A stretch of 46,184 nucleotides of DNA from Hymenobacteraceae bacterium (GTDB lineage Bacteria > Bacteroidota > Bacteroidia > Cytophagales > Hymenobacteraceae). Both the position numbers and the translations under genes were made by a program. Location of the stretch: contig JAKONR010000068.1 of the NCBI GenBank assembly GCA_022701825.1, forward strand, positions 1 through 46,184. The letters are read 5' to 3'. Under the pieces are notes generated by a model. That model worked only from the letters and a program-made list of their open reading frames with translations. It ran no database searches and had not been told where the DNA came from. Below, piece by piece: positions 1 to 46,184 of the stretch. How positions within the stretch are numbered: position 1 is the stretch's first letter; every line of letters begins with the position of its first letter.

Positions 1-3000
1 TCGGTTTGGGTGGCGGTGTAGGTGGCCGGGCCGGTTTGGGCGGTGGCGGTCAATACCAAAGGCCGGAAATTGGCCCCGCGGCCGATGGGGAACGTGGTGG
101 TGGCCGCGCCCGGCCCGGTAACGCGCGCCAGCGGGCCGCTCACGTAGCTCGCCGCCGAGCCGCCCGCTACGCTGGTGCCGGGGTACAGCACCAACGGCGC
201 GGCAGCCGTGCTGGCAATAACGCCGCTGCTCAAAATCAAACTATTTTCGACGTTTACGGCCCCGCCGGTTGGTGTCAGCACGTCGGCATTGGCGGCGGTG
301 AGGCTGGCGTAGCTGCCCGCCGCGATGGTGGCGCCGGCGGCCGTGTAGTAGGGCTGGCCTACGGCCGCGCCCCAGCCGGTGGCTAGGCGCAGGCCGTCAA
401 TGGTCAGCGTAGCGTTGCCGGTACCATTCTGGCGCAGCACCACCGCGTTGAGCGCGCTGGCCAGGGGCGTGGTGCCCGTCACCGAGAGCAGCGGCGTGCC
501 GGGCTCGGTGCCAAAATCGGCCCCGGCGGGCAGCACGTAGAGGCTGGTGGTTTCGACGCCGCCGGTAGTTTCGGTTTTCAGCACCAGCAGATAGTTAGTG
601 TTGAAGCTGAATGGCGTGGCGCTGGCCGTGGTGGGCCGGCCCGCCAGCGCCAGCTCGAAGGTGAGCGTGGTAGCGCTGGCGCGGGTGGCATACACTTGGC
701 TGCGGTAGGTGGGGCTGCCGGCCGCCGCGCCAGCGGCCTCGGTAAAGGCCAAAAAGTAGTCCGACGCAGCCTGAGCGTCGCTGAAGTTGACCACCGCCGC
801 CGCGTAGAGCGCGGTGGCGCCGGCCGGCCGCGCCCCGGCGCGGTACAGCGGGCCATCGGTGCCGGCCACTAGGCTGGCCCTGGTCGAAGCCGTGGCGGGC
901 AGGCTGCTCAGGGCCGCTCCCTGCGGATAAGTGCTCAGCAGCAGGTTGCCGGAAGCTGTGGCGATGCTGCCCGACGTGCCGGGTATTTGGCTCCAGCCGT
1001 TGGCGGTGAGGGGCTGTCCGGCCGCGTAGTCGAAGTCGTCTTCCAGCAGCAGCAGGCCCGGCGCGCTGGCCGGGGCCAGGCTGGTAGCTAGGGTGTTGCT
1101 GGTGGCGCAGCCGTTGCGCACGGCCACGGTGCCCGCGCCCGCGCCAGCGGGCACCAGCACCGTGAGGCTGGTGCCCGCCGCGTTTACGGTAGCCGCCGCC
1201 ACCGGGCCGCCCGGCGCGAAAATAACCGTGGTAGCGGGCGCCGCCCCAAAGCCGCTGCCCATGAGCGTGATGGTCTGGCCCGGCCGGATGGCGCTGCTGC
1301 TGAGGCTGGTGAGCACCGGCACCGGGAGCAGCGGCGTATCGCCGCTAGTGAGCACCAGGGCCGTGGCGCCGCCGCTGGGGCTGGCCGTGGCCGCGCCGCT
1401 TGGCCAAGTGCCGGTGGCGCTGGTGGCCGGGCAGCCCACGAGGCTGCCATCGGCGAGGGCGCGCTGCTCCACGCGCCGGATGCCGCTGGCATTGGCGTTG
1501 GGCGTGAGCAGGCCGTAGGCGCCGGCCATGGCTTCGACGCTGCCATAAAAGCCGGCGTAGTTGGTGGTATTGGCGGAGCCGTCGTTTTCGAGCCAGGTGC
1601 CGGCCAGCGGGCGGCCGGTGCCAGCGGCGTTGTCGTAGGTCAAAACCAGGTTGCTGGCCGTGCCCTGCGAATTGCCGCGCACGCCGGTGGCGCTGGTGGC
1701 GGCGCTGCCCAGGTTGAGGGCCGTGACGGGGCTGCTGGTGGGCAGGAACTGCACAGCCACGTTGGTGCCGTCGCCGTTGTTGAGCACCACCATCGGGTAC
1801 ACCGTGGCCTGGTCGTTGTAGCGCGCATCGGGGCTGGCTTCCAGGCCAAACCAGCCGGTGTAGCTGCCGTTGGCGTCGGTGGTGAAGGTCGAACTACTGT
1901 TGTCGAGACCCGGCCCGCCGCCTTTGCGCACGAACGCGCCGGCTACCTGGGTTTCGACCGGGATGCCCGCGCCGCCGTAGTTGGCCGCGTCATTGGCGGC
2001 CCGCCCGGCGGTGTAGTATTTGTAGGTAGTGTTGGGGGCGAGGTTGCCCAGGCTCGCGCGCCACACGTAGGGCAGGCGGGTGGGGTGGGTGCTGCTGCCC
2101 ACCGCGTGGCCGCTCAGGTACTGCGGCACCAGCACGTCGGTGAGGGTAGCCGGCACTACCGGAATCACGAATGCCGTCGAGCCATCGCTGTAGCCGGTGG
2201 TGCCGGCCGCGCCGCCGTTGGTGGTGTAAATGCCGAAAATGTAGCGCGTGCCATTGGTGAGGCCCGTGACGGTGATGCTGCCCGTGGGCGGGCCATTGTA
2301 CACCACGTACTGCCCGCTGCTGAGCATGGTGCCCGTGCCAAAAGCCACCGTGCCGCCGCCCGCGCCGGGCGCGTAGGTGTTGCCGGCCACGGGCTTGGTG
2401 CCGGCCGTGGTGCCGGCTTTCAGGGTCACGACTACGTTGGTGGCGCAGCCGGCCGGGCCGGTAAAGGTGAGCGTGGCCCGCGTGTTGCCGGCGAGGGCCG
2501 AGGAGGCTACTACCTCATTATCAAGGTAGCTGGCCACGCTCAGGTCGGTGCCATTGTTGGTGCCGACGGCGGCCGGGCTGCTGGCCTCGACCCGGATGCG
2601 GTAGTCGGCGCGGGTGAGCAGGCCGGTCGTTTGGGCGATGGTGCCCGCGATGGTGCCGCTGCCCGTGCCGCTCAGCGTGCCGATGGCTATTTTATTGGTG
2701 GTAAAGCCATTGTAGCTCAGATACGCCGTAAATACGTTGCCCGCCGCAAACGCGCTGCTCACCGTGAATGGAATGCTTATTGCCGCTGGCGCGCCCTGCC
2801 CCACGCAGTACGGCCCCGCCGCTACGCTGCCCGTGGTGATGGTGGGGGCCGTGACGGTGATTTTTACCTCATTGCTAGTGACCGAGCAGCTGCCAAAAGC
2901 AGTGCGAACCACCACGTAGTAAACACCCGCCGCCGCAAAATTGGGCACGTAGGAGGTGCCCGTCGCGCCGCTGATGGCGGTGGTGTAGCCACTGCCCGAA

Positions 3001-4049
3001 GTGGTGCTGTAGTACCATTGGCGGCTGGTGCCGGCCGGCGTTTCGGTGGCCGTGAGGGCGGTGCCGCTGGCGCCGGTGGCCAGCGCCTGGTCGGCGGTGG
3101 GCGCCACGGCGACGTTGTTGACAGCGAACGCCGTGGGGTTGGGCGAGCCGATATTGCCGCCTACCACGGCCCGCACCAGGTAGCCCGTGCCCCCGGCCAC
3201 CGTGGCCGGAATAGTGACCGTTAGCGGACTGCTACTAGTGCTGCTAGCCAGCGTGATAGGCGCCGCAAAGCTGCCCGCCGCGTCGGATAGCTGCACCAGG
3301 TAGCCGCCCGCCGCCGAGCCCGAAGTCACGGTGTAGGGCACCGAAAGCGTGCCCGTGGCGCACACGGCGGCCGGGGTGGGGTCTTGGGTGGTGATGGTGG
3401 CCGGGGCGCAGGGCGCCACGGTGGTAGCGGCGCTGCGAGGCGCCGGCGCGGCCACCCCAAAATCGAAGGCATTTTGGTTGATGTCGGTGCAGCCGCCCGA
3501 GGCCCGAAAAGCCGCCGTGGTCGTGGTGAGCGCGGTGCCGGTGGGGCCGCTGCCTTCGTAGCCGTTGGCCGCGCCGTAGCCCACAAAGTCCATCACCGTG
3601 GGGCCGGCGGCCGGGTTGGCTCCGGTCAGGGCCGTGCCGTTGGTCACGAGCGCCACTTTGCCCAGGCCCGTGGTCAGGCTGATGCTGGTCGAGGTATGAT
3701 TGGGCGCGGGCGAGAGCGCGCCGCCCGCCGAGCCGGTAGCCAGGCCGATGAGGTAGTAGCCGCCCGCCGCAAGGCTGGTGCCGGCCGGGATGGCGGCCGA
3801 AACCGAAAAGCCGCCCGTGCTCGTGCCAGCGCTGTATTGAATAGTGTAGCCCCCGATAGCCTGGGCCGTGGCCGAGCGGTTGAACAGCTCCACGTAGTCC
3901 TGATTAAAGGTCGGGCTGCCGGTGTTCAGGCCGCCGCCAGTGTACACCTGGCTGATAACCACCTGGCTCCAGCCCAGCAGTGGTAGCAGTACTAATCCTA
4001 GGCTGCCCAGCAGCCAGCGCAAAAAATGAAGTGGTAGTGTTTGTTTCAT
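1..4049 (-). CDS. Very large secreted surface protein (lamin-tail-like N-terminus, Ig/IPT-TIG-like repeats); 3' end outside window
   Basis: ATG at 4049 (MKQTLPLHFLRWLLGSLGLVLLPLLGWSQVVISQVYTGGGLNTGSPTFNQDYVELFNRS) with signal peptide; the same frame reads as Ser/Thr/Gly-rich adhesin-like sequence wherever checked (e.g. GTSRQWYYSTTSG near 3017). Absent from the ORF track, probably because it has no stop in the window. Confidence 0.85.
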   Translation of the reverse strand, partial: MKQTLPLHFLRWLLGSLGLVLLPLLGWSQVVISQVYTGGGLNTGSPTFNQDYVELFNRSATAQAIGGYTIQYSAGTSTGGFSVSAAIPAGTSLAAGGYYLIGLATGSAGGALSPAPNHTSTSISLTTGLGKVALVTNGTALTGANPAAGPTVMDFVGYGAANGYEGSGPTGTALTTTTAAFRASGGCTDINQNAFDFGVAAPAPRSAATTVAPCAPATITTQDPTPAAVCATGTLSVPYTVTSGSAAGGYLVQLSDAAGSFAAPITLASSTSSSPLTVTIPATVAGGTGYLVRAVVGGNIGSPNPTAFAVNNVAVAPTADQALATGASGTALTATETPAGTSRQWYYSTTSGSGYTTAISGATGTSYVPNFAAAGVYYVVVRTAFGSCSVTSNEVKITVTAPTITTGSVAAGPYCVGQGAPAAISIPFTVSSAFAAGNVFTAYLSYNGFTTNKIAIGTLSGTGSGTIAGTIAQTTGLLTRADYRIRVEASSPAAVGTNNGTDLSVASYLDNEVVASSALAGNTRATLTFTGPAGCATNVVVTLKAGTTAGTKPVAGNTYAPGAGGGTVAFGTGTMLSSGQYVVYNGPPTGSITVTGLTNGTRYIFGIYTTNGGAAGTTGYSDGSTAFVIPVVPATLTDVLVPQYLSGHAVGSSTHPTRLPYVWRASLGNLAPNTTYKYYTAGRAANDAANYGGAGIPVETQVAGAFVRKGGGPGLDNSSSTFTTDANGSYTGWFGLEASPDARYNDQATVYPMVVLNNGDGTNVAVQFLPTSSPVTALNLGSAATSATGVRGNSQGTASNLVLTYDNAAGTGRPLAGTWLENDGSANTTNYAGFYGSVEAMAGAYGLLTPNANASGIRRVEQRALADGSLVGCPATSATGTWPSGAATASPSGGATALVLTSGDTPLLPVPVLTSLSSSAIRPGQTITLMGSGFGAAPATTVIFAPGGPVAAATVNAAGTSLTVLVPAGAGAGTVAVRNGCATSNTLATSLAPASAPGLLLLEDDFDYAAGQPLTANGWSQIPGTSGSIATASGNLLLSTYPQGAALSSLPATASTRASLVAGTDGPLYRAGARPAGATALYAAAVVNFSDAQAASDYFLAFTEAAGAAAGSPTYRSQVYATRASATTLTFELALAGRPTTASATPFSFNTNYLLVLKTETTGGVETTSLYVLPAGADFGTEPGTPLLSVTGTTPLASALNAVVLRQNGTGNATLTIDGLRLATGWGAAVGQPYYTAAGATIAAGSYASLTAANADVLTPTGGAVNVENSLILSSGVIASTAAAPLVLYPGTSVAGGSAASYVSGPLARVTGPGAATTTFPIGRGANFRPLVLTATAQTGPATYTATQT

Positions 4050-4186
4050 GAGTTGTAAAAGGCAGGTAGTCAGATTAAAAACAGTAGTCTATTCAACCCC
4101 GAAAGTAGGAAGGCGAAATCTTGTTTTCAAAATAAAATATTAAAAATCAACAAATAATAATACCCCGTTTCACTTGCGGTCTCATC

Positions 4187-4224
4187 AAAAAAGGGCCTTC
4201 GCAGCTAAGTGAAGGCCCTTTTCA
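4187..4224. terminator. Hairpin terminator-like inverted repeat
   Basis: aaaaaagggccttc-gcagctaagt-gaaggcccttttc: GC-rich stem flanked by A and T runs. Confidence 0.6.
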
Positions 4225-4433
4225 GGCTAGGGTAGAAGCAGGTTCTTGGGCAGTTCCTCCTAAAGTAAGCCCAGCGGCAAGCGCGAAAAGCCCCTAGCCG
4301 CCGCAGCCGAAAACCACGCGCCGTAAGCCGCCGCGCGGCGCGGGTGGGGCCAGCTTTTGGGCGGGCCGGGCACAACCAGCCGCCCGGTTTTGGGGTTTAG
4401 GTAATCCGGACGTTTTTCCCGCTTTTTTGCCCC

Positions 4434-4850
4434 ATGCCCCGCCCGCGCCCCGTTGTTTTTGGATTGTATGCCTGGTCGCCCGACTACGGCTATAGCTACC
4501 TGCACCCCGCCAACCGCCGCTCCTTCGAGTGGGTGCACCCGGTGGGCAAAGTATTTGAGAAAGTGAGCGACCTCGACGACGACAGCGAGTGGATAACGCT
4601 GCGCTACGACGAGCAGCAGTTTCTGGTGCGCGGCGAGCTGTTTAAGGAACTCTATAATAAGCCGCCTTTTGGCTTCGGCGATTTGGTCGAAGAAATAAAC
4701 CCGCCCGCCGGCCGCCCCGCGCACTGCGGGCTGGTGTCTGATATTTTCTGGAGCGAGAGCCTGGATAGGGCGACGTATCAGCTGGTGGAGCGCAAGCGCA
4801 AAGTGGCGCAGGTATTCGAGGCCGAAGAATTGCGTAAGGTGGAGCTGTAA
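4434..4850 (+). CDS. Conserved hypothetical protein (138 aa)
   Basis: Complete ORF with protein-like composition (MPRPRPVVFGLYAWSPDYGYSYLHPANRRSFEWVHPVGKVFEKV...). Confidence 0.75.
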   Translation: MPRPRPVVFGLYAWSPDYGYSYLHPANRRSFEWVHPVGKVFEKVSDLDDDSEWITLRYDEQQFLVRGELFKELYNKPPFGFGDLVEEINPPAGRPAHCGLVSDIFWSESLDRATYQLVERKRKVAQVFEAEELRKVEL

Positions 4851-4852
4851 CT

Positions 4853-4965
4853 CAGTGTACCGTAAGCTTTAGCTTGCGAGCAGCCACGTCTGCAAACGCC
4901 TGACAACGTCCGCCTGCGCCGCTGCTCGCTGCGCTCGTTCGCAAGCTAAAGCTTACGGTACACTG
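4853..4965. repeat. Palindromic intergenic repeat, family A copy 1
   Basis: cagtgtaccgtaagctttagcttgcga ... tcgcaagctaaagcttacggtacactg; related copies near 14.4 and 25.6 kb. Confidence 0.9.
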
Positions 4966-4967
4966 CG

Positions 4968-6311
4968 TTACAGCCCGACCACGATGGCCAGCACCACGGC
5001 CGCCGCGCCCAGCGCCAGCAGCAGCCCGTAGAGCCGGCCCGCGAAGCGCAGCCACTGGTCGAAGCGCACGCCGCAGGCGGCGAGCGTGGCCATGAGCGCG
5101 CCGTTGGTGGGCGTGAGCAGGTCGCCGAGGCCGGCCGCGTACTGGTAGGCCAGCACCGTAACCTGGCGCGAGAGGCCGATGAGGTCGGAGAGCGGCACCA
5201 GCAGCGGCATGGTGAGCACGGCTTGGCCGCTCACGCTGGGCACCGGCAGGTGCAGGGCCGTGTGCACGGCCATCATGCCCAGGGCGGCCAGTGCCACGGG
5301 CAGGTGGGCCAGCGGCGCGGCCAGCCCCCGCACGATGGTATCGACTACGTGGCCCTGGCCCAGCACCACGAATATGGCCTGCGCAAAGCCCACCAGCATC
5401 CCCGAAAAAGCCATGTCGCGGAAGCCCGCCACGAAGCCCTCGGCCGTGCCCGTGAGGCCGCGCCCGCCCAGCAGCCCGGCCCCCACGCCCAGCCCAAAAA
5501 ACAGCGCACCCATCTGCTCAAAATCCCACTTGAGCGCCACCACGCCGTAGGCAAATACGCTGAACGTGACCAGCACCAGCAGCAGCACCAGCCCCGGCCG
5601 GCCCGCCTGGTCGGCGCCCTCGGCGTCGGCCACCGCGCGGTCAGGCGCCACTTGGTGGCGGCGGGCGTGGCGCAGCGTGCCGGCTATCCAGATGCCCAGT
5701 GCCCCGGCCAGAAATACCGTTCGAAAGGCCCAGCCCGAAAAGGCGGGTAATTGGGCTAGCTTCTGGGCAATAACTACTTGGAAGGGATTGATGGGGCTAA
5801 AAGCCGCCCCCACGATGGCCGCGCCCAGGCTCGCCGCCACCGCCGTGAGGCTGGGGTAGCCGAGGCGGCGCATCAGCACCAGCAGCACCGGCACGAGGGC
5901 GATGACCTCCTCGCCCATGTTTTCGAGCGCGCCCATGGTGGCAAAAAGCAGGGCTACCAGCGGAATCACGAGCACCTCGCGGCCCTGCGCGTGCCGCAGC
6001 AGCCCATCTACGCCGTAGCGCAGCGCGCCCGTTTGGTCGACCACCGTGAAGGCCCCGCCGGCCAGAAAAATGAGAAACACGACCGGGGCCGCAGCGGCCA
6101 GGCCTTTGGGCAAGGCCACGAGCAGCGCCAGCGGCCCCACCGGCGTGGCCGGCACCGGGTGGTAAGAGCCCGGCACGAGCAAATCGCGCTGGGTGGCGGG
6201 GTCAAAATGGCGAATAAATTCGCCGGCCGGTAGCACGTAGGTGAGGGCCGCAGCCAATAGTATAAAACCAGTAAGCAGCACCAGCGGGTGCGGAAAACGT
6301 AGCGAATTCAT
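4968..6311 (-). CDS. YfcC-like / C4-dicarboxylate-type membrane transporter
   Basis: MNSLRFPHPLVLLTGFILLAAALTYVLPAGEFIRHFDPATQRDLLVPGSYH...; polytopic. The ORF-track start at 6683 reads through a repeat and an opposing ORF; ATG 6311 is preferred. Confidence 0.85.
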   Translation of the reverse strand: MNSLRFPHPLVLLTGFILLAAALTYVLPAGEFIRHFDPATQRDLLVPGSYHPVPATPVGPLALLVALPKGLAAAAPVVFLIFLAGGAFTVVDQTGALRYGVDGLLRHAQGREVLVIPLVALLFATMGALENMGEEVIALVPVLLVLMRRLGYPSLTAVAASLGAAIVGAAFSPINPFQVVIAQKLAQLPAFSGWAFRTVFLAGALGIWIAGTLRHARRHQVAPDRAVADAEGADQAGRPGLVLLLVLVTFSVFAYGVVALKWDFEQMGALFFGLGVGAGLLGGRGLTGTAEGFVAGFRDMAFSGMLVGFAQAIFVVLGQGHVVDTIVRGLAAPLAHLPVALAALGMMAVHTALHLPVPSVSGQAVLTMPLLVPLSDLIGLSRQVTVLAYQYAAGLGDLLTPTNGALMATLAACGVRFDQWLRFAGRLYGLLLALGAAAVVLAIVVGL

Positions 6312-6368
6312 GGCCGCGAAGGTAAACAGGCGGGTTTTGGCGCTGGGTCGTAACTTCGGGTACAACCT

Positions 6369-6611
6369 ATGAACTGCGCCACCTTCAAAGCCCTGCACCA
6401 GCGCCGCCAGGCCGAGCACCTGGCCCGCCACGGCCACGCCCTGGCCGAGCGCACCGAAGACAGCTTCCGGCTGAGCCTCTACGCGGTAGAGAATTTCTAC
6501 GCCGAAGTCTGGCGCAGCGCGGGCGAGGAGGCCATCCTCTTCATCCACGTTTTCGAGCAGCCCAGCGGCCTCACGGATTATCTGGCGCTGGTGCGGCTGC
6601 CGAGTTTTTAG
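6369..6611 (+). CDS. Small conserved hypothetical protein (80 aa)
   Basis: MNCATFKALHQRRQAEHLARHGHALAERTEDSFRLSLYAVENFYAEVWRSAGEEAILFIHVFEQPSGLTDYLALVRLPSF; upstream TAACTTCG promoter-like motif. Confidence 0.65.
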   Translation: MNCATFKALHQRRQAEHLARHGHALAERTEDSFRLSLYAVENFYAEVWRSAGEEAILFIHVFEQPSGLTDYLALVRLPSF

Positions 6612-6631
6612 TTGGGGAATGAGTGGGCGTC

Positions 6632-6721
6632 CGTCATGCTGAGCGTAGCGAAGCATCTCTGCCGCTTCATCCAAACCGCTCAACGAAGCGATAGAGATGC
6701 TTCGCCGCGCTCAGCATGACG
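6632..6721. repeat. Palindromic repeat, family B (GTCATGCTGAGC type), copy 1
   Basis: cgtcatgctgagcgtagcgaagcatctct ... agagatgcttcgccgcgctcagcatgacg. Confidence 0.9.
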
Positions 6722-6763
6722 ACCGTATTCCGGCCACTCATCCAAAACCCCCACTCATCTACC

Positions 6764-9226
6764 TCACTCCTTATCAAACCGGGCCAGGACCAGCGGGAAA
6801 ATCACCAGCTCGCCAAACATCGCCCCCACGATGGAAACCGCCGTGAGCAGCCCAAACAGCTGCACCGTTTTGAGCGAGCCGAGCATCATAAACGCGTAGC
6901 CACCCAGCAGAATGGCCCCCGTGAGCACAATGGCCGGCCCCACGTGCCGGATGGTGGCCAGCCGCGCCGCTGCCGGCCCCAGCGCCCGCCGCTGCCGCTG
7001 GTAGTGGTGCATAAAATGCACCGTGTCATCGACGCTCAAACTCAGCACGATGGCCGCGATGCTAGCCGTGGCCGTGTCGAGCGCAATGCCCGCCCAGCCC
7101 ATAAAGCCCAGCACCACCAGCACCGGAAACAGGTTGGGCAGCACCGTGAGCAAGGCCAGCCGCCAACTGCGCACCAGCGCCCACACCAGCCCCAGCACCA
7201 CCACCAAAGACCAGCCCAGGCTGCTGGTTTGCGAGCGCGTGACATACTGCGTAATCGCCGCGTATAGGGGCTGGTAGCCCGCCGGCTCCACCGTGGCCAC
7301 CGGCCCCAGCACGCGGCCGGCCACCCGCCGCACGGCCGCCATTTGGGCGCTCAATTGCCGGGCCGAGAGCATGGGGCCGGCCAGCGTGAGGCGGCCCACT
7401 CGGCCATCGGGGCTGGCAAACTGCGCCAGCAGCGCCGGGTACTCGGCGGCCAGGCGCTCGTGCGTGAGGCGCAGCGCGCCGCGGCTGCCCAGTGCCGCCT
7501 GCGTGCGGCGGCCCGGCCCCAGCCGCGCCTCCAGCCCCGCCCGGTAGAGCTGCGCAAAGCCAAAAACCCGCCCCACGCCCGGCCGCCGCCGCAGCGAGTC
7601 GGCCAGCGCCTCGGTGGCCTGCACTACCTCGGGGCTGTGCAGCGTGAGGCCGGTGCGCGGGCGCACCAGCAGCTCTAGCGGCATGTAGGCGCCCCAGGCG
7701 CGTTCGAGGGCTTGGTGGCTGCGCACCACGGGGCTGTTACTCGGAAAATAGCCCAGCGTGTAGGTATCGGCCCGCAGGCGCGGCAGGCCCGCCGCCAGCC
7801 CCAGCACCAGCGCGCCCACCAGCAGCGTGAGCGCCCGGCGGTGCCCCAAAACCCAGCCGTAGAGCCGCGCCAGTGCCGCGCTGGTGCGGGCGGTGATGGA
7901 GGAGTTAGAAGAATTAAAAATGAGAAAATTAAAAACTAAAAATGGGCGGGTGGCTCGTGGCTGGTCAGAAAAACGGCCGCTGCCAGCGGCTTCCCCAACC
8001 TCCTCATTTTTAATTTTTAATTCATAATTTTTAATTCTCCTAATTCCCGCCAGGGGCAGCAGCCACACGCCCAGCCCAAACGTGAGCACCAGGCACCACG
8101 CAATGCCCACGCCCGAAAACAGCCCGAACGTGCGCAAAATCGGCATCGGCGAGCTGAGCAGCGCCAGAAACCCCGCCACGTTGGTGAGCATGGTGGCCGC
8201 GCACGGAAACAGCATCTCGCTGAGCGCCGCGAGGGCCAGGTTTTTGGGCGAGGAAGTGGCCAGCGGCTCGCCGGGCGGCGCGGCCAACTGCTGCATCTCG
8301 TTGATAACGTGGAGCGCATCCATGAGCCCGAGCAGGATGATGACCACCGGCAGCAGCACCGTGAGCAGATTGAGGCGGTAGCCCAGCGCGCCGTACAGGC
8401 CCAGCGTGAGGTAGGTGGCCGTGCCCACGATGCCCAGCGCGTAGAGCACCAGCACGCCGCGCCGGTACAGCGCCCAGAGCAGCAAAAACATCAGCCCGAA
8501 GCCGATGCCCAGGAAGAAGCCGAAGTCGCGCTGCGACAGCTCGTTGAGGCCCGCGTATACCACGCCCACGCCGCCCAGCCAGGCTTGTTTATCCAAGGCA
8601 AAATGGCGGCCCACCGTGGCCCGCACCTGCGCCAGCACGGCCCCGCGCTGGTTGTCAAAATCGGGCAGGTTGCGCAGCGTAATCAGCAGGCGGGCGGTGC
8701 GGTAGTCGGGCGTGAATAGCTGGTCGCGCAGGGTGGGCTGCCGGGCCAGCGCGGCGCGTAGGGTGGCGCTGTCGAGGCCCGCGCCGAGCAGGGGCGCGGT
8801 GCCACCGAGGCCGCCTGCCGGGGTGCGTAGCACGGCCGGGCTCAGCACGGCTTGTACGCTGGGCAGGGCCGCGAGGGCCGTGCTGAGCGCCGCCAGCCGG
8901 CGCTGGTTGGCGGGTGCGAGCAGCGTGCGGGCCGAGTCCCGCACGGCCACTATTACCACCTCGTCGTTGCCAAAAAGCCGCTGAAACGCCCGGTAGCTTC
9001 GCAGCGCTGGGTCGCCTTCCAGAAACCAGATGCGCAGGCTATTATCAACCCGCACCGCCGCCCGCACGCCGGGCCACAGCGCCAGCAGCGCGCTCAGCAA
9101 TGCGGCCAGAAACCAGTAGCGCACCCGGTGCAACCCCATGATAATAGTAGCCGCCGTGGGCATACGCAAAAGGCCGCCGCTACGAAAGCGTAGTAGCCGC
9201 TGCCGCCACGAAGTAACGGTGGCCAC
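6764..9226 (-). CDS. RND/MMPL-family exporter (820 aa)
   Basis: Two RND-like halves with clustered TM segments (LTVLLPVVIILLGLMDALHVINEM; ASIAAIVLSLSVDDTVHFMHHYQRQ); contains an AT-rich in-frame repeat insert. Confidence 0.88.
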   Translation of the reverse strand: MATVTSWRQRLLRFRSGGLLRMPTAATIIMGLHRVRYWFLAALLSALLALWPGVRAAVRVDNSLRIWFLEGDPALRSYRAFQRLFGNDEVVIVAVRDSARTLLAPANQRRLAALSTALAALPSVQAVLSPAVLRTPAGGLGGTAPLLGAGLDSATLRAALARQPTLRDQLFTPDYRTARLLITLRNLPDFDNQRGAVLAQVRATVGRHFALDKQAWLGGVGVVYAGLNELSQRDFGFFLGIGFGLMFLLLWALYRRGVLVLYALGIVGTATYLTLGLYGALGYRLNLLTVLLPVVIILLGLMDALHVINEMQQLAAPPGEPLATSSPKNLALAALSEMLFPCAATMLTNVAGFLALLSSPMPILRTFGLFSGVGIAWCLVLTFGLGVWLLPLAGIRRIKNYELKIKNEEVGEAAGSGRFSDQPRATRPFLVFNFLIFNSSNSSITARTSAALARLYGWVLGHRRALTLLVGALVLGLAAGLPRLRADTYTLGYFPSNSPVVRSHQALERAWGAYMPLELLVRPRTGLTLHSPEVVQATEALADSLRRRPGVGRVFGFAQLYRAGLEARLGPGRRTQAALGSRGALRLTHERLAAEYPALLAQFASPDGRVGRLTLAGPMLSARQLSAQMAAVRRVAGRVLGPVATVEPAGYQPLYAAITQYVTRSQTSSLGWSLVVVLGLVWALVRSWRLALLTVLPNLFPVLVVLGFMGWAGIALDTATASIAAIVLSLSVDDTVHFMHHYQRQRRALGPAAARLATIRHVGPAIVLTGAILLGGYAFMMLGSLKTVQLFGLLTAVSIVGAMFGELVIFPLVLARFDKE
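7901..8046. repeat. AT-rich palindromic element inserted in frame in the exporter CDS
   Basis: ggagttagaagaattaaaaatgagaaaattaaaaac ... ctcatttttaatttttaattcataatttttaattctcctaattc; encodes IRRIKNYELKIKNEEVGEAAGSGRFSDQPRATRPFLVFNFLIFNSSNSS. Confidence 0.85.
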
Positions 9227-9388
9227 CGGCTCCGGACACTACCGGCCGCCGTTCCTTTAAAGTCAGATTATTGGTTGCCTAAAGCGCTTAGAATAAACAG
9301 GATGTCCTGCCGGGCGGGCAAAAGCTAACATCCGTATTCAGCAGAAATTAACCGGGCGGCCTGCCGTATTCGGCCGTTACTTCGGGCC

Positions 9389-10303
9389 ATGAAACTTCGC
9401 AACCTGGGGGCGTATCTGCAAGAACGGTTTGCGCCCGTCAACATGGGGCTGTTTGTGGTGCTGTTTTTTACGGTGCGGGGCGTGGCGAGCGTGGCCTGCG
9501 CCGAGGGCCGCTGCCCGCCGCACCCCGACGGGCCGGCGCTGGCGGCGCTCGGGGCGCTGGCTACGGTATCGTTTTTCTTTCGCCTGCGGGTGTTTGATGA
9601 AGAAAAAGACTATGCGCTCGACGCCGTGCACCACCCGCAGCGCGTGCTGCAAACCGGCCGCGTGACCTTGCCGCAGCTGCGGGCGCTGGCCTGGGCCGGC
9701 GCGGCGCTGGAGCTGGGCTGGTCGGCCGTGCGGGGAATGGATACCGTGGCGCTGTGGGCGGTAGCATTGGGCTACAGCCTGCTCATGCGCGCCGAGTTTG
9801 GCGTGGGGCAGTGGCTCAGGGCGCGGTTGGTGCTGTACGCGCTGAGCCACATGCTTATTATGCCGCTGGTTGTCTGGTGGGTATTCTCAGCTTATACCCG
9901 AGGTATACCGTTCGATTTCAAGTACCTGCCGCTGCTATGGCTGCTGAGCTTGCTGGGCGGCTTCAGCTTCGAGCTGGCGCGCAAGCTGCACGCCCCGGCC
10001 GCCGAGCGGGCGGGTGTGGACTCGTATTCGCAGGCGTTGGGCTACGGGCGGGCGCTGGGCCTCACGGTGGCCGTGCTGCTGGCGGGCGGCGCGGTGCAGG
10101 CGCTGCTGCTGCGCACCCTGCACGCCCGGCCGGTGGCCTACGCGGTGCTGGCCGGGCTGCTGGCGGCGGGCCTGGCGCTGTACGCCGTGGCCGCCCGCCG
10201 GCCCCACGAAGGCCGCCTGCGGCAGGCCGAAAGAGTGGTTTCTTTAGTCATGCTCACTTCTTACCTGGCCGTGCTGGTCGAAGTCTATGGCCTTGGCAAA
10301 TAA
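9389..10303 (+). CDS. UbiA-like prenyltransferase family membrane protein
   Basis: 304 aa polytopic protein with Asp-rich FRLRVFDEEKDYALDAVHHPQRVLQTGRVT motif and second motif ARKLHAPAAERAGVDSYSQALG. Confidence 0.75.
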   Translation: MKLRNLGAYLQERFAPVNMGLFVVLFFTVRGVASVACAEGRCPPHPDGPALAALGALATVSFFFRLRVFDEEKDYALDAVHHPQRVLQTGRVTLPQLRALAWAGAALELGWSAVRGMDTVALWAVALGYSLLMRAEFGVGQWLRARLVLYALSHMLIMPLVVWWVFSAYTRGIPFDFKYLPLLWLLSLLGGFSFELARKLHAPAAERAGVDSYSQALGYGRALGLTVAVLLAGGAVQALLLRTLHARPVAYAVLAGLLAAGLALYAVAARRPHEGRLRQAERVVSLVMLTSYLAVLVEVYGLGK

Positions 10304-12950
10304 TCAGTTGTTTGTGCCCGCTGCGCAGGCGGCGGCGCTGCCCGCCCGCGCCGCTGCGCGCCTCGGCGGCAAGGCCGCCGGCCTGCTGCGCCTGCGGGCG
10401 CTGGGCCTGCCGGTGCCCGAGTTTGCGGTGCTGCCGGTGGCCGTGTTTGAGCCGCTGCTGGCGGGCTTGCCCGTCACGCAGGAAGGCCTGGCCGAGCGGC
10501 GGGCGCGCCTGGCTGGCTGCGAGGTGCCGGCCGAAACGCGGGCGGCCCTAAAAGCCGTGCTGGCCGACTGGGATTTTCCGGCGCGGCCGGTGGCCGTGCG
10601 CTCGTCGGTGGCCGACGAGGACGGCGACGCCAACGCCTTCCCCGGCATGATGGACAGCGTACTGAGCGTCAGCGACTGGCCGGCGCTGTGGGTGGCCGTG
10701 GCGCGGGTGGCCGCCAGCGCCTACTCGGAGCGCGCGCTCACGTACCGGCGCCAGCGCGGGCTGCCGCTGGCCGCCCGCCCGGCCGTGGTGGTGCAGCGCC
10801 AGGTGGCGGCGCGGGCGGCGGGCGTGCTGTTCACCACCTTCCCCGAATACCCGCTCGAACTAGCCATTCACGCCGTGGCCGGGCTGGGCGAGGGCCTGGT
10901 GGGCGGGCAGCTGGTGCCGGAAGAGTATTATTTGCGGAAGACCGATGGACAGCTGGTGGCTTCTGAGGAGTTAAGAGTTGAGAGTGAAAAGTTAAGAGTT
11001 GAAAATGGGGAGTTGAATCAAGAAGTCATAACTCTTCACTCTCAACTCTTAACTCTTAACTCAAAACTGCTCGCCCCTACCGCGCTGGCCGACTTATACC
11101 GCTACGCCCAGCGCCTCGAAACGGCCCTAGGCGGCCCGCAGGACGTGGAATTTGCCCAGGACGAAACCGGCCAGATGTGGCTCGTGCAAACCCGCCCGCT
11201 GACCCAGCCCGTGCCCGAGGTACTGGTGTTCGACAACGCCAATATTCAGGAAAGCTACTGCGGCGTGACTACGCCGCTCACCTTCAGCTTCGCGCAGCGC
11301 GCCTACGCCACCGTGTACCGCCAAACCATGCGCACGCTGGGCCTGCCCGCCGCCACCGTGGCCGCGCACGAGGGCGTGATTACCAACCTGCTCGCCCTGC
11401 GCCAGGGGCGCATCTACTACAACCTCAATAACTGGTACCGGGGCTTGCAGCTGCTGCCGAATTTCAGCCAAAGTAAGGCCGATATGGAGCGCATGATGGG
11501 CGTGCTGGAGCCCGTGGACTTCGTGCGCGACCAGCACAAAACCCTGCCCCAAAAGCTGGCTTTGCTGCCCCGCCTGGCCCTGAACCTGGGCCGCCTGCTG
11601 GGCGAGTTTGCGCGGCTGCCGGGCCGGGTGCGCGGGTTTCAGGCGCGGTTTGAGGCCGAGTACCAGCGCTTTTACCAGCTGCCGCTGGCCGACCTCGGTG
11701 CCGACGGGCTGCTGCGCGAAATCGGGCACCTCGACCAGGCGCTGCTCACGCGCTGGACTACGCCCATCGTCAACGATTTTCGGGTGATGATGGCCCACGG
11801 CGCGGCCACCCGCCGCTTGGCCGCCTTGGGCATCGCCGACCCCGAGGAGTTTCTGAGCCGCTATTTGGCCGGTAGTCCGGCCGGGGCTAAAAACGGCCCT
11901 TCGGATGCTGCGGAGGCCGCGCCCCTAGCCAGCCTGCTGCCCGCCTTGGCTTTGCGCGATTTGGGCCAGGTGGCTCGCCAGAACTTTCCTGAACTGCTGC
12001 CACTGCTGGCCGCGCCTGGCCCCGACCTGCCGGCCCAGGTGGCGCGGCTGGCCCCGGCGTTTCAGCAGCAAGTGCGGCAATACGTGGCCCGCTACGGCGA
12101 CCGCACCATGGGCGAGCTCAAGCTCGAAACCGAAACCATGCGCACCAGCGAGGCGCTGTTTTACCAGTATTTATTGCCCTACCTGGAGGCGCCCGCGCCG
12201 CGCCCGGCGGCGGCCTCGCTGCCCGCGCAGGCCACCGCCGAGCTGGCCGGGCGCCTGCGCGGGCGCGGCTGGTGGGCGGCCCGGCAGGTGCGCGCCAGCC
12301 TGGCGGCGCTGCGCCAGGCCGTGGCCCGCCGCGAGGCGCTGCGCCTCGAGCGCACCCGGCTTTTTGGCATGTACCGGGCGGCCTACCGGCAGCTGGGGCA
12401 GCGGCTGGCGGCAGCCGGCACGCTGGCCGCGCCGCTCGATGTATTCTGGCTTACCGAAGCCGAAATAGCGGCTGCCGTGCGCACGGGCGGCCCCGCGTGG
12501 GCGGCGCGGGTGGCCGCCCGCCAGGCCGAATTTGCGGCCTACCGGGCCGCGCCCGCGCCGCCCGGCCGGCAGGTCGAGCCGGGGCGGCCGGTGGCCGCCG
12601 CCGAGGCCGCCCCGCCCGCCGATGGCTGCCTGCGCGGCACCGGCTGCTACCCCGGCCAGGTGGCGGGCGAGGTCGTGGTCATCACCGACCCGGCGCAGGC
12701 CGCGGTGGGGGCCGTGCGCGGGCGCATCGTGGCGGCGCTACGCACCGACCCCGGCTGGGCGGCGCTGTTTCCGGGGTGCCGGGCGGTGCTCATCGAGCGG
12801 GGCTCGGCACTGTCGCATTCCGTTATCTTGCTGCGCGAATTGGGCATTCCCACCATCATCAATGTGCCGGGCCTCACGCAGCACCTGCGCAGCGGCCAGC
12901 ACGTGCGCCTCGATGGCCGCGCTGGTACCGTGGAGGTGACAGCGGGATAA
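10287..12950 (+). CDS. PPDK/PEP-synthase-like phosphotransferase (ATP-binding domain plus swivelling-His domain)
   Basis: GGKAAGLLRLRALGLPVPEFAVLP, RPVAVRSSVADEDGDANAFPGMMDSVLSV and GSALSHSVILLRELGIPTIINVPG; start overlaps the UbiA stop by 17 nt. Confidence 0.85.
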   Translation: MALANNQLFVPAAQAAALPARAAARLGGKAAGLLRLRALGLPVPEFAVLPVAVFEPLLAGLPVTQEGLAERRARLAGCEVPAETRAALKAVLADWDFPARPVAVRSSVADEDGDANAFPGMMDSVLSVSDWPALWVAVARVAASAYSERALTYRRQRGLPLAARPAVVVQRQVAARAAGVLFTTFPEYPLELAIHAVAGLGEGLVGGQLVPEEYYLRKTDGQLVASEELRVESEKLRVENGELNQEVITLHSQLLTLNSKLLAPTALADLYRYAQRLETALGGPQDVEFAQDETGQMWLVQTRPLTQPVPEVLVFDNANIQESYCGVTTPLTFSFAQRAYATVYRQTMRTLGLPAATVAAHEGVITNLLALRQGRIYYNLNNWYRGLQLLPNFSQSKADMERMMGVLEPVDFVRDQHKTLPQKLALLPRLALNLGRLLGEFARLPGRVRGFQARFEAEYQRFYQLPLADLGADGLLREIGHLDQALLTRWTTPIVNDFRVMMAHGAATRRLAALGIADPEEFLSRYLAGSPAGAKNGPSDAAEAAPLASLLPALALRDLGQVARQNFPELLPLLAAPGPDLPAQVARLAPAFQQQVRQYVARYGDRTMGELKLETETMRTSEALFYQYLLPYLEAPAPRPAAASLPAQATAELAGRLRGRGWWAARQVRASLAALRQAVARREALRLERTRLFGMYRAAYRQLGQRLAAAGTLAAPLDVFWLTEAEIAAAVRTGGPAWAARVAARQAEFAAYRAAPAPPGRQVEPGRPVAAAEAAPPADGCLRGTGCYPGQVAGEVVVITDPAQAAVGAVRGRIVAALRTDPGWAALFPGCRAVLIERGSALSHSVILLRELGIPTIINVPGLTQHLRSGQHVRLDGRAGTVEVTAG
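10965..11070. repeat. Palindromic GAGTTAAGAGTTGAGAGTG element inserted in frame in the PPDK-like CDS
   Basis: gaggagttaagagttgagagtgaaaagttaagagttgaaaatgg ... actcttcactctcaactcttaactcttaactc; encodes EELRVESEKLRVENGELNQEVITLHSQLLTLNSKLL. Confidence 0.88.
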
Positions 12951-13140
12951 TCTTTACGGCAACATATGCGTATATGCTCACTCTATCGTTTTCTGAGCCA
13001 GTGCGCCGGCCAGCGGGTAGCGGAGTGCACGCCGCGGCACTTGGCCGGGGCCGGGCAGGCGGCGGCGCTAGGCGCCTCTTGCGCGCCCAAAAGCCGCCCA
13101 TCGGCCGGCTTTACCTAAGAGCGGGTTTGGAGATTTAAAG

Positions 13141-13176
13141 AATCGCCCTGCTTCGGCAAGCTCAGCAGGACGATTT
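13141..13176. repeat. Short palindrome
   Basis: aatcgccctgct-tcggcaagct-cagcaggacgatt, one stem mismatch. Confidence 0.6.
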
Positions 13177-13330
13177 AAAAGTGTTTTTAGCAAAATCCAA
13201 ACGAGCTCTACCTTATACTCAACTACGAATAGCTAATTATACTACCTGGGCTGGCCTGGCTTTTCTGCTGGCGAGCGGCCCTGGCTACTGCGCTTCTCTT
13301 CGCCCTTCTCGCCTTTGAAAACCCGACTCT

Positions 13331-14401
13331 ATGCCTTCTTTTCTCGACCGCTTGCCTTACCAGGGCGAGCTGCCGGCCAGCTTCGACACGGTGGGTCGGC
13401 AGCTGTATGCCGGCCTGGGCTACGCGCCCGATGATGAGCACGCCGCCCGGCTCTGCGAGCAGCTGGCGGCTACCCACGACATTATTTTCTACACCGACCA
13501 CTGGAATCTGCGCCTCGCGGGCCTGTTTCCGAAGGAGGGCGGCGAGGTCGCGTACTTCGGCTTTTGGGAAACGGCCGGGCTGCTGCCGCCTAACCAGCTG
13601 GCCTTCGACCAGCTGCGGCAGGACGCCGCCGCGCGCGGGTTTCAGCAGGTGCGGGGGCCGCTGCATTTTAGCACCTACTTCCGCTACCGGCTGCGGCTGG
13701 GGCCGGTGCCGTCGTGGAAGCAGTTTAGCCGCGAGCCCGTAAACCCGCCCTACTACCCCAGCCTACTCGAGCAGCTGGGCTTTCGGCCGGTGCTGGGCTT
13801 CGAGAGCCACTGCCTGCGCGCCAGCAGCGTGCCGCAGGTGTACGAGCAGCGGCGGGCCGTGCAGGAGCAGTTGCTGCAATCGCCCTTCGAGTTTATTCCG
13901 CTCGGGCCCGGCACCTGGGCGGCGCTCGAAGACGAGATTTTTGAGCTGGTGCACCAGGTGTTCGGCCAAAACCCCGCCTACCGGGCCGTGGGCAAAGCGC
14001 AGTTTCGCCTGCTCTACAACGAGCAGTACGCCGAGGGGCTGTGCCCGCACACGTCGGTGCTGTTTCGGCACCGCGCAAGTGGGCAGCTGGCGGCCCTCAG
14101 CCTGTGCCAGCCCAACTACCACCCGCTGGGCCGCACCGTGAGCGCGCACCCGGTTTTCACCCGCCACTATCCCTTGCTGACGCACCGCACGCTGCTGGCC
14201 AAAACCGTGGGCGTGCACCCCGATTTTCGGGGCCAGGGCCTGCAAGCCCTGCTGGCCGCCTACGCCATGCAGGAGTTTCAGGAATACTACGACGACGTGA
14301 TTTTCTGTCTTATGCGGGACGATAATCTGTCGCTCCGCTTCCTGAAAGACCTGCCTACCGAGGTGGCGTACTACGCGCTTTTTGAACGCGATGTAGCGTA
14401 A
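13331..14401 (+). CDS. GNAT-like acyltransferase (356 aa)
   Basis: C-terminal TVGVHPDFRGQGLQALLAAYAMQEFQEYYDDVIFCLMRDDNLSLRFLKDL resembles GNAT motif A. Confidence 0.7.
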   Translation: MPSFLDRLPYQGELPASFDTVGRQLYAGLGYAPDDEHAARLCEQLAATHDIIFYTDHWNLRLAGLFPKEGGEVAYFGFWETAGLLPPNQLAFDQLRQDAAARGFQQVRGPLHFSTYFRYRLRLGPVPSWKQFSREPVNPPYYPSLLEQLGFRPVLGFESHCLRASSVPQVYEQRRAVQEQLLQSPFEFIPLGPGTWAALEDEIFELVHQVFGQNPAYRAVGKAQFRLLYNEQYAEGLCPHTSVLFRHRASGQLAALSLCQPNYHPLGRTVSAHPVFTRHYPLLTHRTLLAKTVGVHPDFRGQGLQALLAAYAMQEFQEYYDDVIFCLMRDDNLSLRFLKDLPTEVAYYALFERDVA

Positions 14402-14492
14402 GTTTTAGCTTGCGAGCGAGCGTAGCAAGCAATGGCGCAAGCGGACGTCTGCAATCGTAGCTGCTCGCTCGCAAGCTAAAGCTTACGCTACA
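14393..14492. repeat. Palindromic repeat, family A copy 2, between convergent genes
   Basis: tgtagcgtaagttttagcttgcgagcgag ... ctcgctcgcaagctaaagcttacgctaca. Confidence 0.92.
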
Positions 14493-15619
14493 CCTGAGGC
14501 AGCCGCGAAAAAGCTTTCTACCACCCGCGGCAAAAAGGCATACGGGCTCAGCGCGTGCGGCATCAAATACAGGCCCAGGCGGTGCAGGCCAAACTCCAGG
14601 GTGGCCAGCCGGGTGCCTTCGGCAAAGGCCGCCGCGTCGGCAAAGCGGCCGGTGCGGGCGTGCAGCTGCTGGCGGTAGTAGTCGAAGTAGCCGGCGCGCA
14701 GGTGGTAGCGGTCGGGGCCGAGCACGAAGGCCAGCAGCTCCACCACATCGTACTGCGGCAGGTGGTAGGTGGCCAGTTCCCAGTCGTAGGCCACGAGCTG
14801 CGGCTGGCCGTCGGGGCCGGGCCGGAAGCAGGTGTTGCGCGGGTTTAGGTCGTTGTGAATAAGAGCTTTGGGCATGGCTTTCAGCGTGGCCCAGCTACCC
14901 GGAATAGCCCGAATAGCCTGCGCCAAAAACCGCTGCCGCGCCGCCGGGTACAAGTCCGGAAAGTGCCGCCCGGCGTGGTCGAGCAGCGCCTCCCAGAGCG
15001 GGGCCAGCTGCGGCCAGGTAGCGGGCGCGGCCTCGGGCGGCGCGCTGCCTTCGGGCACCAGGTGGCAGGCGTGCCAGGCGGCCAGCTGGCGCAGGGCGGC
15101 GCGCAGGTGGGCGTCGGTCCAGAGGGCGGGCGCGAGCACCGAGTTGAGCAGTTCGCGGCCGCTGAGGTCTTCGAGCAGCACCAGGTACGCATCGGTGGCC
15201 GCGGCGGCGTGGGTGCCCCACACGCGGGGCAGCAGCGCGGCCTCGGCGCAGGCGGGCGCGGCGTACACGGCCAGCTCGCGGCGGTGCGTGTCGCCAAAGC
15301 CAGTGAGGTACTCGAAGGCCGGGTACACCTCGGCCACGGCCCCGCCGCAGGCCTGGGCCAGCCCGGTCAGCATCTGGCAGATGGCGCGGGCGTGAGCCTT
15401 GGCTTTCAATACCATACGCTGAATATGCCAGTCGTGGCCGGCCTCGCGCAGCTCCACCTCCAGCCCAAAAAGGCCGATGGGCTGCGCCGTGCGCCCCGCC
15501 GTGAGGGTGGATAAAATGCTGGTCGAGCTATCGAGCGACCATGGCCGCACGGCGCGCACTTCGGCCGCCTCGGCGGGCGCGTGCTGGCGCAGCAGGGTTT
15601 GCAGAAAATCGGGGTTCAT
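14483..15619 (-). CDS. Aminoglycoside/choline-kinase-fold (APH family) phosphotransferase
   Basis: Brenner-like ALIHNDLNPRNTCF and VAYDWELATYHLPQYDVVELL; ATG 15619 preferred because the ORF-track extension to 15769 lies in a family B repeat. Confidence 0.82.
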   Translation of the reverse strand: MNPDFLQTLLRQHAPAEAAEVRAVRPWSLDSSTSILSTLTAGRTAQPIGLFGLEVELREAGHDWHIQRMVLKAKAHARAICQMLTGLAQACGGAVAEVYPAFEYLTGFGDTHRRELAVYAAPACAEAALLPRVWGTHAAAATDAYLVLLEDLSGRELLNSVLAPALWTDAHLRAALRQLAAWHACHLVPEGSAPPEAAPATWPQLAPLWEALLDHAGRHFPDLYPAARQRFLAQAIRAIPGSWATLKAMPKALIHNDLNPRNTCFRPGPDGQPQLVAYDWELATYHLPQYDVVELLAFVLGPDRYHLRAGYFDYYRQQLHARTGRFADAAAFAEGTRLATLEFGLHRLGLYLMPHALSPYAFLPRVVESFFAAASGVA

Positions 15620-15668
15620 GGCAGGAAGGAGAGGAGTGAGTAGGAGAAGGATGCGTTGACCACGGCCG

Positions 15669-15765
15669 TCATGCTGAGCGCAGCGCAGCAGCTCGCTCGC
15701 ATCGTTGCTTGCGTTAAATATTACGGCACTACGCGAGCTGCTGCGTTGCGCGCTGCATGATGGCC
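15669..15765. repeat. Palindromic repeat, family B copy 2 (diverged)
   Basis: gtcatgctgagcgcagcgcagcagctcgc ... gcgagctgctgcgttgcgcgctgcatgatgg. Confidence 0.8.
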
Positions 15766-16884
15766 GCACCGAAAGCCGTCTGAGGTAGTTTCTTCGCAGC
15801 CAGCGTATTCCAGCGCCCGCACCCCGCCAAAGTAGAAGCAGCCATCGGCCGCGCCCAGCTCTTCCGACGCGGCGGCCAGCAGCGGCACGGCCGCCGTGCG
15901 GCGCGGGGCCTGGGCTTGCAGCAGGTTCCAGAATACCGCCCGCAGCGGCTGCGGGCGCTGGCTTAGCGCCCGGCTCACGCGCCCGAATTCGGCGGGGCTC
16001 ACGTACTCGAAAATGTTGGAGAGGCTGGCTTTGGTCACGCTTTGGCCGGCTTCGGAAAGCAGAAACTCGGTGGCCTCGCCCGTGGCCAGCCGCAGCCGGC
16101 CCAGGCGGGTGCGCAGCCGGGTGTGGTGGGCCGCCTGGTAGCAGGGCGGCAAAATGGCCTCGGGCAGGTTTTCGGGCCCAAAAAACAGGAAGCGAAAAAA
16201 GAAGTTATCCCGCGCCAGCTGCTGCCCCAACTGCCGCCGCAGCCGCCCAAAAAACGTGGCGCCGCCCGCCTCGGCCGCGTAGCTATACAGGCGCGGGTCG
16301 CGCCCTTTGCTCAGATTGGCCGCGTCGAAGTAGTCGATAAAGCGGGCCCGAAAACCGGGCTGGTTCAGCTCCGCTTCAAAATAAGCCGCTTGCGCCGCTA
16401 CCGTCTCAAACGTGAGCAGGTGGCGCAGCTGGGCCTGGTACCCAGCCGGTAGCGTGGGCAAAAAGCCGGTAACGTAGCCTTCGAGCTGCCCGGCCAGCAG
16501 CAGGCCACTGGGGTGCCGGGCCAGGTAAGTGGCCCAGCAGTCGTAGGCCGCGGCGGGCAGTGTGGCGCGGAGCGCGGCGGTGGCGGCGGCCACGGCGGCC
16601 GGGCCATCCAGCCCTAGCAGCCCGCGCAGCACGGCCGGCGGGTGGTGGCCAATGACGTGCATTTTGAGGCCCAGCAGCTGGTTTTGCACCGGGTTCAGGT
16701 CGATGGCCGTGACCTGGCGCGGGCCGGCGAGCAGCGCGTTCAGCGCATTGCAGCCCGCCGAGGTGATGATGAGCGCGTGGTCGCCGGGCCCGAGGCCGAG
16801 CGCCCGGTACAGCGTGCGGTGGTCTTCCCACACCAGCCCGTAGCGCAGGCGGTCGAGCGGAATTTGGGCAAATTCGGAGTGCAT
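15721..16884 (-). CDS. DUF3419 / BtaA-like S-adenosylmethionine:diacylglycerol 3-amino-3-carboxypropyltransferase family protein
   Basis: MHSEFAQIPLDRLRYGLVWEDHRTLYRALGLGPGDHALIITSAGCNALNALLAGPRQVTAIDLNPVQNQLLGLKM: SAM-binding region typical of DUF3419. Confidence 0.82.
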   Translation of the reverse strand: MHSEFAQIPLDRLRYGLVWEDHRTLYRALGLGPGDHALIITSAGCNALNALLAGPRQVTAIDLNPVQNQLLGLKMHVIGHHPPAVLRGLLGLDGPAAVAAATAALRATLPAAAYDCWATYLARHPSGLLLAGQLEGYVTGFLPTLPAGYQAQLRHLLTFETVAAQAAYFEAELNQPGFRARFIDYFDAANLSKGRDPRLYSYAAEAGGATFFGRLRRQLGQQLARDNFFFRFLFFGPENLPEAILPPCYQAAHHTRLRTRLGRLRLATGEATEFLLSEAGQSVTKASLSNIFEYVSPAEFGRVSRALSQRPQPLRAVFWNLLQAQAPRRTAAVPLLAAASEELGAADGCFYFGGVRALEYAGCEETTSDGFRCGHHAARNAAARVVP

Positions 16885-16944
16885 GGCGGGAAGGAGGAAA
16901 AGGTTGTTTTATGGAAGGCTTTGAAGGTTGCTGATAACGATTGG

Positions 16945-17019
16945 CCTTGCGAGCGCAGCGCAGCAATCGCACCCAAACGGCGGCTGAACAGGTGCGATTG
17001 CTGCGCTGCGCTCGCAAGG
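16945..17019. repeat. Palindromic repeat (TTGCGAGCGCAGCGCAGCAATCGC type)
   Basis: 29-bp perfect arms ccttgcgagcgcagcgcagcaatcgcacc / ggtgcgattgctgcgctgcgctcgcaagg. Confidence 0.92.
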
Positions 17020-17043
17020 ACAGCCACACACACACGTACCTGC

Positions 17044-18609
17044 TTAGCAAATCAAATCGTAGCGGAGCTTGGAGAAATGCCGGCCATCAAGCGGCAATTG
17101 GTCGCGCTGCTGCACGCGGCCCAGCAGCCCCGGCCCAAAGGCCGCTTCGGTGGCCGCCCGCAGGCCCTCGGCGGTCGTCATCCCCACAAAAAACACGTCG
17201 AACGCCGCGCCATCGGCGCGGGGCAGGGCCGCTACCTGGGCTACGCCGGGCAGGTGGCGCAGGTGGTGCTCAAGCTGGTAGTGCCCCACGCCGCGCACCG
17301 GCTGCGCCGCCCCGCGCCGGCCCGTGAGCCAGAGCTGCCCCGCCGCGTCGAAGTAGCCGAAGTCGCCGGTGGCGAGCCAGGTTTCGGGGCCATTTGGGGC
17401 AGCTACGTGCGGGCCGCGCACCAGTATCTCGCCGGCCTGGTAAGAGGGCAATTCGTCTTCAAGCGCAGCAAAAAACGCCGGCCCGCGCGCGGCCTGCGGG
17501 CGACCTTCTGCCGCAACTAGCTCCGGCCGCGCCGCTGGCTGCCACACGGGCCGCGGCTGGCGCAGGCTGATTTTCAGCCCCGCGTGCGGCTGGCCTACGC
17601 AGTAGCCGAGGCGTGGGTCGGGCGCTGGCCCGGCCACCGTGCGCACGGCAATCGGCTCGGCCTCCGAAGCGCCATAAATAACGTGGCAAGTGGCCCGCGG
17701 AAAACACCGCTGCACCGCCGCCAGCAGGCTTTCCGGCACTGGCGAGCCACCGATACCCAGCGCCCGCACCGCCGGAAAAACCGCCGGGTGCAGCTGCAAA
17801 TGCGCTACCAGCCGGGCGAAATAAAACACGTTGCCGGTCAGCGTTTCGACCCGCTCGGCGGCCAGCTGCGCTGCGATGCGGGCGGGGTCGAGCTGCGCCA
17901 GGCGGCCCAGCGGCAAATCGGGCACGATGCTGAGCGCGCCCACCGCCAGGTTGTGCAGGATGACGTTGGGAAAGAGCGGAAAATCGCGCTGCCCCGCCCA
18001 CGGCGGAAACTGCCGCCGCAGCGCCTCGTGCTGCGCCTGCAATACGCGGTGGCTGCGCCGCACCGCCGCCGGCCGCCCCGACGCCGAGCCCGAGCTGTGC
18101 GAAATCAAGGCGGGCTGCTCCAGGCTCACGGGCCGAAGCGTGGGCGTCGCCAGCGCCGGTGGGCGGGTAGTTGGGGTCGCTTCATAGTCAGCGGCGGCGG
18201 CGGCGGCCACGCAGCGGCAGCCCAGCAGCCGGCCCAGCCAGCCCAGCCGGCGCCGGGTGCCGGGCGCCACCACCGCCAGCCGAATGCCTTCGGCTTTCAG
18301 CAAGCGATAAATAACGCTGGCCGACGCGCCGGCCGGGGGCAGCACCGGCACCGCGCCCAGCCCCAGCACGGCCAGCAGCGCCGCCACCAGCTCGGGGCTG
18401 CCGGGGTGGGCCAGCAGCACGGGCGCGCCCACGGGCACCGGGCCGCTAGATTCCAGGGCCTGCTGCCAAGCCTGCACCCGCGCCAGCAGCGCCGCCCCGC
18501 TCACGCTGGCCGGGGCCGCGCCGGGCCGGGCGGCGGGCCAGCGCAGCACCTCCCGCGCCGGCTGGCGGCGCAGCTCGGCAAACAGGCGCTCGGCAAAGTT
18601 GGGGTGCAT
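17044..18609 (-). CDS. AMP-dependent synthetase/ligase family protein
   Basis: LISHSSGSASGRPAAVRRSH (P-loop-like A3), CHVIYGASEAEPIAV (A5), WLATGDFGYFDAAGQLWLTGR (A7/A8). Confidence 0.85.
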   Translation of the reverse strand: MHPNFAERLFAELRRQPAREVLRWPAARPGAAPASVSGAALLARVQAWQQALESSGPVPVGAPVLLAHPGSPELVAALLAVLGLGAVPVLPPAGASASVIYRLLKAEGIRLAVVAPGTRRRLGWLGRLLGCRCVAAAAAADYEATPTTRPPALATPTLRPVSLEQPALISHSSGSASGRPAAVRRSHRVLQAQHEALRRQFPPWAGQRDFPLFPNVILHNLAVGALSIVPDLPLGRLAQLDPARIAAQLAAERVETLTGNVFYFARLVAHLQLHPAVFPAVRALGIGGSPVPESLLAAVQRCFPRATCHVIYGASEAEPIAVRTVAGPAPDPRLGYCVGQPHAGLKISLRQPRPVWQPAARPELVAAEGRPQAARGPAFFAALEDELPSYQAGEILVRGPHVAAPNGPETWLATGDFGYFDAAGQLWLTGRRGAAQPVRGVGHYQLEHHLRHLPGVAQVAALPRADGAAFDVFFVGMTTAEGLRAATEAAFGPGLLGRVQQRDQLPLDGRHFSKLRYDLIC

Positions 18610-18888
18610 GAGTAGGGGAGCGGCCGGGCCGCCTAAGGGTTGCGTGAAGGATGCCCAAAGGTGTAGCGAGTGCCCAGCGCGCCGCCAGCGCTTTTTTGCG
18701 AAAAGCGGACTTTAGAACCAGCCGGTGGCTGGTAGATAGCAGCGGCTGGCGGCCGGTAAATGCAGCGGTTATAACTCGATTAATAAACTGAAATATAATT
18801 ACTTAATTGGTTTGGCGCTGGCTGCTATTTCGGGAGGTGAATTGCAGTAGTAATCAGACTTTTGACAGTAATTGCCAGCCCGTGAAAT

Positions 18889-19068
18889 GGGCTACGCGCC
18901 AGGTACCGCGTAGCGGCACCTGGCGCGTAGCCCCCCAAAAGGTGCCAACGGCAAGTGCCGCGTAGCGGTGCCAGTAAGCGTTGATTAGACGTTTCTGGCA
19001 CCGCTACGCGGCACGTTCTATGTAAGCCTGATTGAAGCGCTCTAAACCAAGCACCGCTACGCGGCGCC
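18889..19068. repeat. Cluster of palindromes sharing a GCACCGCTACGCGG core
   Basis: ggctacgcgccaggt/acctggcgcgtagcc; gtgccgcgtagcggtgccag/ctggcaccgctacgcggcac (20-bp perfect arms); further gcaccgctacgcggcgcc. Confidence 0.88.
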
Positions 19069-19127
19069 TAGTGCAAGTAGTTACTCCTAAGCACTAAGCC
19101 CAATCTCTGAGTACCAAGCACCAAGCA

Positions 19128-20426
19128 CTACCCCTTGCCTTGCAGCGCCTCCAGCGCGCGGCGGGTTTCGACCAGCTTGGTTACTTCGCTCACGAAGACG
19201 TTAATGCCGGCGGGCTGGCCCTTCTCTTCAAAGCGCTGGTAGAAGAAGGTGAAGTACGCATCGCGCAGCTCGCCGCTGCCGTCGCCTTTGTCGAGCCGGA
19301 TGAGGCGCTCGTGGCCCTGGTGGCTCTCGCCGGTTTGGTACACGCGGTCGAGGATGTCGATAACGCCCTGGCCCTTGATTTCGGGAAACACTTCTTCGGC
19401 CGTGCGGCCCACTATCTCGATGTGGCGGGCCAGGTCCACGAGGCCTTCGTTGGCAAACTCGAAGCGGTGCTCGGGGCCGCGCATGATGCCGATGCAGGCG
19501 GGCGCCTTCAGCAGCAGGCTGTACAGGGTTTGGCGCTGCTGCTGGGCCTGCTGGTAGTTGGCGTAGGCTTGCTCCGATAGGGCGGCCTGCTGCTCGTTGG
19601 TTTCGAGCAGCTCCTGCACCAGCAGCTTCTGGTCGTGGATGTCGGTGGCCCCGCCCACCCACATCGTGATGGTGCCCTCGTCGGCGCGGCGCGGGGCGGC
19701 GCGGGCCAGTATCCAGCGGTACTCGCCGTCGGCGCGGCGCAGGCGGTACTCGGCCTGAAACAGCTCGCCCGTGCGCAGGCGCTCGTGCCAGAGGTCGGCC
19801 ACCCGCGCCCGGTCGGCGGGGTGCAGGCTGGCCGTCCAGCTTTCGCCCAACTCCTCGGCCAAGGTGTGGCCCGTAAAGGCCAGCCAGCGCGGGTTGAAGT
19901 AGTCGGCCTGGCCCTCGGGCGTGGTCGTCCAGATGAGCACTGGCAGGTTTTCGAGGATAAATAGCGTGCGGGCCTGCTCGTCGGCCAGCTTCTGCTGGGC
20001 CTCGGCGGCGGCCTTGGCGGCACGCAGCTGCTCGGTCACGTTTTGGGTGCGCTGCAAGATGTATTGCAGCTGGCCATCGGCCCCGAGCACGGGGTAGTGC
20101 GTGGCCTGCCAGTAAAACTCCTCAAAGCCGCCGCCCTGCTCGGCGGGCCGCTCCAGGTCGTAGCGAATGAGCGGCATGGTGTGCGGCTCCAGGTGCTGGC
20201 GCACGTGCTCGTGCGACGCCTCCATGATATCGCCCTGGTTTTGGTCGACCGACGGAAAGGCCTCGAACAGCGGCCGGCCCACCACCTCTTCCCGCGCCTT
20301 GAGCGACACCGCTACGTGCTCGTCGGTATTGTCGAGGATAGTAGCGTCGGGCGCCATCAGCAGCAAAGCTGACGGTATGGAGCGGAATACGTGTTGATAA
20401 TCAACGGGCAGGGCAGAGGCAGGCAT
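19128..20426 (-). CDS. Multi-PAS-domain protein without a recognisable output domain
   Basis: PAS/PAC-like segments (WTTTPEGQADYFNPRWLAFTGHTLAEELGESWTASLHPADR; AEYRLRRADGEYRWILARAAPRRADEG; HRFEFANEGLVDLA); ends after TRRALEALQGKG. Confidence 0.82.
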   Translation of the reverse strand: MPASALPVDYQHVFRSIPSALLLMAPDATILDNTDEHVAVSLKAREEVVGRPLFEAFPSVDQNQGDIMEASHEHVRQHLEPHTMPLIRYDLERPAEQGGGFEEFYWQATHYPVLGADGQLQYILQRTQNVTEQLRAAKAAAEAQQKLADEQARTLFILENLPVLIWTTTPEGQADYFNPRWLAFTGHTLAEELGESWTASLHPADRARVADLWHERLRTGELFQAEYRLRRADGEYRWILARAAPRRADEGTITMWVGGATDIHDQKLLVQELLETNEQQAALSEQAYANYQQAQQQRQTLYSLLLKAPACIGIMRGPEHRFEFANEGLVDLARHIEIVGRTAEEVFPEIKGQGVIDILDRVYQTGESHQGHERLIRLDKGDGSGELRDAYFTFFYQRFEEKGQPAGINVFVSEVTKLVETRRALEALQGKG

Positions 20427-20629
20427 AACGGAGCAGGTTATCTAAAAGCGAAAGTACATCAGCACACCCGCACAAACGGAAAGTGCCCGGCCGCGTTGCG
20501 GCCCGCCGGCCGAGGGCCCGCGCCCGACGGTTCGGCGCCAGCTTTTGCCGGTTGGGTAGCTTTTAATTGAAGGCGGGCACCCCGGCCGGGCACCTTTGGG
20601 GCATCCAAACACCGCCAATGCCCGGCCCC

Positions 20630-22870
20630 ATGCATACGCCGCTCCTGCCCCTGCTGCTCGCCTTCGGTACCCTCGGTACCGCCGCCGCCCAACCTGCCAC
20701 CGCTGCCGTAGTGGCCCCCGCCGCCACCGGCCCCACCCACCTGCGCGGCACCGTGCTCGACGGGGCCGGCCGGCCGCTACCCGGTGTGAACGTATTCCTG
20801 AAAACGACTTTCGACGGCGCTACCACCGACTCGCTCGGGCGCTTTGCCTTCACCACCACGGCCAGCGGCACGCTGCCCTTGGTGTGCACGCTCATCGGCT
20901 ACGAAATGCAGGAAATGCCCCTGGCCCTGTCGGGCGGTAATTTGGACTTGCCGGCGCGCCGCCTGCGCGAAAGCCGTGCCTCGCTGGGCACGGTCAGCAT
21001 CGTGGCTGGCGCGTTTGAGGCCAGCGACGAAAAGCGCGCCGCCGCCCTCAAGCCGCTCGACATCCTGACGACGGCTGGTGCGATGGCCGACATCGCCAGC
21101 GCCCTCAACACGCTGCCCGGCACCACGCGGGTGGGGGAGGAGGGCAAGCTATTCGTGCGCGGCGGCGCGGCCAGCGAGACGCGCTACTACCTCGATGGCC
21201 TGCCCGTGCAAAGCTTTTATGGCGGGGCCACGGCCGGGGTGCCGGCGCGGGGCCGCTTTTCGCCCACCTTATTTAAGGGCACGATGTTCAGCACGGGCGG
21301 GTACTCGGCCGAATACGGCCAGGCCCTGAGCGCCGTGGTGGGGCTGAATTCGCTCGACCTCGACCCCGAAACGCAAACCGGCATTTCGCTGCTGAGCGTG
21401 GGCGGCAGCCTCGCGCGCACCAAGCGCTGGGACCGCACCTCGGCCAGCATCAGTGCCGACTACACCAACCTGGCGCCCTATTTTGGCCTCACCGCGCCCG
21501 CGCAGCGCTGGGAGCTGGCGCCCCGGCACCTGGGCGGCTCGCTGCGGCTGGCGCACCGCACCAGCCCGGCCGGGATGCTGAAACTGTACGCCACCTACGG
21601 CAGCCAAACGGTGGCCAGCCGCCAACCCGACCCCGAGGCCGCCTACGCCGCCAGTGGTCGCCTCACGGGGTTGCAGAATGAAAACTATTACCTCAACACC
21701 ACCTATCGCACCGCCCTGGTGCGCGGCTGGAGCCTAAATGCCGGCCTGGCGCTGGGCCGCGAGCGCAATGCCGTGCAGCCCGAGCCCCAGCAGCTAACCG
21801 AGCGGGAGCGCACCGCCACGGCCCGCTTGGTGCTCACCAACGACTCGGCCGCCACCTGGTTCAACCTCAAAGTAGGCGCCGAGGCCACCGCCCAGCGCTA
21901 CGACCTCAGCTACCGCGCTACTGCGGATGCGCCCGTGTACACGCCCGGCTTTGCGGAGCGGCGCACGGCCGTTTTTGCCGAGAGCGATATTAGTTTAAGC
22001 GCCCACCTCACGGCCCGCGCCGGGCTGCGGGGCGAGTATTCGGCGCTCCTGAACCAAGCCAATCTGGCCCCGCGCCTGGCCCTGGCCTGGCAGCTCGGCG
22101 GCGGGCAGCAAGTGTCGGCCGCCGGCGGGGTGTTCTACCAAAACCCCACCAACGACCTGCTGCGCGTGCAGCCCGCGCTGGGCTTCGAGCGGGCCACGCA
22201 CTACATCCTCAGCTACCAGTACCAAACCAGCGCCCGCACGCTGCGCGCCGAGCTGTACCGTAAGGACTACCGCGCCCTGGTGCGCTTCGACCGCTACAAT
22301 ACGCTGAACCCGGCCGCCTACGCCAACACCGGCGACGGCTACGCGCAGGGGGCCGACGTGTTTTTTCGCGACCGCTACCAGACCTTCAAAAAGGTTGACT
22401 TTTGGGTGAGCTACGGCCTGCTCGACACGCGCCGGCAGTACCGCGCCGACCTCGCGGCGGCCGCGCCCACGTTTGCGGCGGCCCACAATGTGAGCGTGGT
22501 GGGCAAGTATTGGTTTGCCAAGCTGCACCTGCAAGCCAGCGGCACCTATGCCTACGGCAGCCCCCGCGCCTACTACAACCCCAACCAGCCCGGCTACAAC
22601 CAGGCCCGCACGGCCAGCTACCAAAGCCTCGACCTGAGCCTGAGCTACCTCACGCACCTGGCCGGGCACTACACCATCGTGCACCTGGCCATGAGCAACG
22701 TGCTCGGCCGCGACAACACCTACGGCCAGCGCTACGCCGCCCTGCCCGATGCCGCCGGCCACTACGCCAGCGTGCCCGTGCGCTCGCTCGTGCCCCAGAT
22801 GGCCGTGGCCGCGCTGCTCATTTCTATCAACAAGAAAACGCCCGGCGACACCTCCGTAGCGCCTGATTAG
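20630..22870 (+). CDS. TonB-dependent receptor with carboxypeptidase-like regulatory N-terminal domain
   Basis: Signal peptide MHTPLLPLLLAFGTLGTAAAQ; LRGTVLDGAGRPLPGVNVFLKTTFDGATTDSLGRFAF; plug LFVRGGAASETRYYLDGLPVQ; C-terminal barrel. Confidence 0.88.
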   Translation: MHTPLLPLLLAFGTLGTAAAQPATAAVVAPAATGPTHLRGTVLDGAGRPLPGVNVFLKTTFDGATTDSLGRFAFTTTASGTLPLVCTLIGYEMQEMPLALSGGNLDLPARRLRESRASLGTVSIVAGAFEASDEKRAAALKPLDILTTAGAMADIASALNTLPGTTRVGEEGKLFVRGGAASETRYYLDGLPVQSFYGGATAGVPARGRFSPTLFKGTMFSTGGYSAEYGQALSAVVGLNSLDLDPETQTGISLLSVGGSLARTKRWDRTSASISADYTNLAPYFGLTAPAQRWELAPRHLGGSLRLAHRTSPAGMLKLYATYGSQTVASRQPDPEAAYAASGRLTGLQNENYYLNTTYRTALVRGWSLNAGLALGRERNAVQPEPQQLTERERTATARLVLTNDSAATWFNLKVGAEATAQRYDLSYRATADAPVYTPGFAERRTAVFAESDISLSAHLTARAGLRGEYSALLNQANLAPRLALAWQLGGGQQVSAAGGVFYQNPTNDLLRVQPALGFERATHYILSYQYQTSARTLRAELYRKDYRALVRFDRYNTLNPAAYANTGDGYAQGADVFFRDRYQTFKKVDFWVSYGLLDTRRQYRADLAAAAPTFAAAHNVSVVGKYWFAKLHLQASGTYAYGSPRAYYNPNQPGYNQARTASYQSLDLSLSYLTHLAGHYTIVHLAMSNVLGRDNTYGQRYAALPDAAGHYASVPVRSLVPQMAVAALLISINKKTPGDTSVAPD

Positions 22871-22890
22871 GGATAGTGCGCTGTACTGGC

Positions 22891-23155
22891 CTGTACTGGC
22901 GCGAGTTTAGCGCAGCGTAACTCGTGCCGGCCATGACGTGGAGGCTGCGCCTCCGTTGCCGCAACGCGGCAAGCGGACGGCTAGTTAAGCCAGAAAAATA
23001 ACCTGGGTAAGTGGTTTTATAAGCTTTTGCCGCTGGGGCTGCTACGTTAATTTCTGGCCCACCGGCCGCTGGCTTGCCGCTGCGCAGCAGTGGAGGCGCA
23101 GCCTCCACGTTATGGCCGGCACGAGTTACGCTGCGCTAAACTCGCGCCAGTACAG
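22891..23155. repeat. About 265-bp MITE-like element with about 65-bp terminal inverted repeats
   Basis: ctgtactggcgcgagtttagcgcagcgtaactcgtgccggccatgacgtggaggctgcgcctcc versus ggaggcgcagcctccacgttatggccggcacgagttacgctgcgctaaactcgcgccagtacag; both arms encode MAGTSYAALNSRQYRP. Confidence 0.85.
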
Positions 23156-23178
23156 GCCGCGGCGGGGCTGCCCAAAGG

Positions 23179-23379
23179 CTACTTGCGGGCCGGGTTTTTG
23201 GCTACGCGCTGGCTGTCGCCCACGGTCCAGTAGGCCAGCATGCCCCAAAAATTCATGGCCGAAACCAGCCACCGCCGCTTGGTATAGCGCCCGCTAAAGT
23301 CGCCGGTGTGAATGCGGTAGAGGGTAAACAGCCAGCCCAAAACCGACAGGATGGCGACGAGTAGCAGCAGCATTTCCAT
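23179..23379 (-). CDS. Small membrane protein (66 aa)
   Basis: MEMLLLLVAILSVLGWLFTLYRIHTGDFSGRYTKRRWLVSAMNFWGMLAYWTVGDSQRVAKNPARK; two hydrophobic segments. Confidence 0.6.
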   Translation of the reverse strand: MEMLLLLVAILSVLGWLFTLYRIHTGDFSGRYTKRRWLVSAMNFWGMLAYWTVGDSQRVAKNPARK

Positions 23380-23685
23380 AGCGCGGTAGCTTTTGATTAG
23401 GTATGGCAACACCCGTGTGCCCCAGGCTCCTAAGCTACGGCGAATATAACCGGCTGTTGCGCCAAGCCAACTGAGCTGGCCGCCGCCTGAAACCCACCTG
23501 CTTGGCGCGTTTGGTAAGCACTCCCCGCCAGAGCCCGCCCGCAGGTCCCACGCATTTTCTGACGCTTCATCCGCTCCAAACGACGCTTCGGTAACCGCCA
23601 TTTTCGGCGCCCTGCCCGGCCCGCCACCTTTGACTCAACAAACAGCCAGCTTCCTAACCCCCTCACCTTATCACCCCAAAAAGCC

Positions 23686-24387
23686 ATGAAAAAGTCCTTC
23701 TTCACCCTCGCCCTCGCCGCCCTCAGCCTCGCCGCCGCCGCCCAAACCACGCCCGCCGCCAGCGTGCCCAAAACTGCTGCCGCCGCGCCCGCCGGCTACG
23801 CCGACTTGCTCGGGGCCACCATCAAAGAAGTGATGAGCACCGGCGATGCGGCCGAGCTCAAAGCCTTGGCTGCCAAAATGGAGCGCGCTGCCACCGTGGC
23901 CCCGGCCGACTGGCTGCCCCGCTACTACCAGGCCTACGCGCTGCTCATCAATGTCTTCCAAAGCAAGGAAGACGGCGACGCCAAAGACGCCACCCTCGAC
24001 CAGGCCGAAGCTGCCCTGGCCAAAGCCCGCCAGCTCAAGGGCGACGAGTCGGAGCTGCTAACGCTGCAAGCCTACATCTACCAGGCGCGGCTCGGGGTGT
24101 CGCCCATGCTGCGCAGCATGAAATACTCGCGCCTGGTGACCGAAACCGTGGCCCAGGCCAAGGCCCTGAATCCCGCCAATCCGCGGCCCTACCTGGTGGG
24201 CGCCAACAACGTGTACTACACGCCCAGCGTGTTTGGCGGCGGGGCCGAGGCGGCCAAGCCGTTGTATGAGGAAGCCAAAGCCAAATTCGCGGCTTTCAAG
24301 CCCGCCAGCGCGTTGGTGCCCAGCTGGGGCGAGCGCCAGCTGCTGGGCCGCCTCAAGCAGTACGAGGTGGCTACGGCCACCAAGTAG
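23686..24387 (+). CDS. Secreted TPR-like hypothetical protein
   Basis: Signal peptide MKKSFFTLALAALSLAAAAQ; helical body; upstream cacctttgac. Confidence 0.75.
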   Translation: MKKSFFTLALAALSLAAAAQTTPAASVPKTAAAAPAGYADLLGATIKEVMSTGDAAELKALAAKMERAATVAPADWLPRYYQAYALLINVFQSKEDGDAKDATLDQAEAALAKARQLKGDESELLTLQAYIYQARLGVSPMLRSMKYSRLVTETVAQAKALNPANPRPYLVGANNVYYTPSVFGGGAEAAKPLYEEAKAKFAAFKPASALVPSWGERQLLGRLKQYEVATATK

Positions 24388-24465
24388 CCCGCTACACCCG
24401 CCAGCTGGGCGCCAAGTCGGAAGCGGCCATGGCAAACCAAAAACCACGCACTAGCGGCTACTTTT

Positions 24466-25614
24466 ATGGCTTTCTCGCTTTCATCACGTGTTGTGTCTGT
24501 GCCTGCTTCTTCCGCGTCGCCGGTGCCCGTAGCGGCCCCTTCTGCCCCCAAGCCCGCCCCGCTGGGCGCGCACCGTATGCAGGTGCGGGCACTGTGGCGG
24601 CAAGTGGCGGGGCTGGTCATCGTGTGCCCGCTAATCGCGCTGTTTTATTCGCCGCCGCCCTGGCAAGACCCCAAGGGCTACGCTATTTCGCTGGCGTATT
24701 CCTACTGCTACTTCATCGGCTTGTGGCTGGCCAATGGCTACACCGCCAGCCTGCTCAACTTCCGGGTGGGCTGGGACAAGCACCCCCTGCGGCGGCTGGT
24801 GCTGACGGTGGGCATTTCGTTTCTGGCCTCGCTGGTGGTGATAGTGGGCGTGAGCGAGGGCTTCGCGGTGCTGCTCTGGCACCGGCCGCTGGGCTCCACG
24901 CTTCGGCACAACTTCGTGGCGCAGGCGGCCTTTCCGCTGCTGTTCACGGTCGTTATCTCCTTGTTTTTGCACTCGCGCTCGTTTCTGCTCGCCTGGCGCG
25001 AAGCCACGGTGCGCGCCGAGCGCCTCGAAAAAGAATCGGCCGTGGCCCGCCTCGACTCGCTGCGCCGGCAGGTAGACCCGCACTTTTTGTTCAATTCGCT
25101 GAACGCCCTCACCAGCCTCGTGGAGGAGCACGACCCGGCGCGGGCGGTGCGCTTCATCCGGCAGCTCAGCCAGGTATACCGCTACGTGCTCGACAGCCAA
25201 AGCCAGGAGCTGGTGCCCCTGGCCGACGAATTGCAGTTTACCGAGTCGTACATCTTCCTCCAAAAAACCCGCCTCGACGAGGCCCTGCAGGTAGACTTGG
25301 CGCTGCCGCCCGCCGCCCAACTCACCAGCTTCTACCTGCCGCCGCTGGCCTTGCAGCTGCTGCTCGAAAACGCCCTCAAGCACAACACCGCCTACCAGGC
25401 CGACCCCCTGCGCCTGCACGTGGTGGTCGATGCCGAGGCCCGCACCCTCACGGTGCGCAACACCCTGCGCCCGCGCCGCCTGGCCGCCGAGGAAACCTCG
25501 GGCCGGGGCCTGGCCAACCTGCGCGCCCGCTACGGTTTTTTGACTAATCGGGCGCTGGAAGCCGGGCCGGTAGGACAGGAATTCGTCGTAACGTTGCCGC
25601 TGCTCGAATTGTAG
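24466..25614 (+). CDS. LytS/YehU-type sensor histidine kinase
   Basis: LRRQVDPHFLFNSLNALTSLVEEHDPARAVRFIRQLSQVYRYVLDS; LLENALKHN; GRGLANLRARYGFL. Confidence 0.92.
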   Translation: MAFSLSSRVVSVPASSASPVPVAAPSAPKPAPLGAHRMQVRALWRQVAGLVIVCPLIALFYSPPPWQDPKGYAISLAYSYCYFIGLWLANGYTASLLNFRVGWDKHPLRRLVLTVGISFLASLVVIVGVSEGFAVLLWHRPLGSTLRHNFVAQAAFPLLFTVVISLFLHSRSFLLAWREATVRAERLEKESAVARLDSLRRQVDPHFLFNSLNALTSLVEEHDPARAVRFIRQLSQVYRYVLDSQSQELVPLADELQFTESYIFLQKTRLDEALQVDLALPPAAQLTSFYLPPLALQLLLENALKHNTAYQADPLRLHVVVDAEARTLTVRNTLRPRRLAAEETSGRGLANLRARYGFLTNRALEAGPVGQEFVVTLPLLEL

Positions 25615-25691
25615 GGTAAGCTTTAGCTTGCCATGCGCAAGGTTTACATTTTTCCGGGTTGCGGATGCTAGCAAGCTGAAGCTTACCCTAC
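25611..25691. repeat. Palindromic repeat, family A copy 3
   Basis: gtagggtaagctttagcttgc ... gcaagctgaagcttaccctac. Confidence 0.9.
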
Positions 25692-25701
25692 ATGCCTCCC
25701 C

Positions 25702-26547
25702 ATGCTCACCGCTCTTTTAGTTGAAGACGAGCCGCTCGCGGCCCGCCGCCTCACCCAGCTGCTGCAAAAACAGCCCGACCCCATCACGATTCTCGGCGCG
25801 GCCGAGTCGGTGGCGCAGGCCGTGGCGCTGCTGCAAGCCGGCCCCGCGCCCGACGTGCTGTTTCTGGATGTTCACCTGGCCGATGGGCTGAGCTTTGAGC
25901 TGTTTGAGCAGGTGGAAATCCGCTGCCCGGTTATTTTTACCACCGCCTACGACCAGTATGCGCTGCGTGCTTTCAAGGTCAACAGCGTCGATTATTTGCT
26001 CAAGCCCATCGATGAGGAAGAGCTGCGCCTGGCCATCGGTAAGCTACGCCAACGAATAGGTAACCAAACGGATACGCCCGAAGTTGGTATAAAAAGTGCC
26101 GTTTCCGGTACAAAAGTTCCCGAGCCGGCCCCGGCGCTCGATGCGGCCACGCTGGCCGCGCTGGTGCAGCAATTGCGCCAGCCCGCGCCCCAGGCCAGCT
26201 ACAAGGCGCAGTTTGTGGTGCGCGTAGGCGAGCACCTCAAAGTAGTGCCCGTGGAGCAGGTGGCGTACTTTTTCAGTCTCGAAAAAGCCACGCTGCTGCA
26301 AAGCACCGACGGCCGCAAGTACGTGGTTGACTACACCATGGAGCAGCTGGAAACGCTGCTCGACCCGCAGCAATTTTTCCGCCTCAATCGGGCCTACCTG
26401 GCCCGCCAGGCCGCCATCCACGACATCATTCACTATACCAATTCGCGCCTGCAAACCATCCTTAAGCCCGCCCCGCCCGAGAGCGAAGGCCCCGTGCTGG
26501 TGAGCCGCGAAAAAGTAAGCGTGTTCAAGAGCTGGCTCGATAGGTAG
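25702..26547 (+). CDS. LytTR-family response regulator
   Basis: REC (LVEDEPLAARRL; DVLFLDVHLADG; VIFTTAYDQYALRAFKVNSVDYLLKPID) plus LytTR (FFRLNRAYLARQAAI). Confidence 0.92.
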   Translation: MLTALLVEDEPLAARRLTQLLQKQPDPITILGAAESVAQAVALLQAGPAPDVLFLDVHLADGLSFELFEQVEIRCPVIFTTAYDQYALRAFKVNSVDYLLKPIDEEELRLAIGKLRQRIGNQTDTPEVGIKSAVSGTKVPEPAPALDAATLAALVQQLRQPAPQASYKAQFVVRVGEHLKVVPVEQVAYFFSLEKATLLQSTDGRKYVVDYTMEQLETLLDPQQFFRLNRAYLARQAAIHDIIHYTNSRLQTILKPAPPESEGPVLVSREKVSVFKSWLDR

Positions 26548-26569
26548 TAACGCAAAACTGAGTTTCGCG

Positions 26570-27595
26570 CTACTGCCCAAATACCTTAGCCAAAAAGGCG
26601 GCCGTGTAGTCCAGGGTCGGCTGAAACCAGGGGTTGAACAGCGGAAACGTGTGGGGCGTGTCGGGCAGCGTGTGCACCTCGTAGTAGATGCCGAAGGCGG
26701 CGAGCTGGCGCGTCATGTCGTCGCGGCCGGCGTGCATGCGCGCTACCGCGCTGTTGATAAACAGCGTGGGCGGCGTGCCGGCCGACACGTGATTGAGGGC
26801 GGCGGGCTGCTGCCAGAGGTCGGGCTTTTCGGCCTTGGGGGCGCCCAGCCAGAGCGTGGCCGCCGAGGGGCCTTTGCTATCATCGCCCTCGCCCGACTCG
26901 GGGTGAATAAAGGCGAGCGTGCCATCGACATCCACGATGGCCTGCACGCGGCTGCTGTGCGTGGGGTAGCAGGCGCGGTCTTCAAATTGGGCGTCGCCGC
27001 CGGTGGTGCCCACCAGCGCGGCCAGCTGCCCGCCCGCCGAAAACCCCCACACCGCCACGCGGGCCGTGTCGATGTTGTAGGTTTTGGCACTGGCGCGCAG
27101 CCAGCGCAGGGCCGCTTTCAGGTCGTGCACGGCGGCCGGATAGCGGGCCTCGGTCGAGAGGCGGTATTCGGGCAGCACGCACACGTAGCCACGGGCCGCG
27201 AGCTGCTGGGCCAGCGGCAAATGCTGGCTGCGGTGGCCCGAGCGCCAGCCGCCGCCGTGCACCAGCAGCACGGCCGGGTAGCCGCCCCGGCGCTTGCGGG
27301 CGGGCTGGCACACCTCGGCGCGCAGCGTGCGCGGGCCCAGGGTGCAGTAGGCCACGTCGCGGTGCTGCCGGATAGTTTTGGGCGCGGCCGGCCGCGCGAT
27401 ACTGATGCTGGGGTACTGCTTTTTGGCCTTCGCCAAAGCGCTATATACCGTAAACGACGTGTCGGGCGGGGCGAGCAGCGGCGGCACCGGCAGGGCCGGA
27501 ATGGCACCTGGGCGCGGCGGTAGTTGGGCCAGGGCTGGCGTGGCCAGGGCCAGGCTCAGTACCAAGCTGCCCACGAATTGCAAAAACGTACGCAT
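26570..27595 (-). CDS. Secreted alpha/beta hydrolase (esterase/lipase-like)
   Basis: Signal peptide MRTFLQFVGSLVLSLALATPALAQ; oxyanion VLLVHGGGWRSG; nucleophile VWGFSAGGQLAA; C-terminal DTPHTF. Confidence 0.88.
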   Translation of the reverse strand: MRTFLQFVGSLVLSLALATPALAQLPPRPGAIPALPVPPLLAPPDTSFTVYSALAKAKKQYPSISIARPAAPKTIRQHRDVAYCTLGPRTLRAEVCQPARKRRGGYPAVLLVHGGGWRSGHRSQHLPLAQQLAARGYVCVLPEYRLSTEARYPAAVHDLKAALRWLRASAKTYNIDTARVAVWGFSAGGQLAALVGTTGGDAQFEDRACYPTHSSRVQAIVDVDGTLAFIHPESGEGDDSKGPSAATLWLGAPKAEKPDLWQQPAALNHVSAGTPPTLFINSAVARMHAGRDDMTRQLAAFGIYYEVHTLPDTPHTFPLFNPWFQPTLDYTAAFLAKVFGQ

Positions 27596-27863
27596 AAAAA
27601 AGGCCGCGCCCTGAACCAGCCCGGCCTCAAAAATAGGGTGTTTCGGCCTGCCGCACGCAGCGCGCTTTGGCCCGGGAGCAGGGTAGGGGCTTGCGCCGGC
27701 CATTTTGGGCGGCGGGCCGCACCACGTAGTAGTGCTTGCTACCTGGGCGCGGGGGGCGCTGGTAGCGGCCCCGCGCCCAAAACCTTGCTTGGCAAGTGCG
27801 TGCCCGGAACTATCGGGCTCATGCCTAGCGTCTAGCGCGGCAACTAGCCCTTCCTGTTCTTTA

Positions 27864-28319
27864 ATGCCCCCACCCGCCACTGCCGACCGTTTGTTTACCT
27901 GTGCCTACGATGCCGTGCGCCGGCAGCTGCTGGGCTGCTGGCACGGCCCCACCACCGAGGCCGAGCTGTATGAGCACTATGCCGAGCTGATGGCCCTGGC
28001 CGAAACCCACGGCAACTGCCGCTTTTGGCAGCTCGATATGGTGGCGCGCAACTGGCCCGCGCCGGCTTTTGGGCGCTGGTTCGGCAATGAGTTTGCGCCC
28101 TTGGCCCACGCGGCCCTGCGCGGGCCGCTCTTCATGGCCTATATCGTGAGCCCGGCGCACGCGGCCCAAGCGGGCATTACGGCCACGCAGGCCACGCAGC
28201 ACAACTGCGCGACCTGCGACGTGTACCCGTTCTTTTTCGATAACCCCACCGATGCCCAGGAGTGGCTGGCGCACCAGCAGGCCCACGACCAGGGCGCCCG
28301 CCACCAGGGCCAGCCCTGA
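27864..28319 (+). CDS. Hypothetical protein (151 aa)
   Basis: MPPPATADRLFTCAYDAVRRQLLGCWHGPTTEAELYEHYAELMALAETHGNCRFWQLDM... Confidence 0.65.
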   Translation: MPPPATADRLFTCAYDAVRRQLLGCWHGPTTEAELYEHYAELMALAETHGNCRFWQLDMVARNWPAPAFGRWFGNEFAPLAHAALRGPLFMAYIVSPAHAAQAGITATQATQHNCATCDVYPFFFDNPTDAQEWLAHQQAHDQGARHQGQP

Positions 28320-28336
28320 GCCACCGCCGGGCCGCG

Positions 28337-29149
28337 CTACGGGCCGGCGGGGCCTTCGAGCCAGTGCTTCACGGCGCTGGCTTTTTCTTTGCTCACCAGG
28401 GTGTCGGGGCCGCTGGGGGTGGGCACCAGCTCCACGAGCAGCTTGCCGCCGAGGTGGGGCACCAGCCGGCGCACGGCGGGCAGGTGGGCCAGCACCTGGC
28501 GGTTGAGCCTGAAAAACAGGGCCGGGTCGAGCAGACCTTCGAGCTGCTCCAGGGTGTAGTCGATTACGAAGCGGCGGCCATCGTGCAGGGCCAGCGTGGT
28601 AGTGTCGTGCCGGCTCTGAAACCAGGCTGCCTCGGTGGCTGCCACGGGTAGCAGCGTTTCGCCCTGCCGCACCAAAAAGCGCGCTTTGTAGGGGCGCTGG
28701 GGGCGGGGCAGCGCATCGAGCAGCCGCTCGAGGGCCAGGGCCGGGGGCACGGCCGCTTCGGGGGCCAGCGGGCTGCTGGCGGCGGGCGGCCGCGCCGGCC
28801 ACTGGCGCAGCTTGGCCAGGGCGGCTTGCAACTCGGGCAGCTTCACGGGCTTGAGCAGGTAGGCGATGCTATTGGCCTGAAAGGCGCGGATGGCGTACTG
28901 GTCGTAGGCAGTCGTAAAAATGACGGGGCTGCGCACCACGGCCCGCGCAAATACGTCGAGGCTGAGGCCATCGGCCAGCTGCACATCGCTGAGCACCAGG
29001 TCGGGGGCGGGGTGGGCCGCCAGCCACGCCAGCGCCCCGGCCACGGTGTCGAGCACGGCCAGTACCTGGGCTTCGGGCGCGGCCTCGGCCAGCAGGCGCC
29101 GCAGGCGCTCGGCGGCCGGGTATTCGTCTTCTAAAACTAGAACGGTCAT
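28337..29149 (-). CDS. LytTR-family response regulator
   Basis: VLEDEYPAAERL; DLVLSDVQLADGLSLD; VIFTTAYDQYAIRAFQANSIAYLLKPV; FFRLNRQVLAHLPAV. Confidence 0.92.
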   Translation of the reverse strand: MTVLVLEDEYPAAERLRRLLAEAAPEAQVLAVLDTVAGALAWLAAHPAPDLVLSDVQLADGLSLDVFARAVVRSPVIFTTAYDQYAIRAFQANSIAYLLKPVKLPELQAALAKLRQWPARPPAASSPLAPEAAVPPALALERLLDALPRPQRPYKARFLVRQGETLLPVAATEAAWFQSRHDTTTLALHDGRRFVIDYTLEQLEGLLDPALFFRLNRQVLAHLPAVRRLVPHLGGKLLVELVPTPSGPDTLVSKEKASAVKHWLEGPAGP

Positions 29150-30195
29150 GGGGAGGCAGGAAAGGGGCAGGGCTCGGCGGGCGCGCCCGGCAGCAGCGGC
29201 AGCACCACCGCAAATAACCCATTGCCCTGCACTACTTCAATGTTTTGGCCCGCGCCCAGCAGGGCGTAGCGCTGGCGCAGATTGGCGAGGCCGGTGCCCG
29301 TGCCGGGGGCCAGCCCGGCTGGCCGGGGCTGGTAGCTGTTTTCGACGCGCAGCGCGCCGGGCGTGGCCGTGAGGCGCAGGTGCAGCGGGCGCGCCTGCGA
29401 GGCCTCGTTGTGCTTGAGGGCATTTTCGACCAGGCCCTGCACGCTGAGGGGCGCCACGTGCCGGGCCAGGGCGGCGGGCGCAATGGCGTACTCGACCTGC
29501 ACCTTGCTGCGAAAGCGCACCTGCTGCAAGGCCACGTAGGTGCGCACGAAGGCCAGCTCGTCGGCCAGGGGCACGGTGGGGCGCTCGCGGCTCAGCAGTA
29601 CGTAGCGGTAGAGGTCGGCCAGGCCCTCCACGTACTCCTGGGCCGGGGCATTGGTGGGCTCGATGAGGGCGGCGAGGGTATTGAGCGAGTTAAATAAAAA
29701 GTGCGGGTCGAGCTGCTGGGCCAGGGCGTCGAGTTGGGCCTGGGTTTGGGCCTGGGCCAGCTGGTCGGCGCGGCGCAGGTTCAGCTCCCACTGCCCCAAG
29801 GTGTGGCGGCTCTCATAAATGAGCAGCACTACCAGCGTTGACACCAGGTTGAGGCCGGTTTCGGGCAGGGCCTGAGGTAGCGCCCACGGCCAGCGCGCCA
29901 CCCACGCAAAGCCCGCGCCCAGCACCACCGTCGTGAGCAGGGTGTAGGCCAGGCTGGCGGCGGCCAGCCACCACAGGCGGCGGGCGGTGGCGGTGGGCTG
30001 CGGCCAGCGGGCCAGCCCGCGCCGCCACAGGTACACATTGCCCAGCCACAGGGCCACCGTGAAGGTGAGCGACACCGCGTAGCTGCCCAGCCAGCCTAGC
30101 CCAAAAGGCGTCTTTAAGATGCCCCGCGGCAGCAGCTCCAGGGCGGCCATCACCCCCATGGCCGCCCCCAACACCCAATGCTTTTTCATGCGCAT
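29146..30195 (-). CDS. LytS/YehU-type sensor histidine kinase
   Basis: LAQQLDPHFLFNSLNTLAALIEPTNAPAQEYVEGLADLYRYVLL; LVENALKHNEAS; GTGLANLRQRYALL; 4-nt overlap with the response regulator. Confidence 0.9.
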   Translation of the reverse strand: MRMKKHWVLGAAMGVMAALELLPRGILKTPFGLGWLGSYAVSLTFTVALWLGNVYLWRRGLARWPQPTATARRLWWLAAASLAYTLLTTVVLGAGFAWVARWPWALPQALPETGLNLVSTLVVLLIYESRHTLGQWELNLRRADQLAQAQTQAQLDALAQQLDPHFLFNSLNTLAALIEPTNAPAQEYVEGLADLYRYVLLSRERPTVPLADELAFVRTYVALQQVRFRSKVQVEYAIAPAALARHVAPLSVQGLVENALKHNEASQARPLHLRLTATPGALRVENSYQPRPAGLAPGTGTGLANLRQRYALLGAGQNIEVVQGNGLFAVVLPLLPGAPAEPCPFPASP

Positions 30196-30237
30196 AAAGG
30201 TCGTGCCGCCGCGCCAAGCCGCGCCCTGCGCGGCCAC

Positions 30238-31098
30238 CTAGCGCGCCCGCCACAGCGGCTGCCCGGCCAGCGCCTGCGCCAGCAGCACCGCCGCGGCCGC
30301 CGCGTAGAGTGCCGTGCCCAGCCACACCAGCGGCACGGCGCGGCCAGGCTGCCAGCGGCCCAGCACCCAGCCCAGCACGGGCAGGGCCTGCAAGGCGTGC
30401 AGCCCCATAAAGTGCGCGATGCGCAGGTCGCCGGCCCGGGTGCTCCAGCCGATGCCGGGCAGCCCGGGGCCGCCGTCGGGCGCGCCGATGGTGTGGCCCA
30501 GGTGCCGTATCATGAGGCCGCCCACCAGCGCGCCCAGTATAGACAGCGGCAGGCCCAGGCGCACGCCCCAGCCGTAGGCCGCCGGGCCGGGCAGCGGGTA
30601 GTGCCACACCAGGTACGCGGCCCACACGCTCAGCACGGTATTGACCAGAATAAAGATGCCCATGGTGCCGAAAAGCAGGGCGTTGAGTGCCGACGACGTG
30701 TTGTAGTGCGAGGTTTGGCCGCGCGCGGCCTGGATAAAGATGACGACCGTTTCGATGGTCATGCTCAGGGCCACGCCCCAGCCGATGTAGGCTACGGCGG
30801 GCTGGGCCGCCGCCAGCAGGCCCGCCAGCAGCCAAGCCAGCGTCCAGACGAAAAGCCCGTCGGCCACGGCAAACTTGAGGGGTTTCAGCCACGCCGGCGC
30901 GCCGGTTACGAGGCGGTGGTCGAGGGCAAACAGCAGCATTGCGGCCAGCGCCAGCCCCACGTGCAGCCACCCAGCCCAGGCCAGCGCGGGGCTGGTGTGG
31001 TGCAAGGTTTGCACGGCCCGCGCGGCCTGCTGGCTGAGCGAAAGGTCGGCGGCCAGGGCCGAAGAAGCGGGCGCACCCGCGAGCAAGAGCGATTTCAT
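30238..31098 (-). CDS. Polytopic membrane protein, function unknown
   Basis: 286 aa with multiple hydrophobic segments, 4 nt from the upstream gene. Confidence 0.75.
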   Translation of the reverse strand: MKSLLLAGAPASSALAADLSLSQQAARAVQTLHHTSPALAWAGWLHVGLALAAMLLFALDHRLVTGAPAWLKPLKFAVADGLFVWTLAWLLAGLLAAAQPAVAYIGWGVALSMTIETVVIFIQAARGQTSHYNTSSALNALLFGTMGIFILVNTVLSVWAAYLVWHYPLPGPAAYGWGVRLGLPLSILGALVGGLMIRHLGHTIGAPDGGPGLPGIGWSTRAGDLRIAHFMGLHALQALPVLGWVLGRWQPGRAVPLVWLGTALYAAAAAVLLAQALAGQPLWRAR

Positions 31099-31101
31099 AA
31101 G

Positions 31102-31557
31102 TCAGGAAGAAAAGGAAGTAGGAGAAAGGGGCTGCCCAAAAGCTGCCCGCCCGCCGAAATACACCAGCAGCCCCACCGGCCCAAACAGGAAGGTGAGCGC
31201 CAGCGCAGGCACCAGCGCCAGGTGCGGCACCTGGCGCCGCTGGGCATCGCGCACTGCCCAGGCCCCCACAAACAGGTCGAAGCAGAGGTAGTGCACCCAG
31301 CCCGCCAGCAGGGCCCAGGGGTCTCGGAACAGGGCCGCCACGCCAGCCAGCGAGCTAAAGCCGCCCTCGCTGCCGTGCGCCCCGAGGTAGTGCGTGGCGA
31401 TGAGCGCCGCGTAGGCCAGGGCCAAAAAGGCCGGCCACAGGCCGCTTAGCACCAGCCGCTGGGTGCCGCGCCAGCGCGGGGCAAAGGCCAGCAGCGCCCA
31501 GGCCGGCAGCACGAGCGCATTGGCCAAAGAAAAGAGGGCTTCGGGGGTAATAGTCAT
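31102..31557 (-). CDS. DUF4281 / ABA4-like membrane protein
   Basis: MTITPEALFSLANALVLPAWALLAFAPRWRGTQRLV ... LLAGWVHYLCFDLFVGAWAVRDAQRRQVPHLALVPALALTFLFGPVGLLVYF. Confidence 0.8.
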   Translation of the reverse strand: MTITPEALFSLANALVLPAWALLAFAPRWRGTQRLVLSGLWPAFLALAYAALIATHYLGAHGSEGGFSSLAGVAALFRDPWALLAGWVHYLCFDLFVGAWAVRDAQRRQVPHLALVPALALTFLFGPVGLLVYFGGRAAFGQPLSPTSFSS

Positions 31558-31737
31558 GGATTTAAATAATACATTTACGCCGGCAAACGTAATCCCGCGC
31601 CCGGCCTGTGCGCCAGCCCCACCGGGGCGAACCGCCCAACGGGGCGGGCCAAGCGGCCGGGCGGCGGGGCGAAGTTTTGCCTGGTGGCCGATTGGGCCGC
31701 CTTGGGTTGGCTTTCTCACCTTCATTTTCCTTTCCAA

Positions 31738-33132
31738 ATGCTGCCTTCGCTTTGGTTGCTCGCCCTCGGTTCGGCGTTCGCTGGCCCGCCCCAACCCCCT
31801 CGCACCGTGCTTAGCGGGCGCCTCGACCACGCCCCGGCCGGCGACTCGGTGCAGCTGCTGGTGGGCGAAAAAAGAATGAAAGCGCCGCTCGGCCCCAACG
31901 GCGATTTTCGGTTTGAGGTGAAAGACCTCAAGCAGAATATGCCCATGGGCTTCTCCTACGCCGGCCAGCGCACGGAGCTTTACCTCATACCGGGCGACCA
32001 ACTAGTGATGCACTTGGATTTCAAGGATTTTGATAAGACGCTGACCTACTCCGGGCGCGGCAGCGAGGTAAACAACTACCTGGCCCAAGCGCTGTACAAG
32101 TACGCCTACGGGCCGGCCAATGAGTTTCTCCGCATTCAGGACTTTCCGAAGGGCACGCCGGCCGAGGCCCGCCAGGCCAGCGATGCGCTGCGCCAGAGCC
32201 GCCGGGAGTTTCTGGCCAGCTATGCCAAGGCGCATGTGCTGCCCGCCAGCTTTCAGCGCGATGAGCGGCTGTCCATCGACATCACCTGGGCGACGATGCT
32301 GCTGGCCTATGCTGCGCGACACGAGCCCGCCGAGCTGCCTACCGATTATTACGCTTTTCTGGCCCAAACTCCGGTGCGCGAGCTGTGCCAGCACCTGGGG
32401 CGCAGCATTATCGATAACTCCTTGCTGGCCAATTTTGTGATGGGCTACCAGTATCGCCTGGCACCCAAGGGCCAGCTGAGCGCCGACCCGGCCGAAGGGC
32501 CGCGCCTCTACCAGACTGCCGCCGCCGAGGTAGGCGACACGCGGGCGGCCAACTGGGCCGTGGAGATGCTGTTGTTTGACAACATCCGCACCAACAGGGC
32601 GGGGGCGCTGGCTTTCTATCCCGCCTTCCGGCAACACAACCGCGACTCGGCCACCGCCCGCGCGGTGCGGCAGGCCTTTGTTAGCCGGCAGCGGCTAGAT
32701 GCCGGCCAGCCGGCCCCCGCCTTTGCCCTGCGCGATAATACTGGCAAGCAGGTGTCGCTCAGCGATTTTAAAGGCAAAGTAGTGTACCTCGACTTCTGGG
32801 GCACGTGGTGCGGCCCCTGCATGCACGAGATGACGGAGGCGGCCCCCGCGCTCAAAAAGCAATTTGAGGGCCGCGACGTGGTGTTTCTCTATATTTCGGT
32901 GGGCGATGCCGAGGCCAAGTGGCAGAAAACGCTGGTCGATAAACAGTTTACCAGTGCCAACAGTGTGCACCTGCGCAGTGGCGGCAACGAGGAGGCTATT
33001 GCCTACCAGGTCAATGGCTACCCCAGCTACTACCTCATCGACCGGGAAGGCCGCTTTGTGCAGGCCTACACCTCGCGCCCTTCGGAAGGCGCCAAAACCG
33101 TGGCCGCCATTGAGGCGGCCCTGGCGCGCTAG
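31738..33132 (+). CDS. TlpA-like thioredoxin-family protein (WCGPC)
   Basis: FALRDNTGKQVSLSDFKGKVVYLDFWGTWCGPCMHEMTEAAPALKKQFEGRDVVFLYISVGD. Confidence 0.9.
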   Translation: MLPSLWLLALGSAFAGPPQPPRTVLSGRLDHAPAGDSVQLLVGEKRMKAPLGPNGDFRFEVKDLKQNMPMGFSYAGQRTELYLIPGDQLVMHLDFKDFDKTLTYSGRGSEVNNYLAQALYKYAYGPANEFLRIQDFPKGTPAEARQASDALRQSRREFLASYAKAHVLPASFQRDERLSIDITWATMLLAYAARHEPAELPTDYYAFLAQTPVRELCQHLGRSIIDNSLLANFVMGYQYRLAPKGQLSADPAEGPRLYQTAAAEVGDTRAANWAVEMLLFDNIRTNRAGALAFYPAFRQHNRDSATARAVRQAFVSRQRLDAGQPAPAFALRDNTGKQVSLSDFKGKVVYLDFWGTWCGPCMHEMTEAAPALKKQFEGRDVVFLYISVGDAEAKWQKTLVDKQFTSANSVHLRSGGNEEAIAYQVNGYPSYYLIDREGRFVQAYTSRPSEGAKTVAAIEAALAR

Positions 33133-33155
33133 GGGAGTGGGCGCGGCCGCCGCCG

Positions 33156-33214
33156 CAGGTAGGTTCCGATGCCCCGCACGGCTGTAAGCTGGTCGGGGCA
33201 TCGGAACCTACCTG
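33156..33214. terminator. Strong hairpin between tandem TlpA-like genes
   Basis: 20-bp perfect arms caggtaggttccgatgcccc / ggggcatcggaacctacctg followed by ttttcttt. Confidence 0.6.
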
Positions 33215-33229
33215 TTTTCTTTGTAGGAT

Positions 33230-34654
33230 ATGTTGCTTGCTTTCCTCTTGTTTGCCGCCGGTTTGGCCGGGGCGACCCGGCCCGTGCCCCCGCCGCCCGC
33301 TGCCGTGCTCAGCGGCCACCTAGCCCACGCCCCGGCCGGCGACACGGTGCGCGTGCAGGTGGGCGGGCGGCAGTACAAGACCGCGCTCGGCCCCGGTGGC
33401 GATTTTAAGCTGACCATTAAGGGCCTGAAAACCGCCGCACCGGCCGACTTTACCTACGCTCGCCAGCACACTACGCTGTACCTCGCGCCTGGCGACGACG
33501 TGCGCCTGACGGTGGACTTCCCCGATTTCGACGAGACTGTTAGCTACAGCGGGCGCGGGGCCGGGCCGAATAATTACCTGGCCCGCGCCGGCTGGAAATT
33601 TCGCTACGGCCCCGAGGCCGACAGCCTGCGCCCGCAGGCGCGCCTGGCGCCCGCCACCACCCCGGCCGAAATGCGGCAGCTGGCCGATGGTTTTCGGCAG
33701 CGGCAGCTTCAGTTCCTGGCCGACTATGCCCAGGCCACGCCGCTGCCGCCCGCTTTTCGGCACGACCAGGAGTTCGGCATCGCGCTGGAGTGGGGCACCG
33801 AGCTGCTCGACTACGTGGGCTACCGCCGGGCGCACGCGCCGGGGGCGGCCCCGCTGCCGGGCGGCTATTTCGACTTTATGCGCGACCTGCCGGTGGCCGA
33901 ACTGCCGCGCTACGACGGCCGCAGCCAAGCCGACAACGACCAGGTGGGCCGCCTGCTGCTGGGCTACCAAAATCGCTTGGTGCCAGCGGGCCAGCTCGAC
34001 CGTGACCCCGCCGCCACCCCGCGCCTGTACGCGCTGGCTGGGGCCGAGCTGGGCAGCATTCCGCTGCGTGATAAGGCGTTGTATCTGCTGCTGAACTGGA
34101 AATTAGAGGACGACCTGCCCGGCGTGCTGGCCGCCTACCCGGCTTTTAGGCGCCTTAACCAGGACTCTAGCTACGCGCGCAACCTGCACGCTATTTTGGC
34201 CAAGCGCGTGCGGCTGGGCGTGGGCCAGCCGGCCCCGGCCTTCACGCTGCGCGACATCACCGGCAAAAACGTGGCCTTGGCCGACTTGCGCGGCAAGGTG
34301 CTTTACCTCGATTTTTGGGGCAGCTGGTGCCCGCCCTGCTTGAAGGAGCTGGCCGGCTACAGCCACGCCCTGAAAGAGCAGTTTGCGGGCCGCGACGTGG
34401 TGTTTGTGTACATTTCGGTGGGCGATGCCGAGGCCAAGTGGCAGAAAGTAGTAGCCGCCCAGCACCTCACCGGCCCCACCAGCGTGCACTTGCGCCAGCC
34501 CAAGGATGGGCAGGTGGCCTTTGATTACCAAATCAACAGTTTCCCCACTTATTGGCTTATCGACCGGGCCGGGCGCATTATTGATATGCAGGCCCCGCGC
34601 CCCTCCGACGGGGCCAAAACCGTGGCCGCCATCGAGCGGGCGCTGGCCGAGTAG
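33230..34654 (+). CDS. TlpA-like thioredoxin-family protein (WCPPC)
   Basis: FTLRDITGKNVALADLRGKVLYLDFWGSWCPPCLKELAGYSHALKEQFAGRDVVFVYISVGD; paralogue of the preceding gene. Confidence 0.9.
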   Translation: MLLAFLLFAAGLAGATRPVPPPPAAVLSGHLAHAPAGDTVRVQVGGRQYKTALGPGGDFKLTIKGLKTAAPADFTYARQHTTLYLAPGDDVRLTVDFPDFDETVSYSGRGAGPNNYLARAGWKFRYGPEADSLRPQARLAPATTPAEMRQLADGFRQRQLQFLADYAQATPLPPAFRHDQEFGIALEWGTELLDYVGYRRAHAPGAAPLPGGYFDFMRDLPVAELPRYDGRSQADNDQVGRLLLGYQNRLVPAGQLDRDPAATPRLYALAGAELGSIPLRDKALYLLLNWKLEDDLPGVLAAYPAFRRLNQDSSYARNLHAILAKRVRLGVGQPAPAFTLRDITGKNVALADLRGKVLYLDFWGSWCPPCLKELAGYSHALKEQFAGRDVVFVYISVGDAEAKWQKVVAAQHLTGPTSVHLRQPKDGQVAFDYQINSFPTYWLIDRAGRIIDMQAPRPSDGAKTVAAIERALAE

Positions 34655-34777
34655 GAGAAAGAAATGAAGCCGCACGCTAACAAACGCGGGCTCAGCGTTG
34701 TTAGGCAAGGCTGGGCGGGCAACGCGGTAGGTTCTACTACGTATCCGGCCCTTGGTTGCTACTTATAGATATCCTCA

Positions 34778-35590
34778 GTGTCAAGTTGTTGTCGGGTCAT
34801 CGGATTGTTGCTGCTGCTGGCCTGCGGGCTGCCGCACACCCTGCGAGCCCAGGAAGAATCGGCCACCGTGCGGGCGACCCTGCCCAAAAAGCCGACTGGC
34901 CGCGCCCGGCGCGATACCACCTGGGAGCGCCCCGCGCCGCCTTTTTCGCACCGCCGCCTGGTGGTGCAGTACGACTCGCGCTACTCGTTCGTAAACGGTC
35001 ATTTCTGCACCATCAATGGTCTGAAACTGGGCATGGAGTGGCGCGGCCGGGTGCGCACCGGCGCGGCGGTGTACTTTTTGAGCACGGGCATTCCCACGCG
35101 CCTGCCCCTGCCCGACAATGCCGCCGACGATGCCGACGCCGACCTGCGCTTTCGCTACTTTGCCCTGTATGCCGAGTACGTGGCCCTGCAAAACTCGCGC
35201 TGGAGCCTGAGCGGCAACATGCAGGTGGGCATGGGCACGGTGTACGTGCGCTACCTCAACGACGAGAGCGGCCTCTACGACCGCACGCCCCGCGATTTCG
35301 TGATGCTGGTCGAGCCCTCGGTGGCCGCCCAGATGCGGCTGTTTCGGTGGGCCGCGCTGGGCGCGGGCGCGGGCTGGCGGCAGCCAGTGCTGGTGGCGCC
35401 CACCATCCGGCGCGAGCTTAGCGGCCCGGTCTTTTATGCCCGCGCCAACATCCTGCTCGGCCCGCTCCTGAAGGTGGTGCGCGGCAAGGAGCGCCTGTTC
35501 AGCCAGGAAGGCCTGCGCATTCATGGCCTCGACCCCCACACCCGCGACAAATTTTACGGCAGCAAAAGCGACCGGGAAGACTACCGGTGA
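34778..35590 (+). CDS. Secreted/outer-membrane hypothetical protein, apparent GTG start
   Basis: Hydrophobic N-terminus VIGLLLLLACGLPHTLRAQ then alternating beta-like body. Confidence 0.7.
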   Translation: MSSCCRVIGLLLLLACGLPHTLRAQEESATVRATLPKKPTGRARRDTTWERPAPPFSHRRLVVQYDSRYSFVNGHFCTINGLKLGMEWRGRVRTGAAVYFLSTGIPTRLPLPDNAADDADADLRFRYFALYAEYVALQNSRWSLSGNMQVGMGTVYVRYLNDESGLYDRTPRDFVMLVEPSVAAQMRLFRWAALGAGAGWRQPVLVAPTIRRELSGPVFYARANILLGPLLKVVRGKERLFSQEGLRIHGLDPHTRDKFYGSKSDREDYR

Positions 35591-35629
35591 GATGCGCAGG
35601 CGAAAGAGTAGCAAACGAATCGCACCCCA

Positions 35630-36505
35630 CTATTTGCCCGCCACGTAGGTGAAGCCCACGGTGAGGTTGCTGTTGCCGGGGGCGCGGCCCTCTACGGCGA
35701 TGCTTTCGTAGGAATAGGAGTAAGCCGCGGTGAGGGCCAGGTGGCGGCTGACCGTGAAATTGAGGCCGCTGGTGAGGTTGAAGCGGTAGTCGTTGAGGTA
35801 GTCTTGCAGCGAGGGCTGGTAGTATATCAGCCCGGTGAGCACTACCTGGCCCTTGCTGGCCCGCAGCTTGAGGCGCGTGGAGCTGCGCGGTACCTCGCGC
35901 AGCAGGCCGGTTTGGTAGGCCGTGTACTCGTAGAGAAAGAACTGACTGATACCGATTTCGTTCTTGAGCGTGTCGGTATAAAGCTGGTAGCCCGCGCCCG
36001 CGCCCGTCACGAAGCGGCGGTCGATGGCGCGCAGGTTGCTGCGCTCGGCGTTGCCGAGCAGGTAGTACTTGACCCGCTTGCGCTGGTAGGTAGGCGTGAG
36101 CAAGCCCACCAGCTCGCGCTCGTTGAGGAGGCCATTTTGCTTGCCGTAGCTAAAGGTAAAGGCCGTGGGCAGCAGCCAGTTTTCGCTTAGTTTAAAGTTG
36201 CCGGTGTGGCTGGTGGTGAAATACGCCCGGTCGACGGTGCCCGTGGTAAAAATGCCCGTAACCGTGGCTGTGTAGCGCGTGCCGCTGGTTTTGACGGTGT
36301 AGGTTTCAAACTCGGACGAGGGCAGCCCGCCCGCCGCCGTGGTGGAGGGCGCCACCACGGGCGCGGCGGCGGTGTCGGCCTTGGTGGTGGTTTGGGCCAG
36401 CGCCGGGCCGGCGCCCCAGCTGCCCAGCAGCACAGCCAGCCCGCCCACTCGCCACCCCAAATGGCGCCCTAGGGCGCCGTAACTAGTCATTACCTTTTGC
36501 TTCAT
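35630..36505 (-). CDS. DUF481-like outer-membrane beta-barrel protein
   Basis: ATG 36505 (MKQKVMTSYGALGRHLGWRVGG...); FKLSENWLLPTAFTFSYGKQNGLLNERELVGLLTPTYQRKRVKYYLLGNAERSNLRAI. Confidence 0.72.
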   Translation of the reverse strand: MKQKVMTSYGALGRHLGWRVGGLAVLLGSWGAGPALAQTTTKADTAAAPVVAPSTTAAGGLPSSEFETYTVKTSGTRYTATVTGIFTTGTVDRAYFTTSHTGNFKLSENWLLPTAFTFSYGKQNGLLNERELVGLLTPTYQRKRVKYYLLGNAERSNLRAIDRRFVTGAGAGYQLYTDTLKNEIGISQFFLYEYTAYQTGLLREVPRSSTRLKLRASKGQVVLTGLIYYQPSLQDYLNDYRFNLTSGLNFTVSRHLALTAAYSYSYESIAVEGRAPGNSNLTVGFTYVAGK

Positions 36506-36532
36506 GCCGGGCAAAAATACCCGCTCAGTCGC

Positions 36533-37654
36533 TTACCGCGCCTCCGTCGGCGCGCCCACCGCGCGCAGCGAGGCCGCCCGGTCGAGCTTGCCCGAGGCCG
36601 TAGTCTGAAACGCTGATATATAGCAAAATGCCTTCGGGATTTCGTATTTGTCGAGTCGTTCGGCCAGCAAGTTCAGCAGGGTTTGCTCGGCCGTGGCGGG
36701 TAGCGGCGGGCCTTCTACATAAGCCGTTACGGCCTGGCCGAGGCGCTCGTCGGGCCGGCCGGCCACGAAGGCGCGGCGCGAGTGGCCGAGCTCGGCCAGG
36801 GCCACTTCGAGCACCAGCTCCACCTTTTCGGCCTGCACCTTCACCCCACCCGAATTTATAACAAAATCAACCCGCCCGAGCCAGTCGAAGGTGTGCTTGT
36901 CGAGCAGCTGAATCCGGTCGTTGGTCACGATTAGTTCATCGTCCGTCACGTCGCCGCGCACCGTGAGGCAGCCGCGCTCGTCCTGGCCCAGGTGCAGGCC
37001 GGGCAGCACGCGGTAGTGCGCGCTGGCATCGGGGCCATTGAGGCGGCGCAGGGCCATGTGCGAGGCTGTTTCGGTCATGCCGTAGGTGAGGTACACGGGC
37101 ACCGTGAGCTGCTGAATCTCGGCCAGCAGGCTGGGCTCGACGCCCGCGCCGCCCACCAAGATGGCGCGCATCTTATTGAGCCGCGCCGCCCGGCCGGCCG
37201 CCAGCACGGCCCGCAGTTGCAGGGGCACAAAAGCCGCAAAATCGAACTCCGCCTCGGCCGGCACTTCCTCGAATGGGTCGGCGTGCGGCTCCACGATGGT
37301 CAGGTGCATGTTGCGCTCCAGGCCGCGCACCACCATCATTTTGCCCCCAATAAAATCGCAGTTCAGGCAAACCAGCGCCCGGTCGCCCGGCCCGAGGTCG
37401 AAGTAGTCGCCGGTGCGGGCGGCCGAGGCAGCCAATTGCCGCCTTTTTAGGATGATGAGCTGCGGCTGCCCGGTGCTGCCCGAAGTGCGCAGGCCAAATT
37501 CCTGGGCGCCCGTGCGCCACTGCCGCACCAGCTCCAGCACCTTGGCCTCGTAGCCATTGAGGCTGGCGTGCGGGTCGGGTGCTTGCGTGATGGCATCGTA
37601 GCTGAATTCGCGGCCGTTGAGCAACAAGGAGGTGGGTAGGTTGGGGGAGGACAT
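36533..37654 (-). CDS. menE: o-succinylbenzoate-CoA ligase
   Basis: AMP-binding motifs LRTSGSTGQPQLIILKR, YLTYGMTETASHMALR, FDWLGRVDFVINSGGVKVQAEKVE; near other men genes. Confidence 0.85.
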   Translation of the reverse strand: MSSPNLPTSLLLNGREFSYDAITQAPDPHASLNGYEAKVLELVRQWRTGAQEFGLRTSGSTGQPQLIILKRRQLAASAARTGDYFDLGPGDRALVCLNCDFIGGKMMVVRGLERNMHLTIVEPHADPFEEVPAEAEFDFAAFVPLQLRAVLAAGRAARLNKMRAILVGGAGVEPSLLAEIQQLTVPVYLTYGMTETASHMALRRLNGPDASAHYRVLPGLHLGQDERGCLTVRGDVTDDELIVTNDRIQLLDKHTFDWLGRVDFVINSGGVKVQAEKVELVLEVALAELGHSRRAFVAGRPDERLGQAVTAYVEGPPLPATAEQTLLNLLAERLDKYEIPKAFCYISAFQTTASGKLDRAASLRAVGAPTEAR

Positions 37655-37734
37655 GGGGCAAAGTTATTCGCCGGCTTTGCGGCACACTTTCCCCATACGT
37701 TCTTAGCGAAGCCCGCAGCTAAAAACAGGCTGGG

Positions 37735-38184
37735 TCAGCTCAGCAGCCACTGCTGGTACGCCCGCGCCGACGGGGCCGTGCGCCAGCCCAGCAGCAGCAG
37801 CACGGCGGCGTAAGTGATTAAATCGACTGGCTGCCGCGTAACCAAAAAGGAGGCTAGCGGCAGTAGGCCCAGCAGCGCCAACAGGCTGTTGCGCACGATG
37901 AGCCGGCTCTGGTAGAGGCGCATATTCTCCTCGTAGGGCCTTCGCAGATTGGGCCGGATGCTGCGCGCCACGGCGTAGAGCACCACGCCCAGCAGCGGCA
38001 GCACCGCCGCCAGGGCCAGCAACATCGGCCACGTGGCCAATTGCGGATTGATGGCCCTGGGCCCGGCCACCCGCCCGCGCCCCAGCAGCGCCGCGCTGCC
38101 CATCAGCAGCCCCTGCACCGCAAAGTGCAGCCAGTGCCGCCGCCGAAAGCGCTGGATGTTGGCGTGGTATTCGGCGTCGGTCAT
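37735..38184 (-). CDS. Small membrane protein, function unknown
   Basis: MTDAEYHANIQRFRRRHWLHFAVQGLLMGSAALLGRG...; several hydrophobic segments. Confidence 0.7.
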   Translation of the reverse strand: MTDAEYHANIQRFRRRHWLHFAVQGLLMGSAALLGRGRVAGPRAINPQLATWPMLLALAAVLPLLGVVLYAVARSIRPNLRRPYEENMRLYQSRLIVRNSLLALLGLLPLASFLVTRQPVDLITYAAVLLLLGWRTAPSARAYQQWLLS

Positions 38185-38248
38185 GGGTAGTAGCAACGGC
38201 CGGGAGCAGAGCCCTCGCCAGCCGTTGCCCTAAGCTACAACCGGCCCG

Positions 38249-39628
38249 CTACTTCCCGTACTCATACACCACGTAGCCCCAGGGCTCTACCTGCCAGGGC
38301 GCGGCCGTCAGCGGCTCGTTGGTGTACATAAACAGGTTGTAGGGCTTGCCCTGCAAGCCGGCCTCTTTCACCGTGATGGTCTGCGGCTTGTCCGACAAAT
38401 TTAAAATAACCAGTACCTTGTGGTCCGCCTTTTCGCGCACGTAAGCGTACACAGCCCGGTCGTCGCCCACGCTCACTTTGCGAAAGGAAGCGTCGGCCGC
38501 CAGCGCCGGGTTGCGCTTGCGCAGGTCGAGCAGCGTGGTGTAGAACTTGGCCCGCTCGTACTTGCCAAAGCGCATCGGGTCGCGGTCGAAAAACTTGAGC
38601 GGCCGCAGCACCGGCTCCTCCTGCCCGCTGTAGATGAGCGGCACCGCGTCGGCCATCGTCTGGGTAAACACCGCGAAGGGCGCGTGCTTCGCGCCCGCAA
38701 AGCTGCCGTAGTCGGCTTTGTTCCAGCTGTTTTCGTCGTGGTTGCTGGTGAAGTACAGCTCGATGGTGCCTTTTGGGTACATGCCTTGCCAGCCGGTGCG
38801 CACGCTGTCGAGCGCGGTGGCGGGGCGCTTGCCGGCCGCTATTTTCTCCATCGCGTGAAACATGTGCCACGGGTACACCGCATCGAAGCCGCTTTTGGGC
38901 AGGTAGGCGCTGTCGCCCTCGGCCAGCATAAACAGGTCCTTGCTGCCTTTTTCGAGGGCCGGAATCGCGCGTTTCCAGAACGTGCCCGGCACGTTCCAGG
39001 CCACGTCGCAGCGGAAGCCATCGATGCCCGTTTTATCGACCCAGTAGCGCATGGCGGCAATCATGCTGTCCTGCATTTCGGGGTTTTTATAATCGAGCTG
39101 CCGGGTGTCATTCCAATCGAAAGCCACGGCCGGCTGGCCTTTTTTGTCTTTCACGAAGAAGCCGGGGTGCTGCGTCAGCCAGCGGTTGTCGGCCCCGGTG
39201 TGGTTGGGCACCCAGTCGATGAGCACCTTCATGCCGCGCCCGTGAATGTCCTGCACCAGCCGCTGCCAGTCGGCCATCGTGCCAAATTCGGGGTTGAGCC
39301 GGGTGTAGTCCTGCACGGCGTAGTAGCTGCCCAGGCTGCCCTTGCGGTCGCGCTTGCTGATGGGGTTCAGAGGCATGAACCACAGCGTTTGCACGCCCAT
39401 TTTCTGGAGGCGGTCGAGGTGCTTGGCAAAGGCGTTGAGCGTGCCCTCGGGCGTGTACTGGCGCACGTTCACCTCGTAGATGTTGCCTTGCTGTATCCAG
39501 GCGGGGGGCTGCGGCTGCGGCGCGGGCTGGGCGGCCGTGGTGGCCGCCTCGCGGGTGGTAGTAGCCGGCTCGCAGGCCTGGGCTAGCAGCAGGGTGCTCA
39601 GCAGCGCCGGGGGCAAAAGCTTTTTCAT
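38249..39628 (-). CDS. GH13 alpha-amylase family protein, lipoprotein-like signal
   Basis: Signal MKKLLPPALLSTLLLAQACEP; KVLIDWVPNHTGADN, DGFRCDVAWNVP, LFMLAEGD, YFTSNHDENSWNK. Confidence 0.92.
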   Translation of the reverse strand: MKKLLPPALLSTLLLAQACEPATTTREAATTAAQPAPQPQPPAWIQQGNIYEVNVRQYTPEGTLNAFAKHLDRLQKMGVQTLWFMPLNPISKRDRKGSLGSYYAVQDYTRLNPEFGTMADWQRLVQDIHGRGMKVLIDWVPNHTGADNRWLTQHPGFFVKDKKGQPAVAFDWNDTRQLDYKNPEMQDSMIAAMRYWVDKTGIDGFRCDVAWNVPGTFWKRAIPALEKGSKDLFMLAEGDSAYLPKSGFDAVYPWHMFHAMEKIAAGKRPATALDSVRTGWQGMYPKGTIELYFTSNHDENSWNKADYGSFAGAKHAPFAVFTQTMADAVPLIYSGQEEPVLRPLKFFDRDPMRFGKYERAKFYTTLLDLRKRNPALAADASFRKVSVGDDRAVYAYVREKADHKVLVILNLSDKPQTITVKEAGLQGKPYNLFMYTNEPLTAAPWQVEPWGYVVYEYGK

Positions 39629-39757
39629 ATCGAGTAGGGTAGGAGCTGCAAAATACACCGGCGCGCCCGGATGAGCCTGAATGAAGAATGGATGAGCGAG
39701 TACTTGCTTTCACCAAAAAAATGCCTTATACTTACGCTACACCAACCTGCACGCGCC

Positions 39758-39958
39758 ATGACCTCCCACCCGCACGTTGCCCCCGCGCTACCCCAACCTA
39801 CTGAGGCAAGCGCCACCAGCCCGCTTCAGGCTAGCTGCTCCATTGCCGCCGCCGTGAAAGCCCGCGCCAAAGCCCTGAAAAAATGGCGTAAGCAAGAGCG
39901 CTTGCGGCAGTTCATGGGCTGGTGCGCCAGCTTTCACGCGCTCGGATTTAGCTTTTAA
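39758..39958 (+). CDS. Small hypothetical basic protein (66 aa)
   Basis: MTSHPHVAPALPQPTEASATSPLQASCSIAAAVKARAKALKKWRKQERLRQFMGWCASFHALGFSF; followed by a terminator. Confidence 0.45.
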   Translation: MTSHPHVAPALPQPTEASATSPLQASCSIAAAVKARAKALKKWRKQERLRQFMGWCASFHALGFSF

Positions 39959-39995
39959 GACAACTGATTGCCCTTTCGTAATTGGTTTTTCAACC

Positions 39996-40032
39996 AAAAA
40001 GAGCCTTCGGCACCAGGCCGAAGGCTCTTTTT
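39996..40032. terminator. Bidirectional intrinsic terminator
   Basis: aaaaagagccttcgg-caccagg-ccgaaggctcttttt between convergent ORFs. Confidence 0.85.
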
Positions 40033-40063
40033 GCTACTTATCCTGGGCAGCCAATTGCCAGTG

Positions 40064-40513
40064 CTACCAAAGTTTCCACCACGGCTTTTGCCCGGCTGCT
40101 ACCGGCCGAGCCGGAGGATTGCCGCTGGTTGCCGGCAAAGGCGGCAGCGACTTAAACACCAAGGGCATTACCGTAAAGAACGAATACACAGAGTCTTCCA
40201 ATCCGTTCTCAAACTGTTTCGCCGTTTTGCTGAACGGAAAAACTTTGTTGTTGGCATCAAAGGCAACGGCGGCCGCTTGAGTTTCCGGGTCTATAGCCCA
40301 GCTGCCCCCGTAACAGGTAATGATGCACTGGCCCAAATAGGCTCCCAGCGAATTGGTAAGGCCATTGGTACCAGTAGGATTCTCCGCTCGGTTTCGCTCA
40401 ATAAAGCCTTCCAAAAGCTTAACCGAAGCTGCGTCGTAGCCCAGGTGAAGCTGGGTCTTGACCAACTCGGCTAGTCGCTCAAATTCCTTCACTAAGTCGG
40501 CCGGTTCAGGCAT
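40064..40513 (-). CDS. Hypothetical protein (149 aa)
   Basis: MPEPADLVKEFERLAELVKTQLHLGYDAASVKLLEGFIERNRAENP... Confidence 0.75.
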   Translation of the reverse strand: MPEPADLVKEFERLAELVKTQLHLGYDAASVKLLEGFIERNRAENPTGTNGLTNSLGAYLGQCIITCYGGSWAIDPETQAAAVAFDANNKVFPFSKTAKQFENGLEDSVYSFFTVMPLVFKSLPPLPATSGNPPARPVAAGQKPWWKLW

Positions 40514-40531
40514 GGCACTGAGAGGGATAGG

Positions 40532-41356
40532 TTACGGAAACTTCGGAAATTTCGAGAAGTCAGGCTGCCGCTTTTCCAGGAAAGCATTTTTGCCCTCTTT
40601 CGCTTCTTCGGAGAGGTAGTAAAGCAGCGTAGCATTGCCGGCCAGCTCCTGAATACCAGCCTGGCCATCCAGTTCGGCGTTGAAGCTGGATTTCAACATG
40701 CGCAGCGCCAAAGGGCTCTTTTGCAATATTTTGTGGCACCAACCCACGGTCGTTTCCTCCAGTTTATCGAGCGGCACTACCTTGTTAACCAAGCCCATGT
40801 CGAGGGCTTCCTGGGCATCGTACTGGTCGCAGAGAAACCAGATTTCGCGGGCTTTCTTCTGGCCCACGATGCGCGCCAGGTAGGAAGCCCCAAAGCCGCC
40901 GTCGAACGAGCCCACATTAGGGCCGGTTTGGCCGAAGCGGGCGTTGTCGGCCGCCACGGTCAGGTCGCAGACTACGTGCAGCACGTGGCCGCCACCGATG
41001 GCCCAGCCGGCCACCATGGCCACCACGGGCTTGGGGATGCTGCGAATCATCTTTTGCAGGTCGAGCACGTTGAGGCGCGGCACGGTGTCGGCGCCCACGT
41101 AGCCGCCGTGGCCGCGCACGCTCTGGTCGCCGCCCGAGCAGAAGGCGCGCCCGCCTTCGCCGGTGAGGATGATGACGCCGATGTCGGTGCGATTGCGACA
41201 AATGTCCATGGCTTCAATCATTTCCTGCACCGTGAGCGGCGTGAAGGCGTTGTGCACCTGCGGCCGGTTGATGCTGATTTTGGCAATGCCCCCGTGCTGG
41301 GAGAAGAGAATTTCCTGGAACTCCTTAATCGGGGTCCACGCTATGGATTCGGACAT
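40532..41356 (-). CDS. menB: 1,4-dihydroxy-2-naphthoyl-CoA synthase
   Basis: Crotonase fold: [92 protein letters not shown]. Confidence 0.95.
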
Positions 41357-41370
41357 AAATGAGGTGTTGA

Positions 41371-41472
41371 GCTTCTGCATTTTTTCTGCGAAAATTCTGC
41401 GTCTTCTGCGGTAAACTACGCATTGTATTCACCGCAGAAGACGCAGAAGTTTTCGCAGAAGAAACGCAGAAG
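41371..41472. repeat. Palindromic repeat (TCTGCGTCTTCTGCGG type) between menB and menD
   Basis: ttctgcgaaaattctgcgtcttctgcggt ... accgcagaagacgcagaagttttcgcagaa, with outer extension gcttctgc...gcagaagc. Confidence 0.9.
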
Positions 41473-41477
41473 CTGAA

Positions 41478-43307
41478 TTAAGAAAAAGCTTGTTTAACGG
41501 CGGTACGGTACTCCTCAAAAAACGCCGCGTTGGTTTTCGAATCGGTGAAGATTTCGAGCACCGCCGCGCCTGCGCTTGCAAAGAAAACCGGCAGCGCGGC
41601 TGCAAGTTCGTCGAACGACGCCACCGGCAAATACCGCAGCTTAAAATCGCGGCACAGGTTTTCGGCCGTGAGTGCCTGCGTAGTTTCAAAAAACTCGTCT
41701 AGCTCGGGCTGTTGGCGCGGCCCGTCGATGAGGCGAAAAATGCCGCCGCCGTGGTTGTTGAAAAGCACCACTCGCAGGTTGGGCGTGGGGTAGTTGTGCC
41801 AGAAGGCGTTGCGGTCGTAGAAAAACGCCACGTCGCCGGTCAGCAGCACTACCGGCCGCGTGGGCTGCGCCAGCGCCGCGCCCACCGCCGTCGAGTTGCA
41901 GCCATCGATGCCGCTGGTGCCGCGGTTGGCAAATACGTCAATTTGGCGGCCTGCGGGCAAGCCCAGGATGTTGGCGTAGCGCACGGCCATGCTGTTGGCC
42001 AGGTGCAGCGCCGCGCCATCGGGCAGCGCCGCCAGCGCCTGCCGCATCGCGACGAACTCGTTGAAGGGCTGGTTTTTGGCGGCGAAGAAGCTGCCCAAGA
42101 ACTGGGCAGCGGTGGCGTCGGCTTGCTGCCAGGTAAGAGTTGGTTCTGTGGGGCCACTAGGAATCGAACCGGCCTCCCCCGTTGCGGAGAAGGGGGGATT
42201 CGAACCTCCTGACCCATTACCGTCATCGGTTTTCAAGACCGCCTTAAGCGTTACATTCCGGTTGTAGTCCTTCGTATCAAAAACCGCCAGCTGCTGAAAG
42301 AACACCGCCGGCTGCACCCGCACGATGCGCGTGAGGCTGCGAAAGGTATCGGCTACCTCGCCGGCCGGCTGCAAGTGCCAGTGCTGCGCGGGTGCCGCCT
42401 CGCGCAGAAACAGTTTCAGCGCCTTCGAAATCAGCGATTGCCCGAAGGTGATAAGCAAGTCGGGCCGTAGGTCGGCTTTTTGCTCTTTCGACAAGCCCGC
42501 CAGAAAAATATCCTGCCGCCGCACGGCCGGCACGTCGCCCAGGTTGGCAATGGTATCGGCCACCACGGGCACCCGCCGCGCCTCCGCAAACTCGTAGAGC
42601 GCGGCCGTGAGGGTCGGGTTTTCGGCCTGCTGGCCGGCCACTACCAGCACGCGGCCCGCCTCGCGCAGCTGCCGCCGGAGGTCCAGAATTTCGGCCGGCG
42701 GCAAAATGGTATTGGAGTGGTCGTCGTGGATAATCTTCACGCCCGCCTCGTAGCCCATTTCCTCGCCTGGCTTGGGGTAGAAGGGCTCGCGCAAGGGTAC
42801 ATTGACTTGCACCGGCCCGGCCGGGAAGGTCTGCGTCAGGTTAATTGCCTCGTTGATAATGCGCTCGCCGTGCCACTTGGCATCGGCGTGCGAGGTGTCG
42901 GCCGGGAAGTCGAACGTACCCTTGGCGTGCGCGCCGTACAAATCGCGCTGCCGGATAGTCTGGCCATCGAGCTGGTCTATCCACTCGGGCGGCCGGTCGG
43001 CGGTGAGCACCAGCAGCGGAATTTGCTGAAAAAAGGCCTCCGCCACGGCCGGCGCGTAGTTGAGGCCCGCCGTGCCGCTGGTGCACACCAGCACCACCGG
43101 CCGCCGCGTGGCCTGCGCGACGCCCAGCCCGATAAACGCCGCCGCCCGCTCATCGGGCACCACGCGCAGCCGGCCCCGGTAGGCCGGGTGCCGCGCAAAG
43201 GCCAGCGTGAGCGGGGCCGACCGCGAGCCCGGCGACAATATCACGTCGGTAATGCCGTGCCGGGCGCAGATTTCGGCGATGTTAAAAACGGCCTGGATGG
43301 ATTTCAT
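41478..43307 (-). CDS. menD: SEPHCHC synthase (2-succinyl-5-enolpyruvyl-6-hydroxy-3-cyclohexene-1-carboxylate synthase)
   Basis: AEICARHGITDVILSPGSRSAPLTLAFARHP; VLVCTSGTAGLNYAPAVAEAFFQQIPLLVLTADRPPEWID; NRGTSGIDGCNSTAVGAA; VVLFNNHGGGIFRLIDGP; carries a tRNA-like in-frame insert. Confidence 0.95.
   Translation of the reverse strand: MKSIQAVFNIAEICARHGITDVILSPGSRSAPLTLAFARHPAYRGRLRVVPDERAAAFIGLGVAQATRRPVVLVCTSGTAGLNYAPAVAEAFFQQIPLLVLTADRPPEWIDQLDGQTIRQRDLYGAHAKGTFDFPADTSHADAKWHGERIINEAINLTQTFPAGPVQVNVPLREPFYPKPGEEMGYEAGVKIIHDDHSNTILPPAEILDLRRQLREAGRVLVVAGQQAENPTLTAALYEFAEARRVPVVADTIANLGDVPAVRRQDIFLAGLSKEQKADLRPDLLITFGQSLISKALKLFLREAAPAQHWHLQPAGEVADTFRSLTRIVRVQPAVFFQQLAVFDTKDYNRNVTLKAVLKTDDGNGSGGSNPPFSATGEAGSIPSGPTEPTLTWQQADATAAQFLGSFFAAKNQPFNEFVAMRQALAALPDGAALHLANSMAVRYANILGLPAGRQIDVFANRGTSGIDGCNSTAVGAALAQPTRPVVLLTGDVAFFYDRNAFWHNYPTPNLRVVLFNNHGGGIFRLIDGPRQQPELDEFFETTQALTAENLCRDFKLRYLPVASFDELAAALPVFFASAGAAVLEIFTDSKTNAAFFEEYRTAVKQAFS
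42140..42246 (-). repeat. tRNA-3'-half-like sequence embedded in frame in menD
   Basis: Minus strand: AAGGCGGTCTTGAAAACCGATGACGGTAATGGGTCAGGAGGTTCGAATCCCCCCTTCTCCGCAACGGGGGAGGCCGGTTCGATTCCTAGTGGCCCCACAGAACC; anticodon-loop-like CTTGAAA and two TTCGAnTCC T-loop-like blocks. Confidence 0.75.
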
Positions 43308-43347
43308 GTAATGGTTATCAAGTGATAATTACTCGTCGCTCGTAAGA

Positions 43348-43451
43348 CCCCACCCCCGACCCCTCCCCTCCGGGAGAGGGGAGCCGACCGCAAGCTGACA
43401 TACTCAGTCGTCAGGCTCCCCTCTCCCGGAGGGGAGGGGTCGGGGGTGGGG
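43348..43451. repeat. G/C-tract palindromic repeat between menD and menF
   Basis: ccccacccccgacccctcccctccgggagaggggagcc ... ggctcccctctcccggaggggaggggtcgggggtgggg. Confidence 0.93.
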
Positions 43452-43454
43452 TGA

Positions 43455-44690
43455 CTACGTCAGCACCGCGCCTATCGTCCGCATTTTATACTCCGTTTCC
43501 TCCCATTCGCGCTTCGGGTCCGAGTCCACCGTCAGCCCCGTGCCGGCGTAAAGAATAGCCTCGTGCGCGCGCAGCTGCAAGCAGCGCAGATTCACGAAGA
43601 GCCGCGACACGCCGGGCGCGGCCACGTTTACCGGCCCCAGAAAGCCGCTGTAATAGGCCCGGTCGTAGCCCTCGTGGCGGGCCAGAAACTCCAGCGCCGC
43701 CGTGCGTGGCATCCCGCCCACGGCCGAGGTCGGGTGCAGCAGCCGCAGCATATCGGTACCTAGGGAGGCGGGCGCGGGTACGTTTTTGAGGTCCACTTCG
43801 AAATCAGTGCGCAGGTGCAGCAGCTCGCCGGCCACGGTGGTGCGCGGGCCGGTTTCCTGGTATTCGCGCAGGCGCAATTGCTTGAAACAGTTCACGATGT
43901 AGCGCGATACCAGTGCCTGCTCCTCAATCTCCTTTTGCCGCCAGATGGCCTCCTGCGGGCGCAAACCCGGCAGCAGCGGCTGCGTGCCCGCCAGCGCCAT
44001 CGTATGAAAATGGCCATCGGCCGTGACCTCGGCCAGCACCTCAGGAGTAGCGCCCAGCCAGGTGCCCACGCCCGGCACGCTCACCAGCGACACAAAGGCG
44101 CGCTCATACGTTTGGCAAAGCTTCTCAAACGCCGCCAGCGGGTCGAAGCCCGGCGGCAGCGGGCGGCAGGCGGCCCGCGAGCTCACCACCTTGCCCACCG
44201 TGCGCGCCTCAATGGCCGCCACCCCGCGCGCTACCAGCGCCGTGTATTCGGCCTGGGTGGCGGTGTGGGGCGCGGGCTGCGGGCTGTAGTGCCACGCCAG
44301 CTCGGGCGGCGTGGGCAGCGCCAGCCACGCCGTGATATTGGGCGCCATGTCGCGGGCGGCGGGCGAGAGGCGCACCGCGTCGGGCTGGTCGGCCTCAAAC
44401 TGCACATCGGCGGGTAGAAACAGCGCCGGGTTGTGGTCGGAGTCGCGGAACGGAAAAAACGCGAATCCGGCCGGCGCCCGGTCGTCGAGCGCGGGCGGCA
44501 GGCCGGTATAAGCGGCTTCGAGCGAGCGGGCTACGAGCAGGCGCGGCGCGGCAGCACCCGGCTCGCGCCAGATGGCCAGCGGCCGGCCCGTGCGCAGCGC
44601 CCCCGCCGCCAGGTGGCGCAGCCGGGCCGCGCTACCGAGGCCGGCCGCGCTGGCTGGCCAAAAAAGCTGCTTGGGTTCTGCGCCGCGCAT
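43455..44690 (-). CDS. menF: Isochorismate synthase (chorismate-binding family)
   Basis: FVSLVSVPGVGTWLGATPEVLAEV; MALAGTQPL; HPTSAVGGMPRTAALEFLARHEGYDRAYYSGFLGPVN; LYAGTGLTVDSDPKREWEETEYKMRTI. Confidence 0.9.
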   Translation of the reverse strand: MRGAEPKQLFWPASAAGLGSAARLRHLAAGALRTGRPLAIWREPGAAAPRLLVARSLEAAYTGLPPALDDRAPAGFAFFPFRDSDHNPALFLPADVQFEADQPDAVRLSPAARDMAPNITAWLALPTPPELAWHYSPQPAPHTATQAEYTALVARGVAAIEARTVGKVVSSRAACRPLPPGFDPLAAFEKLCQTYERAFVSLVSVPGVGTWLGATPEVLAEVTADGHFHTMALAGTQPLLPGLRPQEAIWRQKEIEEQALVSRYIVNCFKQLRLREYQETGPRTTVAGELLHLRTDFEVDLKNVPAPASLGTDMLRLLHPTSAVGGMPRTAALEFLARHEGYDRAYYSGFLGPVNVAAPGVSRLFVNLRCLQLRAHEAILYAGTGLTVDSDPKREWEETEYKMRTIGAVLT

Positions 44691-45124
44691 TAAGCTTGGT
44701 TTTGGCCCGCGGCCGGCACGTCAATCACCGCCATCGTGATGCGGCTGATGCAGACCAGCGCGCCCGTTTCTTCGTGCGTAATGCGGATTTCCCACACCTG
44801 CGTGCTACGCCCAATGTGCAGCGCCGTGGCCCGGCCGCGCACCCAGCCCTCGCGCACGCCCTTGATGTGGTTGGCGTTGATTTCCAGCCCCACGCAGGCC
44901 TGGCGCGTGACATCAATGCGGGTAGCCGCGCCGATGCTGCCCAGGGTTTCGGCCAGGGCCACCGAGGCGCCGCCGTGCAGCAGGCCCATCGGCTGGTGCG
45001 TGCGGCCATCCACGGGCATGCGGCCCTCTAGGTAGTCGTCCGTGATGTCGGTGAGCTCAATGCCCAGCGAATCGGCCAGGGTGGGGCGGTGCGAAGCCCA
45101 GATTTTTACGTCGTCGAGGGTCAT
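44690..45124 (-). CDS. Hotdog-fold thioesterase (PaaI/YdiI-like; candidate DHNA-CoA thioesterase)
   Basis: GRTHQPMGLLHGGASVALAETLGSIGAATRIDVTRQACVGLEINANHIKGVREGWV; adjacent to menF. Confidence 0.85.
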   Translation of the reverse strand: MTLDDVKIWASHRPTLADSLGIELTDITDDYLEGRMPVDGRTHQPMGLLHGGASVALAETLGSIGAATRIDVTRQACVGLEINANHIKGVREGWVRGRATALHIGRSTQVWEIRITHEETGALVCISRITMAVIDVPAAGQNQA

Positions 45125-45156
45125 GGGAAGGATGGGGAAAGGGCTAGAGGAAACTT

Positions 45157-45280
45157 CCGTCATGCTGAGCGCAGCGCAGCGGAGTCGAAGCATCTCGCTG
45201 GCAGAACTAACTATTGTCGGTAGAGTTTACTGCACCACGCGAGATGCTTCGACTCCGCTGCGCTGCGCTCAGCATGACGG
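45157..45280. repeat. Palindromic repeat, family B copy 3
   Basis: ccgtcatgctgagcgcagcgcagcggagtcgaagcatctcg ... cgagatgcttcgactccgctgcgctgcgctcagcatgacgg. Confidence 0.93.
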
Positions 45281-45307
45281 AATTAAATTTATTAGCTGCT
45301 GAGTACC

Positions 45308-45976
45308 ATGCACGCGGCGCTACGCACTAATTTCACCGCGAAACTACTCTATTTATCCGTGCCCGTTCAGCAGCTCTACCTCCTCCGCCACGGCCAGACC
45401 GATTTCAACGTGCAAGGCATCGTGCAGGGCAGCGGCGTCGACTCCGACCTCAACGAGCGCGGCCGCTGGCAGGCCGAGCGCTTCTGGCAGGCTTATAAGG
45501 ACATGCCGTTTGCCCGCGTCTACACCTCGCGGCTCAAACGCACGTACCAGTCGGTACGCAAGTTTATCGACCTAGGCCTGCCGCACGAGGCGCACGCCGC
45601 CCTCAACGAGATAAGCTGGGGTACCCGCGAGGGCACCCGCATTACGCCCCAGGAAGACGCTGAGTACAAGCATGTATTAGACGAGTGGCTGGCCGGCAAC
45701 GACCGCGCCCACCTGCCCGGCGGCGAAAGCCCGGCCGACGTGGCCGCCCGCCAGCGCCCATTCATTGAGCTGCTGAAAAGCCGGCCCGACGATGAAACCG
45801 TACTGGTTTGCATGCACGGCCGGGCCATGCGCGTGCTGCTGTGCCAGCTGCTGGGCTACCCGCTCAGCTGCATGGATGAGTTTGAGCACCAGAACCTTTG
45901 CTTGTATAAGCTACATTATACGGGCTCGCGCTTCACCATCCGCAATTTCCTCGACGTAAGCCATTTGGCTGAGTAG
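45308..45976 (+). CDS. Histidine phosphatase (phosphoglycerate-mutase-like) family protein
   Basis: QLYLLRHGQTDFNVQGIVQGSGVDSDLNERGRWQAERF; VLVCMHGRAMRVLLCQLLG; true start may be a downstream GTG near 45359. Confidence 0.88.
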   Translation: MHAALRTNFTAKLLYLSVPVQQLYLLRHGQTDFNVQGIVQGSGVDSDLNERGRWQAERFWQAYKDMPFARVYTSRLKRTYQSVRKFIDLGLPHEAHAALNEISWGTREGTRITPQEDAEYKHVLDEWLAGNDRAHLPGGESPADVAARQRPFIELLKSRPDDETVLVCMHGRAMRVLLCQLLGYPLSCMDEFEHQNLCLYKLHYTGSRFTIRNFLDVSHLAE

Positions 45977-46069
45977 CTGTTCCTGTTCCCACCCGCCATT
46001 CGCGGCCCCGATTGTTTACCCGACTTTTCGCGGCTAATTTTGGCCCCCAATCCCAACCCCGCAATTCCG

Positions 46070-46184
46070 ATGGCCGAAATTATAAAAATGCCGAAAATGA
46101 GCGACACGATGACCGAAGGGACCATCGCGGCCTGGCTCAAAAAAGTAGGCGACAAAGTGAAATCGGGCGACATCCTGGCCGAAG
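46070..46184 (+). CDS. Dihydrolipoamide acyltransferase (E2 component), 5' end only
   Basis: MAEIIKMPKMSDTMTEGTIAAWLKKVGDKVKSGDILAE: N-terminal lipoyl domain; truncated by window end. Confidence 0.85.
   Translation, partial: MAEIIKMPKMSDTMTEGTIAAWLKKVGDKVKSGDILAE

Follow-up and report, generated by a model that had tools for sequence, protein, structure and literature searches.

A seven-gene cluster of Hymenobacteraceae with a UbiA/PPDK-like core as a candidate pathway for an amphiphilic, lipid-type product

Seven adjacent genes in a 46,184-nucleotide stretch of DNA from a Hymenobacteraceae bacterium (the whole stretch is called the window here) appear to form a biosynthesis and export cassette, which represents variant A of a cross-phylum pathway built on a UbiA/PPDK-like core. 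Its most likely product is an amphiphilic, lipid-type molecule with an aminocarboxypropyl head group, a reading to which we assign a probability of roughly 55%. An earlier note on this DNA had proposed that the seven genes belong to one pathway, and this view is supported by their linkage across rearrangements and by the finding that the set recurs in other phyla, where modules are swapped and some genes are fused. No description of the seven-gene set was found in the open-access literature searched, and the lipocone paper contains none.

All seven genes were recovered as open reading frames of the families originally named, with Pfam, NCBIfam or structure matches. The MMPL/RND (HAE3-like) exporter (6764..9226, minus strand) carries MMPL domains in two stretches (Pfam, E 1e-26) and matches the NCBIfam HAE3 model at 1.4e-43, below the subfamily cut-off. 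A UbiA-fold membrane alkyl/prenyl transferase (9389..10303, plus strand), assigned from alignments, is followed by a PPDK-like ATP-grasp and swivelling-His phosphotransferase of rifampin-phosphotransferase layout (10287..12950, plus strand; Pfam PPDK_N 1.2e-44, PEP-utilizers 2.9e-16), and the overlap of 17 nt described between them is real (10287-10303). The tandem-GNAT acyltransferase (13331..14401, plus strand) has no match in Pfam and is assigned from alignment and from a predicted structure (pLDDT 85.7) that matches tandem-GNAT structures in a PDB fold search (best E 4e-12). Convergent with it lies an APH/ecdysteroid-kinase-like small-molecule or lipid-alcohol kinase (14483..15619, minus strand; Pfam APH 3.2e-13), with HNDLNPRN and DWE kinase motifs in its translation. 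This reading frame opens at 15769, but because homologues align only from about 50 residues in, translation probably starts at the ATG at 15619. The remaining two genes, also on the minus strand, encode a DUF3419/BtaA-like homologue of SAM-dependent 3-amino-3-carboxypropyl transferases (15721..16884; Pfam PF11899 1e-38, alignment and tree), which is the single DUF3419 gene of the window's genome, and a PRK09274/OleC-like AMP-forming acyl/aryl ligase (17044..18609; Pfam AMP-binding 2.1e-23, NCBIfam PRK09274 4.5e-55, below cut-off). The AMP-ligase, GNAT and APH families also work on soluble small molecules, which counts against a lipid reading. PADLOC anti-phage defence models matched none of the seven proteins (0 families), and by this comparison the cluster belongs to no known defence family.

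Conservation of the neighbourhood across Hymenobacter and Cytophagales, on which the earlier note had staked its proposal, is strong. Twenty-two other Hymenobacteraceae genomes with a DUF3419 protein at least 51% identical were mapped at 20 kb: in 19 the complete set lies within that span, in two MMPL alone is missing, and one retains only APH and BtaA. The set is kept in this family despite several gene orders and inversions. MMPL is absent from two loci of Hymenobacter relatives (L025 and L030), where 29-30% paralogues alone remain. Several distinct orders and orientations likewise occur among 28 variant-A loci, in which the distances of all gene pairs correlate at 0.89-0.97, a range that says little more than linkage because it has no housekeeping baseline. 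Genes found in the gaps between members in relatives (LysR, GNAT and a possible transposase) are lineage-specific, so the core set stands at seven. The neighbouring DcuC and PAS/TonB genes were also rejected as members, since they flank the reduced locus L027 as well and are not retained elsewhere. The distribution is patchy, at 24 of 151 Hymenobacteraceae genomes and, for the variant-A-like UbiA, 10 of 396 genomes of the phylum.

Related clusters occur in many phyla beyond Hymenobacteraceae. A scan with the PPDK-like protein as query yielded 80 named, HMM-labelled loci, reduced to 53 non-redundant loci for counting. The PPDK-like gene is present in all 53 by construction, UbiA in 52, AMP-ligase in 48, GNAT in 46 and BtaA in 40; UbiA and the PPDK-like phosphotransferase are the core of the pathway. 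The other steps are exchanged as modules. BtaA (40 loci) and a CDP-alcohol phosphatidyltransferase (11 loci) never co-occur (p=1e-9), nor do APH (18 loci) and the phytol/dolichol-kinase-like PhyK (22 loci; p=3.7e-6). Fusions join an HMG-CoA-reductase-like protein (HMGR) to APH in 22 loci, and AMP-ligase to UbiA, AMP-ligase to CDP-alcohol phosphatidyltransferase and BtaA to APH in others. Variant A, the window's form, has one origin, being a single clade in the PPDK-like tree (100/100), and contains no reductase in the cluster; variant D additionally contains phosphatidylserine decarboxylase and a fatty-acyl reductase. Several clusters lack MMPL, so export is not obligatory. A clean copy on a Roseinatronobacter plasmid carries generic public annotation: UbiA family prenyltransferase, PEP/pyruvate-binding protein, DUF3419, two hypothetical proteins and AMP-binding protein. 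HMGR was rejected as an unlinked partner in Hymenobacter, since the homologue there (contig C465) has a conserved neighbourhood of its own, and none was found in cluster-bearing Pontibacter, Pedobacter and Fibrella genomes. A mevalonate role for the cluster HMGRs was tested through HMG-CoA synthase (PF08540, TIGR00748); Gramella, with HMGR present and no DXR found, also lacks a match to either model.

The core enzymes resemble known families but also differ from them. The UbiA protein has no Pfam match and meets NCBIfam prenyltransferase models below cut-off (PRK05951, 8e-26); its profile finds solved DGGGP synthase (6m31, 1.1e-8), its nearest solved relative, with chlorophyll synthase as the second-best solved match, and the profile match and the first Asp-rich motif place it in the UbiA superfamily. 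It shares the fold, the first Asp-motif region and RPxPxG with DGGGP synthase and other UbiA enzymes, but its first motif reads DExKDxxxD, invariant in our alignment, in place of NDxxDxxxD. The second Asp-rich motif is missing, its acidic residues replaced by ExxRKx6E..YS, and the use of a prenyl-diphosphate donor is therefore unsure. The best solved match of the PPDK-like protein is Listeria rifampin phosphotransferase (RPH; 5hv1/5fbs, 1e-123), and it shares with RPH and the prodigiosin ligases PigC/RedH the ATP-grasp and swivelling-phosphohistidine layout, the catalytic His lying within an invariant ERGSxLSH. In contrast to these enzymes, it falls below every NCBIfam cut-off (195.9 bits against 999 for the curated RPH model), does not align over the RPH substrate region (profile 302-496) and is linked to UbiA in nearly every locus (52/53). 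Judged by sequence, it is not a rifampin phosphotransferase.

In the proposed pathway, the UbiA-fold enzyme would couple a chain, either alkyl or isoprenoid, to an alcohol acceptor that may be phosphorylated, by analogy with DGGGP synthase, and the APH kinase and RPH-like swivelling-His enzyme would phosphorylate alcohol intermediates. The BtaA homologue may supply a 3-amino-3-carboxypropyl head group from SAM, a tentative assignment by homology only, because the protein is far from canonical BtaA and its structure model has no significant match to any solved fold. The AMP-ligase could activate an acid, the tandem GNAT would pass on an acyl group, possibly onto the BtaA-added amine, and MMPL would carry the product out of the cell. 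That this product would be a lipid is suggested by the two alternative head steps, since BtaA and CDP-alcohol phosphatidyltransferase both come from families that place polar heads on lipid alcohols; the PhyK-like and DAGK genes present among the cluster variants likewise indicate lipid alcohols.

Synthesis of a conventional betaine lipid (DGTS), with BtaB encoded elsewhere, would account for the single-copy DUF3419 gene but is very improbable. As the earlier note had observed, no BtaB lies in the cluster; a BtaB comparator found only weak, generic methyltransferase matches in the window's genome (83% complete; best 1.6e-4) and none in a second cluster-bearing genome (G063). Canonical systems, such as the DUF3419-methyltransferase pair of Rhizobium leguminosarum pSK03, share the SAM-enzyme family, but the cluster-linked BtaAs fall in a clade of their own, separate from the BtaA encoded in such an operon (36 rows on one side of the tree, 100/97; variant A on a long stem, 100/100), and the six further conserved genes are not needed by BtaAB. 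One BtaA (L154) falls outside the cluster-linked group, itself on a long branch. The suggestion that RPH-, APH- and GNAT-type enzymes inactivate or tailor antibiotics draws on the fold layouts of the PPDK-like and GNAT proteins and the Pfam APH match, yet it is hardly credible, because the PPDK-like protein falls far short of the RPH model and these three families travel with lipid-type partners, and UbiA, BtaA and AMP-ligase are conserved alongside them; a plasmid search with the window's UbiA and BtaA also gave no match. The ebo operon is likewise a widespread, uncharacterized bacterial cluster with a UbiA-superfamily member, but its partners include a sugar-phosphate cyclase, metallo-hydrolase, xylose-isomerase-like protein and phosphodiesterase (PMC5133447), and Pfam finds the eboA, B, D, E and F domains in none of the seven genes; the cluster is not an ebo operon.

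A diffusible secondary metabolite (a signal or antibiotic-like compound rather than a membrane lipid), made by prenylation of a small core and secreted by MMPL, is unlikely but retains some weight. The patchy distribution would suit it, and AMP-ligases, tandem GNATs and RPH/RedH-like enzymes are frequent in such clusters, but no carrier-protein, PKS/NRPS or aromatic-core gene was observed to recur, and the swapped modules (BtaA, CDP-alcohol phosphatidyltransferase, PhyK, DAGK, PSD) are lipid-metabolism families. Phytol salvage combines phytol kinase, phytyl-phosphate kinase and a UbiA transferase, and variant B also pairs a kinase and second phosphotransferase with UbiA. A comparable salvage route to a prenylated redox lipid, as in tocopherol formation, in which the kinase and then the PPDK-like enzyme convert a long-chain alcohol to its diphosphate for transfer by UbiA, would explain why PhyK takes the place of APH, offers HMGR or FAR reductases a possible role as alcohol sources, and fits the chlorophyll synthase match. 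We consider it improbable: acceptor-making genes and tocopherol or chlorophyll partners are absent, BtaA, GNAT and CDP-alcohol phosphatidyltransferase are left unexplained, the clusters differ from phytol salvage in their head-group, acyl and export genes, and we know of no PPDK-like enzyme that turns phosphates into diphosphates.

A lipid-type product of the UbiA/PPDK-like core would have consequences beyond this family. We suggest, tentatively and with more doubt than confidence, that the clusters make a bacterial polar-lipid class without a known member, with a UbiA-assembled core (isoprenoid or alkyl, ether- or ester-linked) and an interchangeable head, either aminocarboxypropyl (BtaA forms) or phosphodiester (CDP-alcohol phosphatidyltransferase forms). 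The class would span Bacteroidota, Planctomycetota, Verrucomicrobiota, Acidobacteriota, Cyanobacteriota and, with the HMGR-APH fusion, Gammaproteobacteria including Photorhabdus. Should the genes make one product, a single experiment would assign roles to no fewer than six protein families across many genomes, and it could uncover a membrane or exported lipid common to distant phyla. Thanks to the modular swaps and fusions, the pathway chemistry can be tested directly.

The repeats mentioned in the earlier note are present, but they are dispersed palindromes, two of which lie in-frame inside genes rather than between them: one in MMPL (7901-8047) and one in the PPDK-like gene (10966-11070). 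The final residues of the DUF3419/BtaA protein are also encoded within a palindromic repeat. A further inverted repeat, 97% complementary (14392..14492), is located where the GNAT and APH genes converge, and it may act as a bidirectional terminator.

All seven genes that the earlier note placed at 6764-18609 are confirmed by their ORFs and translations in this draft Hymenobacter genome (83% complete), and its family assignments have clear Pfam matches for five, those of UbiA and GNAT resting on other evidence. UbiA is identified by NCBIfam prenyltransferase models, with scores below cut-off, and by a profile match to a solved DGGGP synthase. The window GNAT has no Pfam match; its predicted structure (mean pLDDT 85.7) matches tandem GNATs. 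None of the seven proteins reaches a curated NCBIfam equivalog cut-off.

The set is accessory in Hymenobacteraceae, since DUF3419 is found in 24 of 151 family genomes, the window's own counted. Mapping of the window proteins onto 20 kb around DUF3419 in 22 other genomes, with close or divergent homologues, shows all seven genes kept by nearly all those with a close homologue, bearing out the neighbourhood conservation expected of the single lipid or small-molecule pathway proposed earlier. MMPL alone is missing at two loci (L025, L030) that keep the other six genes, and just 29-30% identical paralogues are left in those genomes; where MMPL runs off the edge of a fetched stretch it is still detectable (e.g. 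L028). A reduced cluster of APH and BtaA only lies inside the usual DcuC and PAS flanks at L027 (8296-10568), in a genome (G054) from which UbiA is absent altogether. Of the two genomes that remain, one has a divergent BtaA-PPDK-UbiA set (L046) and the other a lone DUF3419 (L047). The genes differ in order and orientation from locus to locus: most often, as in the window, there are two convergent groups plus a divergent MMPL, all seven genes run in the same direction at L031-L033 and L041-L042, and genes in the gaps between members are lineage-specific. Linkage that survives rearrangement is stronger evidence for joint function than plain synteny. At L032 (11445-12251), a transposase-like ORF interrupts APH in an otherwise complete, single-direction cluster.

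Beyond the family, a UbiA profile search of Bacteroidota yields nine additional loci, and the PPDK alignment as query against named genomes at least 80. HMM labelling of cluster genes together with Pfam assigns four forms, the PhyK label being our reading of an RKxVH motif with no Pfam match. Variant A, the window type, comprises UbiA, PPDK, GNAT, APH, BtaA, AMPL (the AMP-ligase) and, in most, MMPL, and occurs in Hymenobacter, Solirubrum, Pontibacter, Fibrella, Gramella, Nonlabens, Pedobacter (no APH seen in the cluster) and one Saprospiraceae MAG. Variant B combines HMGR (HMG-CoA-reductase-like), UbiA, PPDK, BtaA, PhyK (resembling phytol/dolichol kinases), GNAT and AMPL in Dyadobacter, Fluviicola, Microscilla, Planctomycetota, Verrucomicrobiota, Acidobacteriota, Gemmatimonadota and Oscillatoria, the last without HMGR and PhyK. 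Variant C, in Photorhabdus, Kosakonia, Marinobacter, Endozoicomonas, Zooshikella and Thiomargarita, lacks BtaA and has UbiA, an HMGR-APH fusion, PPDK, GNAT, AMPL, CDP-alcohol phosphatidyltransferase and often MMPL. Variant D (L065, L066) has a fatty-acyl reductase, DAGK or PhyK, UbiA, PPDK, GNAT, phosphatidylserine decarboxylase and BtaA. Plasmid location is possible, because a Roseinatronobacter plasmid (L153, NZ_CP121116.1) carries a cluster of the variant B type, with UbiA, PPDK, DUF3419, an AMP-binding protein and two hypothetical proteins, publicly annotated with generic names only. In a MAG labelled Klebsiella pneumoniae (L135), BtaA and PPDK cluster with a Deltaproteobacteria MAG in trees; the MAG was probably mislabelled or misbinned.

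Across 53 non-redundant loci, each 14 kb or longer, from the matches listed, BtaA (40 loci) and the CDP-alcohol phosphatidyltransferase (11) never share a locus (Fisher 1e-9), nor do APH (18) and PhyK (22; 3.7e-6), p values that overstate independence because the counts are phylogenetically clustered. Read stop to stop, HMGR-APH is fused in 22 loci, and AMPL-UbiA, AMPL-CDPOH and BtaA-APH fusions also occur. From the zero co-occurrence and the fusions, we therefore argue that the modules are alternative or consecutive steps of a single pathway. In the PPDK tree, variants A (100/100) and C (99/98) each form a single clade, with 6 label changes in total versus 28 in shuffles. The HMGR-APH fusions of Photorhabdus (L084, L086-L091, L116) and Kosakonia (L099, L103) measure about 860-880 aa.

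A lipid-type product is favoured because both head-step alternatives belong to lipid-alcohol-modifying families, UbiA has affinity to DGGGP synthase, and the replacements are lipid-kinase-like. On slightly better than even odds (about 0.55), the window form makes an exported amphiphile: the BtaA homologue would place a 3-amino-3-carboxypropyl head on it. The cluster-linked DUF3419s form one group (36 rows, 100/97), outside which falls BtaA of a Rhizobium BtaA-methyltransferase operon, a separation subject to long-branch caution. The ATP-grasp and His domains of the PPDK-like protein align with RPH-type structures from Listeria (E 1e-123), and its catalytic His lies within ERGSxLSHS; the RPH substrate region has no aligned counterpart. 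Comparison with known systems rejects the betaine-lipid operon, RPH and the ebo operon as identities of the seven-gene set, and no PADLOC defence family matched. No account of the gene set turned up in the part of the open-access literature searched, and its 'undescribed' status is provisional. DUF3419 seems to serve several pathways; elsewhere (L047, L155, L156) its contexts are dehydrogenase-like, helical and desaturase-like proteins, a CoF synthetase with an MBL-fold protein, and an iron-containing redox enzyme with speD.

Motif 1 of UbiA, DExKDxxxD, does not vary; in motif 2, ExxRKx6E stands in place of the Asp residues. Cluster HMGRs retain the catalytic E, K, (mostly) D and C-terminal H, with DAMGMN replaced by DA(A/S)GQN and an E or D at what we take to be the position of human S684; in the aligned Photorhabdus sequences the conserved Asp of DAxGxN is Ala. 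With these positions altered, HMG-CoA need not be the substrate. The window's genome has DXR, i.e. the MEP route, and also an HMGR homologue (L148, contig C465, 2098-3693) in a conserved Hymenobacter context with an SDR and an apparent phytanoyl-CoA-dioxygenase-like gene.

Dispersed palindromic repeats lie in-frame within PPDK (10966-11070; 42 matches across the genome) and MMPL (7901-8047), adding about 35-50 residues each. Intergenic REP-like inverted repeats (GTCATGCTGAGCGxAGCGxAGCA and relatives) occur at 6632-6721, 15663-15766 and 16942-17022, the second encoding the final residues of the DUF3419 protein.

Follow-up and report, generated by a model that had tools for sequence, protein, structure and literature searches.

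Segments of several tRNA genes recur in frame in a variable linker of MenD in Hymenobacter

The window, that is, the whole stretch of DNA analysed here, is 46,184 nucleotides long (contig JAKONR010000068.1 of GCA_022701825.1, from a Hymenobacteraceae bacterium) and belongs to a draft assembly in 573 contigs (G000). It carries menD, the gene for the vitamin K2 enzyme SEPHCHC synthase, in the context of a men gene cluster with the following features.

40532 to 41380, minus strand: menB-like naphthoate synthase gene (Pfam PF00378, 1.3e-79), context
41478 to 43307, minus strand: menD (SEPHCHC synthase), 609 amino acids, intact reading frame (TIGR00173, Foldseek)
42123 to 42320, minus strand: hypervariable MenD linker, approximately residues 330-395, from RVQPAVFFQQL to WQQ (118-genome alignment)
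43351 to 43446, no strand assigned: dispersed palindromic C/G-rich repeat just upstream of menD
43455 to 44690, minus strand: menF-like isochorismate synthase gene (Pfam PF00425, 2.6e-52), context

The gene is identified as menD by its score of 377.8 bits against the TIGR00173 menD equivalog profile (cut-off 244.2), and the best Foldseek matches of the modelled protein are the solved MenD structures 9e9b and 2x7j, with E under 1e-33. Its closest MenD relatives in named records come from Hymenobacter. The linker occupies the loop that joins the middle and C-terminal domains of MenD. In an AlphaFold model built on 32 aligned MenDs the mean pLDDT was 82.3, and residues 345-388, between helices 333-340 and 393-408, had a pLDDT of about 31 (all under 50); the linker loop is predicted to be disordered. 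The original prediction had placed a tRNA-like block in frame in a protein linker and had proposed a structural model to see if it formed a loop. The 118-genome alignment and the model both support an inter-domain linker, and the insert region is modelled as a low-confidence loop.

Within this linker (L011) there are three tRNA-derived pieces, all on the menD coding strand, given here in reading order.

42257 to 42287, minus strand: older degenerate tRNA-Ser(UGA) remnant, GGCGGTTTTTGATACGAAGGACTACAACCGG, read as AVFDTKDYNR
42184 to 42250, minus strand: tRNA-Ser-derived piece, tRNA positions 20-86, read as approximately LKAVLKTDDGNGSGGSNPPFSA
42148 to 42170, minus strand: 3' end of tRNA-Met(CAU), tRNA positions 53-75, read as GSIPSGPT

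The Ser piece spans the anticodon arm, variable arm, T-arm and acceptor 3' strand. When it was compared with its own genome by blastn, the block matched the tRNA-Ser(UGA) gene (G000:C454) over 62 bp at 87% with an E value of 6.5e-15, an alignment beyond chance that marks it as tRNA-derived; the ungapped alignment of the piece covers 67 bases at 84%. In the same search tRNA-Ser(GCU) matched the block at 96% across 26 bp; the last 23 bases of the piece are identical to that tRNA. The in-frame, tRNA-3'-like block on the minus strand of menD is thus confirmed, and the lack of any significant similarity to a tRNA gene, which the original prediction had named as fatal to it, was not what we found. 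The acceptor half of the piece is closer to Ser(GCU) than to Ser(UGA), so that the piece is either a mixture of both or has drifted. The Met piece, which had been noticed as a second T-arm/acceptor-like block, is identical to tRNA-Met(CAU) at 21 of 23 bases (91% over 23 bp by blastn). The remnant, which directly precedes the other two pieces, is an addition of this analysis. Taken alone it is weakly tRNA-Ser(UGA)-like (20/31, shuffle p 0.037), but two other linkers, L013 and L051, have at its position what is clearly a copy of tRNA-Ser(UGA) (86%), and the remnant matches that copy.

ARAGORN called no tRNA in the window, and the one Rfam match, to tRNA-Sec, reached 21.9 bits against a threshold of 47. 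Both results are consistent with a 3' fragment that lacks its 5' half; the original prediction had likewise noted that no D-arm or 5' half is visible. A complete hidden tRNA, with a cloverleaf and a paired acceptor stem, was rejected on the same results.

To place the linker in its genus, menD was taken from 118 genomes, comprising 117 Hymenobacter and one outgroup row (L034), which has no tRNA match and leaves the match counts unchanged. Delimited as the stretch between the ..FF.. and WQ.. motifs, the linker varies from 27 to 124 residues among these genomes. In the window it has 66, and in 38 non-Hymenobacter relatives 27-38, which makes about 30 to 38 residues extra; the original prediction had proposed to look for about 30. 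The reading frame of menD is open in the window, and only four of the 118 loci have it broken. Two of these, L015 (G020) and L016 (G005), have it divided into two ORFs at one shared position, approximately codons 106-112; it is also split near codon 260 in L031 (G010) and within the linker in L127 (G098).

Linkers were compared with 50 tRNA genes. Recognisable tRNA pieces occur in 42 of the 118, with 64 matches against 0.22 expected from codon-shuffled linkers at that score, and the rest of menD outside the linker gave three weak matches. No pieces were found in the 38 outgroup MenDs; L269, with four high matches, is Hymenobacter negativus and so does not count as outgroup. What had been taken as a singular event therefore recurs across Hymenobacter. 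Its donors number at least seven (Ser-UGA, Ser-GGA, Lys-UUU, Met-CAU, Arg-CCG, Arg-UCU and Phe-GAA), and there are further short matches to Ser-GCU and Cys. Pieces stand in tandem, up to four or five per linker. The window's nearest relative, L012, has Ser-GGA, Lys and Met in tandem after the shared remnant, and L087 has Ser, Ser-GGA and Phe after that remnant. In two loci almost the whole tRNA-Arg(CCG) lies in the menD ORF and exceeds the Rfam tRNA threshold, so that it may attract a false tRNA gene annotation.

L030, 2546 to 2617: near-complete tRNA-Arg(CCG) in the menD ORF (Rfam, 36.9 bits)
L120, 1531 to 1602: near-complete tRNA-Arg(CCG) in the menD ORF (Rfam, 34.4 bits)

No earlier report of tRNA-derived sequence in menD was found in the literature searched.

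The copies have a regular anatomy. Sense orientation accounts for 61 of the 64 matches, and 59 of these 61 share one frame, which reads the T-loop as Gly-Ser-(Asn/Ile)-Pro. The antisense Lys matches (L086, L108) and the antisense Pro match (L107) are probably not true antisense copies. Among 37 tRNA 3' halves, the three sense frames are free of stops in 31, 22 and 17 cases, and those of the antisense strand in 20, 19 and 26; since many halves are open in other frames and antisense, stop avoidance alone would not force the shared frame and strand, and these may be due in part to inheritance or to selection for a hydrophilic linker. On the 3' side, 47 of 61 copies stop exactly at gene base C74; on the 5' side the copies start at various points, from close to position 1 to as late as the T-arm. 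Bases 75-76 are seldom CA, which makes a CCA-tailed mature tRNA unlikely as donor, and this candidate was rejected.

Differences from the parental tRNA amount to 15.7, 13.0 and 18.9% at the three codon positions. This near-even distribution suggests little constraint at the protein level and, judged from sequence, the inserts look tolerated rather than domesticated. The word "domesticated" in the original prediction thus finds no support, as the linkers of sister species also differ and the loop is predicted to be disordered. Among T-stem pairs that have changed, 33 of 77 still pair against a random expectation of 16.8, an excess that could reflect constraint at the RNA level; it was larger at first (46/78) and shrank once better parental tRNAs were used, which makes unsampled parental variation the cautious reading.

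Turnover is evident between close relatives. The window and its sister L012 are 11.5% apart in menD core DNA, yet their tRNA sets differ, and the copies in each are approximately 10-25% from the parental tRNA. The copy common to G020 and G005 is 96.5% identical to their tRNA-Ser(UGA) gene. Copies match the tRNA variant of their own lineage better than chance: for tRNA-Arg(CCG) the summed score of 812 exceeded every one of 10,000 permutations (mean 763, maximum 800), and for Ser-UGA the fit was weaker (p 0.019), with phylogeny a confounding factor in both. Copies in L054 and L110 have acceptor ends as in the tRNA of their own genome. Some pieces are clearly inherited, namely the Ser-GGA copies with a common PILSA change in the L014-like linkers L042, L044 and L087 and the Ser remnant common to L011, L012, L013 and L051. 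Because of such inheritance related species are not independent and match counts are not event counts; the safe minimum is seven events, one per donor identity. Parsimony on the MenD core tree gave more changes than seven, a count that is inflated because decayed copies drop under detection.

When tRNA 3' halves were searched against four whole relatives (G021, G094, G020 and G105), the pieces outside tRNA genes were those in menD and a few att-like, phage-like or short fragments. In G020 a tRNA-Val piece is next to a tyrosine integrase, and one of tRNA-Met is close to an MmeI-like gene. In G021 a tRNA-Arg(CCG) 3' piece (48 bp, 90%) lies in a phage-like region (L306, G021:C12:63500-70000, approximately 3165-3212); an exonuclease gene follows it directly, and a gene that is RecT-like by eye (no Pfam match) precedes it. 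These non-menD pieces have similar edges: they begin at the anticodon arm or T-arm and stop at base C74. A scan of the own genome for GGTTCGAnTCC returned mainly tRNA genes, 23-base att-like 3' ends and a Ro60/Y-RNA-like array, and no second ORF linker with such inserts was present among the matches examined. The specificity for one gene is the strangest part of the case, as mere permissiveness should also let pieces accumulate between genes. The loop accepts more than tRNA, since an unrelated palindromic repeat lies in frame in the menD linker of L017, L083, L106, L113 and L128; a repeat of the same kind is the one upstream of menD in the window.

Two other products of the scan are recorded here in their own right. 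L218 (G000:C10, 6343-6365) and L222 (G000:C285, 1390-1412) are 23-bp exact copies of the 3' ends of tRNA-Leu(UAA) and tRNA-Thr(UGU), and are probably att sites of integrated elements. The array (L214, G000:C82, 851-1740) has approximately five tRNA-like units, GTGCCGTAG...TACTTCG...GGTTCGAATCC, one of which resembles a permuted tRNA, and is flanked on one side by a gene whose product has a Ro60-type vWA domain (Pfam PF25045, 8.1e-8), on the other by a PcfJ-like gene. Rfam assigned the array to no family at its threshold; its units are probably bacterial Y RNAs.

The general picture that we favour, and consider probable, is that tRNA segments were recombined at the DNA level into a permissive MenD loop, repeatedly, and then decayed near-neutrally. 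The Hymenobacter loop would be a site that receives segments of tRNA genes again and again, usually starting in the anticodon arm or 3' of it and reaching the gene end. Placed in tandem, in sense and nearly always in one frame, they would form a flexible linker rich in Gly, Ser, Asn and Pro. Copies would drift near-neutrally and then be overwritten, extended or deleted, leaving close relatives with different sets. The donors in such DNA recombination may be tRNA genes or tRNA-derived att segments of integrating elements and, with a first copy in place, later ones could be anchored on the common T-arm sequence GGTTCGAnTCC. The protein presumably tolerates rather than needs the inserts. Neither a donor event in progress nor an intermediate was seen among the linkers compared. 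A dedicated route can be put forward only tentatively: the linker or the T-arm resident in it would be the target of an enzyme, whether an integrase, a phage recombinase or a reverse transcriptase. If this were true, the menD loop would be a recombination hot spot that records the tRNA segments available in each lineage.

Of the other explanations, a possible though somewhat doubtful one is that the linker is a secondary attachment site of integrative elements that target tRNA 3' ends, whose att segments were left behind. The menD copies are blocks of identity to tRNA 3' ends, mostly with a common 3' edge, and same-edged pieces stand outside tRNA genes in the Val (by the tyrosine integrase) and Met cases of G020 and the phage-like Arg case of G021. 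Against it, none of the three menD neighbours tested, which are menF-like, thioesterase and menB-like genes, encodes an integrase, and the linker holds no inserted element in any of the 118 menD loci. An array of different tRNAs would require a series of elements, each with its own target, and some Arg-CCG copies are nearly full length. Capture of reverse-transcribed tRNA at a break in menD is unlikely. A common 3' edge with variable 5' edges is the classic signature of a fixed 3' end and 5' truncation, but mature tRNAs end in CCA, which the bases after C74 rarely match, and a cDNA origin leaves the targeting of a single gene unexplained.

We give little credence to a selected RNA element, by which a tRNA-like structure in menD mRNA would recruit tRNA enzymes. 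The 5' acceptor strand is missing from most copies, ARAGORN made one doubtful tRNA call in the 118 linkers, the T-stem of the window itself has a mismatch, and the linkers of many species hold no recognisable tRNA; the Rfam scores of L030 and L120 and the T-stem pairs kept more often than random are the observations that speak for it. A single ancient insertion that was inherited vertically, with no later events, accounts for the shared PILSA copies and the shared remnant but is highly improbable given seven or more identities, sister sets that differ and matches to lineage-specific donor variants, and it was rejected because there were several donors. Chance likeness of a low-complexity Gly/Ser linker to tRNA has a negligible probability in view of the own-genome E value and the shuffled linkers, the rest of menD and the outgroups, and was likewise rejected.

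Repeated recombination into a permissive loop, as we propose it, would make menD a natural, repeated case in which non-coding RNA genes supply new protein sequence at one defined site of a core metabolic enzyme. The number of species suffices to trace gain, decay and replacement, and the movement of tRNA DNA within a genome and the origin of new linkers from non-coding sequence become testable.

In eukaryotes, tRNA-derived SINE-type sequences have been exonised, and there too tRNA-derived sequence has turned coding; the menD case differs in being bacterial, without a retrotransposon and without dispersed copies. With the att sites that integrative elements have at tRNA 3' ends, the likeness is that similarly edged segments lie outside tRNA genes elsewhere in Hymenobacter, one of them by a tyrosine integrase, whereas menD is intact, has no integrase found beside it and carries several kinds of tRNA in tandem. 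The palindromic (REP/MITE-like) repeats of Hymenobacter enter the same permissive menD linker in frame, but their family is unrelated to tRNA. The nearest precedent is the Rickettsia palindromic elements, in-frame insertions that occur in numerous ORFs (PMC10969869, citing Ogata et al. 2000, 2002). As far as the account given there goes, they too place non-coding-type DNA in frame in the ORFs of metabolic genes, where it is apparently translated and presumed compatible with the fold, and this tolerated in-frame insertion is what the menD linker shares with them; the Rickettsia elements are dispersed palindromic families found in many genes, whereas the menD pieces derive from the genome's own tRNA genes and are confined essentially to one gene.
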